DNA of 64,000 nt. It comes from Cohnella herbarum. Its GTDB lineage: Bacteria; Bacillota; Bacilli; Paenibacillales; Paenibacillaceae. The first letter of the stretch is position 1. The number at the start of each line of letters is the position of its first letter. The position numbers and the translations under genes were made by a program. Below the pieces are notes generated by a model. That model was given only the letters and a program-made list of their open reading frames with translations, did not search any database and was not told the DNA's origin. The DNA lies in the NCBI RefSeq assembly GCF_012849095.1, contig NZ_CP051680.1, forward strand, positions 7,861,001 to 7,925,000, written 5' to 3'. Shown piece after piece: positions 1-64,000 of this stretch.

Positions 1-47
1 GTTATGGAGGATACGACGGATTCGGTTACGGTGGTTGGGGCTGGTAA
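1..47 (+). CDS. C-terminal end of a Gly/Tyr-rich protein (partial)
   Basis: An open frame enters the window and ends at TAA 45-47. The visible residues are YGGYDGFGYGGWGW, a Gly/Tyr/Trp-rich tail. It is followed by an intrinsic terminator at 106-150, which supports a real gene end. The start and the rest of the protein lie outside the window, so no function is proposed. Gly/Tyr-rich tails occur in small sporulation and coat proteins of Bacilli, but this is only an analogy. Confidence 0.5.
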   Translation, partial: YGGYDGFGYGGWGW

Positions 48-105
48 ATTAACAAGGTAAGGTTTAAGGCTTGTGGACACCAACGCAAATGGATAAGAAG
101 ATTAA

Positions 106-150
106 CAGCGGATCGGAAGGGACCGATAAGTCTCGGATCCGCTGTTTTTG
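106..150. terminator. Bidirectional intrinsic terminator
   Basis: CAGCGGATC (106-114) pairs with GATCCGCTG (136-144) and is followed by a T-run. It can end both the gene entering from the left and the minus-strand acetyltransferase whose stop codon is at 153. Confidence 0.75.
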
Positions 151-152
151 CT

Positions 153-596
153 TTATGCCAAGTGCTTTGCCAGTTCTATGACTTTTAGAGCTTGGAGCGC
201 TCGCAGGGGATAATATCCGAGTTTTTGATAAAAGCGAATAGCGCGTACGTTATCTTCATCAACGAACACGTGAGATACAATGTAACCTTTCTTAAGGGCA
301 TACTGTTCGGCACGAAGCATAAGCGCGGTTCCCCACTGTTTGCTCTGGTAGCGGGAATCTACGGCCAATAAATCAATGAATAACGCTTTGGAACGAAACT
401 CCAAATGCAAGAAACCGATCGGCGAGCTCTTAGCGGATTGGGCGACGACAAGCGTTGCCCCTTTGCGGATGCGGCGGGTGATTTCGTAATGCAGCCGATT
501 GCCTCGCGGGTGCTGCCAAGGGGAAATCGGAATCAATTGCGTGCGGACAAGCTCGACGATGCCTTTATCGTCACGTGGTTGTCTCCATCGGATCAA
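153..596 (-). CDS. GNAT family N-acetyltransferase
   Basis: A 147-residue protein with the GNAT fold pattern: LFIDLLAVDSRYQSKQWGTAL matches beta-4 followed by the acetyl-CoA pyrophosphate loop (here R-Y-Q-S-K-Q-W-G-T), and the C-terminal part NVRAIRFYQKLGYYP is the usual motif-B end. GNATs transfer an acetyl group from acetyl-CoA to an amine; the substrate cannot be read from sequence. The start is TTG at 596, chosen because a GGGGGAGG ribosome binding site lies about 8 bases upstream on the minus strand. It is monocistronic, divergent from the ilv operon, and ends at the shared terminator 106-150. Confidence 0.85.
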   Translation of the reverse strand: MIRWRQPRDDKGIVELVRTQLIPISPWQHPRGNRLHYEITRRIRKGATLVVAQSAKSSPIGFLHLEFRSKALFIDLLAVDSRYQSKQWGTALMLRAEQYALKKGYIVSHVFVDEDNVRAIRFYQKLGYYPLRALQALKVIELAKHLA

Positions 597-706
597 GTGG
601 GGCGCCTCCCCCGATTTAAGTCGCTCGGAATTGCTTTAACTTTCGGCGAATACCGGTTTTACAACGTATGAACAACTTTTTTGATTGGTAACGGCTAAGA
701 TGTGTA

Positions 707-735
707 TTGACGAATGACTTAGCGAAGAATATAAT
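707..735 (+). promoter_or_regulatory. SigA-type promoter of the ilvBNC leader
   Basis: TTGACG (707-712), a 17-base spacer, and TATAAT (730-735). It lies just upstream of the T-box leader, as expected for an ilv operon controlled by transcription antitermination. Confidence 0.8.
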
Positions 736-759
736 TAGTGCTAAATCGACTGAAAAACA

Positions 760-1080
760 AATAGCCGTGATGAGGATAAAGCGATAGGGCCCTTATGATC
801 AGAGAGCGTCGGACTAGCTGAAACCGATGCCTTAATCCCTGTAAGCGAAGTCTCCTCGGAGCTGTTCCCCTGAACCGTCATATCGACGCATTAGGGAGAA
901 TCGGATTGGCGCACGTTATTGCGCTTAGAGTATGGCTCGTTCCTTCGTCTAGTCGGAACACGTACTTTATAAGGCCGTCACCGCGAGGTGCGCGGCAAAC
1001 TCGGGTGGTACCGCGGAAGCAACAGCCTTTCGTCCCAAGCAGCCATATTGGCGTTGGGATGAAAGGCTTTTTGATTTGTT
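760..1080 (+). ncRNA. T-box leader of ilvBNC, probably tRNA-Leu responsive
   Basis: The conserved T-box sequence GGGTGGTACCGCGG is at 1003-1016, followed by a terminator hairpin: AGCCTTTCGTCCCAA from 1024 pairs with TTGGGATGAAAGGCT before a T-run at about 1068-1075. The 5' part starts with a typical GATGAGGATAAAG stem I entry. By position in the putative specifier loop (after CCCTGTAAGC, opposite the 5' loop) the specifier triplet reads CTC at 852-854 (Leu). Uncharged tRNA-Leu would stabilise the antiterminator and switch on ilvBNC. The element itself is very secure; the specifier is an inference from a hand fold. Confidence 0.93.
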
Positions 1081-1098
1081 GAAAGGAGGAAAAAAAGG

Positions 1099-2840
1099 AT
1101 GAGTACACAAGGTGTTACATTGAAATCCAAAGAAGAGTTGATTCAGAAGTGGAGTAAGCCGGAAGTGATCTCGGGTTCGGATATTTTGCTTCGTAGTTTG
1201 TTACTGGAGGGAGCGGAGTGCGTCTTCGGCTATCCGGGAGGCGCGGTTCTGTTCATCTACGATGCCATGCACGGCTTCACCGATTTCCAGCATCTTCTGA
1301 CTCGCCACGAGCAAGGCGCCATTCATGCCGCTGACGGATATGCACGCTCTACCGGCAAAGTAGGCGTATGTATCGCGACATCGGGACCGGGGGCGACGAA
1401 CCTAGTCACGGGTATCGCTACCGCTTATATGGATTCCGTACCGTTGGTCGTTATTACGGGTAACGTTGCGACTCACCTAATCGGAACGGACGCCTTCCAG
1501 GAAGCGGATATCGTGGGGATCACGATGCCGATCACGAAGCACAGCTACCTGGTGCGCAAGGCGGAAGACTTGCCGCGAATCATCCATGAAGCTTTCCATA
1601 TTGCCAATAGCGGACGCAAAGGTCCGGTGCTCATCGATATTCCGAAGGATGTATCAGCCGAGAAGACGTTGTTCCAGCCCGTGACCGAAGTTAATCTGCG
1701 CGGATATCATCCGACGGTCAACCCTAACAAGAATCAAGTGGACAAAATGATCCGCGCGATCGAGAACGCAGAGAAGCCGGTAATTCTCGCCGGCGGCGGC
1801 GTCGTTTACTCGGGAGCCCATGAGGAACTGCACGAGTTCATCACGAAGACGGGAATTCCGACGACGACGACGTTGCTTGGTTTGGGCGGTTTCCCGAGCG
1901 GCCACGAGTTGCATATGGGGATGCCGGGCATGCACGGAACATGGACGGCGAATACGGCAATCCAAACGGCAGATTTGCTCATCAATATCGGAGCGAGGTT
2001 CGATGATCGCGTAACCGGTAAGCTCGCGGGTTTCGCGCCGAACGCTAAGATCGTTCACATCGATATCGATCCGGCGGAAATCGGCAAGAACGTTCCGACT
2101 GACGTACCGATCGTAGGCGACGTGAAAGCCGTGCTCGAGCAAGCGAACTCGATTGCGAAATACGCGGGTAAAGCGGACGCTTGGCGGAAGCAGATTGCGG
2201 AATGGAAGGCGGCAAAGCCTTTCAAATATATCGATTCGGACACCGAATTGAAACCGCAATGGGTCATCTCGATGATTCACGATACGACGAACGGCGACGC
2301 GATCGTAACGACCGACGTCGGGCAACACCAAATGTGGGCCGCTCAGTATTATCCTTTCAAGAAGCCGCGCTCATGGGTAACTTCGGGCGGTTTGGGAACG
2401 ATGGGATTCGGATTCCCGTCCGCGATCGGCGCGCAAATGGGCAATCCGGATAGAACGGTCGTATCCATCAACGGCGATGGCGGCATGCAGATGTGCGCTC
2501 AAGAGCTAGCGATCTGCGCAATTAACAACATTCCGGTCAAAGTGGTTATTATCAATAACCAAGTGCTTGGAATGGTTCGCCAATGGCAAGAACTGATCTA
2601 TGATAATCGCTACAGCCATATCGATCTGTCGGGCAGCCCCGATTTCGTGAAGCTGGCAGAAGCCTATGGCGTTAAAGGATTCCGCGCCGCTAACAAGGAA
2701 GACGCGCTTCAGGTTTGGAAGGAAGCGCTCGCGCATCCGGGTCCTGCGGTCGTTGAATTCGTCGTTCGCAAACACGAGAACGTGTATCCGATGGTTACCC
2801 AAGGAAGCACGATCGATCAGATGATTATGGGGGATTCCGA

Positions 2841-2844
<4 letters not shown>
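1099..2844 (+). CDS. ilvB: Acetolactate synthase, large (catalytic) subunit
   Basis: A 581-residue ThDP enzyme that condenses two pyruvates to acetolactate, or pyruvate and 2-oxobutyrate to acetohydroxybutyrate, the first common step of Val/Leu/Ile synthesis. The catalytic glutamate region is [16 protein letters not shown] near residue 70. The ThDP/Mg motif [20 protein letters not shown] lies in the last third. The central FAD-binding-like domain contains [15 protein letters not shown]. Length is normal for the family. A strong AAAGGAGG site at 1081-1088 sets the ATG. The last codons overlap ilvN by 4 bases, indicating translational coupling. Expression is governed by the T-box upstream. Confidence 0.97.
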
Positions 2845-4473
<1,629 letters not shown>

Positions 4474-4494
4474 GACTCTATCGTTTCGAACGAA

Positions 4495-4520
4495 GCCTCG
4501 GCAGCCGCCGGGGCTTTTTT
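4495..4520 (+). terminator. Intrinsic terminator after ilvC
   Basis: GCCTCGGC pairs with GCCGGGGC over a four-base loop and is followed by seven T residues. It separates the ilv operon from the channel cassette. Confidence 0.85.
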
Positions 4521-4675
4521 TCGCTTTTTCAATTATTAGAAAAAAAACACAATATTGTTAGAATTTTATGATATAATCACTCCGGTTACCCCCGTAATCG
4601 ACGGCGAATAACGACTATTTTCGACGTTAGTCAAGCTGTAGATTATGGATATCGTAGCCGTAAACGTAGCATAAA

Positions 4676-5731
4676 GTGAGAATAAGGACCTGCAAGGGGG
4701 TGAAGGTACTGCACATCATCCGCAAGCTCTCGATGAAGCTGATCCGGCTCAAAAGCATTTTCCTGCTGTTCGGGACGATCGGGTTCGTGTTGGCGAGCGC
4801 TTCTATTATTTATTTGATCGAGCCCGTTACGTTTAAGGAGCGTTGGTTTAACGCGTTCTATTGGGTTATGACCACGATTGCGACCGTAGGTTATGGCGAC
4901 TTCTATCCGACCACCGTGCCCGGCAAAGCGTTCGCGATGTTCCTGTACGTGTTCGGGATCGGACTGCTCAGCTTGGTCATCGGCAAAATCATCGATTATT
5001 TCGTGGAGATTCACCGTAAGAGGGAGGCCGGACTATTGAAATACCAAGGTAATCAGCACATTATCCTCATTAACTGGAGCAAGAAGGCGAAGCTTGCCGC
5101 GGAAGAGATCTTATCGACCGACGAGGATATCGAGATCGTGATCGTTGACGATTCTGACAAGCATCCGTTCGACCATCCTAAAGTGTTTTTCGTCAGCGGC
5201 GATCCGACATCGGTCGATACGCTTGAGAACGCAAGCGTTCATAAGGCCCGCGCGGCGATCATTTTCTCGGATTCCCGAATCGACGATACTTCGCTCGTAG
5301 ACGGTAAATCGCTGTTGATCGCATCCAGTATAGAAAAGCATGCTCCGGAAGTACATACGACGGTTGAAATCGTTCTGGAAAAACACATACAAAATTTCCG
5401 TCATGTCAAAGTGAACGAGTTCGTGCTGTCTTACGACGCGGTTTCCCGGTTGGCCGTAAGGGCGGCATTGCACGAAGGCAATATCGAAATATTCACCCAG
5501 TTGCTCAGCCGGCAAGACGGCGACGATATGTTCGCGATCAAAGCGGACGCCGCTTGGAAAACCTATGGCGATGCTTTCCAGGCGCTGCTGCTGAAAGGCG
5601 CCACGTTAATCGCGGACGGGAGCGACATGGGGATCAACCGCAAACTGAATGCTGCGATTCCCGCCGATGCGAGGTTATACGTAATTGCGGATAAAGAGAC
5701 GATAACGGCGCTTCGCCAAGAGGGGAGGTGA
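4676..5731 (+). CDS. Two-TM potassium channel with RCK/TrkA-N domain
   Basis: The protein has a short cytoplasmic start, TM1 (SIFLLFGTIGFVLASASIIYL), a pore loop with the K+ selectivity filter TVGYGD, TM2 (FAMFLYVFGIGLLSLVIGKII), and a C-terminal region resembling an RCK/TrkA-N domain (HIILINWSKKAKLAAEEIL, then VIVDDSD). A 351-residue frame opens at GTG 4676, but AAGGGGG at 4694-4700 better suits a non-ATG start at 4709 (CTG, VLHIIRK reading). An extended -10 (TGATATAAT, 4569-4577) lies upstream. It is the first gene of a five-gene cassette ending with a DUF350 gene. The RCK domain suggests gating by a nucleotide or ion; the ligand is unknown. Confidence 0.88.
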   Translation: MRIRTCKGVKVLHIIRKLSMKLIRLKSIFLLFGTIGFVLASASIIYLIEPVTFKERWFNAFYWVMTTIATVGYGDFYPTTVPGKAFAMFLYVFGIGLLSLVIGKIIDYFVEIHRKREAGLLKYQGNQHIILINWSKKAKLAAEEILSTDEDIEIVIVDDSDKHPFDHPKVFFVSGDPTSVDTLENASVHKARAAIIFSDSRIDDTSLVDGKSLLIASSIEKHAPEVHTTVEIVLEKHIQNFRHVKVNEFVLSYDAVSRLAVRAALHEGNIEIFTQLLSRQDGDDMFAIKADAAWKTYGDAFQALLLKGATLIADGSDMGINRKLNAAIPADARLYVIADKETITALRQEGR

Positions 5732-5739
5732 CGGGATCG

Positions 5740-6216
5740 ATGATACGGCTTCATTATCAGGAATGGTCCGAATCGTTAGGACGCGTGGAGCAAGAGCTGC
5801 TGGAGGTTTATGTTTCCCGGGAGGAGTTGTTCCTGCGCAAGCTAGTGAACGCGACCGTGATCCGGAACCGGATGTTCGAGCATACGTCCAACGAATCGGA
5901 AAATAACCGAGAGCATGCGATATACGCGAAGCCTTTCAGGGATTACGATGTGGAAGCGTACGGTTCGGCGATCTGCAAACATGCCTTCGAATTCGTTGAT
6001 GTAGGTCATTCGATAGAACCCGTTTTCTGCGTTTGGCATAATGGCGATTTCAACGTGAAGTCGATGCTGTACGGGATTGCGGGGCCTATGGATATTTCGC
6101 AGCTTCTGCTCGATCATTATTTGATCGAATACGGCAATTCGTACGAAGTCATCTACACGCTGTTCGATCACGAGAGGAAAAAGGTGCTTTTTTTCTTGAA
6201 AGAGGTGAAGGACTAA
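5740..6216 (+). CDS. Cassette protein of unknown function
   Basis: A 158-residue soluble, acidic protein starting MIRLHYQEWSESLG and ending HERKKVLFFLKEVKD. The start at 5740 is set by GGGGAGGTGA at 5722-5731. I do not recognise the family and see no membrane segment, Cys cluster or nucleotide-binding motif. Its position between an RCK channel and a lipoprotein/ATP-grasp pair, with 8 bases or fewer between the genes, makes a shared function likely. Loose analogy is the E. coli yjf cluster, where uncharacterised soluble proteins accompany YjfL (DUF350) and YjfC (ATP-grasp); homology to them is not shown. Confidence 0.8.
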   Translation: MIRLHYQEWSESLGRVEQELLEVYVSREELFLRKLVNATVIRNRMFEHTSNESENNREHAIYAKPFRDYDVEAYGSAICKHAFEFVDVGHSIEPVFCVWHNGDFNVKSMLYGIAGPMDISQLLLDHYLIEYGNSYEVIYTLFDHERKKVLFFLKEVKD

Positions 6217-6510
6217 ATGACGCAAGAAGAGAAGAAGCCGTTTAGGATCAATTCGGGCAAGCTGGCCGCGTTAACCTTGCTGCTGACCGTGCCGGTCATG
6301 ATGACGGGCTGCAATCAATTGACCGCGAGCAACGAATGCGATCCGGATTACGAAGAGTGCGTATATGACGACGCCGACGGTATGTATTATGGCGTGATAT
6401 CGAAGAAGAAGTATAAATCCAGCTCCAGTTCCAAGTTCAAATCCAGCTCTTCGAAATCCCAACCCTTCAACGGGTTCGGCAGCGGCGGCGATAACAGCTC
6501 CGGAGGTTGA
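6217..6510 (+). CDS. Small lipoprotein with Ser/Lys-rich tail
   Basis: A 97-residue predicted lipoprotein. A positively charged N-terminus (KKPFRINSGK) precedes a hydrophobic stretch LAALTLLLTVPVMMTGC with a lipobox-like M-T-G-C. The mature part has an acidic segment (ECDPDYEECVYDD with two Cys), then a low-complexity KYKSSSSSKFKSSSSKS and a Gly/Asn end. ATG follows the previous stop directly. In E. coli the comparable cluster holds YjfM (DUF1190), also a secreted protein with a low-complexity tail; equivalence is inferred from context only. It probably sits on the outer face of the membrane near the channel and the DUF350 protein. Confidence 0.8.
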   Translation: MTQEEKKPFRINSGKLAALTLLLTVPVMMTGCNQLTASNECDPDYEECVYDDADGMYYGVISKKKYKSSSSSKFKSSSSKSQPFNGFGSGGDNSSGG

Positions 6511-6516
6511 GGCGCG

Positions 6517-7833
6517 ATGCGCAAGATGTTCCACATGGCTTTGACGCATGACGAGGTGTTCCAAGGAACGATAGCCGAAGCGATACCTTACCACCGGATG
6601 TACGGCAAGGAGTACTGCCTGCCCTCTTTTCTTCTCTATGCTCCGGATGAAGTACAAAGAATAGCGATAGCTGCGGAGCGGGTGAACGGGGTTTACGATA
6701 AGGCGCTTCGTTTCGCGCAAAGGTATTTGCCGGACGAATTCTTCGAACGGTTCTTGGGGATTCCTCCTTCGTTGATTCCGTCTTCCCGCGTCGAAGTGCC
6801 GTATCATGCGGTTTCCCGTCAGGACTGGATCGTAAATGGGGAGCTGATGAAATGCATCGAGAACAACAGCGACACCCCTTCAGGGATTCCGGAAACGGCA
6901 TGGCTAGCGGAAGCCTTGATCGGTCGATGCGCAAGATTGGGCAACCCGTCCGAAGGGATGCGCGCGGCGATTCAAGAGGCATTCCGGCAGTTGCTCGGCC
7001 ATTACGCGGATTCGGGGCTGACAGGCACTCTGGCTTTCAGTTGCTACGACTGGCATATCGAAGACAAGACGAACACGCTGTATGTTATGGAAGCGGTTCG
7101 CGAACTCGGTTACCCCGCGGAATTCGTCCCTCTGGATAAACTGGAAATCGTTCCGGAAGACGGGCTTTACTCGGATGGGCGTCGGATCGACGTGCTGTAC
7201 CGGTTGTATCCGCTTGAGTATCTTGTACACGACCGGGAAGAAGCCTCGGATTTTCCGATCGGCGAGGCGCTTCTTAAGCTTGTCGAAGACGGTAAGCTTG
7301 GTTTGATTAATCCCGCTCAGAGCATCATTACGCAGAGCAAAGGATTCATGGCGCTCATATGGTCGCTATACGAAAGGAACCATCTAACGGAAGAAGCGGT
7401 AGGCTTCACGCTATTCGGCAAGGAAGAATGCGAAGCGATCGAGAACTATTTGTTGCCTACATATTTCGAGAAAACCGTATTCGAAGCGACGGGCGCTCCT
7501 TATGTATCCAAGGGCTTCTGGGGACGGGAAGGCAAAGGAGTTACGCTCTTCGATTCCAAAGGGGATGCGGAAAATCCTTCGGAGTGGGGAAGCGACGACG
7601 ATACGAAAATCCGGGAGTATTACGAGAATCAGCCGAAGGTCTATCAGCTTCGATGCGAGATGGAAGCCGCCGAAGTGCCGACCGAGAACGGCAAGTATTC
7701 GGGTTACGTGTTAACGGGAGCTTATGTCATAGGAGGCCGTTACGCCGGTTTACTGCCTCGGATCGGGGAAGCCGTTACAGGGGACATGGCGTATTATTGT
7801 CCCGCTGCTGTTGAGATAAGGGAGGAATCGTAA
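6517..7833 (+). CDS. Glutathionylspermidine-synthase-like ATP-grasp ligase
   Basis: A 438-residue protein of the GspS C-terminal (YgiC/YjfC) family. Conserved blocks are ENNSDTPSGIPETAWLAEAL, the Asp/Trp-rich SCYDWHIEDKTNTLYVMEA, RLYPLEYLVHD, NPAQSIITQSKGFMALIWSL, and the ATP-grasp Lys/Gly block YVSKGFWGREGKGVTLFD. Family members join a carboxylate to an amine using ATP; true GspS makes glutathionylspermidine, but YjfC-type homologues lack the amidase half, as here, and their substrate is not known. The start follows GGAGG at 6501-6505. The stop TAA is directly followed by the ATG of the DUF350 gene, implying tight co-expression. Confidence 0.9.
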   Translation: MRKMFHMALTHDEVFQGTIAEAIPYHRMYGKEYCLPSFLLYAPDEVQRIAIAAERVNGVYDKALRFAQRYLPDEFFERFLGIPPSLIPSSRVEVPYHAVSRQDWIVNGELMKCIENNSDTPSGIPETAWLAEALIGRCARLGNPSEGMRAAIQEAFRQLLGHYADSGLTGTLAFSCYDWHIEDKTNTLYVMEAVRELGYPAEFVPLDKLEIVPEDGLYSDGRRIDVLYRLYPLEYLVHDREEASDFPIGEALLKLVEDGKLGLINPAQSIITQSKGFMALIWSLYERNHLTEEAVGFTLFGKEECEAIENYLLPTYFEKTVFEATGAPYVSKGFWGREGKGVTLFDSKGDAENPSEWGSDDDTKIREYYENQPKVYQLRCEMEAAEVPTENGKYSGYVLTGAYVIGGRYAGLLPRIGEAVTGDMAYYCPAAVEIREES

Positions 7834-8238
7834 ATGGATAATTTGGCCGAAGATTTGTTGAACGTCGCGATCGGATTGGGCGTTCTGCTCGTCGTGTTGG
7901 TCGTAGGAGCGTTCGTATTCAGCAAGCTGACGAAATTCAACGACTCGGAAGAAATCAATAAGGGAAATCAAGCGGCAGGACTTTATTTCGGAAGCAAGCT
8001 GCTTGGGCTGTGCATCATTGTGGCTATGGTTTCTTATAGCTCGGACTCTTGGATGGATATGTTAGCGTGGTCCGTAATCGGTATCGCGATTCTATGTCTG
8101 GTTTATCTGGTTTTCGATTTGTTGACTCCGAAATTCAAAGTGTGCGAACAAATCGCGAACGGGAACATGGCCATAGCGCAAATGCTTCGTTCCATCATCA
8201 TCGGCGTGTCCATCGTAATCGGCACGTTCTTGATGTAA
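7834..8238 (+). CDS. DUF350 (YjfL-type) membrane protein
   Basis: A 134-residue integral membrane protein with four predicted hydrophobic helices (about residues 10-28, 48-68, 74-92 and 112-133). Conserved polar loops EEINKGNQAAGLYFGSKLLG and TPKFKVCEQIANGNMAIA are the hallmark of DUF350. GGAGG lies just upstream within the previous gene. Function is unknown; the recurring link with GspS-like ligases and ion channels suggests a membrane stress module. A paralogue is encoded at 56299-56718. A strong terminator follows. Confidence 0.88.
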   Translation: MDNLAEDLLNVAIGLGVLLVVLVVGAFVFSKLTKFNDSEEINKGNQAAGLYFGSKLLGLCIIVAMVSYSSDSWMDMLAWSVIGIAILCLVYLVFDLLTPKFKVCEQIANGNMAIAQMLRSIIIGVSIVIGTFLM

Positions 8239-8253
8239 GCGTGGAAAAGCCGG

Positions 8254-8287
8254 CCCGATCCAAGAAAGTCGTTGGGTCGGGTTTTTT
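8254..8287 (+). terminator. Intrinsic terminator of the channel/DUF350 cassette
   Basis: CCCGATCCAA pairs (one wobble) with TTGGGTCGGG and is followed by TTTTTTG. It isolates the cassette from leuA. Confidence 0.85.
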
Positions 8288-8384
8288 GTTTTGTGCGACG
8301 AAACGTGGCTTTTCTCCTCGTGGAATATGATATAATCTGTAGATAGTCAAGATTAGCTTCAGGAGGTGCGGGTTAAACCCTACC

Positions 8385-9935
8385 ATGAGAAAAATTTATA
8401 TTTTCGACACGACGCTTAGGGATGGAGAGCAATCTCCCGGCGTTAACTTGAACACGCAAGAGAAAGTGGAAATCGCCCTGCAATTGGAGAAGTTGGGCGT
8501 AGACCGGATCGAAGCGGGTTTCCCCGCGGCATCGCCGGGAGATTTAGCAGCGGTTAACGCAGTGGCCAGAGCCGTTAAAAATGCAACCGTTATCGGTCTT
8601 GCCCGTTCTAGGGAACAAGACGTGGATGCGGTAGTCGAAGCGCTTAAAGGGGCAAAAAATCCCGGGATTCATCTGTTTCTAGCGACATCGCCGATTCACC
8701 GCAAGCACAAGCTTCGGATGGAGAAAGAGCAAGTGTTGGAAACGGCGGATCGGGTCATTCGCTATGCCAAGCAGTTTTTCGATAAAGTCGAGTTTTCTCC
8801 GGAAGATGCCGGGCGCACGGAACTGGATTTCCTATGCGAAGTAACCGAAATGGCGATCAAAGCAGGAGCGACCGTCGTGAATATCCCCGACACGGTAGGC
8901 TATTTGACGCCTTATGAATTCGGCAATATATTCAAAACGTTGAAAGAAAAAGTACCTGGAATCGATACGATTCAGCTGTCGGCGCATTGTCACGACGACT
9001 TGGGTATGGCGACCGCCAACGCGCTAGCGGCTATTCTCAATGGCGCGGATCAAATCGAAGGTACCATTAACGGTATCGGCGAGCGCGCGGGTAACACTTC
9101 GCTGGAGGAAGTGGCGCTTACGCTCGCAACGCGGGCGGAATACTTCCAAGCCACGACGACGTTGAACTTGAAGGAGATTGCCCGTACAAGCCGCCTGGTA
9201 AGCAAGCTTACCGGCATGGTCGTACCGGGCAACAAAGCCATCGTAGGCGCCAACGCATTCGCGCACGAATCCGGCATCCATCAGGACGGCATGTTGAAGG
9301 AGAAAACGACTTACGAGATTATTTCTCCGGAGACGATCGGCCTTCGCGACAGTAAGCTCGTGCTCGGTAAGCATTCCGGCCGTCATGCGTTCCGCGAGAA
9401 ACTCATCGATCTCGGCTACGAGCAATTGACGGAAGAGCAAGTGAACGCGGCGTTCGGCAAATTCAAGGATTTGGCCGATCGGAAGAAAAACGTGAGCGAC
9501 GAGGATATTCGCGCGCTGCTCGAAGAGAAAATCATCGAAACGCCGGAAGTATTCGCCTTGGAGCAGCTTGTCGTTTCCTTCGACAGCCATGCTACCCCGT
9601 CGGCGACGGTTACGCTCAAGACACAGATGGGGATCGTGAAGCGCGAGTCGGAAGGCAATGGCTCCGTGGACGCGATCTACCAAGCGATCGACGCCCTTAC
9701 CGGCGAAGTCGTAGAACTGGACGATTATACGATTAAATCGGTAACCGACGGTACGGATGCGCTTGGCGAAGTTCATGTCGTTCTTAAGCAAGGCGATTCT
9801 TCCGCGCAGGGCCGCGGAGTGAGCACGGATATTCTGGAAGCGAGCGCTCGCGCTTACGTGGATGCCCTGAACAGGCTGATCGATAAGCGCAATGCTCCCG
9901 CCCGCAATCGTCGCGACAACGTTACGTTGATCTAA
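8385..9935 (+). CDS. leuA: 2-isopropylmalate synthase
   Basis: A 516-residue enzyme that condenses acetyl-CoA with 2-oxoisovalerate, the committing step of leucine synthesis. The signature DTTLRDGEQSPGVNLN is at the N-terminus and the metal-binding HCHDDLGMATANALAA lies near residue 205. The C-terminal LeuA allosteric domain (leucine feedback) runs from about residue 385. Length is that of the long Bacillus type. The ribosome binding site AGGAGGTG (8361-8368) is unusually far, 16 bases, from the ATG; a GGGTTAAACCC palindrome lies between and could shorten the distance. A TATAAT at about 8330-8335 suggests its own promoter. Confidence 0.96.
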   Translation: MRKIYIFDTTLRDGEQSPGVNLNTQEKVEIALQLEKLGVDRIEAGFPAASPGDLAAVNAVARAVKNATVIGLARSREQDVDAVVEALKGAKNPGIHLFLATSPIHRKHKLRMEKEQVLETADRVIRYAKQFFDKVEFSPEDAGRTELDFLCEVTEMAIKAGATVVNIPDTVGYLTPYEFGNIFKTLKEKVPGIDTIQLSAHCHDDLGMATANALAAILNGADQIEGTINGIGERAGNTSLEEVALTLATRAEYFQATTTLNLKEIARTSRLVSKLTGMVVPGNKAIVGANAFAHESGIHQDGMLKEKTTYEIISPETIGLRDSKLVLGKHSGRHAFREKLIDLGYEQLTEEQVNAAFGKFKDLADRKKNVSDEDIRALLEEKIIETPEVFALEQLVVSFDSHATPSATVTLKTQMGIVKRESEGNGSVDAIYQAIDALTGEVVELDDYTIKSVTDGTDALGEVHVVLKQGDSSAQGRGVSTDILEASARAYVDALNRLIDKRNAPARNRRDNVTLI

Positions 9936-9952
9936 GAAATGGGGATCGTTGG

Positions 9953-11149
9953 ATGAACTATCAATTCTCGAAGAGATTGGACACATTCTCATCGTCGGCC
10001 GTCCGGGAAATTCTGAAGCTGACTCAGAAGAAATCGATCATTTCATTCGCCGGCGGATTGCCGGCGGAAGAGCATTTCCCGGTCGCCGCGATCGGGGAAG
10101 CTTTCGAGCGGGTACTCGCCGCAGGCAATAAAGCCTTGCAATACGGTTTGACGGAGGGCTACTTGCCGCTTCGCGAAAGCATCTGCAAGTGGATGGCGCG
10201 CAAAGGGGTAACGGTGACCCCGGACGATATGCTCCTGACGACGGGATCGCAGCAAGCCATCGATCTGCTGACTCGGATCTACATCGATAACGGCGACGTT
10301 ATCTTGGTCGAGAAACCGACTTACTTGTCCGCCTTGCAAGTATTCCGGTCTTACGGCGCTAAGCTGGTATCCGTGGACGCGGATGAAGACGGCATGGTAC
10401 TGGCGGATCTGGATGCCAAGCTGAAGCAGCACAAACCGAAAATGGTGTACGCCATTCCGACGTTCTCCAACCCGACCGGGAAAGCTTGGAGCTTGGAACG
10501 GCGCAAGGGCGTACTGGAGCTGTGCCGGGCGAGCGATACGCTTATTCTCGAGGACGATCCTTACGGCGAGCTGAAGTTCGGGGATGCGTCGATTACTTAT
10601 CCGTCGTTGTTCTCGTTAGACCAGCATCCGAAAGGTTCGTGCGTCGTCTATACGAGCACCTTCTCCAAGACGGTAGCTCCGGCGCTGCGCACGGGCTGGG
10701 TAATGGGCGATCCCGATCTCATCCGTCATATGGCCCGCGCCAAGCAAGCGGCCGATTTGCACTCAAGCTCTCTGGATCAACAGACCTTGCATCAGTTGAT
10801 GGAACATTTCGATCTAGACGGACATATCGAATTCGTCCGCAAGGAATACGAGAGCCGTATGCGCCAGATGGCGGACTTGCTGCGCGAGCAGCAATGGCCG
10901 GGCGTCGTATGGAACGAGCCGAAGGGCGGCATGTTCTTCTGGCTTGAGCTACCGGAATCGATCGATACGGGCGAATTGCTCAAGACGGCGGTCGATATGG
11001 ACGTAGCCTTCGTTCCCGGCGTTTCCTTCTTCGCGGACAGCTCCGGCAAGAACACGATGCGACTTAATTTCACGCACAATGATTTCGAGAGAACGATCAT
11101 TGGGATGAAACGTCTGAATCAGGCGATGGAGAGCGTATTGGTGAAATAG
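9953..11149 (+). CDS. PLP-dependent aminotransferase (LysN/2-aminoadipate type)
   Basis: A 398-residue fold-type I aminotransferase. It has the substrate arm FAGGLPAEEHFP, the central block PTFSNPTGKAWSLERR, the DDPYGELKF loop, and the Schiff-base lysine in TSTFSKTVAPALRTGW. The family includes 2-aminoadipate, aromatic and branched-chain aminotransferases and the domain found in MocR regulators; no DNA-binding domain is present here. Placed 17 bases after leuA and before leuB, it may carry out the last transamination of leucine or related amino acids, which is inference from context. A perfect terminator follows, so leuB is transcribed separately. Confidence 0.9.
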   Translation: MNYQFSKRLDTFSSSAVREILKLTQKKSIISFAGGLPAEEHFPVAAIGEAFERVLAAGNKALQYGLTEGYLPLRESICKWMARKGVTVTPDDMLLTTGSQQAIDLLTRIYIDNGDVILVEKPTYLSALQVFRSYGAKLVSVDADEDGMVLADLDAKLKQHKPKMVYAIPTFSNPTGKAWSLERRKGVLELCRASDTLILEDDPYGELKFGDASITYPSLFSLDQHPKGSCVVYTSTFSKTVAPALRTGWVMGDPDLIRHMARAKQAADLHSSSLDQQTLHQLMEHFDLDGHIEFVRKEYESRMRQMADLLREQQWPGVVWNEPKGGMFFWLELPESIDTGELLKTAVDMDVAFVPGVSFFADSSGKNTMRLNFTHNDFERTIIGMKRLNQAMESVLVK

Positions 11150-11158
11150 CGATAGAAA

Positions 11159-11194
11159 AGCGGTGGGCAAGAAGCTTCTTGCCCACCGCTTTTT
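11159..11194. terminator. Strong terminator after the aminotransferase gene
   Basis: A perfect 15-base-pair stem, AGCGGTGGGCAAGAA with TTCTTGCCCACCGCT, separated by GC and followed by TTTTC. Confidence 0.92.
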
Positions 11195-11251
11195 CACGAC
11201 ATTAGCCCGCTAAATAGCTGCAGCCTATTAAAGTAATAGTTTTTATCTATT

Positions 11252-11280
11252 TTGCCTCTTGCCCTTAAATGTACTACAAT
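11252..11280 (+). promoter_or_regulatory. Promoter of leuB
   Basis: TTGCCT (11252-11257), 17-base spacer, TACAAT (11275-11280), 54 bases before the leuB ATG. Confidence 0.7.
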
Positions 11281-11334
11281 TGAGAGAAGGTCTCATTAGA
11301 CAACCTATACCCTAAATTGGAGTGAATCATAACG

Positions 11335-12414
11335 ATGTCAGAAGTTAAAAAAATCGCCGTCATCGCAGGTGACGGAATCGGTCCGGAAGTCGTAGCGGAA
11401 GCTGAAAAAGTACTTAAACGTTCGGAGGAATTGTTCGGTTATAAATTCGAGCTTGAGCATGGCTTGTTCGGCGGAATCGCCATCGACGAGAGAGGCACTC
11501 CGTTGCCTGAAGATACGCTTGAAATGTGCCGCAAGGCGGATGCCGTTCTTCTTGGCGCCGTGGGCGGACCGAAATGGGACAACAATTCCAAAGAACTTCG
11601 TCCGGAAACCGGCTTACTCGGTATTCGCAAAGCGTTAGGCCTCTTTTCCAACATTCGTCCCGCCGTCGTATTCGATTGCTTGAAGGATGCTTCTACGTTG
11701 AAGCCGGAAGTTCTTGAAGGAACGGATCTTATCGTCGTTCGCGAACTTACGGGCGGCATCTACTTCGGAGAGAAATTCCGTCGCGAAGGCGCGCAAGGCG
11801 AAGAAGCGGTGGATACATGCGTATATAACGTAACGGAAATCGAACGTATCGTGCGTCAAGCGTTCGAAGTTGCGCAGAAGCGTTCCAAGCGCTTGGCTTC
11901 CGTTGACAAAGCGAATGTCCTGGAAACTTCCCGCCTCTGGAGAGATACGGTTAACCGCATCGCTCCCGAGTACGCCGATGTAGAAGTAGAACATGTGCTT
12001 GTAGATAACTGCGCGATGCAATTGCTTCGCCGCCCGTCGAGCTTCGACGTTATCGTTACGGAAAACATGTTCGGAGATATCTTGAGCGACGAAGCGGCTA
12101 TGCTGACCGGATCGATCGGCATGCTCTCCTCCGCATCTCTTGGCGAAGGCAGCTTCGGATTGTACGAGCCGGTTCACGGCTCCGCTCCCGACATTGCCGG
12201 ACAAGGCATCTCGAATCCGATTGCTACGATCTTGTCCGTAGCGCTCATGTTCCGTTTGACATTCGGTTACGAGGAAGCCGCGACAGCCATTGAAACCGCG
12301 GTTAAGAACGTATTGGATGCCGGACATCGCACGGGCGACATCGCGGTAGATAAGAGCACGGCGATCGGTACGACGGCTATGGGCGACTTGATCGTCGCTG
12401 CAATGAAACGTTAA
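11335..12414 (+). CDS. leuB: 3-isopropylmalate dehydrogenase
   Basis: A 359-residue NAD-dependent oxidative decarboxylase of leucine synthesis. [16 protein letters not shown] is the N-terminal family motif, [11 protein letters not shown] the substrate-binding loop, and [20 protein letters not shown] the Mg-binding signature; [18 protein letters not shown] is the cofactor loop. Length and motifs are canonical. It has its own promoter after a strong terminator. leuC and leuD are not in this window, so they must lie elsewhere. Confidence 0.96.
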
Positions 12415-12429
12415 TTATAATAATTCTAA
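12415..12429 (+). promoter_or_regulatory. PerR-like operator upstream of the peroxiredoxin
   Basis: TTATAATAATTCTAA differs at one position from the Bacillus PerR box TTATAATNATTATAA. It lies 19 bases upstream of the -35 element. A second, weaker AT-rich half-matching stretch (12436-12450) reaches the -35. Binding by PerR is inferred; Fur-family relatives share similar boxes. Confidence 0.65.
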
Positions 12430-12448
12430 AAAAAGAATAATTATCATC

Positions 12449-12477
12449 TTGACTAGGCCGTCCAAGGATGGTACGAT
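12449..12477 (+). promoter_or_regulatory. SigA-type promoter of the peroxiredoxin gene
   Basis: TTGACT (12449-12454), 17-base spacer, TACGAT (12472-12477). Confidence 0.75.
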
Positions 12478-12538
12478 TTTTAACGTGATTATTGATTAGG
12501 CACTGGCGACAAGGTCGGGCTTACAGGAGGTAAATGGC

Positions 12539-13087
12539 ATGGCAGAGCGTTTAGTAGGTCGTCCCGCACCGGATTTCACTTTGGAAACGGCAAACGGAGA
12601 CGGTAAAGATTTCGGCAAAGTTTCGTTGTCCGATTACCGTGGTAAATGGTTAGTATTGTACTTCTACCCGCTGGACTTCACATTCGTGTGCCCAACGGAA
12701 ATCACGGCTCTTTCCGATGCTAACGAAGTATTCAAAGGCTTGAATACGGAAGTTCTCGGCGTCAGCGTAGACAGCAAACACAGCCACCGCGCGTGGATTA
12801 ATACAGCTAAGAACGATAACGGTCTTGGCCAATTGAATCACCCGCTTGGCGCGGATATCACGAAACAAGTCGCTCGCGACTATGGCGTTCTGATCGAAGA
12901 AGAAGGAATCGCGCTTCGCGGTTTGTTCATTATCGATCCGGACGGCGAATTGAAATACCAAGTCGTTAACCATAACGATGTAGGTCGCAGCGTAGAGGAA
13001 ACTCTTCGCGTACTGCAAGCTTTGCAATCCGGCGGTCTGTGCCCGATGAACTGGAAAGCCGGCGACAAGCACCTCGTCGCGAAATAA
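12539..13087 (+). CDS. Typical 2-Cys peroxiredoxin (AhpC/TSA family)
   Basis: A 182-residue thiol peroxidase that reduces hydrogen peroxide and organic hydroperoxides. The peroxidatic Cys is in DFTFVCPTE near residue 52, and the resolving Cys is in SGGLCPMNWKAGD near residue 170. The Prx active-site arginine region follows. AGGAGG at 12526 sets the ATG. No flavoprotein reductase (AhpF) is adjacent, so electrons probably come from thioredoxin. A PerR-like box and a good promoter precede it, and a terminator follows, so it is a stand-alone oxidative-stress gene. Confidence 0.94.
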   Translation: MAERLVGRPAPDFTLETANGDGKDFGKVSLSDYRGKWLVLYFYPLDFTFVCPTEITALSDANEVFKGLNTEVLGVSVDSKHSHRAWINTAKNDNGLGQLNHPLGADITKQVARDYGVLIEEEGIALRGLFIIDPDGELKYQVVNHNDVGRSVEETLRVLQALQSGGLCPMNWKAGDKHLVAK

Positions 13088-13107
13088 GAATCGGATAGAT
13101 TCGTCAG

Positions 13108-13138
13108 CTCCTCGGAACTTGGTTCCGGGGAGTTTTTT
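13108..13138 (+). terminator. Terminator after the peroxiredoxin gene
   Basis: CTCCTCGGAAC pairs with GTTCCGGGGAG, followed by TTTTTT. Confidence 0.85.
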
Positions 13139-13231
13139 ACCCTATTGGAAATAAAATGCGGCAGGAATTGTGTTTATAGATAGAGAATATAGTGAGAAGA
13201 ATAACAATGCTGATTTGAAGGAGGGAAGGCG

Positions 13232-13657
13232 ATGAGCTTTTGCTGTGGAGCCAGCATGATTGGAACGAAAGGGACGTTAAAACATATCCGGACACGCATT
13301 CATAACGTACCGATTTTGTTTTGCCCGGTTTGTCACCGTATCGAAGTGCACTATCTGGTGGAGAACGAATACGAAATTTTGGCCGAATATGCACACGGCG
13401 ACGGAGCATCAGAAGTCGACTTCCACGACTACGTTGACGAGTCCGACAAAGCTCTTCATGAGAATTGCGTGAACAACGAAGAAGAAGACCCGATGCAAAT
13501 CGTGCAAAATCAAATCGATATGTCGCTCGACTTACTGACCTTCGCGAAGGAAATCCGCGATCAGGAGTGGGAGCAGCAGTTAAAGAAACGTCTTATCGTC
13601 TTAAGTCAGAGACGCCATAAGTTGAAGTTGAAACGAACGCCGGGGGGTACGATTTAA
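13232..13657 (+). CDS. Small Cys-rich (zinc-ribbon-like) protein
   Basis: A 141-residue protein starting MSFCCGASMIG, with a second Cys pair FCPVCHRIEVHY near residue 33; the two pairs could bind zinc. The middle is acidic and the C-terminal helix (LLTFAKEIRDQEWEQQLKKRL) ends in a basic tail, somewhat like the IDEAL-domain helix of the protein at 26711-27079. GGAGGGAAGGCG precedes the ATG. I do not recognise a named family. It is transcribed alone and closed by a terminator at 13688-13735. Confidence 0.8.
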   Translation: MSFCCGASMIGTKGTLKHIRTRIHNVPILFCPVCHRIEVHYLVENEYEILAEYAHGDGASEVDFHDYVDESDKALHENCVNNEEEDPMQIVQNQIDMSLDLLTFAKEIRDQEWEQQLKKRLIVLSQRRHKLKLKRTPGGTI

Positions 13658-13687
13658 ACCCGCTCTGGGTTAGTATAGGAAGTAACG

Positions 13688-13735
13688 AAGACTGCACTTA
13701 AGTGGATTTCTTCTGCTTAAGGCAGTCTTTCTTAT
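13688..13735 (+). terminator. Intrinsic terminator after the Cys-rich protein gene
   Basis: AAGACTGC and CTTAAG on the left pair with CTTAAG and GCAGTCTT on the right, followed by a T-rich tail. Confidence 0.85.
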
Positions 13736-13749
13736 TTATTGCAGGGGGT

Positions 13750-13778
13750 ACCCCCTTATAATGCGATAAAGCTTCGAA
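13750..13778 (+). promoter_or_regulatory. Candidate SigI-type promoter of sigI-rsgI
   Basis: ACCCCC (13750-13755) and CGAA (13775-13778) match the -35 and -10 motifs reported for sigma-I promoters in Bacillus subtilis, suggesting autoregulation. The ACCCCC is also half of a GGGGGTACCCCC palindrome (13744-13755), and a SigA-like TATAAT overlaps at 13757-13762. Spacing is 19 bases, and I cannot confirm that this is optimal. Confidence 0.5.
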
Positions 13779-13786
13779 TGGTATGA

Positions 13787-14605
13787 ATGTGGGGTGAGCG
13801 AGTGCTGCTCGTACTTTTCAAGAAATGGCTGGGTTCATCTGGCGGATCGTCGCGGAACTCGATCGAGGGAGTCGCGCCTGATCGCATAGTAGAGCAGATC
13901 CAGAACGGAAGTCATGAACTGCGCAATGAGCTGATTCGTCAGTATCATCCATACATACTCAAGACAACCAGCCGATTTTTCCGCCGTTATATCGACCCGA
14001 AGCAGGATGACGCGTATAGCGTGGCTTTGGCGGCATTCGATGAGGCGATTACCGGTTTTTCCGCGGAGGGAGGCAGGTTGTTTTTGGGCTTCGCGGAAAC
14101 GGTCATACACCGAAGGCTGATCGATTACGTGAGGAAAGAAAGCAGACATTCCGCATCCATTCCCTATAGCGCTTTCGACTCTACGACGGAAGATGGAGAG
14201 AATGCGATTAATCGAATAGAAGTCGTTCAATCGATCGAAGCTTATCATCAAGAGAGATCCGCGGACGAGCGTAAGCTGGAAATCGCGGCTTTGACGGAAG
14301 AGCTATCATTATATGGGATCACGTTTAATGATCTAGTCACCCATTCCCCCCGTCATCAAGATTCGCGAGAAGTGTTGCTTAGGATGGGGAGAAGGCTCGC
14401 GAGCGAAGAGGCGTTATTTCGTTCGCTGTGCGATAAACGGCAACTGCCGATTAAAGAACTATGCGAAATGGAGTCCGTTTCTCGCAAAACGGCCGAGCGC
14501 CATCGTAAGTATTTGATCGCGGTAAGTTTGATCGCCTATGGGACTTATCCTTTTTTGCAGGAATATATCGGCTTGGATCGTGAAGGAAAGGAGGGGATGT
14601 CATGA
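13787..14605 (+). CDS. sigI: RNA polymerase sigma factor SigI
   Basis: A 272-residue sigma factor of the SigI group. The region-2-like block spans residues 40-110 (IRQYHPYILKTTSRFFRR, DDAYSVALAAFDEAITGF, FAETVIHRRLIDYVRKE). The C-terminal helix-turn-helix of SigI is LPIKELCEMESVSRKTAERHRKYL. SigI factors respond to heat or, in clostridia, to polysaccharides, through a membrane anti-sigma factor. An ATG at 13787 opens the frame, but GGGGTGAG at 13791-13798 fits a GTG start at 13802 better. The end overlaps rsgI by 4 bases. Confidence 0.9.
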   Translation: MWGERVLLVLFKKWLGSSGGSSRNSIEGVAPDRIVEQIQNGSHELRNELIRQYHPYILKTTSRFFRRYIDPKQDDAYSVALAAFDEAITGFSAEGGRLFLGFAETVIHRRLIDYVRKESRHSASIPYSAFDSTTEDGENAINRIEVVQSIEAYHQERSADERKLEIAALTEELSLYGITFNDLVTHSPRHQDSREVLLRMGRRLASEEALFRSLCDKRQLPIKELCEMESVSRKTAERHRKYLIAVSLIAYGTYPFLQEYIGLDREGKEGMS

Positions 14606-15912
14606 ATCGCGGAACAGTAATGTCGTTAAATAGACGGACGGCCATCGTGCTTATGCCGGACGGTCAATTCGTAAGCGTGAAACGTCAAGCCCGGTTCCAG
14701 ATCGGAGACGAGATTACCGATTTTCCGTTGGCGCGTGCCGTTCCCCGGATCCGGCAGAGATTGTTGCAAGCAGGCGCGGCCGTTTCGATGCTATTGCTCG
14801 TCTTGATCGGTTTCCTCGTATTCCGCGCGCCGCCGGTCGTAGCCTACGTGACGATGGATATTAACCCGAGCATCGAGCTGGGCTTGGATGCCAAGGAAAG
14901 AGTTCGCGAGCTGCGTGCGATTAATAAGGAAGCGGAAGGCGTCATCGAAGGGCTGAAATACCGGGGACGAGAGTTAGAGACGGTCATGAACGAGATTGCC
15001 CGGAGGTTGATTGATGACAAGGTTCTTACGGAGGACGACCGGGAAATCATGATCGCGAGCGTGCCGGTTAAGGCGGTAAAATCAACTTGGGAAAAAGATG
15101 TCACGAACAAAATGACAAGCATCCTGAATGAGGCGACGAAGCGGGAACAGCCGTCCAAGCCGGCTGCTTCGCTTGAAGTGACGACGGTATCCGTACCGGC
15201 TGAAGTTCGGGAGGAAGCGAACAAGAACGGGATCTCGTCGGGGCAAATGGCTTTCTGGCTCGTATCGAAGAGCAAAGGGCACGAAGTATCGATGGAGACG
15301 CTTAAGTCCAAGTCGCTGAAGGATATCGCTGCTTCTTGGGGCGGCGTGAATAAAGTGATGAGCAAGGGTAAATCCGATGATAAAAGCGACAAAGACGACC
15401 ATGACGATAAAGACGATCGGGACGATAAAGACGACGGAAAAGCGAAAGACGACGGAAAAGCGAACCATGGAAAAAATGACAAAATACGCAACAACGGCAA
15501 CAACGACGACAAACATAATGATAACGACAAGCGCGGTAATGGTATAGGCAGCCGTAATAACAATGACGATGATAAAGATGACGACAGACGCGGCAATGAT
15601 TCGGGTAACCGGTATAAGGACGACGGCGATAACCGGAAAAATGACGCCTACAAACGTAACGAGGACAATGATAAACGCAGCAAGGAAGAGGGTTGGCGCG
15701 GAAAAGACGACGAAGACGATAAGGACGACGATCGGCGCAACGCGGGTAACGGGAGAGGGCATTATGATTCCGGTTACCAGGGGCGGAACGATCGGGATGG
15801 CGAGAAGCGGAATAACGATTCATCGTGGAAGCGACTGCTTGAAGATTCTAAGAATGGGAAATCCGGGCGAAGCGAAAGAGAGAACGGCCGCGGATCGAAC
15901 AACAAAGACTAA
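14602..15912 (+). CDS. rsgI: Anti-sigma-I factor RsgI with charged disordered tail
   Basis: A 436-residue membrane protein. The N-terminal RsgI_N domain (NRRTAIVLMPDGQFVSVKRQ) binds SigI in the cytoplasm. One TM segment lies at about 52-73 (AGAAVSMLLLVLIGFLVF). The conserved juxtamembrane outer domain begins VAYVTMDINPSIELGLDAK. From about residue 255 the tail is almost only Asp, Lys, Asn, Arg and Gly, in repeats of DDKDD/DKDDR type, and is presumably disordered and extracellular. Clostridial RsgI tails carry carbohydrate-binding modules; none is visible here. ATG overlaps the sigI stop, so the pair is coupled. Confidence 0.92.
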   Translation: MNRGTVMSLNRRTAIVLMPDGQFVSVKRQARFQIGDEITDFPLARAVPRIRQRLLQAGAAVSMLLLVLIGFLVFRAPPVVAYVTMDINPSIELGLDAKERVRELRAINKEAEGVIEGLKYRGRELETVMNEIARRLIDDKVLTEDDREIMIASVPVKAVKSTWEKDVTNKMTSILNEATKREQPSKPAASLEVTTVSVPAEVREEANKNGISSGQMAFWLVSKSKGHEVSMETLKSKSLKDIAASWGGVNKVMSKGKSDDKSDKDDHDDKDDRDDKDDGKAKDDGKANHGKNDKIRNNGNNDDKHNDNDKRGNGIGSRNNNDDDKDDDRRGNDSGNRYKDDGDNRKNDAYKRNEDNDKRSKEEGWRGKDDEDDKDDDRRNAGNGRGHYDSGYQGRNDRDGEKRNNDSSWKRLLEDSKNGKSGRSERENGRGSNNKD

Positions 15913-15954
15913 CAGGAGTAACCATGGATCGTCAAGGCTCGACAACTTCTCCCG

Positions 15955-15984
15955 TTGACAGTAATGCTAATTAATGGCTATGAT
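15955..15984 (+). promoter_or_regulatory. Promoter of the PAS histidine kinase gene
   Basis: TTGACA (15955-15960), 18-base spacer, TATGAT (15979-15984). Confidence 0.7.
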
Positions 15985-16052
15985 TTGATTAATTTGATAT
16001 TAAAATTGATTTGATCTTGCCTTGCACAGCTCTGGCGATGGGGGATGCTTGA

Positions 16053-17432
16053 ATGGACGGATGGCGAACGCGTTATTTTCCGATTCTGGCAGAGTTTGTT
16101 CGAAGCAGCGGACTTCACGTTCGTTCGGAGACGAAGGAATTACGGCTTGAGCTTTCGGCTGTGCCGATCGACGATATTTTGGAGCATCATGAGGAAAGCG
16201 TGAAGTTTTTGCTCTCTTATGCCGAACCGGAAGACCGGATGACATTCGTGCACCGGTCTCTTTTGTTTATTACGGAATTGCTTATCGCGGTGCGAATGCC
16301 GGAAGGCGCGGCCGCGATGGAAGAAGCGGAAACGGAACGAATACTCAAAAGCGCAAGCTCTATCCACTATCCCCCGATGGAGGAAGAGCATCCGAATAAA
16401 TTTGAAACCGTTCTCCAGCATATGGACAGCGGAGTTGCCTTATTCGATGGATCGGGGAACTTAAGGTTTCTTAACGTTCAGATGTCGCGAATGCTGCAAG
16501 CCCCCCGTCGCTCCTTGATCGGCTCTACGCTCAATCAACTATTTTTTCACGCGAACCTTCAGCTTTCCGTTCGTAAAAACTTCCTGAGGATCTATCGGGA
16601 AATGGTTCGGTTTCGTAGATATCACGGCGAATTCCAAGATGCGAACGGACGGTTCTTGCTAGTTAGCATCTCGCGTATCGAGGAGTTGGACGGCGACTAT
16701 CTAGTTAGCGTCAAGGACGTATCCGAGTACAAGCAGATCGAACAGGCCGCATTCCAGAACGACAAGCTGGCGATGCTCGGTAAGATCGCCGCGGCCATCG
16801 CGCACGAAATCCGAAATCCGTTAACCTCGATCAGAGGTTTTATTCAACTGCTCAACCCGTTTCTCAAGAACATCGGAAAAGAAGAATACGGTCGGATCAT
16901 TTTGTCGGAAATCGATCGGGCCAACGATATTATTTACGAGTTTCTGAATTCCTCCAAACCTTCCGCGCCAATGAAGCAGAAGGTTCTCGTTGGGCTGTTG
17001 CTTAAGGAAACGACAATGCTCTCGGAGAGCGAAGCGCTTATGAACGGATGCGAGATTCACAATGAAATTTTCGATCCGTATTTAACGATTGCGGTAGACG
17101 TAAAACAAATTAAGCAAGTATTTTTGAATATTATCAAAAACGCGATGGATGCGATACACGAGAAACAAGACGGGCGCAAAGGGCGCATCGATATCACGGC
17201 AAGGTTAGAAGGGAAATACGCTTTGATTTCGATTAAGGATAACGGGAAGGGCATGCAGCGGGCGACGTTGAGCCGGTTGTTCGATCCTTTTTTCACGACG
17301 AAGGAAGAAGGGACGGGCCTGGGGTTGTCGGTCAGCTATCGGATTATCCGTAATCATGGAGGCACGATTCATGTCGATAGTCAACTCAACGAAGGGACGG
17401 AATTTTTAATTTATTTGCCTTATGTCGAGTGA
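16053..17432 (+). CDS. PAS-domain sensor histidine kinase
   Basis: A 459-residue cytoplasmic kinase. Residues 1-115 are unassigned, a PAS domain follows at about 120-235 (LQHMDSGVALFDGSGNLRFL to VSVKDVSEYKQ), and HisKA holds the phospho-acceptor His251 in AIAHEIRNPLTSIRGF. The HATPase_c boxes are N (NIIKNAMDAI), G1 (DNGKGM) and G2 (GTGLGLSVSY). No TM segment is seen. No response regulator is adjacent, so it is an orphan; the NPLTSIRGF box resembles KinA-type sporulation kinases that feed Spo0A, but that role is speculation. It overlaps the downstream aminopeptidase frame by 4 bases. Confidence 0.92.
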   Translation: MDGWRTRYFPILAEFVRSSGLHVRSETKELRLELSAVPIDDILEHHEESVKFLLSYAEPEDRMTFVHRSLLFITELLIAVRMPEGAAAMEEAETERILKSASSIHYPPMEEEHPNKFETVLQHMDSGVALFDGSGNLRFLNVQMSRMLQAPRRSLIGSTLNQLFFHANLQLSVRKNFLRIYREMVRFRRYHGEFQDANGRFLLVSISRIEELDGDYLVSVKDVSEYKQIEQAAFQNDKLAMLGKIAAAIAHEIRNPLTSIRGFIQLLNPFLKNIGKEEYGRIILSEIDRANDIIYEFLNSSKPSAPMKQKVLVGLLLKETTMLSESEALMNGCEIHNEIFDPYLTIAVDVKQIKQVFLNIIKNAMDAIHEKQDGRKGRIDITARLEGKYALISIKDNGKGMQRATLSRLFDPFFTTKEEGTGLGLSVSYRIIRNHGGTIHVDSQLNEGTEFLIYLPYVE

Positions 17433-19051
17433 AAAGAGTAGAATCTGGATTAGTGATAGTGAAAGCTCAACAACCTCTTAAAGCACGAGATTCTCTCTTA
17501 GGGTGGGACATAGGCATGTTATGGAAGGATTGGCCCCTGAAATGGGAAACGACGGGGCCTAACGCACGAGGCTTACAAGGAACGGCGGAAGCCATCATCG
17601 TGTTTGCCGATCGCGCGGCTATCGATGAGGGGCGTAAGCTCGTAGAGCCGTCTATCGATTCGGCATTGAGAGATCGCGTTGATCGAGGTATTTATCAGGG
17701 AAAATCGGGAGAAACCGAACTGCTCTCCACGTTGGGAATCCTCCCCGAGAAGTATGCGCTATTCGTCGGTTGCGAGGCTGCTCCGTATACGACTAAAGCG
17801 TTGCGGGATTCCGCCGGAAGCCTAGGAACGAAGCTATTGGAATATCAAATAAAGAAAGCCGTCTTCATCGTACCCCCGGGATTCTCGTTATCCTTAGCGG
17901 AGCACGATCTAAGAGCGGCCTCTTGCGCGTTCATGGAAGGTTTGCTTCTCGGACTGTACCGTAGGAATAGTCAAGCGGAGGCGGGGCGTACGCAAGCTTT
18001 ACTCGCGGAGATCGAATTCGTGCTCGATTCGGAGACGGAGATCGGCGAATGGAGCGAAGGCCTGCTGCGCGGCTTTCGGTCGGCCAATGCGGTATGTTAC
18101 GCGCGGGAGCTGACGAACGAACCGGCCAATCTGCTGACTCCCGGTCGGCTAGCGAACGAAGCGAGTTTACTTGCCGCGCGGTACGGATTGGATTGCCGCA
18201 TCTTCGATGAACGGGAAGCGGCTCAAGAGGGCATGGGAGGTCTATTGGCCGTCGGGAACGGGAGCGCCAACCCTCCGCGGATGATCGTGATCCATCATAG
18301 AGGGAACCCGGGCTCGGACGAGACTTTAGGACTGATCGGCAAGGGAGTAACCTTCGATACGGGGGGCATATCCCTGAAGAAAGCCGAGGGCATGGAGGAA
18401 ATGATATCGGATATGGGCGGTGCCGCGGCGATCATGGGCGTCATGAGGGCAGTCGGAGAGTCGAAACCCGCAATGAATATCGTGGCCGTGATCCCCGCGG
18501 CGGAGAATATGCCCTCCGGGAGCGCATTTAAGCCGGGTGACGTTATCCGTACGTATGGCGGGAAAACCGTCGAGGTGCTGAACACCGACGCGGAAGGCAG
18601 AATCGTATTGGCGGACGGGCTCGCGACGGCTTTGCGTCAAGGGGCGACGAAGCTCATCGACGTCGCGACGTTAACCGGCGCGGTCATGCACGCGCTGGGC
18701 GACGTCACGACGGGCGCCTTCTCGAACGACGACGAGATGCTGCAGAGCTTTCTTAACTCTGCTCGTCGCGCCGGAGAATACGTATGGCCGCTTCCGACGT
18801 ATCCGGAATATAAGCGTTTGCTCAAGAGCGACGTAGCCGATGTCAAAAACCATGGGGGAACCTGGGCGGGGGCGATAGCCGGAGCGCTGTTCGTAAACGC
18901 GTTCGCGGACGAGCGGCCGTGGATCCATCTGGACATCGGAGGAACGGCTTGGATGTGGAGTGACAGGGGTTTCGAGAGCAAGGGCGGGACGGGTGTCATG
19001 GTCCGTGCTTTGCTGGAATATATCAATAGCGAAGAGACAGTGCAGGAATAA
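17429..19051 (+). CDS. Leucyl aminopeptidase (M17 family)
   Basis: A 540-residue metallo-aminopeptidase, a little longer than usual. The metal ligands and active site are clear: LIGKGVTFDTGGISLKKAEG with Lys and Asp, EEMISDMGGAAAIMG, and the signature NTDAEGRIVLADGLA. The C-terminal block is NHGGTWAGAIAGALFVNAF. It removes N-terminal residues from peptides in the cytoplasm, using two divalent metal ions. Start GTG overlaps the kinase stop (GTGA) and the mRNA is probably shared; a start somewhat inside the frame is possible because the first 30 residues are atypical. Confidence 0.93.
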   Translation: MKRVESGLVIVKAQQPLKARDSLLGWDIGMLWKDWPLKWETTGPNARGLQGTAEAIIVFADRAAIDEGRKLVEPSIDSALRDRVDRGIYQGKSGETELLSTLGILPEKYALFVGCEAAPYTTKALRDSAGSLGTKLLEYQIKKAVFIVPPGFSLSLAEHDLRAASCAFMEGLLLGLYRRNSQAEAGRTQALLAEIEFVLDSETEIGEWSEGLLRGFRSANAVCYARELTNEPANLLTPGRLANEASLLAARYGLDCRIFDEREAAQEGMGGLLAVGNGSANPPRMIVIHHRGNPGSDETLGLIGKGVTFDTGGISLKKAEGMEEMISDMGGAAAIMGVMRAVGESKPAMNIVAVIPAAENMPSGSAFKPGDVIRTYGGKTVEVLNTDAEGRIVLADGLATALRQGATKLIDVATLTGAVMHALGDVTTGAFSNDDEMLQSFLNSARRAGEYVWPLPTYPEYKRLLKSDVADVKNHGGTWAGAIAGALFVNAFADERPWIHLDIGGTAWMWSDRGFESKGGTGVMVRALLEYINSEETVQE

Positions 19052-19081
19052 TGTAGCCGGTACAACATGGGGGAGCATGGA

Positions 19082-20368
19082 ATGAGCAGATTCATCAGGG
19101 GATTTAAGCAATCGTTAGCTATCGGCAAGCAGAACGAATCGGTCAATCGTAGAAGCTTGCGTATTTCCCTCATCGAGGGAATACCCGCGAATATAGTGGG
19201 AAACCTGCTCGGCGGTCCGCTGCAGACCGTATATTTGACTTATCTCGGTTTTACGGCTTTCCACATCGGACTGGTATTGGCGATACCTCCGTTTGCCTTG
19301 CTCATTCAAATCTTTATCGCTTTTGCCATGCAGAAATGGCAGAATCGACGATTTTTCGTTGCGCTGTTCGGCATTGTCCACCGGACGTTATGGGTAGGAA
19401 CCGGACTGATTCCCCTTACCTTTACGGAGGACTCGTGGATCCCGATTTACATTGCTTTATGGTTGGTGTCCATGATCTCCGGGCAGGCGGGAGGAGTCAT
19501 CTGGACCTCTCTGATGGCCGACGTCGTTCCCCCGGCGGTGAGAGGGAAGTATTTCGGCATTCGAAACACCGTTCATTGGGCAGTTGTGTGCATTACGTTG
19601 TTGGCGGGCGGTCAGATCATGGAATGGCTGCCGGGACCGAAAGGTTTCACCGTATTATTCGCGCTTAGCGCCTTATGCGTCGTATGGAACGGATGGGCGC
19701 TATCGAGATATCCGAATCCGCCTTTCCAGCCGTCGGAAAGCGGCAGATCTCTTAAGCTGTTCGTTAGACCGTTTACCGACCGGCGATTCCTGTCGGCGAC
19801 GCTATTTATATCCGCGTTTATTTTGTTGCAAAATGTCGTTATCCCGCTGTTCTCTTACGTCATGCTCGAGATCATGGATCTGAGTACGAGCAAGGTGACG
19901 ATGATTATTATGCTTCAGAATCTCGTCATGATGGTCAGTTATTATTACTGGGGCGTATTGAACAGCAGATATTCCACGAACGCGCTGCTGCTGTGGACAT
20001 TCCCGCTTATCGCGGCTTCCTGCGCGGTATGGGCGGGAATGGCGATCTTGCCGGCGCTGCTCATTCTCATCGTCGTGCATATTCTTCTCGGGTTCGGGTT
20101 TGCCGGGTATAATTTATTGGTGTTCAATTTCCTGATCGGGGATTCTCCGAAGTCGGAAAGACCTATGTACGTGGCCGTATTCTCGGCATTAACGGGAATC
20201 GCCGGTTTCATCGGCCCGATCGCGGGCGGTTGGTTATACGACAAAGCGGCCAACGGACCGTTATGGATCCAAACTTACGGGATAGCAACGTTCGCCGGAG
20301 TCGCGCTTCTCGTATTAGCGCTTGCGATAGCCCCGTTTGTTTTCAAGTCGCGGCCAAGTCATCGGTGA
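19082..20368 (+). CDS. MFS transporter
   Basis: A 428-residue integral membrane protein with about twelve hydrophobic segments, starting near AFHIGLVLAIPPFALLIQIF and ending VALLVLALAIAPFVF. The loop WTSLMADVVPPAVRGKYFGIRN is the MFS loop between helices 4 and 5 with the conserved R-G-K-Y/R-F-G, seen in many Bacillus MFS proteins. The substrate is unknown. GGGGGAG at 19069-19075 supports ATG 19082 rather than the upstream ATG 19067. A terminator follows. Confidence 0.88.
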   Translation: MSRFIRGFKQSLAIGKQNESVNRRSLRISLIEGIPANIVGNLLGGPLQTVYLTYLGFTAFHIGLVLAIPPFALLIQIFIAFAMQKWQNRRFFVALFGIVHRTLWVGTGLIPLTFTEDSWIPIYIALWLVSMISGQAGGVIWTSLMADVVPPAVRGKYFGIRNTVHWAVVCITLLAGGQIMEWLPGPKGFTVLFALSALCVVWNGWALSRYPNPPFQPSESGRSLKLFVRPFTDRRFLSATLFISAFILLQNVVIPLFSYVMLEIMDLSTSKVTMIIMLQNLVMMVSYYYWGVLNSRYSTNALLLWTFPLIAASCAVWAGMAILPALLILIVVHILLGFGFAGYNLLVFNFLIGDSPKSERPMYVAVFSALTGIAGFIGPIAGGWLYDKAANGPLWIQTYGIATFAGVALLVLALAIAPFVFKSRPSHR

Positions 20369-20405
20369 GTGGATATGAAGCAAGAGGGCAAAAGGAATTA
20401 ACCTT

Positions 20406-20432
20406 AAAGAGCGCTTAGTGCGCTCTTTTTTG
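20406..20432 (+). terminator. Terminator after the MFS gene
   Basis: AAAGAGCGC pairs with GCGCTCTTT over a TTAGT loop, continuing into a T-run. Confidence 0.88.
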
Positions 20433-20469
20433 GTTCGGATTAGGCGGGAATCGCGGGTTATATATTTAA

Positions 20470-20500
20470 CTGCTGCCACCTCCGTTAGATAAAAGTTTGT
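20470..20500 (-). repeat. Solo copy of the TAACGGA intergenic repeat
   Basis: Read on the minus strand, TCTAACGGAGGTGGCAGCAG matches the TAACGGA-N-GC pattern of the four copies at 21880-22070. It lies in the short gap before the GNAT gene. Confidence 0.5.
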
Positions 20501-20594
20501 CCTTCGATTCACTGTCGCCGCTCAACAAATCAATATCGGAACCTTCCAGCCTTTGATATAATTATCTAATATCTTGTGTGCGGGAGTGGTACTG

Positions 20595-21137
20595 ATGTCG
20601 GAGAAGCCAGTGTACGTCCGGTTCCCCGAGGAGGCGGACGCCGAACAATTGACAGCCATGTACAAGCGCAATCGGGAGTTTTTCGAGAAATTTTCGCCTA
20701 ACAGTTCAGAGGAGTACTATACGGAGGAACATCAGCTTCAAACGATTATTAAAAGCAAGGCCGATAGGGAAGAGGATAGGAGATACGCCTTCGTGATATG
20801 TCACAAGGAGGATGACCGGATTATAGGTAGCATAGGTCTGATCTTGGTGATGCGCGGCCCTCTTCAGAGCTGTATGATCGGATATAGCTTAGACCAGGCG
20901 TATAACGGAAAGGGTTATACGACGGAGGCGGTGAAGCAGGTCGTACGCTATGCCTTCGAGGAGCTGAAGTTTCACCGGATCGTAGGTGAAGTCTCGCCTC
21001 GGAATCCCGCGTCTATCCGCGTGCTCGAGAACGCCGGCTTTCTCAAAGAAGGCATCTCTCGAAGCAATTTGAAGATCAACGGGGTGTGGGAGGATCATCA
21101 GGTTCTGGCCATTATCAATCCATCCGGGGATATTTAG
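20595..21137 (+). CDS. RimJ/RimL-type GNAT acetyltransferase
   Basis: A 180-residue acetyltransferase. IGYSLDQAYNGKGYTTEAVKQ is the acetyl-CoA binding loop, and FEELKFHRIVGEVSPRNPAS followed by RVLENAGFLKEGISR is the RimJ/RimL signature. Such enzymes acetylate protein N-termini, aminoglycosides or amino acids; the substrate is not readable. GGGAGTGG at 20582 fits ATG 20595 better than the upstream GTG at 20574. It is a single gene with a possible TATAAT at about 20555. Confidence 0.9.
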   Translation: MSEKPVYVRFPEEADAEQLTAMYKRNREFFEKFSPNSSEEYYTEEHQLQTIIKSKADREEDRRYAFVICHKEDDRIIGSIGLILVMRGPLQSCMIGYSLDQAYNGKGYTTEAVKQVVRYAFEELKFHRIVGEVSPRNPASIRVLENAGFLKEGISRSNLKINGVWEDHQVLAIINPSGDI

Positions 21138-21212
21138 TCAATTAACGTCCAGCACTGGTAAATAGCTTTAGGTGTGCATTGAGGTGATACTGCAACCGAA
21201 AGGTGAAATTCT

Positions 21213-21785
21213 ATGAAACGAACAATCATCTTTGTTGCTCTTACGGTATTTATTGCGATGCTTCTCAGCGCCTGTAACGAAACCGTCACTGACACCATGA
21301 CAGAGGAGAAAATAAAAGTCATCGACAAACCTGACCCAACGTTAAAGAAGGTGCAGGTAAGAACAGATGGCATGTTATCAGCAATCGATTATGGTTTCCC
21401 ACATCCTTTTTTCGTAAATAGCGAAGTATTAGCAGACTTAAACCACTATGAGCGATATGACATTTCTCGCGGGGATATTGTGTTGTTCAAAACTAAAAAC
21501 AATAAAGACCAAGACACGGATATTGCAAGAATTGTGGGGCTACCCGGTGAAACAGTGAGCATTACAAAGGGCCAAGTGTACATTAACGACCAGAAACTCG
21601 ACGCGTTCTATGGTGACGATTCCACCATTAAGAACAACGATTCTTGGGGCGCGGTAACACTTGAAGAAAACGAATATTATATCTTAGCGGATGTGCGCTG
21701 GAGAGGATTCAATGATAGCCAAATGGCAGGAGCTTTTTTGAAGCAGGATGTGTTAGGAAAAATAGTAGGATATGAAAAAAAGTGA
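21213..21785 (+). CDS. Signal-peptidase-I-like lipoprotein, probably inactive
   Basis: A 190-residue protein with a lipoprotein signal (KRTIIFVALTVFIAMLLSAC; Cys at about residue 21). The body follows type I signal peptidase: ERYDISRGDIVLFK (box C), ARIVGLPGETVSITKGQVYIN (box D), and YYILADVRWRGFNDSQMAGAF (box E-like). The catalytic Ser of the S-M-x-P motif is replaced (D-G-M-L-S) and the catalytic Lys that precedes R-V-I-G-L-P-G is missing (DIARIVGLPG). It is therefore probably a pseudoenzyme anchored outside the cell. Its codon use is more AT-rich than that of its neighbours, which may indicate transfer. Confidence 0.82.
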   Translation: MKRTIIFVALTVFIAMLLSACNETVTDTMTEEKIKVIDKPDPTLKKVQVRTDGMLSAIDYGFPHPFFVNSEVLADLNHYERYDISRGDIVLFKTKNNKDQDTDIARIVGLPGETVSITKGQVYINDQKLDAFYGDDSTIKNNDSWGAVTLEENEYYILADVRWRGFNDSQMAGAFLKQDVLGKIVGYEKK

Positions 21786-21879
21786 ATGGTCTTAAACGGC
21801 TTATGATCAGGGCAACTGCATTAGATTTTCACCTGATATTAGCTTCTTTCTGTAGCAAACAACAATCGAGAGTTAACTT

Positions 21880-22075
21880 TCTAACGGCGCCCACGGACGT
21901 TATTTCGACGAAAACGGGTGTTTTAAAATTGTAACGGAACCAGGAGCCTCTATTTGTGCTCGTATGGCCTGTTTTCATTGGGAATTATGGAAATAAGAGC
22001 GCCCACTTCCGTTAGAATTAAAAAAATTCCTTTTTAAGCAAAATAAGGGCTGCGGGCTCCGTTAGACTGAAACTA
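21880..22075. repeat. Cluster of four TAACGGA-type intergenic repeats
   Basis: In the gap 21786-22202 four related elements occur: two on the plus strand (TAACGGCGCCCAC at about 21893 and TAACGGAACCAGGAGCC at about 21931) and two on the minus strand (CTAACGGAAGTGGGCGCTC ending near 22014, and CTAACGGAGCCCGCAGCCC ending near 22067). Each consists of TAACGG, a GC-rich middle and a TTATTT-like end. Beyond these and the promoter of the next leader I see nothing else in the gap. Confidence 0.65.
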
Positions 22076-22140
22076 ATGCACTGGGGGGCGCTCTGCAATT
22101 GCCGCAGGTTTAAGTTGATCCGTTACGCATGAATCCGTTA

Positions 22141-22169
22141 TTGCCTTTTGCAGTCGTTATGTATAAAAT
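22141..22169 (+). promoter_or_regulatory. Promoter of the leader peptide / UMP kinase unit
   Basis: TTGCCT (22141-22146), 17-base spacer, TAAAAT (22164-22169); TATAAA in the same run is an alternative -10. Confidence 0.5.
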
Positions 22170-22202
22170 AAATCGATATCATTTTCTGGAAGGAGTGGGG
22201 AT

Positions 22203-22265
22203 ATGCGGAGGAGACGGAGGAATGACGACAGAGCCACTTCGCCGTTCATATTCTCATTCCATTAG
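22203..22265 (+). CDS. Short Arg-rich leader peptide (20 residues)
   Basis: ATG at 22203 is preceded by GGAAGGAG with ideal spacing. The frame encodes Met, five consecutive Arg (codons CGG AGG AGA CGG AGG), then NDDRATSPFIFSFH and TAG. The stop lies two bases before a perfect terminator (22268-22298), and a UMP-kinase-type gene follows. The layout is that of an attenuation leader: ribosome stalling in the run of rare Arg codons could change folding of the terminator. No competing antiterminator has been demonstrated. Confidence 0.55.
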   Translation: MRRRRRNDDRATSPFIFSFH

Positions 22266-22266
22266 G

Positions 22267-22298
22267 ACGCTAAGCATTTAATGCTTAGCGTTTTTTAT
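22267..22298 (+). terminator. Terminator/attenuator between leader peptide and pyrH-like gene
   Basis: ACGCTAAGCATT pairs perfectly with AATGCTTAGCGT and runs into TTTTTTATTTTT. It lies only about 20 bases before the start of the kinase gene, so it must be read through, or attenuated, for expression from the upstream promoter. Confidence 0.85.
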
Positions 22299-22317
22299 TT
22301 TTAGGGGGTGTAAACGT

Positions 22318-23055
22318 TTGACGAAGTACAGGAGAGTTCTTATCAAACTAAGCGGCGGAGCAGTCGCGGGAAATGCCGAATTCGGTTTTGCGCCGGAAAG
22401 ATTGGATTACATCGCTAATGAAATTATGTCGGTCGTGAATCTAGGCGTCGAGGTATCCTTGGTGATAGGCGGGGGAAATATATTCCGAGGAAATATGGCG
22501 GAAAGCTGGGGCATCGAGAGGGCGGAAGCCGACAACATCGGTACGCTTGCGACTGTCGTCAACAGCTTAATGCTGCGCGGAGTTCTGAAAGCCAAAACGA
22601 ATAAAGAAGTTCGAGTCATGACTGCCATACCTATTACGTCGGTTGCCGAGCCCTATATCCGGTTAAGAGCGGTACACCATTTGGAAAAGGGTTACATTGT
22701 GATCTTTGCGGGAGGAAACGGGCAGCCCTACGTAACGACCGACTATCCTTCGGTGCAAAGGGCGATCGAAGTGAACTGCGAAGCGCTATTAGTAGCGAAA
22801 CAAGGCGTAGACGGCGTTCTCAATGCAGACCCGAAGCATGATAAAGAAGCGCGGAAATTCAGATCCCTCCATTACGACGATGTTTTAAGGCATAACTTAA
22901 AGGTTATGGATCAGTCGGCATTCATACTAGCCAGAGACTATAATCTGCCCATGCACGTATTCAACTTTGATCAACCGGGTTCCATGAAAGAAATTTGCGA
23001 AGGGAAAAATATCGGAACGTTGATTAGCGGAGGATCTGTTCTGGAATTGGAATAG
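22318..23055 (+). CDS. UMP-kinase-like amino-acid-kinase family protein (pyrH paralogue)
   Basis: A 245-residue protein of the bacterial UMP kinase family: YRRVLIKLSGGAVAG, the nucleotide loop IGGGNIFRG, RAEADNIGTLATVVNSLML, and KQGVDGVLNADPKHDKEARK are all recognisable. Several hallmark residues differ from canonical PyrH (SGGAVAG for SGEALAG, FAGGNGQPYVTTDYPSVQRA for FAGGTGNPFFTTDTAAALRA). It is not in the rpsB-tsf-pyrH-frr context, so it is probably a second copy. Start TTG 22318 follows AGGGGGTG. The leader peptide and terminator before it point to conditional expression. Confidence 0.88.
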   Translation: MTKYRRVLIKLSGGAVAGNAEFGFAPERLDYIANEIMSVVNLGVEVSLVIGGGNIFRGNMAESWGIERAEADNIGTLATVVNSLMLRGVLKAKTNKEVRVMTAIPITSVAEPYIRLRAVHHLEKGYIVIFAGGNGQPYVTTDYPSVQRAIEVNCEALLVAKQGVDGVLNADPKHDKEARKFRSLHYDDVLRHNLKVMDQSAFILARDYNLPMHVFNFDQPGSMKEICEGKNIGTLISGGSVLELE

Positions 23056-23080
23056 ACGGCGCGGCGACAAGTTTCGACTC

Positions 23081-23108
23081 ACCCATCGGTTCCTGCGGAT
23101 GGGTTTTT
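23081..23108 (+). terminator. Terminator after the pyrH-like gene
   Basis: ACCCATC pairs with GGATGGGT, followed by TTTTTG and further T residues. Confidence 0.8.
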
Positions 23109-23162
23109 GTTTTTTTCTATTTTCTGTAAATTTACTGTACTTTTACTGTACTTTTTTACCTC

Positions 23163-23208
23163 TTGCATAAGAACGTTTGTTCGCCATATAATAAGGGAAC
23201 AAATGTTC
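23163..23208 (+). promoter_or_regulatory. LexA-controlled promoter with two SOS boxes
   Basis: TTGCAT (23163-23168), 18-base spacer, TATAAT (23187-23192). Two perfect Bacillus LexA boxes of the form GAAC-N4-GTTC occupy the spacer (GAACGTTTGTTC, 23171-23182) and the start region (GAACAAATGTTC, 23197-23208). LexA would block RNA polymerase; DNA damage would induce the polymerase operon. Confidence 0.92.
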
Positions 23209-23226
23209 TGTATGGAGGCGAGGTAC

Positions 23227-23424
23227 ATGGCTGAAAAGTACATTGGGCGCGTAGTTCAGATCATCTATCAGGATGCCAAAGGTCGGATTACGCAACGAAC
23301 GGTCCTTATCCAAAGCGTGGAGTCCGGTAAAATCCGAGCTTACGACGTACTGAAGAAACAGCCGCGCATGTTCATCGACGATCGCGTATTAGCCGTTCAG
23401 CCGGTGATGCGTCATGCATCATAG
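23227..23424 (+). CDS. Small WYL-like protein of the SOS operon
   Basis: A 65-residue protein, MAEKYIGRVVQIIYQDAKGR onwards, resembling the beta-rich core of WYL domains (ITQRTVLIQSVESGKIRAYD, then RMFIDDRVLAVQPV). ATG 23227 is chosen from TGGAGGCGAGG; the longer frame upstream crosses the promoter and LexA boxes and is excluded. It overlaps the polymerase start by 11 bases. Small proteins of this type occur next to UvrX-type polymerases in related bacteria; the role, perhaps as a polymerase accessory factor, is an inference. Confidence 0.8.
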   Translation: MAEKYIGRVVQIIYQDAKGRITQRTVLIQSVESGKIRAYDVLKKQPRMFIDDRVLAVQPVMRHAS

Positions 23425-24676
23425 AGACAGGACTATTTTTCTGATCGATGGGCAATCCTTCTACGCAAGCGTCGAGAAGGCAGCGCATCCGGAATATCGC
23501 GATAAGCCGGTTGCGGTTGGAGATCCCGAGCGCAAATCGGGAATTATCCTCGCGGCTTGTCCGATCGCCAAGTCCAAGGGCGTGACGACGGCGGAAAGAG
23601 TGTTCGAAGCTCGCGCGAAGTGCCCGGATTTGGTCGTGATTCGTCCGAGAATGCAACGTTACATTACGATTTCGCTGCTCATCACGGAAATATTCGAGTC
23701 TTTTACCGATCAAGTCGAACCGTACAGCATCGACGAACAGTTTCTGGATGTGACGGGAGCGATCGCAGAGTACGGGTCGGCGGAAGAGATCGCTCGGAAA
23801 ATTCAACGGCATGTCAAATTGGCTACGGGAGTATGGTCCCGCGTCGGAATCGGGCCGAGCAAAGTTCTTGCCAAGATGGCAACGGACAATTTTTCCAAGA
23901 AAAGGCCGGAAGGGATATTTCGGCTTGGCAACGAGAACATCGAAACCGAGCTTTGGCCGCTGCCGATTAACCAGATGTTTATGGTCGGCAACAGGATGAC
24001 TCAGCATTTCATGTGCATGGGTCTTCCGACGATAGGCGACATTGCCCGGATGCCGCTTGCGGATTTTAAGCGGAGAATGAGGCTGCGCATGGGCAAGCAA
24101 AGCGATATCCAGGCAGAGTATTATTGGCAGACGGCTCGGGGGATCGATCCGAGTCCGGTAGAATCGTCGATCAGAGGCGCGCTTAAATCCGTCAGTCACG
24201 GCAAGACGCTCCGTGCTTCGCTATATCGAAAGTCGGAGGATATCGAGGTCGTGCTCCTTGAGCTTGTCGTGGAGGTGTGCCGAAGGGCGCGCAGGTTAGG
24301 TTATCAAGGCCGCGTCGTCTCCGTCGGTGCGGGGGAGACGGACGGAGAGCGAAGGTCGGGGTTTAACAGACAAGTGACGCTGCCGCAATCCACCTCTCTG
24401 ACGCATGAGGTTGCTGCAGCCGCGCATAGAATTTTCGCCGAATTTTGGCAGGGCATGCCCGTAAGCCACCTCTATGTGTCGCTAACGCAACTTACCGATG
24501 ACAGCACGTACCAGCTTACGCTGTTTGACGATCGGACTGCCGCATACTCGCTTGAGCGGGCAACGGATTCGATCAAAGACCGATATGGCAGCGGCGCGAT
24601 TATGCGAGGATCCTCGTTATTGGCCGCCGGAGTGGCGAAGGAGCGATCTGAGCAGATCGGAGGACATTACAAATGA
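23414..24676 (+). CDS. Y-family DNA polymerase (UvrX/DinB-like)
   Basis: A 420-residue translesion polymerase. The first catalytic Asp is in FLIDGQSFYASVEKA, and the second acidic cluster is YSIDEQFLDVTG near residue 108 (D-E conserved). The HhH-containing thumb follows (GIGPSKVLAKMATDNFSKK), and the C-terminal little finger spans about 250-350. The QLTLFDDR near residue 370 resembles a beta-clamp-binding peptide (Q-L-x-L-F), as expected for such enzymes. It replicates across lesions during SOS, and the upstream LexA boxes support that. It closely resembles the YqjW/UvrX branch rather than chromosomal DinB. Confidence 0.92.
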   Translation: MHHRDRTIFLIDGQSFYASVEKAAHPEYRDKPVAVGDPERKSGIILAACPIAKSKGVTTAERVFEARAKCPDLVVIRPRMQRYITISLLITEIFESFTDQVEPYSIDEQFLDVTGAIAEYGSAEEIARKIQRHVKLATGVWSRVGIGPSKVLAKMATDNFSKKRPEGIFRLGNENIETELWPLPINQMFMVGNRMTQHFMCMGLPTIGDIARMPLADFKRRMRLRMGKQSDIQAEYYWQTARGIDPSPVESSIRGALKSVSHGKTLRASLYRKSEDIEVVLLELVVEVCRRARRLGYQGRVVSVGAGETDGERRSGFNRQVTLPQSTSLTHEVAAAAHRIFAEFWQGMPVSHLYVSLTQLTDDSTYQLTLFDDRTAAYSLERATDSIKDRYGSGAIMRGSSLLAAGVAKERSEQIGGHYK

Positions 24677-25167
24677 GTAAATTGGACGGCAACGAACGAT
24701 GGAAAGGAAAAATGCTCTTGACGGAGCACCAGGAGCAATATCAGAACCGGCAAAACAAAGGATTATCGGGACGCGCGACCAGCGACGAGCTAACGATGAT
24801 CCGGGATCTGATTATGTATCCGCATATGCTTACGATGTGCGATAAGAGTTTGCAGGAGATTAAGCGTTCCCCGAATCTATTCAGAACCTATTTCGAACAG
24901 CTCATTCAGCACATCATGGATAGCATCAGTAAAGATCTATTCGCTCTTCGGCGCGAGATGAGAAATCGGAATATAAAGGTTTTCGATGACGAGACGAAGG
25001 ATGGGATTATCTATCATCGCTATGCTTGTCGCGGCTACGAGGATAAGTTCGGAATCGTTCGCGAGACGTTGCGAACGGAGATCAGCTTTCGCTTCGCGAA
25101 ATACGCGATTTCCGTTTTTCACCCCGACATCACTGGCTATACGGGGATCGCGAATAACCGGGACTGA
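24673..25167 (+). CDS. SOS-operon protein, YolD-like N-terminus
   Basis: A 164-residue protein translated in overlap with the polymerase stop (ATGA). The N-terminal NERWKGKMLLTEHQEQY resembles the start of YolD-like proteins that accompany UvrX polymerases. The rest (YFEQLIQHIMDSISKDLFAL, then KDGIIYHRYACRGYEDKFGI and FRFAKYAISVFHPDI) is not familiar to me and is longer than a YolD protein. The context makes it a damage-inducible polymerase partner. Function is unknown. Confidence 0.78.
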   Translation: MSKLDGNERWKGKMLLTEHQEQYQNRQNKGLSGRATSDELTMIRDLIMYPHMLTMCDKSLQEIKRSPNLFRTYFEQLIQHIMDSISKDLFALRREMRNRNIKVFDDETKDGIIYHRYACRGYEDKFGIVRETLRTEISFRFAKYAISVFHPDITGYTGIANNRD

Positions 25168-25296
25168 TGAAATCGGCTTACTGCTGACGAATTGTTATCG
25201 GATTATTTGAAGGAAAAGATCCACCCAGCCGATGAGAGTGATTATTCCTTAAGAGCTCATGATCGGGCAATCCTTTGTAAAAGCCTGTTAGAACAT

Positions 25297-25336
25297 AAGC
25301 CTTCGGTTCCTTCTAAACGGAACGAAGGCTTATTTG
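25297..25336. terminator. Terminator of the SOS operon
   Basis: AAGCCTTCGGTTCC pairs with GGAACGAAGGCTT with one bulged G, followed by a short ATTT. The hairpin falls inside an 85-codon open frame (25192-25449), which is therefore unlikely to be a gene. The interval 25168-25511 otherwise shows no gene. Confidence 0.7.
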
Positions 25337-25511
25337 CGTGGGTTAACCAAACGTTTCGCCAAAACGAAAAATATGTGGACACCCCTGAGAACGGTCATTA
25401 CGATATAGATACAACTATGGTATTCATTCGGCGCGTGGGAAATCGTTAATTCGACAAATTCTTCGAAGCGGAGAAACATTTATTGTTCAATTTGCAAAGG
25501 GGTGGAGCAAG

Positions 25512-26447
25512 ATGAAAGGAAAAGTCGTGTACGTTGTCGGCGAACTGAATCCCGACATCATCATGACCGGGAAAGATCTCGTTCCGGAGTTTAATCGCGA
25601 GAAGCTTCTGGATTCGTTTCAAATGGTGCTGGGGTCGTCTTCGGCGATTACCGCTTCGAACTTGGCGGGGCTCGGCGGCGATGTTCGGTTCGTCAGCGTG
25701 ATCGGGGACGATTCGTTAGGGCGGTTCTGCCTGGATGAGTTGAATAAGGCAGGCATAGGAACCCAGCATGTACGAGTGGATCCGAGGTGGAGCACGGGTG
25801 TAACGTTATCCTTCTCGACCGCTTCGGATCGGGCGCTGATGACGCACCTCGGGGCGATTTCCAGATTGCGTCCCGAGTTTCTTCCGGAGGAGATGTATGA
25901 GGAAGCCTCTCATATTCACTTTGGATCTTATTTTCTGCTCGACGACATGCGTCCGCATTGGAATAGCGTATTCGAAAGGGCTGCCGGAAGCGGGATCACG
26001 ACCTCCTTCGATGCCGGATGGGACATTAACGGGAATTGGAATCGGGATGCGATAACCGAGTTGCTGAAGGTTACCGATTGGTTCATTCCCAACGAAGAAG
26101 AATTGCTGCAGATTTTCGACGCAGAGACTATAGGAGAAGCGATTCGCAAATTACCGAATGAGCGAGGAGGAGTTGTCGTAAAAAGAGGCTCGAAAGGAGC
26201 GCTCTGCATCGATCGGGACGGAAAAACGATCGAAGCGAAGCCGTTCCCCGTCGTTCCGGTCGATACGACAGGCGCAGGAGATTCCTTTAATGCCGGAATG
26301 ATCTACGAATGGGTATCCGGTCAGGGAATAACGGAAGCGCTTCGCGTAGGTTGCGCTTGCGGAGCGCTAGCCACTCTTAGAATCGGCGGTGCGGGGAATG
26401 TGCCTTCTCGAGAAGAAGTCGGGCAGTTCATTTCCGGTTTTAACTAA
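25512..26447 (+). CDS. PfkB family carbohydrate kinase
   Basis: A 311-residue ribokinase-family protein. The N-terminal motif GSSSAITASNLAGLGGDVRFV is followed by GDDSLGRFCLDELNKAGI, and the C-terminal signature VPVDTTGAGDSFNAGMIYEW carries the catalytic Asp and anion hole. It phosphorylates a sugar or nucleoside; the substrate cannot be told (ribose, fructose 1-phosphate or KDG are possible). GGGGTGGAG precedes the ATG. It is a single gene with no sugar transporter nearby, ended by the terminator at 26506. Confidence 0.9.
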   Translation: MKGKVVYVVGELNPDIIMTGKDLVPEFNREKLLDSFQMVLGSSSAITASNLAGLGGDVRFVSVIGDDSLGRFCLDELNKAGIGTQHVRVDPRWSTGVTLSFSTASDRALMTHLGAISRLRPEFLPEEMYEEASHIHFGSYFLLDDMRPHWNSVFERAAGSGITTSFDAGWDINGNWNRDAITELLKVTDWFIPNEEELLQIFDAETIGEAIRKLPNERGGVVVKRGSKGALCIDRDGKTIEAKPFPVVPVDTTGAGDSFNAGMIYEWVSGQGITEALRVGCACGALATLRIGGAGNVPSREEVGQFISGFN

Positions 26448-26505
26448 TTTACCGTAGCTAACGTATCCAAACCTACATGTATCGCCAACGGGTACGAATA
26501 CAATG

Positions 26506-26553
26506 AGAACCGCGGATATTTTCGGATGTTTCGAATATTCCGCGGTTCTTTCT
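26506..26553 (+). terminator. Terminator after the PfkB kinase gene
   Basis: AGAACCGCGGA with part of TATT pairs with AATATTCCGCGGTTCT, followed by TTCTT. Confidence 0.8.
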
Positions 26554-26587
26554 TGACAAAAACAACTGTAATGCATATTATTACAGT
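26553..26587 (+). promoter_or_regulatory. Promoter with an operator-like palindrome over the -10
   Basis: TTGACA (26553-26558), 17-base spacer, TATTAT (26576-26581). ACTGTAAT (26565-26572) and ATTACAGT (26580-26587) form a perfect 8-base inverted repeat with 7 bases between, covering spacer and -10. A second, looser palindrome TGTAA-N9-TTACA lies at 26653-26671. This is typical for a repressor site; the repressor is unknown. Confidence 0.7.
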
Positions 26588-26710
26588 ACAGGGATAAGAA
26601 TAGACGACAGGCAGATATAACTCTCGCTAATCGTCGATTTTTTTAACTCATATGTAATTGATAATGTTACAGTTAATGCGAGACAAACTTCCGGATGGGC
26701 GGTGTTAAAG

Positions 26711-27079
26711 ATGAAAGTCGAAATCAGCGATTGGGTGCAAGCCAAAACGAAAAACGGGGAATTGATTCACGGTTTTGTAGATTCGTTAGACGTTCAAGCG
26801 GGTATGGCAACGGTATTCGCCGTTAAATCCGATAATTCGGAATCGATCGGCAGGCTGGTCTCCGTTCGCGAAGGTTGGTTGAGAAAGCTGCCGACGCATT
26901 CGTTCGAAGATGCCGAGTCCATCGAAAGCTTGATCGACATCGCTTTGGCCGCGAAGGATGAGCAATGGTTTAACGAGTTATCCCTGAAACTGTCGACCCT
27001 CTCGGTAACCGAGGGCGAGAAAAATAGGAAGCCTCATCGAAGAATATCTTCATCGAATCGGTTAGGATATCCGGTGTGA
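26711..27079 (+). CDS. IDEAL-domain protein
   Basis: A 122-residue protein. The first half is beta-rich (VQAKTKNGELIHGFVDSLD, GRLVSVREGWLRKLP). The second half holds ESLIDIALAAKDEQWFNELS, matching the IDEAL domain pattern (Leu-Ile-Asp-x-Ala-Leu, then Asp-x-x-Trp/Phe). IDEAL-domain proteins are small, Bacilli-specific and of mostly unknown function. A GTG lies 9 bases upstream, but GGGCGGTG with correct spacing favours ATG 26711. The gene has a repressible-looking promoter and a 27102-27135 terminator, so it is a regulated single gene. Confidence 0.83.
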   Translation: MKVEISDWVQAKTKNGELIHGFVDSLDVQAGMATVFAVKSDNSESIGRLVSVREGWLRKLPTHSFEDAESIESLIDIALAAKDEQWFNELSLKLSTLSVTEGEKNRKPHRRISSSNRLGYPV

Positions 27080-27101
27080 AGGCATTCATGCAACGAACAA
27101 G

Positions 27102-27135
27102 GCCGCTGATCTGAGAAGATTCAGCGGTTTTTTGT
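27102..27135 (+). terminator. Terminator after the IDEAL-domain gene
   Basis: GCCGCTGATCT pairs with AGATTCAGCGG (one bulge) and is followed by TTTTTTG. Confidence 0.85.
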
Positions 27136-27331
27136 TGCGCGTAATGCAGGGACCAAGAGTTCCTGCAAACATAAATTGAAAGAGTTTTCGCAATAGGACC
27201 TCGCTCTCTTCTTTAGCATTGTCATTCGCAACCGAAAAGTGGGCACTCTGAGCGGGATTAGAGCGGCTATGCCGCTACTACTCAGGTCTCCCCAGTCGCA
27301 AAGCTCCACGGCAAATCCATTAGAGCACAAA

Positions 27332-27727
27332 GAGAACCTTACACCCGCCCAAAGTTGGCTAACGATCCGAGAAGCGCACAGAGAGTACCTTATCTCCGCC
27401 GAAAGTTGGCTAATGCTCCTCGAAACGCACTGAGTACCTTACACCAGTCAAATTTCGGCTAACGATCAGGGAAGCGCACTGAGAGTACCTTATCTCCGCC
27501 GAAAGTTGGCTAATGCTCCTCGAAACGCACTGAGTACCTTACACCAGTCAAATTTCGGCTAACGATCAGGGAAGCGCACTGAGAGTACCTTACAGCTGCC
27601 AAATTTCGGCTAACGATCCGTGAAACGCACTGAGAGTACCTTACAACTACCGAAGGTTGGCTGACGATCCGGGAAACGAACTGAGATTACGTTATCTCCG
27701 CCAAAGGTCGGCTGACGACGGAGGATG
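27332..27727. repeat. Tandem repeat array A (49-51 bp units, about 8 copies)
   Basis: Units begin with GAG(AG)TACCTTA at 27332, 27381, 27432, 27481, 27532, 27581, 27632 and 27683, giving periods of 49, 51, 49, 51, 49, 51 and 51. Each contains GGCTAA(C/T)G and ends with a CGCACT-like stretch. The 100 bp at 27381-27480 are repeated exactly at 27481-27580, a very recent duplication. No convincing gene covers the array. Confidence 0.92.
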
Positions 27728-27818
27728 TTACTTAGTGTGAGGCTGGATGACGACTACGGTGAAGCAGACTAAAAAGTGCCTAGTAATACTCCCTAAAAGA
27801 AGTTGACCTGAGTAGTAA

Positions 27819-28379
27819 CGGCTACGCCGCTTTAAATCGAGCATGGAGGCACTTTTGATGGAATTAGAGCGGCTACGCCGCTTTAAATCGAGCATGGAGG
27901 CACTTTGGGTTGAATTAGAGCGGCTGCGCCGCTTTAAATCGAGCAAGGAGGCGCTTTTGATGGGATTAGAGCGGATACGCCGCTTTAAATCGAGCATGGA
28001 GGCACTTTGGGTTGAATTAGAGCGGCTACGCCGCTTTAAATCGAGCATGGAGGCACTTTTGATGGAATTAGAGCGGCTACGCCGCTTTAAATCGAGCATG
28101 GAGGCACTTTTGATGGAATTAGAGCGGCTACGCCGCTTTAAATCGAGCATGGAGGCGCTTTTGATGGGATTAGAGCGGATACGCCGCTTTAAATCGAGCA
28201 TGGAGGCACTTTGGGTTGAATTAGAGCGGCTACGTCGCTTTAAATCGAGCATGGAGGTACTTTGGGTGGAATTAGAGCAGCTATGCCGCTTTAAATCGAG
28301 CAAGGAAGCGCTTTTGATGGGATTAGAGCGGCTACGCCGCTTTAAATCGAGCATGGAGGTACTTTGGGTGGGACTAGCT
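27819..28379. repeat. Tandem repeat array B (51 bp x 11), each with a hairpin
   Basis: Eleven uninterrupted 51-bp units, phased from 27819 to 28329. Each carries the perfect palindrome AGCGGCTACGCCGCT (loop TAC, with minor variants), then TTTAAATCGAGCATGGAGG and a variable part (CACTTTTGATGGAATTAG or CACTTTGGGTTGAATTAG). Because 51 is 17 codons, both strands stay open; the plus strand would give 17-residue repeats MELERLRRFKSSMEALL, with TGGAGG placed 8 bases before each ATG in about half the units. Isolated palindromes of the same kind flank it at 27262-27276 and 28374-28400. Confidence 0.93.
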
Positions 28380-28430
28380 AGAGTGGCTTCGCTCTCGTAG
28401 AGTTGCACTCAAAGTAACTCATTAGGCCAT

Positions 28431-28565
28431 TTTAACCCGACCTAGCCGGTCTAAACCCGCGAATGGGCCAGCTCCGGTCGATTTAACCCTGCTGAGCCGG
28501 TCTAAACCGTCAAGTTCGGCACTTCCAGCCGATTAACCCGGTTGTGCCGCCTAATTTCATCCGGC
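28431..28565. repeat. Degenerate array C (about 51 bp, 2.5 copies)
   Basis: TTTAACCC at 28431 and 28482 and ATTAACCC at 28532 start related units that contain GCCGGTCTAAACC. The middle of a unit (GCCGGTCTAAACCG, then TTCGGCACTT) aligns with GCCGCTTTAAATCG and GGAGGCACTT of array B, so C may be a diverged relative of B. Confidence 0.65.
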
Positions 28566-28690
28566 GATGTCTCTACCGAGGAGATATAAATCGTAGCCTA
28601 GCGAATGCACCGCATTGAATTGAGAAGTATGACACACTGTGGATTTACTTAAGCGTCGGATAGCATAGAAAAGAGACAACTCTATTTCGC

Positions 28691-28750
28691 GAGCTGCCAA
28701 TCGAATGCCCGAACTGCCAATCGAATACCCGAGCTGCCGATAGAATGCCC
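28691..28750. repeat. Tandem repeat D (20 bp x 3)
   Basis: Three exact-length units at 28691, 28711 and 28731: GAGCTGCCAATCGAATGCCC, then a copy with two changes, then a copy with two changes. It lies about 100 bases before the aldo/keto reductase gene. Confidence 0.85.
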
Positions 28751-28854
28751 CAGTTGTTTACTTAGTACGGTTAAGTATACTTCTTATGCGATCGCAATCG
28801 GTTCGTTATAATTGATAAAGAATCAATTAAACAAATTTCCTGGAGGATCTTCCG

Positions 28855-29832
28855 ATGAGCAAAAACATTCCCTTGAATAAACACGGTTATACGGCTAGCC
28901 AGCTTGTATTAGGCTGTATGCGGCTTGGTGGCGAATGGAACGATAATCCGATTACCGCAGATCATGTAAAGCAAGCGCACGAAGCGGTCGACGCCGCTCT
29001 TTCGGTCGGGATCAATATGTTCGATCATGCGAATATTTATGCGTTAGGCAAAGCGGAAAAAGTGTTCGGCCAAGTGTTGAAGGAGCGTCCGGAACTCAGA
29101 GATTCGATCATCCTGCAATCCAAGTGCGGAATCCGTTTTGGGACGGACGACTATCCGCGGACTCGTTTCGATTTCTCGAAAGCGCATATCCTCTCTAGCG
29201 TGGACGACATTTTGGCTCGATTGGGCATCGAAAAGTTGGATATCTTGCTCCTGCACAGACCGGATCCATTGGCGGAACCGGAAGAAGTGGCGGAAGCGTT
29301 CCATCAGCTGAAAGCGGCAGGCAAGGTCGGAAGCCTGGGAGTCTCCAACATGAGCGAGGGACAGATGAAGCTTCTGCAAGCTTATCTGGACGAGCCGTTG
29401 GTCGCGAACCAGCTAGAACTCAGCTTGCTGAAGTTGGACTGGCTGGATTCGGTCGTCCACATCAATCAAGAAGACGGTAAGCGGTCTTCGTTCCCCGAAG
29501 GGACGGTCGAATACTGCAGGCTCAATAACGTGCAATTGCAAGCGTGGGGTCCGCTTTCTCGCGGATTATACGGCGGTAAGGATATCTCGGGCGAGAGCGC
29601 GAGCGTTCAAGAAACGGCTGCTTTGGTCGCGCAACTAGCCGAAGAGAAGGGGACGAGCAAAGAAGCGATCGTTCTTGCCTTTCTAATGAAGCATCCGGCG
29701 AACATCCAGCCCGTTATCGGGACAGTTAACCCGGAAAGAATCATCGCGTGCGGCGAGGCAGGCAAAGTCAATTTATCCCGCGAAGAATGGTATCATCTGT
29801 ACATTACGTCCCGCGGACGTCCGATGCCTTGA
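28855..29832 (+). CDS. Aldo/keto reductase
   Basis: A 325-residue NADPH-dependent oxidoreductase of the AKR superfamily. The catalytic tetrad is visible: Asp in NMFDHANIYALGKAEKVFG with Tyr, Lys in ILQSKCGIR, and His in LDILLLHRPDPLAEP. The TIM-barrel cofactor end holds PVIGTVNPERIIA. It resembles the YdhF/YtbE-like group of general carbonyl reductases. CTGGAGG sets the ATG, and TATAAT at 28807-28812 is a likely -10. It follows the repeat field and has no functional partner nearby. Confidence 0.92.
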   Translation: MSKNIPLNKHGYTASQLVLGCMRLGGEWNDNPITADHVKQAHEAVDAALSVGINMFDHANIYALGKAEKVFGQVLKERPELRDSIILQSKCGIRFGTDDYPRTRFDFSKAHILSSVDDILARLGIEKLDILLLHRPDPLAEPEEVAEAFHQLKAAGKVGSLGVSNMSEGQMKLLQAYLDEPLVANQLELSLLKLDWLDSVVHINQEDGKRSSFPEGTVEYCRLNNVQLQAWGPLSRGLYGGKDISGESASVQETAALVAQLAEEKGTSKEAIVLAFLMKHPANIQPVIGTVNPERIIACGEAGKVNLSREEWYHLYITSRGRPMP

Positions 29833-29943
29833 TCGGCAAGCCGTTCAACAACGAGTCTTTCTCTTCGGAGAAGGCTCGTTTCTTTATTTGGGATTTGGAT
29901 GTAAAATGTAAAGGTACCCAAAATGAAAGATGAGGTGTTGGAT

Positions 29944-30219
29944 ATGGAATTGATCGTTACGCCTTCCGCGCTGTCATGCTTCAAAGGGGAATGGGGAATT
30001 GCCGACGGAGAGATCATTCGGGTGTTCGTGCGATACGTAAGCGGCGGGGAAACGCCGTTCGCGTTCGGAATCACGAGGGATACTCCTCATGACGCCGCGG
30101 TGACGACGGTAGCGGAAATGATAACCTTTTATATGGAAAGCAAGGACGTTTGGTTTCTGGAAGGGAAAAGCTTAAAGATCGATTGCCAAGACGAAGACAT
30201 CGTGTTTCATTTCGCGTGA
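29944..30219 (+). CDS. HesB/YneR-like Fe-S biogenesis domain protein
   Basis: A 91-residue protein matching the YneR/YqkB HesB-like group: ITPSALSCFKGEWGIADG-type start (here VTPSALSCFKGEWG), EIIRVFVRYVSGGETPFAFGI, and FYMESKDVWFLEGKSLKID. Unlike A-type Fe-S carriers it lacks the C-terminal C-x-C cluster ligands, as is usual for YneR. Function in Bacilli is uncertain. GAGGTG at 29934 fits ATG 29944, excluding the in-frame ATG 29923. Confidence 0.86.
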   Translation: MELIVTPSALSCFKGEWGIADGEIIRVFVRYVSGGETPFAFGITRDTPHDAAVTTVAEMITFYMESKDVWFLEGKSLKIDCQDEDIVFHFA

Positions 30220-30363
30220 TCGATCGGAATGGGCAGTCGCCCGATTCGTCTCTTGCTCCGGAAAACAGTTGCAATAGAGGTAGCAATGAGAATCGGTTTG
30301 ATGTAAACTAATAATCATTATGTTTCGAAACCGCACATGCAGGAGAAAAGGAGATTTAAGGAT

Positions 30364-31332
30364 ATGACGGTACATAACCAGACGAATCATTGCAAGATCG
30401 TGGATTGCACCATCCGCGATGGAGGACTCGTTAACAATTGGGATTTCAGCGTGGAATTCGTGCAGGATTTGTACGAATCGCTTAACGCTTCCGGGGTTGA
30501 GTACATGGAGGTCGGCTACAAAAACTCCCCTAAACTTCTGAAGAGCGAAGGCACAGAAGGGCCATGGAGATTTCTGGACGACGATTTCTTGCGTAAAGTC
30601 ATCGGCGAGAAGAAAAGAACGAAGCTCTCCGCGCTTGTTGACGTGGGCCGCGTAGACGAAGCTGACGTTCTTATGCGCAGCGAGTCGATGCTCGACCTGA
30701 TCCGGGTTGCTTGTTACGCTCGCGATACGGCTAAGGCTATCGAGCTTGCAACGTTGTTCCATGAGCGCGGATACGAGACGACGATCAACATTATGGCTTT
30801 GTCCGGCGTTATGGACAACGAACTGAACGAAGCGTTAGCGATGATCAACGACAGTCCGATCGACGTCGTATACATCGTGGATTCCTTCGGCAGCTTGGAT
30901 CCGGACGACATGCGTTATTTGGTGGAGAAATTCCGCCGTGCTCTGAAGAACAAACGCTTAGGCGTTCATACGCATAACAATCTGCAGCTTGCATTCGCGA
31001 ACACGTTGACCGCGGCTCAACTGGGCGTCGAGTTCCTCGATGCTTCCGTCTACGGAATGGGTCGCGCGGCGGGCAACACGCCGACCGAGCTCTTGCTGGC
31101 GAAGCTTACCCGTCCGGAATACAGCCTTCGTCCGGTACTCGGCATGATCGAGAAGCATATGATCAAGCTGCGCGAGAAGGAAGAGTGGGGATACCTCATT
31201 CCCGACATGATCACGGGAACGTTGGATGAGCATCCGCGTTCGGCGATGGGCTGGCGCGCATCCGACAAACGTGACCAATTCACCGATTTCTACGATAAAA
31301 TGACAACGCCGGAAGTATTTCACGGCAAATAA
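30364..31332 (+). CDS. Aldolase-type (DRE-TIM metallolyase family) protein
   Basis: A 322-residue TIM-barrel protein of the HMGL-like family. The signature VDCTIRDGGLVNNWDFS contains the metal-ligand Asp and catalytic Arg; VDSFGSLDP and HTHNNLQLAFANTLTAA provide the His ligands. The closest family is 4-hydroxy-2-oxovalerate aldolase-like proteins, though typical partners (acetaldehyde dehydrogenase) are absent, so the reaction is not assigned. AAGGAGAT sets ATG 30364. A strong terminator follows, indicating a single-gene unit. Confidence 0.88.
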   Translation: MTVHNQTNHCKIVDCTIRDGGLVNNWDFSVEFVQDLYESLNASGVEYMEVGYKNSPKLLKSEGTEGPWRFLDDDFLRKVIGEKKRTKLSALVDVGRVDEADVLMRSESMLDLIRVACYARDTAKAIELATLFHERGYETTINIMALSGVMDNELNEALAMINDSPIDVVYIVDSFGSLDPDDMRYLVEKFRRALKNKRLGVHTHNNLQLAFANTLTAAQLGVEFLDASVYGMGRAAGNTPTELLLAKLTRPEYSLRPVLGMIEKHMIKLREKEEWGYLIPDMITGTLDEHPRSAMGWRASDKRDQFTDFYDKMTTPEVFHGK

Positions 31333-31352
31333 ATACATCCGTTATCGCACGA

Positions 31353-31398
31353 AGGAGCTAGCTTAGAGTCCATAAGACTCGGCTAGCTCCTATTTTTT
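31353..31398 (+). terminator. Terminator after the aldolase-type gene
   Basis: AGGAGCTAGC pairs with GCTAGCTCCT, with an inner GAGTC/GACTC stem, then ATTTTTT. Confidence 0.9.
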
Positions 31399-31471
31399 GT
31401 AATTTCTCTCGACAAATTCCGTACTTTGGGCTATTGTCTTGTAAAAAGATGGTATTCCAGGAGGCGACAGG

Positions 31472-32125
31472 ATGAGGGAAATGATCCCTGCCGGGCGCGA
31501 AAGATCAGGCGAAACCGAACGGTGGGTTACTTTGCTTACCCGGCTGAACAATCGCAAGAGCTTACCTCATTTATTGCCGGATCAGGTGTGGCATCCCGGA
31601 TTGGATGAAGAGATCGCGGCGATACCGATCGATTTAGTGGCGGACGGAAGGCCGGACGGCACGCTGTCGGCCATGGCCTGGAAGGCGGCGCTTCACCTAT
31701 GGAACGATAGCCTGGATGCGGCGCATGCCTTGGTCGAGCATATGAATACCCCGACGGGGGCGGCTTTGCATGGCATTATGCATCGGCGCGAAGGGGACTT
31801 CGATAACGCGAAATACTGGTTTCACCAAGCCGGCAACCATCCGGCTTATCACGGCCTGCAATCGAGAGCGGCCGCATTCTTAGGCGAGCGTAGGATTCCG
31901 AGAGGTTCGCTTCAGACGGCTCTCTTGCAGATCGCTTCTCAAGGGAGCTGGAATGCGTATTTGTTCGTGAATGTCGTTGCTATTCAACAACGTTGCGTCG
32001 ATGAACAAGAAGCCGGCGACATCCTCGAGTATCTTCAACAATTGGAGCTGGAAGCTTTCATTCGTTTTCTAGAGGGGAGAATCGCGGTAAGCAGTTGGAA
32101 AACGACATTTTCGGACGATGACTAA
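31472..32125 (+). CDS. Hypothetical protein, possible TPR-like helical fold
   Basis: A 217-residue soluble protein beginning MREMIPAGRERSGETERW. The central part is helical with TPR-like spacing (AWKAALHLWNDSLDAAHALVEH, HGIMHRREGDFDNAKYWFHQAG), followed by LQSRAAAFLGERRIP. The second stretch strongly suggests a tetratricopeptide-type helix pair. No catalytic motif is seen. CAGGAGGCGACAGG precedes the ATG. It converges with the MMPL gene, and the two stop codons overlap by 4 bases (CTAA). Function unknown. Confidence 0.8.
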   Translation: MREMIPAGRERSGETERWVTLLTRLNNRKSLPHLLPDQVWHPGLDEEIAAIPIDLVADGRPDGTLSAMAWKAALHLWNDSLDAAHALVEHMNTPTGAALHGIMHRREGDFDNAKYWFHQAGNHPAYHGLQSRAAAFLGERRIPRGSLQTALLQIASQGSWNAYLFVNVVAIQQRCVDEQEAGDILEYLQQLELEAFIRFLEGRIAVSSWKTTFSDDD

Positions 32126-34560
32126 GGTAACTTTCTGTTTGTTTTGGCCTTGAAAGGCCACCCGTTCTTTTCCCCTAGGAGGAACGTGAAAGCAGGCACG
32201 ATGAGCCCCATGAACAATGTGGCGTATAACAATAAACCGAACAAAGTTCCAAGGCCGATCTGAACGAGCGTAACTACCCCGGAGAAGCAAAGGGCTCCGA
32301 ACGTTCCCGCCATGATGATCGCCGCGGACGTGATGATGCCTCCGGTTGTTTTCATGGCTTTCGTCATGGCTGAGCGGACTTCCCCAGGTCGAACCTCTTC
32401 TTTGAATCTAGCCATTAGGAAGATGCTGTAGTCAACCCCGAGAGCCACGATAATAAGGAAAATAAAGAAGCTCACCGTCCAGGATAGACCAGGGTACCCT
32501 AACATATCTACGAAGACGAATTCCGTGATCCCCATCGTAATCAAGTAATTGAAACCCAAAGAGAGCATGACGCAAATAGGTGCCAGTACGGAACGCAGCA
32601 ACAGGATGAGGACGACGGCGATTCCCGCGAGCACGAACAAACCCGTCCGGACGAAATCGTGATAGGATATGTCTCTTAGCTCATTGTATTTGGCGGATAC
32701 CCCCGTAACATAAGCCTTCGTATCCGTAAGATAAGTGGAGGCTAAGCTTGCCCGCAATTGACCGGCGATGACCGGTACGGAATCCATTGCCAAGCCGGAA
32801 TAAGGATAGGGTTTCAAGATGAGTTCGAATTTCGTCGTCTTTCCATCCGGAGAAATATAGTAGTCCAACGCTTGACGATCGGCATCGGTCGTCTTGCTCC
32901 CCGCTGAATCCGAGACGCGAGCAAACCCGCCTAGCGGCGAAACGAGAAGCTTGCCGATTCCGTCGCCCAACCGACCGATGGAAGGCAAGATCCCTAACAA
33001 TCCTTGACTGAACGGAAGGGCTCCTAAAGCTATGGCTTCAAGCCCTTCGGACAGGAATCTTTGTTCTTTCATAATGGTTTGGATGATCTCGTCGACGTTC
33101 GGAGTCCGCAGTTGTCCGGGTACGGTCATTTGATCGGGCTTGCGTCCGAGCGGACGAACCGCGCTGCGAACCTCCAGTACGTTGTCCGCTCTCGCGAGAT
33201 CCGAGCTTGCTTGTTCTAGCGCCGCAAGTCCCGATTTCGTGCGCATCGACTGAGCGGCGGACACGGCAATCGTCACCGGGAACGCTTCTCCGGCACTGAA
33301 TGCGCGTTCGATCTGGCGAAATCCGACGATGGATTCCAGCTTCGGGTCCATCTCCGAAATATCGTCGAAGGAGCGCTGGCCTTGGAAGAGCAATGCGAGC
33401 GGAGCCAGCAAGATCGTGGTCGAGAGCAGCACAAGAGTCGAACGTTTGGCGGCCAGCGTCGCGAGCTTTGCCCACATCCGCGATTCTTCCCGCTTATGCG
33501 CTGCGCCATGGCGATTAGGCCAAAAGGAAGCTTTACCGAAAACCAATAATAAGGCGGGAGTAAGCGTTAAAGCGGCCGCGACGGTCACTAGCATGCCTAT
33601 AGCAACGCCTACCGCGGAACGATATAAGCCGAAATCCGCGAAACCTATGAGTAAAAACGCGGTAAGCACGGTGCTTGCCGAGAATAGGATCGTTTTCCCG
33701 ACGCCTCTCATCATGCGGGAAATCGCCGCCGGGAGAGCTTCCCCGTTATCCGATCTTAACTCCTCGCGGTACCGCTGTATGATTAGGATGCAATAGTCCG
33801 TGCCGGCTCCGAATAACACGGCGATAAGGAAGGATTCCGTAAAGTGGGAGACGGGCATGCCGAATTGCGCGGTCCATCCGACCAGTCCGCGCGCAATAAT
33901 GAAACTGATTCCGATCGTAAGCAACGGGATGATTGGGGTGATGGGAGAACGGAACACGAAGAGCAATATTACGAGCACTAGTCCGATCGTGATAATCTCG
34001 GTGCGTCTTAAGCCGTTTTCCGAAGATTGCTGGAAATCCTGAGACAGCTGGGCGCTTCCCGTCAAGATGGCCGTCGTTCCCGAGGGAGCCTCGCGAAGCA
34101 TCGGTTTAATCTTCGCGAGCGAAATCTTCGTCGAATCCTCGAAATCGGCAAAAGGAAAATTGACGATGGCGAGCAGCGTCGAACCGTCTTTGCTGAGCAT
34201 CCGCTCTGCCAGTTCCGGATTCGTTCGGGTGGATATTACGCTAGAAATCATGAACTCTTGTTTGCTGGACTGTATCCGTTCAAGAAGCTCCTCCATCCAG
34301 CGTTTGTCCGTGTCGTTCAAGCTCCCCTGGCGATGCAGGACGATCACCGCGCTGGACAGGGAATGCGAGGACGGGTTAATTTCTTGCAATAGACGAACGG
34401 CCTGAACGGATTCGGCGTCAACGGGCAAGAACTTCTGTTCCGTCTGCCGGACGATGCTCTGTAAATCCGGCAAAACAAAGAAAGAGAGGGCTGCAAGCGC
34501 CAGCCATACGGCTACGATCGCCCAACGAAGCTTAGCGATCCAGCCTATCCATTTTTCCAT
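32122..34560 (-). CDS. MMPL/RND family transporter
   Basis: An 812-residue membrane protein with about twelve TM helices in two halves, each preceded by an outside domain of roughly 150-250 residues. The MMPL signatures are GAGTDYCILIIQRYREEL in the first half and ALGVDYSIFLMARFKEEV in the second, including the Asp-Tyr pair that carries protons in MmpL3-type transporters. In Bacilli such proteins (YdfJ-like) export lipids or hydrophobic drugs; the substrate is not known. The start at 34560 has AGGTG 8 bases before it. No regulator is adjacent. Confidence 0.92.
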   Translation of the reverse strand: MEKWIGWIAKLRWAIVAVWLALAALSFFVLPDLQSIVRQTEQKFLPVDAESVQAVRLLQEINPSSHSLSSAVIVLHRQGSLNDTDKRWMEELLERIQSSKQEFMISSVISTRTNPELAERMLSKDGSTLLAIVNFPFADFEDSTKISLAKIKPMLREAPSGTTAILTGSAQLSQDFQQSSENGLRRTEIITIGLVLVILLFVFRSPITPIIPLLTIGISFIIARGLVGWTAQFGMPVSHFTESFLIAVLFGAGTDYCILIIQRYREELRSDNGEALPAAISRMMRGVGKTILFSASTVLTAFLLIGFADFGLYRSAVGVAIGMLVTVAAALTLTPALLLVFGKASFWPNRHGAAHKREESRMWAKLATLAAKRSTLVLLSTTILLAPLALLFQGQRSFDDISEMDPKLESIVGFRQIERAFSAGEAFPVTIAVSAAQSMRTKSGLAALEQASSDLARADNVLEVRSAVRPLGRKPDQMTVPGQLRTPNVDEIIQTIMKEQRFLSEGLEAIALGALPFSQGLLGILPSIGRLGDGIGKLLVSPLGGFARVSDSAGSKTTDADRQALDYYISPDGKTTKFELILKPYPYSGLAMDSVPVIAGQLRASLASTYLTDTKAYVTGVSAKYNELRDISYHDFVRTGLFVLAGIAVVLILLLRSVLAPICVMLSLGFNYLITMGITEFVFVDMLGYPGLSWTVSFFIFLIIVALGVDYSIFLMARFKEEVRPGEVRSAMTKAMKTTGGIITSAAIIMAGTFGALCFSGVVTLVQIGLGTLFGLLLYATLFMGLIVPAFTFLLGEKNGWPFKAKTNRKLP

Positions 34561-34591
34561 AATACACCTCGGGTCATCTGGTCATCCGTCT

Positions 34592-34924
34592 TTATTCCTT
34601 AAGGGCATGACTGCCCGATTGTCCGTAACCTTCTAATTGACCATCCCCGCGGATGGCGGCGGCTCGATGCTGCGGGTTGGGGTGGAAAAATCCCTTTCCT
34701 TCCAACCGGCGTCCTCCGATCGTTATCGCGCTCATGCCGACGCCGATTTCTTCCGATTCCGCGAACCTTCCGAGCAAACCTTCGTCGGTTATTCCGTCTA
34801 CGTCGATATACCAGAGACGCGTACCGTATTCGGAGACGATCATCAATTTGGCGCGAGAGAATTCCAGGGGCCATGTTTGCGAATCTTGCGTGATGACGAG
34901 TTCCGCCAAGTCGTATGTTTCCAC
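34592..34924 (-). CDS. Hypothetical protein
   Basis: A 110-residue protein starting from GTG 34924 with GGGAGGAA about 10 bases upstream on the minus strand. It reads METYDLAELVITQDSQTWPL, then GTRLWYIDVDGITDEGLLG and a Gly/His-rich end. It has no TM segment and no motif that I know. It is divergent from pxpBC, whose start is 101 bases away, and lies directly upstream of the MMPL gene on the same strand, so the two may be co-transcribed. Confidence 0.7.
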   Translation of the reverse strand: METYDLAELVITQDSQTWPLEFSRAKLMIVSEYGTRLWYIDVDGITDEGLLGRFAESEEIGVGMSAITIGGRRLEGKGFFHPNPQHRAAAIRGDGQLEGYGQSGSHALKE

Positions 34925-35025
34925 TTCTGAACCATTCCTCCCTTGCCGATATTATAATTGTACCGTGTTTTTCGAAAAGGTTGCAAATGCAAGTTGCGAA
35001 GGAAGTCGCGAAAGGAGACCGACCG

Positions 35026-36813
35026 ATGACCGATTGTGCGATATCCATACGGCCGCTTGGCGATCGCGCCTTCTCGCTTTATTGGGAGGGAACGGTTGAA
35101 ATCGGCAATCCGGCCTCTAAAGCAAGGGCGATAGATCTCATGAATTTCCCGTGGCTTATGGAAACGGTAGCCGCTTATCGATCCATAACGTTTTATATGC
35201 GCGGATCCGATTATTCCTTACGATCGGCGGCCGAAAGATTGATCGGAGTACTGGATACGCTCGCGGAACAGACATTGCCGACTCCGAGGCAAGTGGTCAT
35301 TCCGGTTGTCTACGGCGGGGAGTACGGCCCCGATCTATCGGAGTGCGCGCGAAGAAGCGGGGTGTCGGAAGCGCAATTCGCGAAGCTGCATTCCGAAGCT
35401 TCTTATACCGTCGCCATGATGGGCTTCGCTCCGGGTTTTCCCTATCTGAGCGGCCTGCCCGGAACGTTGGCTCAGCCTCGCCATGATACTCCGCGACTGA
35501 AAGTTAGCGCGGGAGCCGTCGGGATCGCCGGCAACCAGACCGGCGTATATCCCGTAACTTCGCCGGGGGGATGGCAGATTATCGGAAGGACGGACGTTCC
35601 TTTGTATCGTCCGAATGCCGAAGAGCCGTTTCTTCTCGCTCAAGGAGATCGAGTGAAGTTTGTTTCGGTGGACAAATTCAGCGAGGTTAAGTCCGATTCT
35701 AAGATGAGGACCGTTCAAGGGAAAGGGGAAAGCCGCTCCTTGACGCCATCGACGCCTTTGACGGCATTGAAGGTGCTGAAATCTGGTCTGCTAACGACGA
35801 TTCAGGATCTCGGGAGACAAGGCTGGCAACGATACGGCGTATCGGTCGGAGGAGCAATGGATCGGTTATCGATGAGAAGGGCGAACCTTCTTGTCGGGAA
35901 CGAAGAAGGGGCGGCGGTTCTGGAACTGACCATGGTCGGAGGAAGTTACTCGATCGAGCGTGATATTCTCGTATCCATCTGCGGAGGGAATCTCGTGCCT
36001 ACCGCGAACGGGGCCTCGATACCGATGAATAAGCCCGTATTTCTTAGCCGCGGAACGACGTTGTCGTTCGGAACGGCCGTAGCCGGCTGCAGGGCGTACT
36101 TGGCGATTGCCGGGGGAATCTACGCTCCTCGTTTACTGGGAAGCCGCAGTATGGATGTTAGAGCGGGAATGGGCGGAGGATTCGGCAGATCGTTAACGGC
36201 GGGAGATTCGATAGGCGTTGACCCATATTCGAGTCGCACGGCCAAACTCGTCTCCAAGCTCAGAAACAAAGCGAGGGAAGGCGTGTCCGGCTGGAGCACC
36301 GTCGATTGGCAAGCAAAGGTTGGCGAAGGCGGAGACTTCCCTCGCGCAACGTACGACCGGATACCCACCGGTAGGATCCTGTTACGCGTGTTGCCGGGAG
36401 CGGAATGGGATTCCTTCACCGTCGAGTCGAGGAATCGGCTTGTATCCGGGCAATATCGCATTGAAACGAATTCCGATCGAATGGGCATACGGTTATCGGG
36501 AGGAGCTTTAACGAGAACGAATTACGAGGAATTGGAGTCGCATGGCGTAGTTGCGGGAACGATTCAAGTTCCGCCCGACGGCCAACCGATCATATTGGGA
36601 TCTGGCTGTCAGCCGACGGGCGGTTATCCTAAGATCGCGCATGTCCTTAGCGCGGATATGCCGCGATTGGCACAGGCAGTCCCAGGCGACCGGATGATTT
36701 TCGAACTTTCCGACATCGACCAAGCGGAGCAGGCCATAAGGCAGCAAGAAAGAGAACTAGCGATATTAACTGCCGGGATAAAGACGTACGGCCAACGAAT
36801 ATTGGAGGGGTAA
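35026..36813 (+). CDS. pxpBC: 5-oxoprolinase subunits PxpB-PxpC fused
   Basis: A 595-residue fusion. Residues 1-215 are PxpB/KipI-like (IRPLGDRAFSLYWEGTVE, MMGFAPGFPYLSGLPGTLAQ, GSVGIAGNQTGVYP-type loop). After a linker, PxpC/KipA-like residues from about 245 read LLTTIQDLGRQGWQRYGVSVGGAMD, with VPPDGQPIILGSGCQPTGGYP near the end. With PxpA it hydrolyses 5-oxoproline to glutamate using ATP. AAAGGAGA sets ATG 35026; the longer upstream frame has no ribosome site. Fusion of the two subunits is known in other bacteria. It is followed 4 bases later by pxpA. Confidence 0.92.
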   Translation: MTDCAISIRPLGDRAFSLYWEGTVEIGNPASKARAIDLMNFPWLMETVAAYRSITFYMRGSDYSLRSAAERLIGVLDTLAEQTLPTPRQVVIPVVYGGEYGPDLSECARRSGVSEAQFAKLHSEASYTVAMMGFAPGFPYLSGLPGTLAQPRHDTPRLKVSAGAVGIAGNQTGVYPVTSPGGWQIIGRTDVPLYRPNAEEPFLLAQGDRVKFVSVDKFSEVKSDSKMRTVQGKGESRSLTPSTPLTALKVLKSGLLTTIQDLGRQGWQRYGVSVGGAMDRLSMRRANLLVGNEEGAAVLELTMVGGSYSIERDILVSICGGNLVPTANGASIPMNKPVFLSRGTTLSFGTAVAGCRAYLAIAGGIYAPRLLGSRSMDVRAGMGGGFGRSLTAGDSIGVDPYSSRTAKLVSKLRNKAREGVSGWSTVDWQAKVGEGGDFPRATYDRIPTGRILLRVLPGAEWDSFTVESRNRLVSGQYRIETNSDRMGIRLSGGALTRTNYEELESHGVVAGTIQVPPDGQPIILGSGCQPTGGYPKIAHVLSADMPRLAQAVPGDRMIFELSDIDQAEQAIRQQERELAILTAGIKTYGQRILEG

Positions 36814-36817
36814 CGCT

Positions 36818-37537
36818 ATGATCGCGATCGACTTAAATGCGGATATGGGCGAAGGATTCGGAGCTTACGATTGGGGCGCGGACGATATTTTATTGGAGTA
36901 TGTTTCGTCCGCGAACATCGCTTGCGGTTTTCATGCCGGAGATCCGCATACTATGCGCAAAACCGTAGGAAGCTGCCTTAAGCGCGGCGTCGCGATCGGC
37001 GCGCATCCGGGGCTGCCGGATCGTCTCGGATTCGGACGCCGCGAGATGGCCGTTTCCCCGGAGGAAGCCGGCGACTTCGTACTCTATCAGATTGGAGCGC
37101 TGCAAGCTTTCGTGAAAGCCGCGGGAGGGAAGCTGCGGCACGTCAAGCTTCACGGAGCGTTGTATCACATGGCGGCCAGAGATGAACGATTGGCGAGCGC
37201 GATCGTCGAAGCGGTTCAACGAACAGAGCCGGAGTTGATGCTTTTCGGACCTTCAGGGAGTAAATTACATAAAGCCGCATTGGAATCGGGAGTTGTATTC
37301 GTGACCGAAGGTTTCGCGGATCGTGCTTATTTGCCTAACGGAGAACTCATGCCCAGAAATATTCCCGGTGCCGTACTTGAGCATTCGGAGGAAATTGTAC
37401 GGCAGGCGGTGTCTCTTGCAACCGGAGGACTAGTTCAAACGTTGTGCTTGCACGGCGATACTCCTAGTGCCGCCGAACATGCCCGCCATATTGCGCAAGG
37501 GCTGCTAAAATCAGGCATTCCTATTGAAGCTCCATAA
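36818..37537 (+). CDS. pxpA: 5-oxoprolinase subunit A (LamB/YcsF family)
   Basis: A 239-residue protein with the family start IDLNADMGEGFGAYDWGADD and NIACGFHAGDPHTMRKTV, the conserved IGAHPGLPDRLGFGRREM, and HVKLHGALYHMAARD. It works with the fused PxpBC to open 5-oxoproline to glutamate. The family length is usually about 250. GGAGGGG upstream lies within the end of pxpBC, showing coupling. No kipR or transporter is next to it. Confidence 0.95.
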   Translation: MIAIDLNADMGEGFGAYDWGADDILLEYVSSANIACGFHAGDPHTMRKTVGSCLKRGVAIGAHPGLPDRLGFGRREMAVSPEEAGDFVLYQIGALQAFVKAAGGKLRHVKLHGALYHMAARDERLASAIVEAVQRTEPELMLFGPSGSKLHKAALESGVVFVTEGFADRAYLPNGELMPRNIPGAVLEHSEEIVRQAVSLATGGLVQTLCLHGDTPSAAEHARHIAQGLLKSGIPIEAP

Positions 37538-37554
37538 GGGACTTAGACGATATT

Positions 37555-37583
37555 TGTCGAATCTCTGTCGAAAATATGTCGAA
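37555..37583 (+). promoter_or_regulatory. Three phased Spo0A boxes
   Basis: TGTCGAA, the consensus Spo0A box, occurs at 37555-37561, 37566-37572 and 37577-37583, all in the same direction and exactly 11 bases apart, so on the same face of the helix. They lie about 100 bases before the GGDEF-EAL gene. A sigma-H-like pair (AGGAAAAT at 37600 and GAAAAT at 37621) follows, but its fit to consensus is loose. Confidence 0.72.
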
Positions 37584-37683
37584 ATCGATTGAGAAAAGCA
37601 GGAAAATGAAAGTTCATGTGGAAAATATAGAAAAGTACATAGAGTCTTTTTACCTAGATAGGGATATTGTCGGGGGCACATAA

Positions 37684-39807
37684 ATGTCGATGAATCGCGC
37701 CGAAATGAAAACGATATGGGTGGTTATCGCTGCAATAATCCTATTTGGTTTGTTGCAGCTTGGGCACGACTGGCTAGAGGATCTGTTCATTTCAATTAAT
37801 CGTTATGCCGTGCATTCGATTATGGAGGCATTGGCATTCGCGATATGCTTCGCTTTGCTTATTCTAGGCTGGATGGTTTTCGTACCTACTTTGTGCAGGC
37901 AACGGTTAATGACGGCCGCGTTATTCACGGCGATCGGGTTCCTTGGTTTATTGCACGCGCTTAGCGGCTCGGGAATGCCGTTGCATGATCCGATAATCGG
38001 AGATACGCCAAGCCTGCTGCTGAACTGGATTTCCCAATGGGTTGGCGCGTTAGGCTTGCTTGTCGTTTTTTCGTTAGATAATCCGATTGTCAGGCCCCGT
38101 GCTCGAATTTATGCGATTATTTCCGTCCTATGCATCGTTACAGTCGTATCTTTGCTTGTTTTCCAGACGAATCACTGGAATCAATCGGTCATAGATGCGC
38201 TCGCTCCTTTCCAACAATCGTCTACCCTGCTGCTCTATGCGGCTGCGATAAGCATTATTTTGTACCGTCACCGCATCGAAAGACCGGAATCGATGCTGAC
38301 GATCGTACAGGCGCTGATCTGGTTGTTTTTCGCTAAGCTCGAAGAGTCTTTAGGGACCGGGCCGGAAAGCGTGCAAGCTTTAATCGGGGATGTTTTCAAG
38401 CTGGCGGGTTATTACTGTCTCCTTAAAGGCATTTACTTGGTCCTTATCGAGGAGCCGTACCGGCGGCAGAAGAAAACGGAAGCGCGGATTAACTATTTGG
38501 CTTATCACGACGAGTTGACGGCATTGCCGAACCGACGCTTATTCGCGGACCGGGTCAGAGCCGAGATGGCGCGAGCGCAACATAATCGCAGCCGGTTTGC
38601 GTTGTTATGGTTGGACGTGGACAGGTTCAAAACCATTAACGATTCGTTGGGACATGCGTTCGGCGATCGTTTGTTGGTTGCGGTCGCCGAGCGATTATGT
38701 AAATTCTCCGAAAAGCCGGAAAACGTTTTTCGGCTTGGCGGGGACGAATTTACGGTGCTCTTAGCCGGCATTCGCGGGGAAAAGGAAGCGGAGGAAGCTG
38801 CGCAACGGCTCGTGGAGCTATTCGAACAACCGATTAAAGTAGGGCCATCTTCGTTCCATATTACAAGCAGCGTCGGCATGGCGTTGTTTCCGGATGACGG
38901 AAATTCTCTCGATCTTTTGCTGCAGAACGCGGATACGGCCATGTACAGCGCTAAGGAAACGCGCAACAGTTGGAAAAGATACGAGACTAAAATGAATCTG
39001 AAAGCGAAGGAAAAGCTGCTGCTGGAAAATGATTTGCGAATTGCGCTCGAGCTCGGGCAGTTCCATCTCGCTTACCAGCCTCTGATCGATCTGGAGCACG
39101 AGACGTTGGTAGGAGCCGAAGCTTTGCTTAGGTGGAGCCATCCGCAACGGGGGGAAATCCCGCCGTCGGAGTTCATTCCCCTCTGCGAGGAAAACGGCTT
39201 TATTCTGCCGCTTGGAGAATGGGTGCTTCGCAACGCATGCTTTCAAATGAAGAGCTGGCAGGACAACGGATACCCGATGATCATCTTGTCCGTTAATCTC
39301 TCGATTCGTCAATTCCGGCAGCACGATCTGGACGCGCGAATCGCCAAAGTTCTGGAAGAAACCGGCTTAGATCCGCAATGGCTGGAGCTGGAAATTACGG
39401 AAAGCATTATGGCCGACGTTGCGTACGCGACCGAAATGCTGGAGAGACTCAAGAAGCTTGGTTTGCGGATCAGTATCGATGATTTCGGAACAGGCTACAG
39501 CTCCCTCTATTACTTGAAGCGGTTCCCGATCGATAAGCTGAAGATCGACCGCTCTTTCGTGAACGACGTGCTGACGGACCGCAACGACGCGGCTATCGTT
39601 TCCGGGATATCGGCAATGGCCCGCAACCTGAACTTGACCGTGACCGCAGAAGGCGTAGAGAGCGAGGGGCAAGTGGCTTTCCTGAAGGAATTGAAGTGCC
39701 AAGAAGCGCAAGGTTTCTTCTTCTCACGTCCCGTGTCTCCCGAGAAGTTCCTTGCTTTATTCGATATGGACAAAGGTAAAACAGATTCGAAAGAGACAGC
39801 CGGGTAA
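37684..39807 (+). CDS. Membrane-bound GGDEF-EAL cyclic-di-GMP enzyme
   Basis: A 707-residue protein. About seven TM helices cover residues 8-245 (a MASE-like sensor), then a GGDEF domain ([10 protein letters not shown]; intact [12 protein letters not shown]) and an EAL domain with the intact motif ([16 protein letters not shown]), ELEITES, the [11 protein letters not shown] loop and AEGVES. Catalytic residues of both domains are present, so it may make and degrade c-di-GMP; a typical RxxD inhibitory site before GGDEF is not seen. ATG 37684 follows a GGGGG-containing site. The three Spo0A boxes suggest control by phosphorylated Spo0A. A terminator follows. Confidence 0.92.
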
Positions 39808-39855
39808 AGAGGGGTTATCAAGTAAATCGGCGGTCAATACACGGAAAGCAAGTCA

Positions 39856-39903
39856 AAGAACACGTCGAAGGATGCGATCCTAAGAGGTGTTCTTGTTATT
39901 TTA
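39856..39903 (+). terminator. Terminator-like hairpin after the GGDEF-EAL gene
   Basis: AAGAACAC pairs with GTGTTCTT, with an inner AGGAT/ATCCT stem, followed by GTTATTTT. Its T-run is broken, so strength is uncertain. Confidence 0.65.
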
Positions 39904-40017
39904 AACTCTCGTAGTGGAAGTCACCGTTTTGACATAGTTGAAGAGGTAGTCCCGTTCGGGTACGATAGAGTTGCATGAGATGGATTTTACGTTTGGGAGA
40001 GAGATCAGGAGGCTGGA

Positions 40018-41691
40018 ATGATGTTATTTAATAGACCTATTCGCGCGGCTTCGCGCTTTCACTTTACCAATAAAGCATTCGGGTTATCGTTCATAGCATT
40101 GTTATTCTTGTTTTCGCTGTTTAGTTTTAACGGCCGGGTGGAGGCGCATGCCGCCCTTGAGCAAACGACGCCGGAAGCAAACGTGCGGATGGACGTCAGT
40201 CCGCCGTCGGTCGAGATCGTGTTTAACGAGAGATTGGATAGCGGAGGTTCGAAGCTCGTCGTGCTTAACGAATCGTCTCGGGACGTCGCGAAGGGCAAGA
40301 TCGAGATGATTAAAGAGGGCAAAGGGATTCGCATAGCGCTTCCGAAGCTTGGGGAAGGCCATTACACCGTGTCTTATTCCGTCATCTCGGCAGATGGCCA
40401 CCCGGTATCCGGAGCTTACGTTTTTACCGTTGGCACCCCTGCTGCGCTCACGGATGCTAGCCAGCTTGATCCGCATCAACAGGTCGGTCATTCTAGCCAT
40501 GGAATGGGCGGATTGGACAGACAAGTATTTCTCCTCTATACCGCCCGGATTTTGTATTATGCGGGTCTACTAGCGGTTGCCGGGATCGCGATGTGGGGCC
40601 TGTTGAGGAAAACTTCCCCCACCGTTCGGGAAGTATACGCGCGATCGCTCGCGCTGTCGGGGAAATTCGCCTTGCTCGCGACTATGGCTTACGTATTTTT
40701 CAGCTTGCAGGATTTGGGTCAAGGGGAGCCGCTTGCCGAGTGGGGACGCATCCTGACGGAAACGACGATCGGTAAGCTGTATCTAGCGCAGCTGTTGCTC
40801 GCCGTCGTCGCGCCGTTGCTGTCCGGGATCGGAATCTGGGTGAGGTTAGGCTGGGTGGCGATAGCCGTATTCGTCGAGGCGTGGTCCGGTCATGCGGCGG
40901 CATTCGATCCTATCGCTTATACGATCGGTTTAGATGTCTTGCATCTTCTGGCTGCCGCGTTGTGGAGCGGAGGACTGATCTTGCTGCTCGCGATTTGGTA
41001 CAAAGAAAGACCGGAAGCGGGCAGGTTTGCCCTCGTGTTCTCGAAATGGGCTCTGGTCTCGTTCCTCCTCCTGTGGGTGACGGGAATCTTATCGACGCTA
41101 GACTTCATGCCTTCCTTGACCTATTTGAAATACACTACGTGGGGGAAATGGTTAGTCGCTAAAGCGATTCTATCTCTTCTCGTCGGGGTTACGGCTTTCT
41201 TGATCCGAAGAAGGCTGAAGAAAGGAGATCTTCCGCACGGCAAGCTGCTGCAAGTGGACGTAGGTTTGTTGTCCGCAATCGTTATCAGCGTAGGGGTTCT
41301 CACTTATCAAACTCCGTTGCCGGCCAACGAGCAGTTGAATTTTCATCAAATGGGCAAGGAAATGCATGTCACGCTGAGAGTGTCGCCCAACACGCCCGGA
41401 GATAACCAATTTAACTTGAAAATATGGCTTCCGGAGCAGATAGGCAAGGGCGTACCCAAGTCGGTTCAATTACGGATGTTACCTCTCGATAAAGAAGGAA
41501 TGGGTTTTATCGACGTTCCTTTAGAAGCTTATACGGATAAAGAAATGGACGCATTTCCAGACTTTAAGAAGTCGACTTACCAAGCTAAAGGCCCGTTTCT
41601 TCCTTTCGCCGGACAGTGGAAAGCCCAGATCAGGGTAACGGATGCGGACGATACGGAGAGGGTCGTGGAAACGACTTATCGGGTTTACTGA
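40018..41691 (+). CDS. CopC-CopD fusion copper resistance/uptake protein
   Basis: A 557-residue membrane protein like YcnJ of Bacillus. The signal/TM at 15-45 precedes an outer CopC domain (EAHAALEQTTPEANVRMDVS, start of mature part at His; VISADGHPVSGAYVFTVG), followed by about eight CopD-type TM helices from 165. The N-terminal His and the second His (ADGHP) are the usual Cu ligands. It probably imports or manages copper. AGGAGG at 40009 sets the ATG. It is near the YcnI-like gene at 44021, consistent with the ycnIJ theme. Confidence 0.93.
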   Translation: MMLFNRPIRAASRFHFTNKAFGLSFIALLFLFSLFSFNGRVEAHAALEQTTPEANVRMDVSPPSVEIVFNERLDSGGSKLVVLNESSRDVAKGKIEMIKEGKGIRIALPKLGEGHYTVSYSVISADGHPVSGAYVFTVGTPAALTDASQLDPHQQVGHSSHGMGGLDRQVFLLYTARILYYAGLLAVAGIAMWGLLRKTSPTVREVYARSLALSGKFALLATMAYVFFSLQDLGQGEPLAEWGRILTETTIGKLYLAQLLLAVVAPLLSGIGIWVRLGWVAIAVFVEAWSGHAAAFDPIAYTIGLDVLHLLAAALWSGGLILLLAIWYKERPEAGRFALVFSKWALVSFLLLWVTGILSTLDFMPSLTYLKYTTWGKWLVAKAILSLLVGVTAFLIRRRLKKGDLPHGKLLQVDVGLLSAIVISVGVLTYQTPLPANEQLNFHQMGKEMHVTLRVSPNTPGDNQFNLKIWLPEQIGKGVPKSVQLRMLPLDKEGMGFIDVPLEAYTDKEMDAFPDFKKSTYQAKGPFLPFAGQWKAQIRVTDADDTERVVETTYRVY

Positions 41692-41754
41692 TAGGGAGGA
41701 CGAGCATGCGATAACAGGTTATAATGGATAAAAATGGTCGAAGGAGTGTGGCGT

Positions 41755-42351
41755 ATGGGACATGACGAGAAGAGGGATAAGGTTAGGGAGCAGCAGCAGT
41801 CGTATGGGGAACCGGAGGGTGATTTCCCATTCGAGGATGAGGTTCGATTCGAGATCGTGGAGGGCGTGCGATATGACCTCACGCCTGCGCCGACCGTTAC
41901 CCACCAGCAGTTATTAGCAGAAATCTTCGTTATGGTGTATCACACTTGTCATCCCAATGGAGAGGTTTTATTTTCACCTTTGGATGTGTTTCTGGACGAA
42001 GATAATCATTTTCAACCTGATCTTGTCTATATCCTGCACGAGAATTCCTCGATCATTAACGCCAAGCGAATTGAGGGTGCTCCGGATCTCGTAGCGGAGA
42101 TCTTGTCGCCCAGCACGAGCCATAACGATAAGATCCGTAAGAAGCGGCAATACGAGAAGCACGGAGTCAAGGAATATTGGGTGATTGATCCCGTTCATCG
42201 GTTGGTTGATCAGTTTATTCTATCTGGGGGAAAATACGTTCTGCACGAAACGTACGGAATTACCGGGCGGATGAACTCGCCGATGTTTTCCTGCGTGGAC
42301 ATCGATATAGCGAGATTGTTCCGCAAACTTACACGCGACGAAGTGGAATAA
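41755..42351 (+). CDS. Uma2 family (DUF820) nuclease-like protein
   Basis: A 198-residue protein of the Uma2 family, a PD-(D/E)XK-type fold. Conserved blocks are PDLVYILHENS, EGAPDLVAEILSPSTSHNDK and KRQYEKHGVKEYWVIDPVHR, containing the acidic and Lys residues of the nuclease core. Uma2 proteins are usually numerous in cyanobacteria; single copies occur in Paenibacillaceae, with unknown function. AAGGAGTGTG fits ATG 41755 rather than 41734. It lies between the copper-related genes but need not belong to them. Confidence 0.88.
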   Translation: MGHDEKRDKVREQQQSYGEPEGDFPFEDEVRFEIVEGVRYDLTPAPTVTHQQLLAEIFVMVYHTCHPNGEVLFSPLDVFLDEDNHFQPDLVYILHENSSIINAKRIEGAPDLVAEILSPSTSHNDKIRKKRQYEKHGVKEYWVIDPVHRLVDQFILSGGKYVLHETYGITGRMNSPMFSCVDIDIARLFRKLTRDEVE

Positions 42352-42377
42352 CTTGAGGTCGAGAGAGGCGTTCCGCA

Positions 42378-43235
42378 TTGAACAATGAAAATAAGGATCG
42401 AAGGATTAAGTGGTTGATCCTGCTTATCCCTACGCTTACGATCGGCTTATGGGAATATATTCGCCATGCCATTCTGCTGCCTTATATATCTATGGAGCTA
42501 GGCAATTTACTAGCTCCTTTTATCGTTCTGCTCGTTACTTTAACTTTAGTGAGAAATCTCTTCAGCCGACTGGAACAATCCCAGCAAGCGCTGCAGCGGG
42601 CTAAAGGGGCGAACGCAGCGCTTGAGGAACGGGAACGCTTGGCGAGAGAGCTTCATGACGGAATTTCGCAGTCGCTTTTCCTGTTAGCGGTCAAGCTCGA
42701 TCAATTGGATGAGATGCAAAGCGAAGGACCGGTGAAACAGCTAGCCGAAGGGCTGAGAGAAACCGTGCGCGTCATGCACGAGGACGTTCGCCAAGCGATC
42801 GCTAACCTTCGTCAGCCGCTCACGCCGGCTGCCGCCGCTTGGGTGGTACCTCTAAGAAAGCTGCTCGGAGAAACGGCGGACATGACCGAAGCTCGCGCGG
42901 TATTTACTTGGAGTATTCCGGACGAGAGCTTAACCGATAAAGAGAAAGTGGAGCTCCACGCCTGCATAAGGGAAGCGCTCATGAACGTGCGCAAGCATGC
43001 GAAGGCATCCAACGTGACCGTTACCGGCGAGTCGGTCGGCGAGCATGGGTTTCGCTGCTCGGTTGAAGATGACGGCGTCGGATTCCATGGCGATCCGTTG
43101 CAAGCGTCGGGTCGATTCGGGCTTCGGATGGTTCGAGATCGGGCGAAGGCGATGGGGTGGTCGTTCCTTATTGAGCGCAGAGGTGATAGTACGGTTGTGG
43201 AATTGTTGAAAAGGGGAGGGAAAGTACATGAGTAA
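42378..43235 (+). CDS. NarL-type sensor histidine kinase
   Basis: A 285-residue kinase with two N-terminal TM helices (LILLIPTLTIGLWEYIR and LGNLLAPFIVLLVTLTLV) and almost no outside loop, followed by a coiled linker and HisKA_3 (ERERLARELHDGISQSLFLL; His near residue 94), then an HATPase_c domain ending SSGRFGLRMVRDRA-like (GRFGLRMVRDRAKAMGW). Such intramembrane-sensing kinases (DesK/LiaS type) sense membrane stress. The start is TTG 42378 after GAGAGAGG. It overlaps its response regulator gene by 8 bases. Confidence 0.9.
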   Translation: MNNENKDRRIKWLILLIPTLTIGLWEYIRHAILLPYISMELGNLLAPFIVLLVTLTLVRNLFSRLEQSQQALQRAKGANAALEERERLARELHDGISQSLFLLAVKLDQLDEMQSEGPVKQLAEGLRETVRVMHEDVRQAIANLRQPLTPAAAAWVVPLRKLLGETADMTEARAVFTWSIPDESLTDKEKVELHACIREALMNVRKHAKASNVTVTGESVGEHGFRCSVEDDGVGFHGDPLQASGRFGLRMVRDRAKAMGWSFLIERRGDSTVVELLKRGGKVHE

Positions 43236-43902
43236 GCCGATACGTTTGTTGCTCGCGGACGACCATCGCCATGCGCGGGAAGGGATGAGAACGATCGTTG
43301 CGGGGATTCCCGAGTTTCTAGTCGTAGGCGAAGCTTCCAGCGGAGAAGAAGCGTTGGCGATGACGGGAAGCTTGCTTCCGGATTTAATTCTGATGGACAT
43401 CAACATGCCGGGAATGGGCGGTTTTGAGGCCGTTAAGCTGATCAAGAGCGAATATCCGTTCATAAAGATCATCATGGTCACCGTCTCGGACGACGTTTCC
43501 CATTTGTTCGAAGCATTGAAGAAGGGGGCTCAAGGCTATCTGCTCAAGAATCTTAATCCCTCCTCTTGGCGGGATTACTTGCGCGCGGTAGCATTGGACG
43601 AGGCCCCGTTGAACCCCGAGCTCGCCATGTCCATTTTACGGGAATTCGCTTCCCGCAAGAGCACGGCTTCCGCTACTACGAAGGAGAAGGAACAGGAGGC
43701 CGGGGGATTAACCCCAAGGGAAAAAGAGATTTTACAGGAAGTGGCGCGCGGCCAAAAGAATCGAGAGGTTGCCGTTTCTCTGGGGTTGTCCGAACATACG
43801 GTAAAAAACCATATTAAAAACATTTTGCAAAAGCTGCATCTGGACAATCGGGTCCAGTTGACGCGTTACGCCTACGAACGGGGCATGGTGGAGACGGAAT
43901 AG
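43228..43902 (+). CDS. NarL/FixJ-type response regulator
   Basis: A 224-residue regulator. The receiver domain has the acidic pair (LLLADDHRHAR), the phosphorylated Asp in DLILMDINMPGMGG near residue 55, and the Lys in KKGAQGYLLKN. The LuxR-type helix-turn-helix is GLTPREKEILQEVARGQKNR and ALSEHTVKNHI-like (GLSEHTVKNHIKNILQKL). Partner is the upstream kinase. Targets are unknown; the palindrome at 43946-43972 before the YcnI-like gene is one candidate binding site. Confidence 0.93.
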   Translation: MSKPIRLLLADDHRHAREGMRTIVAGIPEFLVVGEASSGEEALAMTGSLLPDLILMDINMPGMGGFEAVKLIKSEYPFIKIIMVTVSDDVSHLFEALKKGAQGYLLKNLNPSSWRDYLRAVALDEAPLNPELAMSILREFASRKSTASATTKEKEQEAGGLTPREKEILQEVARGQKNREVAVSLGLSEHTVKNHIKNILQKLHLDNRVQLTRYAYERGMVETE

Positions 43903-43945
43903 GAACGAGGGACAATATCGTTGCCGTTTTGTCACAAAGAGTTAG

Positions 43946-43972
43946 CGCATATGACTCTTTCGAGTCATGCGC
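43946..43972 (+). promoter_or_regulatory. Palindromic site before the YcnI-like gene
   Basis: ATGACTC-TTTC-GAGTCAT is a perfect inverted repeat (43951-43968), extended by GCGCA on the left and GCGC on the right. It is not followed by a T-run, so it is more like an operator than a terminator. It lies about 50 bases before the ycnI-like start region. Confidence 0.5.
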
Positions 43973-44020
43973 GATGAATGGGGGCGGACTATACTGAGAG
44001 ATATCTTATCCTAATGGACG

Positions 44021-44668
44021 ATGAAAGGCTGGAAATCTCTCATGAAAAGAAGTTTTTCTCTCGTATTGGTTCTTATGATGTCATTAGCGTTCGCGGGATT
44101 GGCTAGCGCGCACGTTACGGTTCAACCCAAGGAAGTGCCTGCAGGCTCCTATCAGGTGTTCACGGTTCGCGTTCCATCGGAGAAGGAAGCGGCAACGACG
44201 ACGGTCAAAGTCGCGATCCCGGATAATGTAAACGTCAGCCGGTTTGAACCGAAGGCGGATTGGACTTACGAGATCGAGAAGGGCGCGGAAGATAAAATCG
44301 TCAGCGTTACTTGGAAAGCTACGGGTAATGGACTCGGCGCAACGGAATTCGGAGAATTCCGCATGCAAGGCAAAGTGGCCGACGATGCTAATGAATTAAC
44401 GTGGAAAGCCTACCAAACCTACTCGGACGGAGAAGTCGTGGAATGGACGGGCGCCGCGGACGCGGACAAACCGGCATCGGTCACGACGGTTACCGCGGCT
44501 ACGGGCGACGGACACGGAGATGGGCATGGCGCTGCCGGAGGAACGGTTGCGGGCGGAGAAGCGAAGGATGATGGAGGCCGCGATACTTTAACACTCTCGC
44601 TCGCCATCGCGGGCTTGGCTGCAGGCGTTCTCGCGTTACTTATCGCGCTATTCCGCAAACGGGCATAA
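44021..44668 (+). CDS. YcnI-like (DUF1775) copper-associated membrane protein
   Basis: A 215-residue protein. A signal peptide (LVLVLMMSLAFAGLASA) is followed by mature HVTVQPKEVPAGSYQVFTVR, the invariant DUF1775 start with the Cu-binding His at position 1 (and conserved Trp in the body). A His/Gly linker (GDGHGDGHGAAGG) and one C-terminal TM (LAIAGLAAGVLALLIALF) with a basic end follow. YcnI proteins bind copper outside the cell. Starts at 44021 or 44042 (MKRSFSLV) are both possible; 44042 gives a more normal signal peptide. It lies two genes after the CopC-CopD protein and a two-component pair. Confidence 0.9.
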   Translation: MKGWKSLMKRSFSLVLVLMMSLAFAGLASAHVTVQPKEVPAGSYQVFTVRVPSEKEAATTTVKVAIPDNVNVSRFEPKADWTYEIEKGAEDKIVSVTWKATGNGLGATEFGEFRMQGKVADDANELTWKAYQTYSDGEVVEWTGAADADKPASVTTVTAATGDGHGDGHGAAGGTVAGGEAKDDGGRDTLTLSLAIAGLAAGVLALLIALFRKRA

Positions 44669-44690
44669 ACAAGAATTAAAGCATCATGAA

Positions 44691-44725
44691 AAGGGATGAC
44701 GGAACTTCCCGTCATCCCTTTAGTT
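44691..44725. terminator. Terminator after the YcnI-like gene
   Basis: AAGGGATGACGG pairs with CCGTCATCCCTT over AACTTC, then TAGTTATT. Confidence 0.82.
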
Positions 44726-44787
44726 ATTGCGAATCAAATACCGCTCTAAATAAGAGGACTAGCCGATTACAGGGTTACATAATCCCG

Positions 44788-45249
44788 TTATCGGAATTCG
44801 TGAACAAGAATTGGAGCGGAACTCTCCTTTAAGCTCATATTTCCAAATTGTCCGGCTAAGTTGCTTCCCCACATCCATACCATTCCATCTGCGGTGGCGG
44901 CTACGGCATGGGATTGTCCCATTGCTACGGACGTTACTTTTCCTAGTCCCTCTATGCGCCTTAATTCTTCTCCTTGTTTTAGAGGGGCATCATATTTAAA
45001 TTCAACTACATCAAATCCCATGACCCACAAAGACCCGTCCTTCTTCAGAACTAACGTCCTAATCTTACTATCCGTGATAATTGAGGAAACATCCTTTATA
45101 CATTCGATAAGCATAGGACGATATACGATTCCGTCGATAGGAATTCTTAGTGATCCTTTGTTGCTCTCTCCCCATCCCCAGACGGTACCATCCTTCTTAA
45201 TTGCAAAATTGATTCTTCCATGGCCGGAAGATAAGGCAACGATATATGA
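44788..45249 (-). pseudogene. RCC1-repeat protein remnant
   Basis: The minus-strand frame is open for 154 codons from just after an in-frame TAA (45250-45252) to the stop at 44788. It encodes RCC1/ATS1-type repeats: NFAIKKDGTVWGWGESNKG, TLVLKKDGSLWVMG and AVAATADGMVWMWGSNLAGQFG. No start codon with a ribosome site appears near the left end of the frame; the first ATG (45114) falls inside a repeat. RCC1-repeat proteins are normally 300 residues or more with a signal peptide, so this is a truncated copy. It is more AT-rich than its neighbours. Confidence 0.7.
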
Positions 45250-45306
45250 TTAACAGCAATTCGTTTCCGTAACATAAGAAAATAACGCTAGTTAGGGCTA
45301 TCCGGC

Positions 45307-45335
45307 TTGCTTGAACAGTGGGGTTGCCCTATAAT
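45307..45335 (+). promoter_or_regulatory. Promoter of the pheS T-box leader
   Basis: TTGCTT (45307-45312), 17-base spacer, TATAAT (45330-45335). Confidence 0.7.
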
Positions 45336-45384
45336 GATCATTAAAGTGAGAGTTCGAAAACTTTTGTAACAACCTCAAAAATGT

Positions 45385-45675
45385 AGAAATGCGATGACGG
45401 AGACAAGTAAGCAGTGCCTTCTTTCAGGGATGGAACGCCTTAGACTGTGAGCGTTCCTAAGAATACAGGCTGCCTAAATTCACTCCCGAGCAGAACTCTG
45501 AACGGTCGGTCTATCCGATCAGTAGGAGAACCGGTTGACGGCCCGTTATGCCGTATGAAGCGGGAATGTCCAGGAGCGCGCATGCGTTCCAGCCACTCGA
45601 AGGAGTAGCGGCGGCATTTCAACAAAGGGTGGTACCACGGTCTTTTCGTCCCTTACGGGAGAGAAGGCCTTTTTC
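45385..45675 (+). ncRNA. T-box leader of pheST (tRNA-Phe type)
   Basis: AAGGGTGGTACCACGG at 45625-45640 is the T-box sequence. The terminator GGTCTTTTCGTCCC pairs with GGGAGAGAAGGCC, followed by TTTTTC. Stem I starts GATGACGGAGACAAGTAA. With GCAG..CCT (from about 45409) paired to AGGCTGC, the following specifier loop gives TTC at 45479-45481 followed by A, matching phenylalanine. Uncharged tRNA-Phe would promote pheST transcription. Confidence 0.93.
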
Positions 45676-45702
45676 TATTTCAATGCGATAAGGAGAATCG
45701 GG

Positions 45703-46737
45703 ATGAAAGAACGATTAGAGGCTCTAAGAAAAGAAGCGCTGGAGCAGCTTCAGGGCGTCGCGGATGCGGCTACCCTTAACGACCTTCGTGTTCACTATCT
45801 AGGCAAGAAGGGACAATTGACCGAGATCTTGCGCGGCATGGGCGCGTTAAGCGCGGAGGAGCGTCCGGTGATCGGTCAAGTCGGCAACGAGGTACGCGCG
45901 GCCATCGAAGCGGTTATCGCCGAGAAGCAAGAAGGATTCGATCGCGCGGCAACCGCCCATCGCCTGCAGGCGGAGACGATCGACGTAACGCTGCCGGGTA
46001 AGGCGGTTGGCGTCGGTTCGGTTCATCCGCTGAACAAAGTGACTCAGGAAATCGAAGATATTTTCATCGGAATGGGTTATACGGTTGCCGAAGGACCCGA
46101 GGTCGAGACGGACTTCTTCAACTTCGAAGCGCTGAACTTACCTAAGAACCACCCTGCGCGCGACATGCAGGATTCCTTCTATATTACGGACGAGATCTTG
46201 CTACGCACGCAAACTTCCCCGGTGCAGATCCGTACGATGAAGGCGATGAACGGCAAAACGCCGATTAAAGTCATTTGCCCGGGACGCGTGTACCGCCGGG
46301 ATGACGACGATGCTACGCATTCGTTCATGTTCCATCAAATCGAAGGTTTGGTAATCGGGCCGAACATTCGAATGAGCGATCTGAAGGGGACGTTGCTGCA
46401 ATTCGTGCAAGAGATGTACGGACCGCAAATGCAAATTCGTCTTCGTCCGAGCTTCTTCCCGTTCACGGAACCGAGCGCGGAAGTGGACGTCACCTGCGCG
46501 CAGTGCGGAGGCAGCGGCTGCCGGATGTGCAAACATACGGGCTGGATCGAAATTCTCGGCTGCGGAATGGTACATCCCAAAGTGCTGGAGCACGGCGGAT
46601 ACGATCCGAACGAAGTAACGGGATTCGCGTTCGGTATGGGCGTAGAACGGATCGCGCTTCTGAAATACGGCATTGACGATATCCGCCATTTCTATGCGAA
46701 CGACACGAAGTTTTTGAACCAGTTCGCGAAGATGTGA
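45703..46737 (+). CDS. pheS: Phenylalanyl-tRNA synthetase alpha subunit
   Basis: A 344-residue class II synthetase subunit. An N-terminal coiled coil (residues 1-85) is followed by motif 2 ([22 protein letters not shown]) and motif 3 ([22 protein letters not shown]). A Cys-rich insertion, [20 protein letters not shown], is present, as in many Bacilli. It forms an alpha2-beta2 enzyme with PheT that charges tRNA-Phe. AAGGAG lies 8 bases before the ATG. Confidence 0.97.
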
Positions 46738-46793
46738 CGGTAATGATCAGGTAAAGCGATTAAATATACTAGGACAAACGAGGGGAGTTTCCC

Positions 46794-49241
46794 ATGAACG
46801 TATCTTATCGGTGGTTATCCGATTATATTGATTTAAGCGGCATTCCGGCTGAGCAATTGGCGGAAATGATGACGCGCGGAGGAATCGAGATCGATTCCGT
46901 TCCTTCCCGTAACGCGGGAGTTAGCGGAGTCGTCGTCGGCTATGTGAAAACGAGGGAGAAACATCCGGACGCGGATAAGCTAAGCGTCTGTACGATCGAC
47001 GCCGGTACCGGGGAAGATCTGCAAATCGTCTGCGGAGCGGCGAATATCGGCGCGGATATGAAAGTTCCGGTTGCGATGGTCGGCGCGAAGCTTCCGGGCG
47101 GTCTTGATATTAAGCGAGCGAAACTGCGCGGCGTGGAATCGCAAGGCATGATCTGTTCGGCTCGCGAATTGGGTATTAACGACAAGCTGCTGCCGAAGGA
47201 ACAGCAAGAGGGAATTCTGATTTTGCCGCCTGAAACGGAAATCGGCCGCGATATTTTAGACGTGCTCGCGTTAAACGACTCTATTCTGGAGCTGGATCTC
47301 ACGCCCAATCGTTCGGATTGTTTGAGCATGCTCGGCGTAGCTTACGAGGTGGCCGCGCTGACGGGACGACCGTTGAAGCTTCCGGAGCCGGATAAGGATT
47401 TGCATTCGTCCGTCGACCGGACTTCCGACCACGTACGCGTGTCGATAACCGCTACCGAGCAATGCTCATTGTATACCGCGCGATACATTAAAGGCGTTAA
47501 GATCGCTCCGGCTCCGCAATGGATACAGAATCGTCTCATTGCCGCCGGCGTTCGCCCGATCAACAATATCGTAGACATTACGAACTATGTCATGCTGGAA
47601 TACGGCCAGCCGCTTCATGCTTTCGATGCGGCGAAAGTCGCCGGCGGACGCATCGACGTTCGATTGGCCCAGCCGGGCGAAATCCTGGTCACGCTTGACG
47701 ACCAAGAGCGCAAGCTTGAGCCGCAAATGCTCGTAATCGCGGATGCGGAGAAAGCGATCGCGTTGGCCGGCGTTATGGGCGGAGCGAATTCCGAGGTCAC
47801 TCCGGAGACGACCGATATTATTCTGGAGTCCGCCAAATTCGAAGGCGGTACGGTTCGCCGTACGTCGCGGCAATTGGGTCTGCGCTCGGAAGCGTCATCC
47901 CGCTTCGAGAAAGAAGTCGATCCGTCAAGGGTAAGGGACGCGCTCGACCGTGCTGCGGGATTGATCGCGAGATACGCGGAAGGGCTCGTAACGGAAGGAA
48001 TCGTCGAAGCGGAAGTTTCCGTTCAACAACCGGCGAACGTCGAAATTTCATTGAGCCGGATTAACGGAATGTTAGGCACCGAGCTCTCCTCGCTGGAGAT
48101 CAAAACGATTTTCTCCCGATTGCATTTCGCGGTAGAGGTTAGCGGAGACGGCATTTGGAACGTCACCGTCCCTTCCCGTCGCGGGGATATTACCCGGGAT
48201 GTCGATCTCGTTGAGGAAGTCGCGCGACTTCACGGCTACGATGAAATTCCGACGACTTTGATCGACGGTCAAACGACGGCAGGATCGCTTACGAAGCCGC
48301 AGGCGATACGCAGGGAGCTTCGTTCGATTTTAACGGGAGCCGGCGTGCACGAGGCCATCTGCTACTCCGTGACTTCCGAGCAAAAAACGAAGCTGTTCAC
48401 GGAGCTGTCAGGCGATACGAAACCGATCCCGCTCGCGATGCCGATGAGCGAAGAACGAAGCGTTCTTAGGACGACGCTGATTCCGAGCTTGTTGGAAGCG
48501 GCCGCGTATAATCTAACGCGCAAGAATAACGATTTGGCGCTGTTCGAGATCGGTAACGTCTATCATTCCGACGAAGAGGTGCTGACTCGTTTACCGCAAG
48601 AAAAGCCTCGCGTGTCTCTGTTGCTGAGCGGCAACCGGCGTTCGGCAAGCTGGAATCGTTCCTCCGAGGCCGTCGATTTCTATGATGCCAAAGGCATTCT
48701 CGAGAAAATTCTCGATCATCTGGGGCTTACGGGTAAAATCGTATACGAAGCTGCTCAGCCGGCGGGATTCCATCCCGGAAGAACGGCCGCGATCAAGATT
48801 CATACGGAGCGTGGGAACGAAACGATCGGTTACATCGGGCAATTGCACCCTGAATTGCAACGCGATTTCGACTTGCCGGATACGTATGTGGCTGAAATGG
48901 AGCTTGCCCCGATCTATGAATACGCGGATCGTCATATCGAATATCGCACGTTACCCCGCTACCCGGCGATCGAGCGGGACATCGCGGTCGTCGTAGACCG
49001 TAACGTGGCGGGCGGAGCGTTAACGGAAGCTATCGTCGCCTCCGCAGGCGAATTGTTGGAGTCCGTGAAGGTGTTCGACGTTTATACCGGAGACCGCATC
49101 GGAACGGAGAAGAAGAGCGTTGCGCTGGCACTAGTTTATCGTCATGGAGAACGTACTTTGACGGATGAGGAAGTTACGGAAACGCATGCCCGAGTATTGA
49201 CACAATTGGAACAATCTTTCGGCGCGGAACTTCGCAAATAG
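46794..49241 (+). CDS. pheT: Phenylalanyl-tRNA synthetase beta subunit
   Basis: An 815-residue subunit with the full domain set: B1/tRNA-binding EMAP-like domain (residues 40-150, KHPDADKLSVCTIDAG), B3/B4 editing domain (about 200-390), B5 domain, the core catalytic-like domain (from about 470) and the C-terminal FDX-ACB domain (LPRYPAIERDIAVVVDR). Length is canonical. It follows pheS after 56 bases, sharing the T-box. Confidence 0.97.
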   Translation: MNVSYRWLSDYIDLSGIPAEQLAEMMTRGGIEIDSVPSRNAGVSGVVVGYVKTREKHPDADKLSVCTIDAGTGEDLQIVCGAANIGADMKVPVAMVGAKLPGGLDIKRAKLRGVESQGMICSARELGINDKLLPKEQQEGILILPPETEIGRDILDVLALNDSILELDLTPNRSDCLSMLGVAYEVAALTGRPLKLPEPDKDLHSSVDRTSDHVRVSITATEQCSLYTARYIKGVKIAPAPQWIQNRLIAAGVRPINNIVDITNYVMLEYGQPLHAFDAAKVAGGRIDVRLAQPGEILVTLDDQERKLEPQMLVIADAEKAIALAGVMGGANSEVTPETTDIILESAKFEGGTVRRTSRQLGLRSEASSRFEKEVDPSRVRDALDRAAGLIARYAEGLVTEGIVEAEVSVQQPANVEISLSRINGMLGTELSSLEIKTIFSRLHFAVEVSGDGIWNVTVPSRRGDITRDVDLVEEVARLHGYDEIPTTLIDGQTTAGSLTKPQAIRRELRSILTGAGVHEAICYSVTSEQKTKLFTELSGDTKPIPLAMPMSEERSVLRTTLIPSLLEAAAYNLTRKNNDLALFEIGNVYHSDEEVLTRLPQEKPRVSLLLSGNRRSASWNRSSEAVDFYDAKGILEKILDHLGLTGKIVYEAAQPAGFHPGRTAAIKIHTERGNETIGYIGQLHPELQRDFDLPDTYVAEMELAPIYEYADRHIEYRTLPRYPAIERDIAVVVDRNVAGGALTEAIVASAGELLESVKVFDVYTGDRIGTEKKSVALALVYRHGERTLTDEEVTETHARVLTQLEQSFGAELRK

Positions 49242-49361
49242 GCAGGAAACAGTAAGGGAGGCAGCGAATACATCTAGACGCCGACTGGCGCGGATGGTTC
49301 GCTGCTTTTGTTCGCGAACGGCGTGATCAGAGAATGGCTGGTTGCGGATCGGAAATAACGT

Positions 49362-49423
49362 TACGGCATAACTCTATTTCGAGTCAACTTCGGAATAAAC
49401 AAGGAATAGAGTTACGCCATCAC
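49362..49423. repeat. Inverted repeat in the pheT-zapA gap
   Basis: GGCATAACTCTATT and AATAGAGTTACGCC form a 13-of-14 base inverted repeat separated by about 33 bases. No T-run follows. The remainder of the 440-bp gap (49242-49681) shows no gene; a possible ribosome site GGGAGG at 49669 belongs to the next gene. Confidence 0.6.
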
Positions 49424-49681
49424 CTAATTGCATTAGCGCAAGACTGAATATCGGAGAAAAGGTCGAGAAAAAATCTTTTCGAATTATTCGGCCTGAGCAG
49501 TAACGATTTATTCGATTATGAAGCAGGAGTTCCCGAGTAATCGGCCGCAATGAAAGTACTTCTAGCAGACCAATTCATTAAGGATCGACTTCGATCTAAG
49601 CCAGTTTGGCGCTTTGGAGGAGCATTATCGGGTATTAGTAAAAAAGATACATAACTACGGACGCAATGGGAGGATCACGCT

Positions 49682-52600
49682 GTGCAGAATAACGACAAAA
49701 CGCGTGTGACCGTTGACATATATGGAACGCAATATACGCTAACGGGTCACACCAGTACCGAACATATGAAACGGGTTGCCGCTTTGGTCAACGAGCATAT
49801 GAGCAAAATTAATAGCGGGTCTCCCCGTTTGGATTTACCGAAATTGGCCGTGCTTGCCGCCGTGAACGTTGGCGATGAGTTAATGCGATTGCGCAGGGAA
49901 AACGAGCAATTGCTTAAGGACGAGACGGAGAACGCCCGAAAAATCGAGGAACTGGAAAGTTTAAAGGTAGAAACCGCGCAGGAGCTGGCGTTCGTTAAGG
50001 AGCAGGTCGCGGAGGAATTAGAGTTCGTAAAAGCCCAGAAGGCGGAAGAACTAGAGAGCCTTAGATCGAAGGCGGACGCGGAGTTAGAGAGCCTCAGGGA
50101 GAAGACGACGGCGGAGCTTGAAATCGCGAAGACCGAGGCCAGCAAAGAGATGGAAGCTCTGCGAGCGGATTTGACGGCCGAGTTGGAGAATGAACGGTCC
50201 GAGGCGCTGAAAGCGAGGGAGCTTGCCGAAGCCAAAGCGGCGGAGCTCGAGAGCGAGAAGGAAAGGGCTGCGGAAGAGTTAAAGCTCTTTAAAGATCAGG
50301 CTGCCGAAAGCCTAGAAGCGTTGAATGTCAGGAAAGCGGAAGAAATACATAACTTGACGCTTAAATCGTCGGCTGACCTGGACAACGAGAAAGCTCGGGC
50401 TGCTTCGGAGCTGGGGACTTTAAGGGCGCAATGGAAAGCGGATATGGACAACAAGCAGGCCGAGGCTTTGGACGAGTTAGAGTTCGTCAAGGCTCGGGCT
50501 GCCGAAGAATTGGCGGACGTTAAAGCGCAAGCGGCCAAGGAGATAGAGGAAGTTAAAGCCCGGACGGCTGAAGAGCTTGAAGTCTTTAAAGCTAACAAGA
50601 CGGAAGAGCTGGAAAGCTATAGAGCGAAATCGGCAGCGGAACTAGAAAACGCCAAAAATCGCGCAGCGAAAGAGCTAGAGTCCTTGCGTGCGCAGTTGTC
50701 GGCGGAATTCGAGAGCGAGAAAGCGCAGTTGGCCGAAGAGCTGGATTTCGTCAGATCCGAGAAATCGGAACAAGTGGAAGGCTTGATCGCGAAGACGGCG
50801 GAATTGGAGAAAGCGAAGCAGCAATTGGCCGAAGAGCTGGACTTCGTCAAAGCCGACTATTCGGAGCAAGTTGCAAGCTTGATAGCGAAGTCGGCGGAAC
50901 TGGAGAAAGCGAAGCAGCAGTTGGCCGAAGAGCTGGAATTTGCCAAAGCGGACAATACGGAGCAAGTGTCAAGCTTGATCGCGAAGACGGCGGAACTGGA
51001 GAATGCGAAGCAGCAGTTGGCTGAAGAGCTGGACTTCGCCAAAGCGGACAATACGGAGCAAGTGTCAAGCTTGATCGCGAAGTCGGCGGAACTGGAGAAA
51101 GCGAAGCAGCAGTTGGCTGAAGAGCTGGACTTCGTCAAAGCCGACCATTCGGAGCAAGTGGAAAACTTGATCGCGAAGACGGCGGAATTGGAGAAAGCGA
51201 AGCAACAGTTGGCTGAAGAGCTGGACTTCATTAAAGCCGTGGCTGTTGAAGATTTGGAAAGTCTAAGGGCGAAGTCGAATGCGGAGCTGGAAAGCGTAAA
51301 AGCGCTGGCCGGAGAACAACTGGAATCTCTGCGCGCGGAGTTGACGACAGCATTCGAGAAAGAGAAATCGTCAGCTAGCCACGAATTAGCTCAAATATCC
51401 GGCGAACTTGAAATGTTAAAGGCGGAATCGTCCGAGTTGCTCGAATCGGTCATGACGCAAGCCTCGGCAGATTTGGAAGGCGCGAAGGTAAGGGCGGAAT
51501 TAGAGCTCGAGCAAACGAGAATTCACGCTGAGCAGGAATTGGAAAGCGCCAAAGCGTTGGCAGCCAAGGAATACGAGCGGTTGAAAACGGAAATGACGCA
51601 GCAATTGGAGAGCTTGAAGACTCAAGCTTCATTGGAACTGCAACAGGCGAAATCCGAAGCCGATCAAGCGCAACGGTTGGCTGGGCTCCAAGCCGAGCAG
51701 GAGCTTGAAGCGTTAAGGGAACAGTTCGATCGGCAACTGGAGCAGACGAAGCAGCAAGCGGCCGCGGAACTGGGTAACGCTCAAGCGGAAGCCGAGTCTC
51801 TAACCCTTCAGTTCGTCGAGGAGAAAAAGGCATGGATCGCGAAACAAGCGGAGATCGAAGCGATATTAGGTTCGGATCTCGATAGCTTGAAGCAGGCGCA
51901 CTCGGAAGAGCTCGAGGAGCTGACGAACCGTTTCCGCAGGGAATCCGAGGAGCAGAACGGCAAATATATGGCCGAGAAGATCGCCTATGCAAGCCAGAAG
52001 GAAGCAGAACTGCAAACCTTGAAAGTCAAATTGGAATCGGAGATTAAAGATGTCGAGACGATGTACTCCGACGAGCTTGAATCGATGAAGAAGAAGCTTG
52101 AAGCATTGGTAGTCGCGCAGGAAGATTGGCTGGCGAGAGAACGGGAATGGCAACAACTGCGCGGGCAACTCGAGAGCGACGTCGAGCATTGGGCAAAAGA
52201 AGCGGAAGACCAGCGTCGAACGATTATCGAGCAGCAAGAAATGCTGCAAGAGGTCGAAGCGCAAACGATGGAGCGCTTGAACTCGCACGCCTCCGCGCTC
52301 GAGAAGGCGGAGCAAGAGCGCGACGAGCTTGCCCGCCAGCTTGGAGAGCGGGACGAGTGGGAGAAAGCGTGGAGCGATTCGATGAAGGAGTTGCAAGCGC
52401 GCGTAGCGTCGGCGCAGCAAGAGCAGCGCGCCGCCGCGGAGAAGACGGCGGCGCTAGAGGCCCGCATCGCCGAGCTTGGCGATGCGGAGGAGGGCTTGCG
52501 CGAAGCCGCGCAGCGGGCGGAGCGCGAGCTTGAGGCGGCGCTCGCGGAAGCGGCGGCCGCACCTTCTCGCGAGGCGGGGTTGGCCGCCTCGCAGGAGGAG

Positions 52601-52741
52601 CTGCGCGAGCAAGCGGAGCGCGGCGATCGGTTGCAGGCGGAGCTGGAGGCGCTCAAGCGGGAGCATTCCGCGCTGGGCAACGAACACGCGAAGCTGAAGA
52701 CCGAGTATAACGAGTGGATCGAGCTGCTCGAACAAGAATAA
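49682..52741 (+). CDS. zapA: Giant ZapA-headed coiled-coil protein
   Basis: A 1019-residue protein. Residues 1-85 are a complete ZapA domain (TRVTVDIYGTQYTLTG, EHMKRVAALVNEHMSKI, LAVLAAVNVGDELMRL), at the pheT-downstream locus where B. subtilis has its 85-residue zapA. The rest is a continuous Glu/Lys/Ala-rich coiled coil. Residues about 346-520 consist of a 32-residue tandem repeat of the type EKAKQQLAEELDFVKADNSE plus QVSSLIAKTAEL. The last 150 residues are GC-rich in coding sequence. ZapA bundles FtsZ at mid-cell; the tail is unprecedented in my knowledge. Start GTG 49682 follows GGGAGG. Confidence 0.88.
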   Translation: MQNNDKTRVTVDIYGTQYTLTGHTSTEHMKRVAALVNEHMSKINSGSPRLDLPKLAVLAAVNVGDELMRLRRENEQLLKDETENARKIEELESLKVETAQELAFVKEQVAEELEFVKAQKAEELESLRSKADAELESLREKTTAELEIAKTEASKEMEALRADLTAELENERSEALKARELAEAKAAELESEKERAAEELKLFKDQAAESLEALNVRKAEEIHNLTLKSSADLDNEKARAASELGTLRAQWKADMDNKQAEALDELEFVKARAAEELADVKAQAAKEIEEVKARTAEELEVFKANKTEELESYRAKSAAELENAKNRAAKELESLRAQLSAEFESEKAQLAEELDFVRSEKSEQVEGLIAKTAELEKAKQQLAEELDFVKADYSEQVASLIAKSAELEKAKQQLAEELEFAKADNTEQVSSLIAKTAELENAKQQLAEELDFAKADNTEQVSSLIAKSAELEKAKQQLAEELDFVKADHSEQVENLIAKTAELEKAKQQLAEELDFIKAVAVEDLESLRAKSNAELESVKALAGEQLESLRAELTTAFEKEKSSASHELAQISGELEMLKAESSELLESVMTQASADLEGAKVRAELELEQTRIHAEQELESAKALAAKEYERLKTEMTQQLESLKTQASLELQQAKSEADQAQRLAGLQAEQELEALREQFDRQLEQTKQQAAAELGNAQAEAESLTLQFVEEKKAWIAKQAEIEAILGSDLDSLKQAHSEELEELTNRFRRESEEQNGKYMAEKIAYASQKEAELQTLKVKLESEIKDVETMYSDELESMKKKLEALVVAQEDWLAREREWQQLRGQLESDVEHWAKEAEDQRRTIIEQQEMLQEVEAQTMERLNSHASALEKAEQERDELARQLGERDEWEKAWSDSMKELQARVASAQQEQRAAAEKTAALEARIAELGDAEEGLREAAQRAERELEAALAEAAAAPSREAGLAASQEELREQAERGDRLQAELEALKREHSALGNEHAKLKTEYNEWIELLEQE

Positions 52742-52749
52742 ATAAAAAA

Positions 52750-52789
52750 AAGGCTATTCCCGAGCGAATCACTTGGGAATAGCCTTTTG
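52750..52789. terminator. Bidirectional terminator
   Basis: AAGGCTATTCCC (52750-52761) pairs with GGGAATAGCCTT (52775-52786). A-run before and T-run after serve both the zapA-like gene and the minus-strand lipoprotein gene. Confidence 0.92.
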
Positions 52790-52811
52790 TCGTTTTCGAT
52801 TCAGGTTACGG

Positions 52812-53189
52812 CTAGCTTACGACAATTTTCGCTACCATTTTATTGTGTCCGTTGCCGCACATGATGTTGCACTTGATTTCGTAAGTGCCGGCCGGCAAAG
52901 TGACGACTTCGGACTTATTGCCTCTGATTTTGATATCTTGTCCGACGATTTCGATGCCGTGCGCGCCGCTCACATTTTCAAGCGTCAGCTTGACGGGAGT
53001 GTCCTTGGGTACAGCGTACTCGGCTTGGTCGAATTCCCAACTGCTTGCTTTAATGACGACTTCCTGCGAAGCGGCTTCAGCGTTGGATGGTGCGCTGTTG
53101 TTTTCTGTATTCTTGTTGTTGCCGCCGCATGCCGATAGAGCGAGCACAAGAGCGGTCAGTGTGAGAAAATAAGCGATCTTTTTTTGCAT
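52812..53189 (-). CDS. CuA-like cupredoxin lipoprotein
   Basis: A 125-residue lipoprotein (signal IAYFLTLTALVLALSAC) with an Asn/Ala/Ser linker and a cupredoxin domain. The end, IKCNIMCGNGHNKM, has the Cys-x3-Cys-x3-His-x2-Met arrangement of the CuA centre of cytochrome oxidase subunit II, and SGAHGIEIVG supplies the first His. The Glu normally between the two Cys (C-x-E-x-C) is not present. It may be an electron carrier or copper protein outside the membrane. No oxidase genes are nearby. It has its own terminator, shared with the zapA-like gene. Confidence 0.85.
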   Translation of the reverse strand: MQKKIAYFLTLTALVLALSACGGNNKNTENNSAPSNAEAASQEVVIKASSWEFDQAEYAVPKDTPVKLTLENVSGAHGIEIVGQDIKIRGNKSEVVTLPAGTYEIKCNIMCGNGHNKMVAKIVVS

Positions 53190-53371
53190 GTTCGTTTCCC
53201 TCCGTACTTGAAAATTTGCGGAAGATCATCGGCTCTCTCTATTCGAATCCATTCCTGCACGAGCAATATTGTAACATATGTATCGTCGCGTTTGCCGGGA
53301 AACCCATGACGGAACAATGACATTATCAATATCTGCCAATTCCTATTCAATAACTATGGAAACGGGAATAA

Positions 53372-53416
53372 ACGTCAACAACCTCCCTGCTGAATGAGCA
53401 AGGAGGTTGTTGACGT
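53372..53416 (-). terminator. Long hairpin after the YvlD-like gene
   Basis: ACGTCAACAACCTCC pairs perfectly with GGAGGTTGTTGACGT, with an inner TGCT/AGCA stem. On the minus strand it is followed by TTTATTCC, so it may end the gene at 53445-53807. Confidence 0.7.
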
Positions 53417-53444
53417 CCGAAGATGGTTTTCACTGGGATCGGGT

Positions 53445-53807
53445 TTAGTCCCGATGCCGACGATGTCCGGCCTCGTAAGGGGTAGCGACGGGAATAAAAA
53501 GATCTATAATCCCGATCACTAGCGCGGCAAGCAAGGCACCGATCATGGTGACCTCGACGTTCCCCACGACGAATTGCGCTAACCAGATGACCAACGCGCT
53601 GGACAAGAAACCGACGATCCCGCGGCCGAACGGGGTGACCTTTTTGCCGAATATCCCTTCAATGATCCAGCCCAAGACGGCAATAACGACCGCGAGCATC
53701 AAGGCGCTCCAGAAGCCTCCCACCGAAAATTGGGGTACCAGCCATCCCACGACCATCAGTACGATGGCAGAGACGATGAAGCGAACGACCGTGCCTAAAA
53801 AATTCAT
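53445..53807 (-). CDS. YvlD-like (phage-holin superfamily) membrane protein
   Basis: A 120-residue protein with four hydrophobic helices (FIVSAIVLMVVGWLVP, LMLAVVIAVLGWIIEGIFG, GIVGFLSSALVIWLAQFVV, MIGALLAALVIGIIDLFIP) and a short basic tail. This is the YvlD/holin-IV-like family, common in Bacilli and sometimes linked to envelope stress or lantibiotic tolerance. GGAGGTCGATAAA precedes ATG 53807; the longer frame has no support. It is divergent from mutS2. Confidence 0.85.
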   Translation of the reverse strand: MNFLGTVVRFIVSAIVLMVVGWLVPQFSVGGFWSALMLAVVIAVLGWIIEGIFGKKVTPFGRGIVGFLSSALVIWLAQFVVGNVEVTMIGALLAALVIGIIDLFIPVATPYEAGHRRHRD

Positions 53808-53921
53808 TTTATCGACCTCCTTAAGCGTTAGTGTATCCTTAGATTTAAACCCTATGAGTGGAAGGTTTCGCAAGATTGATCGATTCGGCTATAATATAAG
53901 GCGAAGGAGATGAATTTCGCC

Positions 53922-56282
53922 GTGAACGATAAGGCATTACATACATTAGAATTCGATAAAATCATTCGCCGGCTTACGGGGCTAACTTCGACAAGCCTCG
54001 GCAAGGAAGAGGCGGAGAAGCTTGCTCCGTCCCGCGAACTCCCTATCGTGGCGCGTCGTCTAGCCGCTACCGATGAAGCGGTTCGCGTCAACATGCTCAA
54101 AGGTACTCCCCCGTTCGGAGGAATTACGGACATCCGCGCATCGCTATATAGAGCGAAGCTGCAAGGGATTTTGCAACCTCCCGAGCTAATGGAGGTGGCC
54201 CAATTCATTATGGGCTCCCGTCGGTTAAGCAGATTTATTGCCGTTGCGGGCGAGGAAACCGAGCTTCCGCTTCTTAGCGATCTCTGCGAACCGTTAACCG
54301 ACTTTAAGCCGCTTGAAGACGAAATCAGAAAATGCATAGACGAGCAAGGGGAAGTGCTGGATTCCGCAAGTCCGGAGCTGGCGTCCGTTCGTCGCGATAT
54401 CCGAATCAACGCAGGACGCGCCAGAGAAAAGCTTGAAAGCCTGGTTCGGTCCAACTCGGTCCAGAAAATGCTTCAGGACGCCTTGATCACGATGCGTAAC
54501 GATCGGTATGTGATCCCGGTCAAGCAGGAATACCGCGCTCATTTCGGCGGAATCGTGCATGACCAATCCGGAAGCGGAGCGACGTTGTTCATTGAACCGG
54601 AAGCGGTCGTTCAGATGAATAACAAGCTGCGGGAGCTCAAGATTAAAGAGCAAAACGAGGTCGAACGCATTCTGCGCAAGCTGAGCGAACAAACGGGAGA
54701 AAAAGCCGAACTTCTTACCGGGGATGCGGAAATTCTCGGCTTGATCGATTTTATTTTCGCCAAAGCGGCGTTGGCTCATTCTTTGTCCGCGACGCTTCCA
54801 GAGATGAACGATGGAGGAAGGCTTCTTCTGAGGAAAGCTCGCCATCCGTTGATCGATATTAAACAAGCGGTTCCGTTCGATATGGAGCTGGGCGATGCTT
54901 ATACATCGATTATCGTCACCGGACCTAACACCGGCGGTAAAACCGTTTCGTTGAAGACGATCGGTTTGCTTAGCTTGATGGCGATGTCGGGTTTGTTTAT
55001 CCCTGCGGAGGACGGTAGCCGTCTATGCGTATTCGATGGTATCTATGCGGATATCGGCGACGAGCAGAGCATAGAGCAAAGCTTAAGCACCTTCTCCAGC
55101 CATATGACCAATCTGATCTCCATGTTAGGCCAAGTAACGGATAGAAGCCTTGTGCTTCTGGATGAGCTGGGAGCGGGAACGGATCCGGCCGAAGGATCGG
55201 CGCTGGCGATCGCGATATTGGAGCATCTGCAGAAGCGGGGATGCAGACTAATCGCGACTACTCATTATAGCGAGCTGAAGGCGTATGCCTACAATCGCGA
55301 AGGCATTATTAATGCCAGCATGGAATTCGATGTCGCCACGCTGAGGCCGACCTACCGTTTGCTTATCGGCGTTCCCGGTCGCAGCAATGCGTTCGCGATC
55401 GCGGAAAGGTTAGGATTACCGAAAAGCATTATCGACCATGCGCGGGGCGAGGTCAGCGAAGACGAGTTGAAGGTCGATTCAATGATTGCTTCCCTGGAGC
55501 AGGATCGACTGCAAGCGCAAACGGAGCGCCATGCCGCCGAGAGGTTGCGCCGGGAAGTCGAGAAGCTGCAGAAGGACATCGAGGATGAGCGATTCAAATT
55601 TCAAGAGCAGAAGGCGAAGCTATTGGAGGGAGCGCGCGAAGAAGCGCGGCTGGCGATAGCGAAAGCCAAGCGGGAAGCCGAAGAGATTATTTCCGATCTC
55701 CGTCGTCTTGCGATGGAGGAAAGTGCGTCCGTTAAGGAACATAAGCTTATTGAAGCGCGTAAACGATTAGAGGATGCGGTACCTCCGCCCGCAGCAAGAC
55801 CGAATCGGACATCAGGGGCGAAGCAAGCGAAGATCGAAGTCGGAGATGAAGTGAAAGTACTTAGCCTAAGCGGGCAAAAAGGTCACGTCGTCGAATTGTC
55901 GGGAAGTTCGGAAGCCGTCGTACAGCTTGGAATCATGAAGATGAAGGTTTCGTTATCCGACTTGGAGCCGGTACGCAAAGCCGCGCAAAGCAAGCAGGTT
56001 GCGCAGGCGACCATCGTGAAGCGTTCCCGCGACGAGAACATTCGGACGGAGCTGGATTTACGTGGTATGATGCTGGATGAAGCGATCATGGAAGTGGATC
56101 ATTTCCTGGACGAGGCATTTCTATCCAATCTGGGGCAGGTATACATTATTCATGGCAAAGGAACGGGAGCTTTGCGAACGGGAGTTCAGGATTTCCTTCG
56201 TCGCCATAAACATGTAAAGAGCTACCGGTTGGGCCAATTCGGGGAAGGCGGCGCGGGGGTGTCCGTAGCCGAGCTCCATTAA
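53922..56282 (+). CDS. mutS2: MutS2 endonuclease/ATPase
   Basis: A 786-residue protein with the MutS2 set: N-terminal clamp/lever, ABC ATPase with Walker A GPNTGGKTVSLKTIG, the signature ERLSTFSSHMTNLI-like EQSLSTFSSHMTN, Walker B LVLLDELGAGTDPAEG, a coiled-coil region, and the C-terminal Smr nuclease domain (LDLRGMMLDEAIMEVD, IIHGKGTGALRTGVQDFL). It acts on branched DNA or collided ribosomes, not in mismatch repair. GTG 53922 (MNDKALHTLEFDKI) fits the family start; ATG 53910 is too close to GGAG. The SD lies in the loop of a GGCGAA/TTCGCC hairpin (53900-53921). Confidence 0.94.
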   Translation: MNDKALHTLEFDKIIRRLTGLTSTSLGKEEAEKLAPSRELPIVARRLAATDEAVRVNMLKGTPPFGGITDIRASLYRAKLQGILQPPELMEVAQFIMGSRRLSRFIAVAGEETELPLLSDLCEPLTDFKPLEDEIRKCIDEQGEVLDSASPELASVRRDIRINAGRAREKLESLVRSNSVQKMLQDALITMRNDRYVIPVKQEYRAHFGGIVHDQSGSGATLFIEPEAVVQMNNKLRELKIKEQNEVERILRKLSEQTGEKAELLTGDAEILGLIDFIFAKAALAHSLSATLPEMNDGGRLLLRKARHPLIDIKQAVPFDMELGDAYTSIIVTGPNTGGKTVSLKTIGLLSLMAMSGLFIPAEDGSRLCVFDGIYADIGDEQSIEQSLSTFSSHMTNLISMLGQVTDRSLVLLDELGAGTDPAEGSALAIAILEHLQKRGCRLIATTHYSELKAYAYNREGIINASMEFDVATLRPTYRLLIGVPGRSNAFAIAERLGLPKSIIDHARGEVSEDELKVDSMIASLEQDRLQAQTERHAAERLRREVEKLQKDIEDERFKFQEQKAKLLEGAREEARLAIAKAKREAEEIISDLRRLAMEESASVKEHKLIEARKRLEDAVPPPAARPNRTSGAKQAKIEVGDEVKVLSLSGQKGHVVELSGSSEAVVQLGIMKMKVSLSDLEPVRKAAQSKQVAQATIVKRSRDENIRTELDLRGMMLDEAIMEVDHFLDEAFLSNLGQVYIIHGKGTGALRTGVQDFLRRHKHVKSYRLGQFGEGGAGVSVAELH

Positions 56283-56298
56283 CGGGAGGTCTTAAGTC

Positions 56299-56718
56299 GT
56301 GCAAGATGTGGTCGATTACTTGATGTCCCACCCCTTTTCGGCGGTGCTGGCTTATTTTTCGGTCGGCATACTCGCGCTTATCGTTTTTCTGTCCTTGTTC
56401 GAATGGGTGACGAAATACGATAGCTGGAACGAAATCCGCAAAGGTAATTTATCAGTTGCGATGGCGACGGGCGGCAAAATATTCGGAATTTGCAATATCT
56501 TCCGGTTTTCAATCGAATCCAACGATACGATCTATCAAAGCCTGCTATGGGCGGCAGTCGGATTCGTGTTGCTGCTTGTCGCGTATTTTCTGTTCGAATT
56601 CCTGACTCCGGTATTTCGGATCGACGATGAACTCGAGAAGGATAATCGTGCAGTCGGATTTCTGTCGCTGGTATTATCGGCATCCCTTTCCTATATCATA
56701 GGCGCGGCCGTTATTTAA
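56299..56718 (+). CDS. DUF350 membrane protein (second copy)
   Basis: A 139-residue paralogue of the DUF350 protein at 7834-8238: four hydrophobic helices, with the same polar loops NEIRKGNLSVAMATGGKIFG and TPVFRIDDELEKDNRAVGFL. GTG 56299 follows GGGAGGTC. It is placed between mutS2 and a 27-residue membrane peptide, and lacks a GspS-like ligase or channel in this copy. Function unknown. Confidence 0.87.
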   Translation: MQDVVDYLMSHPFSAVLAYFSVGILALIVFLSLFEWVTKYDSWNEIRKGNLSVAMATGGKIFGICNIFRFSIESNDTIYQSLLWAAVGFVLLLVAYFLFEFLTPVFRIDDELEKDNRAVGFLSLVLSASLSYIIGAAVI

Positions 56719-56734
56719 ATCGGAGGATAACAAC

Positions 56735-56818
56735 ATGAAATATTTGTGGGGAACGCTGCTTGCTCTGGCGATTATATTCATTGCGATCGGTGTCATTTAC
56801 ATGATGAAGGAGGTTTAA
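56735..56818 (+). CDS. 27-residue single-TM membrane peptide
   Basis: ATG 56735 follows CGGAGGATAACAAC (ideal site). The product is MKYLWGTLLALAIIFIAIG followed by VIYMMKEV. One TM helix fills almost the whole peptide, with a basic N-terminus and charged C-terminus. Its 3' end contains AAGGAGG for the next gene, so translation of the two is linked. Being between a DUF350 gene and a zinc-ribbon gene, it may act in the same membrane complex, by inference only. Confidence 0.68.
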   Translation: MKYLWGTLLALAIIFIAIGVIYMMKEV

Positions 56819-56824
56819 GGCGTT

Positions 56825-57370
56825 ATGGCTTCAGTAATTTGCCCGTGGTGTCAAAGCGAAATCATTCAGGAGGAGGGGCAAGAGCCGGAGAAGTATTGTC
56901 CGGTTTGCGATAACGAGTTGGATGGTTATCGTACGTTAAAGCTCAATATCGGCGGCGCGGAAGAAGACGAGGACGAAGGGGAAGAGGAAGAAGATACCCC
57001 CGTGGTGGCAATCGACGAGTACGTTAGCTGGGAAGAGGATGAGGAGTTCATCGAAACCGATGACGAGCTGCAACAATTCGAAGAGACCGTCGAACAGTTG
57101 CTCAACGAACAAGAGCTTGTTCCGGAATGTCCGTTCTGTCGCGAATTTATGATCGAAACCGGGGAACAGCTCGTCTCGGAAGCCCAATTTCGTCCTAGGG
57201 TATCGGAAGCGTTGGGAGAGACGATACTGGCCGCTCCGTTTACGTTAACGATGTTTGCATGCCCCTCTTGTTTCACGGTGCAAAGTTTCCTAGGGGATTC
57301 CTATCGGCATCAAATCGTACGCAGATTGAGTCAAAACTCCTCTGTTAGTCATAAGGAGCCCGAAGCATGA
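56825..57370 (+). CDS. Double zinc-ribbon protein with acidic linker
   Basis: A 181-residue protein. Two Cys pairs (ICPWCQSE and YCPVCDNE) form an N-terminal zinc ribbon, and two later pairs (ECPFCREF near residue 99 and FACPSCFTV near 148) could form a second. Between them is a strongly acidic stretch (EEDEDEGEEEEDTP and on to EEDEEFIETDDE). The function is unknown to me. It overlaps the cysteine synthase start by 4 bases. Confidence 0.82.
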   Translation: MASVICPWCQSEIIQEEGQEPEKYCPVCDNELDGYRTLKLNIGGAEEDEDEGEEEEDTPVVAIDEYVSWEEDEEFIETDDELQQFEETVEQLLNEQELVPECPFCREFMIETGEQLVSEAQFRPRVSEALGETILAAPFTLTMFACPSCFTVQSFLGDSYRHQIVRRLSQNSSVSHKEPEA

Positions 57371-58284
57371 CACGAATGTACCAATCGGTTATTGAATTAA
57401 TAGGCAACACCCCGGCCGTTCAATTGCAACGGTTGACTGGGCCGGAGCATGCGGACGTATTCGTAAAGTTGGAGAAAATGAATCCGAGCGGCAGCGTGAA
57501 AGATCGCGCGGCTTCCGGCTTGTTGATCGACGCGGAGGCGCGAGGCTTGATTCGTCCCGGAAGCTTGATCGTGGAGCCGACTAGCGGCAATACCGGCATC
57601 GGATTAGCAATGTATGCGGCCGCTAAAGGATATCGTTTGATTCTTGTTATGCCGGACAACATGACCGCCGAGCGAATATCTCTCCTTCGCGCATACGGCG
57701 CGGAGGTCGTATTGACGCCGGCCGCCGAACGGATGCCCGGGGCGATCGCCAAAGCGCGTCAATTGATCGAGGAGAATCCGGGCAGCTATATGCCGAACCA
57801 ATTCGAGAACGGCGCGAATCCGGACATTCACCGTACGACGACTGCGCTTGAGATCATCGAGCAAACGGAAGGACGTTTGGATGCTTTCGTCGCGACGTCC
57901 GGAACGGGCGGCACGATAACGGGGACGGGGGAAGTGTTGAAAGCCAAGCTTCCTCATCTCTATGTTGCGGTCGTCGAGCCTGCCGGTTCGCCCGTATTAT
58001 CGGGCGGACAACCCGGTTCGCATAAATTGGTCGGCACGAGTCCGGGATTCGTTCCCCAAATACTGAATACTTCTATATACGACGAGATCATCCAAGTGAC
58101 GGACGATGATGCGCTTGAGACGACGAGGAGGCTTGCTCGGGAGGAAGGTTTGCTGGTCGGACCTTCTTCGGGGGCATCCGTGTGGGCCGCATTGCAAATC
58201 GCACGCCGATTGGGGCCTGGAAAGCGGGTTCTCTGCATAGCGCCCGATACGGGAGAACGATATCTGAGCATGGAAATTTTCTAA
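57367..58284 (+). CDS. cysK: Cysteine synthase (PLP, O-acetylserine sulfhydrylase family)
   Basis: A 305-residue PLP enzyme that makes cysteine from O-acetylserine and sulfide. Schiff-base Lys is in MNPSGSVKDRAASGLL near residue 45; EPTSGNTGIGLAMYAAAKGY is the cofactor loop; TSGTGGTITGTGEVLK binds phosphate; VGPSSGASVWAAL closes the active site. It is one of several CysK/CysM-like paralogues possible in Bacilli; the exact one is not decidable. ATG overlaps the zinc-ribbon gene stop (ATGA). A terminator follows. Confidence 0.92.
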   Translation: MTRMYQSVIELIGNTPAVQLQRLTGPEHADVFVKLEKMNPSGSVKDRAASGLLIDAEARGLIRPGSLIVEPTSGNTGIGLAMYAAAKGYRLILVMPDNMTAERISLLRAYGAEVVLTPAAERMPGAIAKARQLIEENPGSYMPNQFENGANPDIHRTTTALEIIEQTEGRLDAFVATSGTGGTITGTGEVLKAKLPHLYVAVVEPAGSPVLSGGQPGSHKLVGTSPGFVPQILNTSIYDEIIQVTDDDALETTRRLAREEGLLVGPSSGASVWAALQIARRLGPGKRVLCIAPDTGERYLSMEIF

Positions 58285-58308
58285 CACGGGATAGATGGTT
58301 TGGAACGA

Positions 58309-58340
58309 GAACATCCGCAAGCTTGCGGATGTTCTTTATT
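58309..58340. terminator. Terminator after the cysteine synthase gene
   Basis: AACATCCGCAAG and CTTGCGGATGTT form a perfect palindrome, followed by CTTTATTT. Confidence 0.8.
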
Positions 58341-58450
58341 TATTTTCCAAGCAGAAGGGAGCCGTATAAGCTTGCGGTGCATAACGAACGAACGATCATC
58401 ACACAATACCATCTGATGTCTAATCGAACGTCTAGGAGGGATAACCGTTC

Positions 58451-58675
58451 ATGATGCAAGCTATGACGGCTAAAGAACTGGAATACATCGCGGACTCCAT
58501 GTCCAACGAAGACCTGCAGATTAAGCAGTGCGCGGTAGCGGCCGCTACGATGACTAACGTGCAGTTGCAGCAAGCGTGCTCCCACATGGTCGATGTGCAC
58601 ACGCAACATTACAACACGCTATTGAACGCCGTTCAACAGCATCAATCGATGGCGCCGGCACAACCCCAATCCTAA
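58451..58675 (+). CDS. Small CotF-family coat protein
   Basis: A 74-residue protein, MMQAMTAKELEYIADSMSNE, then QIKQCAVAAATMTNVQLQQA, HMVDVHTQHYNTLL, resembling one half of the Coat_F (CotF-like) domain, and a Gln/Pro-rich end. GGAGGG at 58435 precedes the ATG. It probably forms a unit with the following CotF gene 11 bases on. Such proteins are in the spore coat or the forespore. Confidence 0.72.
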   Translation: MMQAMTAKELEYIADSMSNEDLQIKQCAVAAATMTNVQLQQACSHMVDVHTQHYNTLLNAVQQHQSMAPAQPQS

Positions 58676-58686
58676 GGAGGATCATC

Positions 58687-59049
58687 ATGCTAAATAAACC
58701 GACTTTAACCGACGAGGACATCGCATCGACGATTCTTTCGGATCTCAAAAGGGTAACGCGAGAATACGCGACAGCGGCAACGGAGTCCGTATGTCCGGAA
58801 ATCCGGCAGATGTTTACGCAGATGCTGAACAGCACATTAACGATGCAGGGCGAGTTATATACGATAATGCAGCAAAATAATATGTACAACGCATCCTCTC
58901 CGGTTATAAAGCAAGAAGTAGATAAGCAGTTGAAACAATATCAGCAAACGCAGCAAAAAACCTCCCAGTTCGTGCAGCAAGCGCAAGCGGCTCAGAGCCC
59001 TATTCCTCCGAATTCGGCCGGTACGTCCTCGATGCCGGCCTATCAATAG
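58687..59049 (+). CDS. CotF-family spore coat protein
   Basis: A 120-residue protein: TLTDEDIASTILSDLKRVTR, EYATAATESVCPEIRQMF and LTMQGELYTIMQQNNMYN are the Coat_F pattern; the rest is Gln/Ala/Pro-rich and likely disordered. AAGGAGGATCATC sets ATG 58687; an upstream ATG in the same frame lies inside the preceding gene and is rejected. Expected role is in the spore coat. A terminator follows at 59094. Confidence 0.84.
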   Translation: MLNKPTLTDEDIASTILSDLKRVTREYATAATESVCPEIRQMFTQMLNSTLTMQGELYTIMQQNNMYNASSPVIKQEVDKQLKQYQQTQQKTSQFVQQAQAAQSPIPPNSAGTSSMPAYQ

Positions 59050-59093
59050 CAGTCCGTTCGGCCGACAACGAGCGCGGCCCCTTCCCCGATTGG

Positions 59094-59119
59094 CAGCGAT
59101 TGCCGATGCGGGGATTTTT
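59094..59119 (+). terminator. Terminator after the coat protein genes
   Basis: CCCCGAT-TGGCA pairs imperfectly with TTGCCGATGCGGGG, followed by ATTTTTC. Confidence 0.6.
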
Positions 59120-59195
59120 CGGCGGTTCATCTGATTTACCTTTTCACGCAGCCTGTATTTGATGTATGATGAAGAGTAATTCAGGAGGGATCATG

Positions 59196-59687
59196 ATGAA
59201 CGAATTCAAATTAAGCATCTTGGATCTGCTCAAGGAAGACGCCCGTTTGTCTGCCGCTACCATCGCAACGATGTTGGGCGCAGAAGAAGCGGACGTTTCC
59301 TCCGCGATCGCGGAGATGGAGCGGGATCACGTCATCGTCAAGTATGCGACGGTTATTAACTGGAGCAAAGTAGACGACGAGAAGGTAACGGCGCTTATCG
59401 AGGTCGAGTGTACGCCGGAGCGCGGGCGCGGGTTCGAGAACATCGCGGAACGCATTTATCTGTACCCCGAGGTCAAATCGGTGTATTTAATGTCCGGAGC
59501 TTACGATCTGCTTGTCGAGATCGAAGGGAAAAACCTGAAAGAGGTTGCTTCGTTCGTCTCCAATAAGTTATCGACGATCGAGTCCGTTATTGCCACGAAG
59601 AGTTTTTTCATTCTTAAGAAATATAAACAGGATGGCATTATTTTCGAAGAATTCGAGGATGATCATCGCCTGCTCGTATCTCCATAA
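59196..59687 (+). CDS. alaR: Lrp/AsnC family regulator (AlaR-like)
   Basis: A 163-residue regulator. The N-terminal helix-turn-helix (FKLSILDLLKEDARLSAATI) and the RAM/AsnC effector domain (VTALIEVECTPERGRGFENI, VKSVYLMSGAYDLLVEIEG) are both complete. It precedes an aminotransferase gene exactly as B. subtilis yugG (alaR) precedes yugH (alaT), so alanine-dependent control of alaT is likely. AGGAGGG fits ATG 59196. The symbol rests on synteny. Confidence 0.85.
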   Translation: MNEFKLSILDLLKEDARLSAATIATMLGAEEADVSSAIAEMERDHVIVKYATVINWSKVDDEKVTALIEVECTPERGRGFENIAERIYLYPEVKSVYLMSGAYDLLVEIEGKNLKEVASFVSNKLSTIESVIATKSFFILKKYKQDGIIFEEFEDDHRLLVSP

Positions 59688-59719
59688 ATAAGCAGTTCAA
59701 CGAAAAGGAAGAATGCCCC

Positions 59720-60949
59720 ATGATAAAAGACGAGGAAAAGCCGTTAATCCGTCAGGACGATCGTTCGCGGAGCGGCGGAATGCAACACCATTTGGCCGCG
59801 CATGCGCGCGAGATTCCGCCGTCCGGTATTCGGCGATTCTTTGATCTGGTCAGCGCGAGCAAAGATAAAGACATCATCACTCTGGGGGTTGGAGAGCCGG
59901 ATTTCGTAACCCCATGGCGGGTTAGGGACGCGGCCGTGTATTCCCTTGAGAAAGGGAAGACGCAATATACGCCCAACGCGGGAATGCCAGAGCTGCGCGA
60001 GGCGATCGGACAATACTTATCCAACCAGTTCCATCTCACATACGATCCGGCCAAGGAAATGATCGTAACGGTCGGAGGAAGCGAAGGCATAGATCTAGCC
60101 CTTCGCGCGCTCATCGAACCGGGAGACGAGATTCTCGTGCCCGAGCCCTGCTACATTTCCTATTCTCCGATTACCACGCTAAGCGGAGGCGTCGCGGTCG
60201 GCATCGAGACGTTCGCCGAGGATCAGTTCAAGCTGACCGCGGAGAGCTTGAAAGCAGCTATTACGCCGAAGTCCAAAGTTCTCGTGTTGTGTTATCCGAG
60301 CAATCCGACGGGCGCGATCATGACGTACGAGGAAATGCTCCCGATCGCCAAGATCGTGGAAGAGAACGACCTCATCGTCATTTCCGACGAGATTTACGCG
60401 GAGCTGACGTTTAAGGGAAACCATTCCAGCTTTGCGTCTTTGCCCGGCATGAAAGACCGCACGATTCTAGTAAGCGGCTTCTCCAAGGCGTTCGCGATGA
60501 CCGGCTGGCGGATGGGCTATGCTTGCGGACATCCCGATCTGATTAGCGCCATGCTGAAAATTCACCAATACACGATCATGTGCGCTCCGACGATGGGGCA
60601 GGTCGCGGCTTTGGAGGCGTTGACCAAAGGCGGATTGGAAGAGAAGGACCGCATGATGGAGTCTTACAATCAAAGACGCCGTCTCGTCGTTCAAGGTTTC
60701 CGCGAGATGGGGCTCGAGTGCCACGAGCCGCAGGGCGCCTTCTATGCGTTTCCTTCGGTCAAGTCGACGGGGATGACCTCCGAGCAGTTCGCGGAAAGAT
60801 TGCTTCTGGAAGCGAAAGTCGCCGCGGTTCCCGGCCATGTGTTCGGCAAAGGCGGGGAAGGGTTCCTCCGATGCTGTTACGCGACCTCCGTTTCCCAGCT
60901 GACGGAAGCCTTGGAACGTATCGATTCGTTCCTTAGAAGTTTGGAATAA
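59720..60949 (+). CDS. alaT: Alanine aminotransferase-like (AlaT/YugH family)
   Basis: A 409-residue class I aminotransferase. ITLGVGEPDFVTPWRVRDAA and VTVGGSEGIDLALRALIEPG are N-terminal family motifs; YPSNPTGAIMTYEEM, ISDEIYAEL and the Schiff-base Lys in VSGFSKAFAMTGWRMGY follow. It has 20 extra residues at the N-terminus compared with the usual 386-390. In Bacilli this pair makes alanine from pyruvate and glutamate. It follows its Lrp-type regulator after 32 bases, so is likely co-transcribed. Confidence 0.88.
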   Translation: MIKDEEKPLIRQDDRSRSGGMQHHLAAHAREIPPSGIRRFFDLVSASKDKDIITLGVGEPDFVTPWRVRDAAVYSLEKGKTQYTPNAGMPELREAIGQYLSNQFHLTYDPAKEMIVTVGGSEGIDLALRALIEPGDEILVPEPCYISYSPITTLSGGVAVGIETFAEDQFKLTAESLKAAITPKSKVLVLCYPSNPTGAIMTYEEMLPIAKIVEENDLIVISDEIYAELTFKGNHSSFASLPGMKDRTILVSGFSKAFAMTGWRMGYACGHPDLISAMLKIHQYTIMCAPTMGQVAALEALTKGGLEEKDRMMESYNQRRRLVVQGFREMGLECHEPQGAFYAFPSVKSTGMTSEQFAERLLLEAKVAAVPGHVFGKGGEGFLRCCYATSVSQLTEALERIDSFLRSLE

Positions 60950-61058
60950 AAATGTATATTTTACAAAAGTGATGTTCAATTCGTAGATGTTTTGCTATAA
61001 TAACCATGGTTTTCAACCCGCTGAGTATCGATTTTCGTCATGAGAAGGGGGAATGTAC

Positions 61059-61310
61059 ATGGCTGCGGCAGAACATAATTCCATATCTTTGTCGTCCTTA
61101 CATGCCGATACACCCATCATTTCTCAGTACCCGAACAGAGTAGCGGAGTTAGTGGAAGAAATCGATCGATTGCGCAAGGCAATGACGGAAACCTTCCTGA
61201 GAGAGCGTTCATTAGTCGCCGATTCGGTCATGGAGCTTAGCCGGCAACTGGATCTTAAGATCAACGAATATATGAAACAAGTTCTCATAAGTCGGGAGGA
61301 GGTTCGGTGA
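61059..61310 (+). CDS. Spo0E-family aspartyl-phosphate phosphatase
   Basis: An 83-residue protein. The C-terminal half, VAELVEEIDRLRKAMTETFL and VMELSRQLDLKINEYMKQV, carries the Spo0E pattern with the S-x-x-L-D signature (SRQLD). Spo0E-like proteins dephosphorylate Spo0A~P and delay sporulation. GAAGGGGGA 61044-61052 fits ATG 61059, not 61053. An extended -10 (TGCTATAAT, ending 61001) is a possible promoter. Confidence 0.83.
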   Translation: MAAAEHNSISLSSLHADTPIISQYPNRVAELVEEIDRLRKAMTETFLRERSLVADSVMELSRQLDLKINEYMKQVLISREEVR

Positions 61311-61332
61311 TTCGTCGCCGGCCTCTTTTTTT
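61299..61332 (+). terminator. Terminator overlapping the Spo0E-like gene end
   Basis: GAGG-N3-GGTGA pairs with TCGCC-N2-CCTC, followed by TTTTTTT. It overlaps the last codons of the gene. Confidence 0.75.
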
Positions 61333-61412
61333 CAAGACATGAACGTTCCCTCGCCGTCCCTAGGACGACGATAGCCGTTTATGCTTAGATTCGGAAGAGG
61401 AGGGGACCGGAA

Positions 61413-62036
61413 TTGTTATGGCTTATTACCGGAGGCATCGGCAGCGGAAAGTCCGCTTTCGCCGATGAGCTTGCCTATGTCGTAGGGCGCGAAGGTATTC
61501 GGTTGTCCTGTCCCCCTTTTCCTGAAATGCTTATCGAAGCTGCGATTAAGGGTACGGACATGGATACGGAAATGGGCTCGGACATTCGGCCGGATTTTCC
61601 TTGGACCCGCTCGGATGCGGACGAAACATTGGCGAAGAAGTTGAACGCGATTAATCTGGATTCTAATTTTTATCGGGCGGACCGTCGCGTTGTTGTTATA
61701 GATAGCCTATCAGGATGGTTGCGCGGGGTTTACCGTCGCATAGAAGCGCAATTACCGGAGGCGGAGGAGCGGATCGAAGCCGAATGGCGCGAGGCTTTAG
61801 AGGCGATACTGGCGTTTCAAGGCCGTGTTATCGTGGTCACGGAGGAGCTTTCGGCGGGTTTGTCCATGAACGTTCGTGAGCAAGGATATGCTTATAGATT
61901 GGCCAACGCAAACCGCAAGCTAATGGAATCCAGCGAGATCGTATACCGAATGACGGCCGGGATGGCAACGGAGTTAAAAGGTTATCGATTGAAAAGGGGG
62001 AGTAAAACGGATGAAAATTTATACCCGGACCGGTGA
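61413..62036 (+). CDS. CobU-type adenosylcobinamide kinase-like protein
   Basis: A 207-residue P-loop protein (LITGGIGSGKSAFADELAY). VVVIDSLSGWLRGVYRR and VIVVTEELSAGLSMNVREQG are as in CobU/CobP (D-S-L-T-x-W-L and the V-x-x-E-x-G part). The canonical His-Arg motif used for guanylation is not seen (around PDFPWTRSDADETLA), so it may be only the kinase half or a relative. Start TTG 61413 follows AGAGGAGGGG. Its overlap of 26 bases with a cobalamin adenosyltransferase gene supports a B12 role. Confidence 0.7.
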   Translation: MLWLITGGIGSGKSAFADELAYVVGREGIRLSCPPFPEMLIEAAIKGTDMDTEMGSDIRPDFPWTRSDADETLAKKLNAINLDSNFYRADRRVVVIDSLSGWLRGVYRRIEAQLPEAEERIEAEWREALEAILAFQGRVIVVTEELSAGLSMNVREQGYAYRLANANRKLMESSEIVYRMTAGMATELKGYRLKRGSKTDENLYPDR

Positions 62037-62589
62037 CGAAGGGAAGACTTCGGTCATTGGCGGCCGAGTAATGAAAGACGATGCCCGAGTGGAAGCCTAC
62101 GGGACGATCGACGAGTTAAATAGTTTTGTCGGGCAAGCCGCATCCGTCTTGGCTAGGGAATCTACTTCGGATTGGGCGGATTTGCTCGAAACGTTAACGA
62201 TCGTTCAGCATGAATTGTTCGACTGCGGTTCGGATTTATGTTACGCGGTTCCGGATCCGGCTAAGATGAAGGTTACGCCCGCTATGACGGATCGCCTTGA
62301 AAGCTGGATCGATTTATATGAAGCGCAGACGCCACCGATCGAGAAATTTATTTTGCCGGGAGGAAGCGAAGCCGCATCGTTGTTTCACGTGTGCCGGACC
62401 GTTTGCCGTCGGGCGGAGAGAAGGCTTGTTACGTTGTCGGCAGAGCAGGAGTGTCCGGACGAGGTTCGCAAATATTTGAACCGCTTGTCCGACTTTTTCT
62501 TCACCGTCGCAAGGGTGGCGAATGCCAGGTTAGGGCTTCTCGACGTAGAGTACGAGCGGAGCGCCCCGGTCTTCCGGCGGAGGTCTTGA
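62011..62589 (+). CDS. PduO-type cob(I)alamin adenosyltransferase
   Basis: A 192-residue ATP:co(I)rrinoid adenosyltransferase. MKIYTRTGDEGKTSVIGGR is the N-terminal ATP-binding loop; EAYGTIDELNSFVGQA and RTVCRRAERRLVTL with FILPGGSEAASLFHVCRT in front are the active-site helices. It attaches the adenosyl group to cobalt. AAGGGGGAG lies within the end of the CobU-like gene. The two form a B12 salvage pair. Confidence 0.92.
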   Translation: MKIYTRTGDEGKTSVIGGRVMKDDARVEAYGTIDELNSFVGQAASVLARESTSDWADLLETLTIVQHELFDCGSDLCYAVPDPAKMKVTPAMTDRLESWIDLYEAQTPPIEKFILPGGSEAASLFHVCRTVCRRAERRLVTLSAEQECPDEVRKYLNRLSDFFFTVARVANARLGLLDVEYERSAPVFRRRS

Positions 62590-62592
62590 TTC

Positions 62593-63573
62593 ATGGCTAA
62601 CGAGAATGAGAACGTCAACGCGGATTATTACGCTCCGATCGAATTCGTTGCGAATGCTTCCGACGAAGGGCGCAAATTGCGGGAAGTGCTTCGCAAGCGG
62701 ATCGGTATTTCGCGGCGGCTGATGGTTCGCTTGAAAACCTCGGAAGAGGGGTTGTCCGTAAACGGCCTGAAAGTATGGCCGAACCATATCGTTTCCGAGG
62801 GGGATATTATTAGCCTGCGCATGGAAACGGAAGTTTCGGAGACGATCTTGCCGCAACCGATGGAATTGGATATCGTTTTCGAGGACGACCATCTGTTGGT
62901 ATTGAACAAACCTGCCGGAGTTATCGTTCATCCGACGACGGGACACTATCTTAACACTCTAGCCAACGGGGTCATGCATTATTGGCAGGAGCGCGGAGAG
63001 CGGATTCGTTTCCGGCCGGTACATCGATTGGACGAGCATACTTCGGGTTTGGTCGTCATTGCGAAGCATCCGTTGGCGCAGCAACAACTATCCGCGCAGA
63101 TGATGGAGGGCACGGTTACGAAACAATACCGGACGTTCGTGTACGGACGTCCTCCCGAACGGGAGGGCGAGATCAACGCGCCGATCGGAAGGCAAACGGA
63201 AGATCCCCATCGCAGAGTCGTGAGGGAGGATGGAGCGCCTTCGTTAACGTTCTATAAAGTGACGGATACCTATCACGACCAAGCTAGTGCGATCGACATC
63301 CGACTAGGTACGGGAAGAACGCATCAGATCAGGGTCCATATGACTTCGGTAGGCTGTCCGATTATCGGGGACGGCTATTATACGGACGAGAAATGGACGA
63401 GTTCGGAATGGGCGGCGAATTTGTCCGAAGTGATTGCCCGCCAAGCGCTCCATGCTGCCCTGTTAATCTTCAAGCATCCGGTAACCGGAGAAGAGATGCG
63501 GTTGGAAGCGGCTTTGCCCGAGGATATGAAACGGCTTGAACAGGAGCTTTCCAAGCTCTCGCATACTGAATAA
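62593..63573 (+). CDS. RluA family pseudouridine synthase
   Basis: A 326-residue enzyme with an N-terminal S4-like RNA-binding part (RKLREVLRKRIGISRRLMVR) and the catalytic domain: LVLNKPAGVIVHPTTGHYL, catalytic Asp in HRLDEHTSGLVVIAK, and GTGRTHQIRVHM. It resembles RluD/YjbO/YhcT-type enzymes that modify 23S rRNA; the exact site is not assigned. It follows the adenosyltransferase gene after 3 bases. Confidence 0.92.
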   Translation: MANENENVNADYYAPIEFVANASDEGRKLREVLRKRIGISRRLMVRLKTSEEGLSVNGLKVWPNHIVSEGDIISLRMETEVSETILPQPMELDIVFEDDHLLVLNKPAGVIVHPTTGHYLNTLANGVMHYWQERGERIRFRPVHRLDEHTSGLVVIAKHPLAQQQLSAQMMEGTVTKQYRTFVYGRPPEREGEINAPIGRQTEDPHRRVVREDGAPSLTFYKVTDTYHDQASAIDIRLGTGRTHQIRVHMTSVGCPIIGDGYYTDEKWTSSEWAANLSEVIARQALHAALLIFKHPVTGEEMRLEAALPEDMKRLEQELSKLSHTE

Positions 63574-63588
63574 AAGGGGTCACGGGAC

Positions 63589-63957
63589 GTGAGCGAACAA
63601 TTGAAAGTCTATCATTTGCCGACTTGCAGCACATGTAAGGGCGCGATTAAAGCTCTTAAGCAACACGGATATCGCTTGGAACTTCAGGATATCAAGACGA
63701 CTCCTCCGGGAGAAGCCGAGCTGGGTGAGTTAATCGCGAAGAGCGGACTGCCGATCGGGAAATGGTTTAACGTATCCGGCGAAGTATATCGGGAAATGGG
63801 ATTGAAGGATAAGCTTCCCGGAATGTCCGACGAAGAGAAAATACGGTTGTTATCGTCTAACGGCATGTTAATCAAAAGACCGATCGTTACGAACGGAAGC
63901 AAAGTATCCATCGGTTTCCGGGAACAGGACTTCGGCCCGATGTGGTACACTTTATGA
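63589..63957 (+). CDS. ArsC/Spx family protein
   Basis: A 122-residue thioredoxin-fold protein. LKVYHLPTCSTCKGAIKAL has the C-x-x-C at Cys13/Cys16; the C-terminal part GMLIKRPIVTNGSKVSIGF includes the Arg-Pro that is conserved in ArsC/Spx proteins. Spx itself would have a specific R92-type interface and lengths near 131; YusI-like arsenate-reductase-family proteins are of this size, and this is the better match. GTG 63589 follows AAAGGGG. No arsenic genes are nearby. Confidence 0.87.
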   Translation: MSEQLKVYHLPTCSTCKGAIKALKQHGYRLELQDIKTTPPGEAELGELIAKSGLPIGKWFNVSGEVYREMGLKDKLPGMSDEEKIRLLSSNGMLIKRPIVTNGSKVSIGFREQDFGPMWYTL

Positions 63958-64000
63958 AGAACGTTCGGTTTCGCTCCGATCGTCTTGACCGGTTAGGCTC

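Follow-up and report, generated by a model that had tools for sequence, protein, structure and literature searches.

A 51-bp hairpin-bearing tandem array of Cohnella herbarum belongs to a Cohnella-wide class of intergenic repeats

A gap between two genes of Cohnella herbarum is occupied by tandem copies of a 51-bp unit, and the question arises whether such an array encodes a repetitive peptide, acts as a structured RNA or a protein-binding array, or represents a neutral minisatellite. The window analysed here is a stretch of 64,000 nucleotides (contig NZ_CP051680.1, positions 7,861,001 to 7,925,000 of the forward strand), and the features of the gap are collected in Table 1. The tandem organization described in the first-pass annotation of this DNA is real, Tandem Repeats Finder (TRF) delimiting an array at 27819-28365 with a period of 51, 10.7 copies, 89% matches, 0% indels and a score of 898. 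The uniformity attributed to the units was overstated: the 15-mer AGCGGCTACGCCGCT, said to occur in all of them, is found exactly only 5 times (5 of 11 registers), and the hairpin, said to be perfect in all of them, has a perfect six-pair stem in 6 of the 11 registers read from 27814 and keeps 5 of the 6 pairs in the remaining 5. A hairpin of the form TAG-6 bp-3 nt-6 bp-TTA is recognized in 10 of the 11 registers (27865 onward), the first register being devoid of the TAG foot, and the array is followed at 28375 by a decayed register with 2 of 6 pairs. The array was rightly distinguished from a CRISPR: instead of identical repeats with unique spacers, its units consist of a hairpin and of a spacer that is repeated together with it.

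Table 1. Features of the gap that contains the reported array (positions of the window).
Feature	Position	Strand	Basis
Upstream flanking gene, IDEAL domain at the Pfam cut-off (22.1 vs 22 bits)	26702..27079	+	
Terminator-like hairpin and T-run behind the upstream gene; the array cluster starts after it	27103..27133	+	by eye
Array cluster between the upstream gene and the aldo/keto reductase gene	27140..28756	.	limits approximate, by eye
Lone degenerate hairpin, family of the reported array; TAG and AGCGGC/GCCGCT stem, 3' foot lost	27259..27279	+	by eye
Array of a different sequence family, register ~51 bp	27331..27713	.	TRF and genome search
Reported array, 11 registers of 51 bp	27814..28374	+	TRF and register reading
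Third family, two copies 51 bp apart, inverted orientation	28431..28532	-	sequence comparison
Three ~20-bp repeats adjoining the arrays	28681..28750	.	TRF
Downstream flanking gene, aldo/keto reductase	28855..29832	+	

The neighbouring array is read by TRF with a period of 51 for 27331-27694 and a period of 100 for 27332-27713, and the two copies of the third family, which are 71% alike, display TAR-N15-YTA at 28433 and 28484, either copy having 4 of 6 pairs. From the upstream gene to the reductase gene, the gap measures 1775 bp here, versus 121-317 bp in four named Cohnella sharing this gene pair (L074-L077); the closest named relatives at one protein are C. sp. WQ 127256 (85%), C. mopanensis (85%) and C. 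lupini (83%). No 51-bp array adjoins the reductase gene in the 11 other Cohnella genomes found via the reductase, 4 of which keep the upstream gene in the examined stretch and, judging by the gap length, are probably L074-L077 themselves. Most simply, the cluster was gained in the lineage of this genome. A plasmid or phage origin was rejected, since neither the plasmid nor the phage collection contains DNA similar to 27320-28560.

The search for the unit elsewhere in the genome, proposed along with the original description, yielded 58 matches in 13 places, and the family of the neighbouring array yielded 47 matches in 14 places, its own site included. Besides the reported unit, the 8.5-Mb genome thus holds ~51-bp arrays unrelated to it in sequence. 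A scan of 800 kb sampled from the genome at fixed intervals, the second half of which was drawn only from the first 4.1 Mb, returned 10 arrays with a period of 51 and a single one with 102, every other period from 25 to 210 occurring at most once. The same scan returned periods 50 (2), 51 (3), 52 (3), 206 and 207, together with 43, 45 (2) and 48, from 400 kb of four other Cohnella, and periods 84 and 156 from 870 kb belonging to 71 non-Cohnella loci. Collecting arrays with periods of 49-53 bp or multiples thereof, partly via the reported family or model R1 and with duplicates dropped, gave 87 from 15 species, which were distributed into 42 sequence families at 70% ungapped identity. The period is 51 in 73 of these 87 arrays (four of them read from 102), and the ungapped identity between families (0.445) lies close to that of shuffled sequences (0.414). 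With E values of 0.01 or better, model R1 matched 26 of 37 Cohnella genomes; this figure and the counts per genome are rough, because R1 leans to its founding families and no more than 150 candidates were scored in any genome. Throughout the order (198 genomes, 30 candidates per genome, stricter filters), R1 matched three Cohnella genomes and three others with one match each; no 51-bp array was found in the latter three, and the 50-bp arrays of G003 were missed, so that scarcity elsewhere does not mean absence. The reported array is one member of a Cohnella-wide class and not a single repeat.

Some arrays of other periods deserve a mention. In Neobacillus cucumis (L111, 6997-7563), a tandem array of different sequence has a period of 156, i.e., 3 x 52 bp, and is possibly a similar phenomenon outside Cohnella. 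Short-period, CAAC-rich arrays (13-15 and 31 bp) occur at L021 3735-4173, L053 18869-18970 and L011 4305-4651, two of them adjoining 51-bp arrays. Arrays of this genome with periods 94, 141 and 58 (L160 5974-6187, L162 8065-8472 and L039 17826-18088, respectively) all contain the word GGGATAATGGC.

The families have in common a persistent shape, TAR - 6 bp - 3 nt - 6 bp - YTA (21 nt), completed by a spacer of ~30 nt. The strict motif was identified in 28 of 44 array consensus units, against 0.14 expected from shuffles, and is missing from 16, including that of the neighbouring array 27332-27713; under a relaxed rule it occurs in 47 of 62 arrays with a period of 51 or 102, again gathered at chosen periods, partly via the reported family or R1, with duplicates dropped. 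Loop-3 hairpins with TAR/YTA feet number 11 in the 800 kb of this genome, 4 in the 400 kb of the four other Cohnella and 0 in the 870 kb of non-Cohnella DNA. Most control feet gave 0-3 hairpins in either Cohnella set, and the highest control count outside Cohnella was 5 (AAR-YTT). Among 25 aligned units, chosen by the motif (of the 28 that bear it, three whose motif spans 19 nt were set aside), three of five covariation measures exceed all 500 shuffles: the covariation score (0.347 vs 0.143 shuffled, slid controls reaching at most 0.123), the paired cells (83.7% vs 71.3%) and the cells changed on both sides (39 vs 19.1). Pairs changed on both sides (7 vs 6.6) and further pair types (11 vs 11.8) show no excess. 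Positions T15, A16, T33, T34 and A35 are invariant in the 25 units; the base preceding TAR is an A or a T in 25 of 25, and TTA closes the opposite side. The suggestion of a structured nucleic-acid array, offered at first as an alternative to a peptide, is accordingly supported, the stems differing between families while staying paired and the hairpin positions being constrained within arrays.

The array at 27331-27713 keeps a register of ~51 bp and is dispersed in the genome, yet it is devoid of the strict motif; likewise, the 51-52 bp arrays at L070, L073, L069 and L274 (G023) lack the 21-nt motif, some of them seeming by eye to possess a shorter hairpin with similar feet. Fixed array ends were looked for and rejected, as the boundaries vary and several arrays end soon after a hairpin but follow no rule.

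Arrays are located between genes. None of 34 arrays overlaps a called gene in the gene-called stretches of this genome (G000), where 83% of the sequence is called coding. Genes being called by a simple procedure that relies on ORFs, and most loci having been reached via a single family, 11 of 22 gaps with arrays are convergent, versus 41 of 319 array-free ones (Fisher p 7e-5). In the window together with the sample taken at fixed spacing, 3 of 7 array gaps are convergent. The 20 flanking proteins examined consist of 19 with Pfam matches to unrelated, ordinary families and one without a match, and one of the 19 is an IS256-type (Mutator) transposase. With GC-skew switches placed at 1.25-1.32 and 5.24-5.66 Mb, 15 arrays are leading and 18 lagging; a mechanism tied to the lagging strand was rejected on this lack of orientation bias.

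Across species, one and the same intergenic gap may contain an array, a hairpin without an array, or neither. Of 37 Cohnella genomes, 35 yielded FtsY, and the comparison covered 30 loci; the gap between smc and ftsY, which carries an array in G000, varies in length from 5 to 641 bp. Arrays of ~51 bp, belonging to seven different families, occupy this gap in 7 of 30 species (G000, G015, G010, G041, G020, G014 and G002), a hairpin according to the 21-nt rule occurs without a TRF array in 4 (G022, G004, G044 and G016), and neither was found in the remaining 19. A second, weaker hairpin copy is visible by eye 51 and 52 bp further on in G044 and G016, and the 19-nt hairpin of G015 escapes the rule. 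G000 and G015, neighbours in the ftsY tree (support 90/35), have a short spacer word in common, as judged by eye. No clustering of the arrays on that tree was detected (4 changes vs a shuffled mean of 3.6, for the 11 labelled species only). Similarly, among 27 putatively orthologous seryl-tRNA synthetase loci (62-81% identical), 51-bp arrays of differing sequences lie just downstream of the gene in G000, G015 and G006, a 113-bp repeat of 2.2 copies lies downstream in G010, and a 52-bp array upstream in G023.

Taken together, the hairpin shape and the length of the unit are maintained while the letters vary; the arrays are accordingly not a peptide gene and have the look of a structural or selfish DNA repeat. 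We consider, with a probability of about 0.57, that they represent a palindromic repeat of Cohnella that is dispersed, amplified in tandem and non-coding, dependent on its hairpin, intergenic, satellite-like and comparable to REP, BIME or BOX elements. The unit consists of the 21-nt hairpin (TAR, 6-bp stem, 3-nt loop, 6-bp stem, YTA) and the ~30-nt spacer, giving 51 bp. Recombination would copy blocks of units from gap to gap, arrays would lengthen or shrink in place via unequal exchange or slippage, and they would survive best in tolerant gaps, e.g., between convergent genes. The hairpin would act as a folded strand (a cruciform, single-stranded DNA or RNA), serving either the propagation of the repeat itself or as a binding or insulating structure. 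A bolder version, put forward as a tentative possibility, supposes a satellite-like DNA that inherits its shape but not its sequence: a Cohnella machine, such as a hairpin-reading nuclease or a chromosome-structuring protein, would read one TAR-hairpin-YTA per 51 bp, hold this geometry over dozens of families with otherwise unrelated sequences, and expand or preserve arrays in corresponding gaps, e.g., smc-ftsY, across species.

Among known systems, the arrays work most like BIME or BOX repeats. BIMEs bind gyrase, IHF or DNA polymerase I, and in BOX elements boxA and boxC modules flank the boxB copies; no modules resembling boxA or boxC were noticed beside the Cohnella arrays. The mycobacterial MIRU-VNTR loci are, like the Cohnella arrays, dispersed intergenic tandem repeats, of roughly 40-100 bp and with small open frames; they belong to a different phylum and are not known to display a conserved hairpin. 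REP and BIME resemble the arrays in consisting of numerous short palindromes located between genes, frequently grouped in tandem and bearing a fixed word of a few letters at the foot of the hairpin (PMC8266576, PMC3733652, PMC2817692). The Cohnella feet are TAR...YTA on both sides, whereas REP carries a GTAG tag on one, and no GTAG (or CGTC) tag was seen at one palindrome end in the 25 aligned consensus units. The Y1 tyrosine transposase (RAYT, PF01797) has no match in this genome, against 5 positives among 14 control genomes, E. coli included, and no candidate mover was found. Membership of the REP/RAYT system was rejected on both the transposase and the tag, although the arrays, like REP, are multicopy, intergenic and palindromic. 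The GTAG survey, one of the three REP/BIME sources cited above, lists Proteobacteria, Cyanobacteria, Chloroflexi and PVC, the word Firmicutes being absent from its text. Also, Cohnella units are head-to-tail direct repeats at 51 bp, in contrast to the alternating inverted palindromes of BIMEs. BOX of Streptococcus pneumoniae is likewise a Firmicute intergenic repeat with a tandem module, a predicted fold when transcribed and an excess between convergent genes, and the accessible part of its description contains no statement that boxB maintains a constant length under turnover of its sequence (PMC3049150). PARCEL repeats resemble the arrays in being tandem and palindromic and readable as an amphipathic helix, and differ in being protein-coding with 25 residues per unit (PMC2996958), whereas the Cohnella unit has 17 and a synonymous rate at chance.

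No description of repeats of this kind was found in the literature searched, the coverage of which excludes most subscription journals. Most descriptions of intergenic palindromes in bacteria concern single-sequence families, each with one transposase. Here, by contrast, period and hairpin geometry are held, within one genus, over families whose sequences otherwise resemble each other little more than chance, without PF01797 in the one genome tested. Such a geometry makes the arrays a natural system for questions about satellites: what fixes the length of a unit, whether selection or templated repair preserves the hairpins, and whether the arrays insulate genes or shape the chromosome.

The changes within arrays bear on the most serious alternative, namely that of neutral minisatellites growing by slippage and copied by chance recombination, their hairpins being only apparently conserved through quasi-palindrome repair while the exposed loops mutate faster. 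In 39 arrays (184 inner units), i.e., those with at least three readable units among the 47 motif-bearing ones, distinct changes per column amount to 0.068 in the feet, 0.120 in the stem, 0.427 in the loop and 0.200 in the spacer. The ratio of foot plus stem to spacer is 0.51 (0.36-0.69), that of loop to spacer 2.15 (1.53-2.84), and the true mask gives the lowest value of all 51 rotations. Variation is not spread evenly over the unit, contrary to what a neutral minisatellite would show, a pattern with which a mutational cause is nonetheless compatible. The changes in the stems are mostly uncompensated (67 broken pairs, 16 wobbles and only 4 cells changed on both sides, all four in one array), which suits neutrality, as do the cluster missing from the orthologous gap of four relatives, the decaying array edges, the lack of strand preference and the two covariation measures at shuffle level. 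Against it, a period of 51 recurs across families that are near random to each other, a result obtained from a selected range of periods but matched by the unselected scan; the feet are the least-changing positions; and the pair adjoining them stays G.T (A.C when read from the opposite strand) in 24 of the 28 motif-bearing units, where templated correction should have made it perfect. A neutral origin is unlikely on this balance.

A role in RNA is more doubtful than neutrality. On this view, arrays lying at the ends of genes would give rise to RNA tails with several hairpins, which would terminate or stabilise transcripts arriving from either direction, in the manner of a bidirectional attenuator; the AT-rich sides of the hairpin on both strands, the excess between convergent genes and the paired-cell and covariation scores above shuffles are consistent with it. 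However, the tails are not T-runs, and the scan for terminator-like patterns lists no site in the array; neither does it list the hairpin seen by eye at 27103..27133, with which the upstream gene would already be equipped. The arrays show no bias of orientation relative to the nearest gene pointing at them (13 sense vs 9 antisense). One-sided stem changes favour A.C over G.T on the TAG..TTA strand, 38 to 16, which runs against an RNA made from that strand; this polarity may be mutational. Finally, no Rfam family reaches its gathering threshold in the window, the best hit in the gap being a miRNA model at E 0.37, with 21.7 of 79 bits.

A double-stranded operator array, in which a dimeric DNA-binding protein would read TAR...YTA about two helical turns apart, accounts for the nearly invariant feet and for the lack of any effect of orientation, but it is very improbable: a reader of double-stranded DNA needs no paired stem, yet the stems stay paired while their letters differ between families.

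The least credible reading is that of an amphipathic helical peptide encoded by the array, which was favoured in the first-pass annotation on account of frames open on both strands, of changes thought to be mostly silent or to swap hydrophobic residues, and of TGGAGG before ATG in many units. The frames are open indeed, which is uninformative since 71% of shuffled 51-mers set in tandem are open as well, and synonymous changes represent 4 of 13 distinct changes in the reported array, where 3.8 are expected. The comparison of synonymous and non-synonymous changes, extended to 21 arrays of the reported family (263 distinct changes, the proposed frame being open in 18 consensus units), gave 62 synonymous, 155 non-synonymous and 11 stop changes versus 60.9, 157.4 and 9.6 expected, all at chance level and without any avoidance of stops. 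On the minus strand, the frame that is open in every one of the 21 arrays behaves similarly (76/182/5 vs 74.6/180.8/7.7). For the peptide speak an ORF of 185 amino acids with GGAGG before ATG in units, the proposed frame being open in 19 of 25 consensus units of the family (through the whole array in 15), and one frame that, among 17 arrays of other hairpin families, is open in 4 and shows 22 synonymous changes versus 12.7 expected. Relatives with periods of 50 and 52 cannot hold one frame throughout an array. The 185-aa ORF matches nothing in NCBIfam, and its sole Pfam score at the cut-off, NOP5NT (27.2 vs 27 bits), covers 17 residues, no individual stretch passing alone. The peptide was rejected for the reported family, and the reported array is non-coding. 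A 96-bp tandem repeat of 5.4 copies (TRF) at 50721-51239 of the window contrasts with these non-coding 51-bp arrays in that, by eye, it appears to be coding, with a coiled-coil-like unit of 32 residues.
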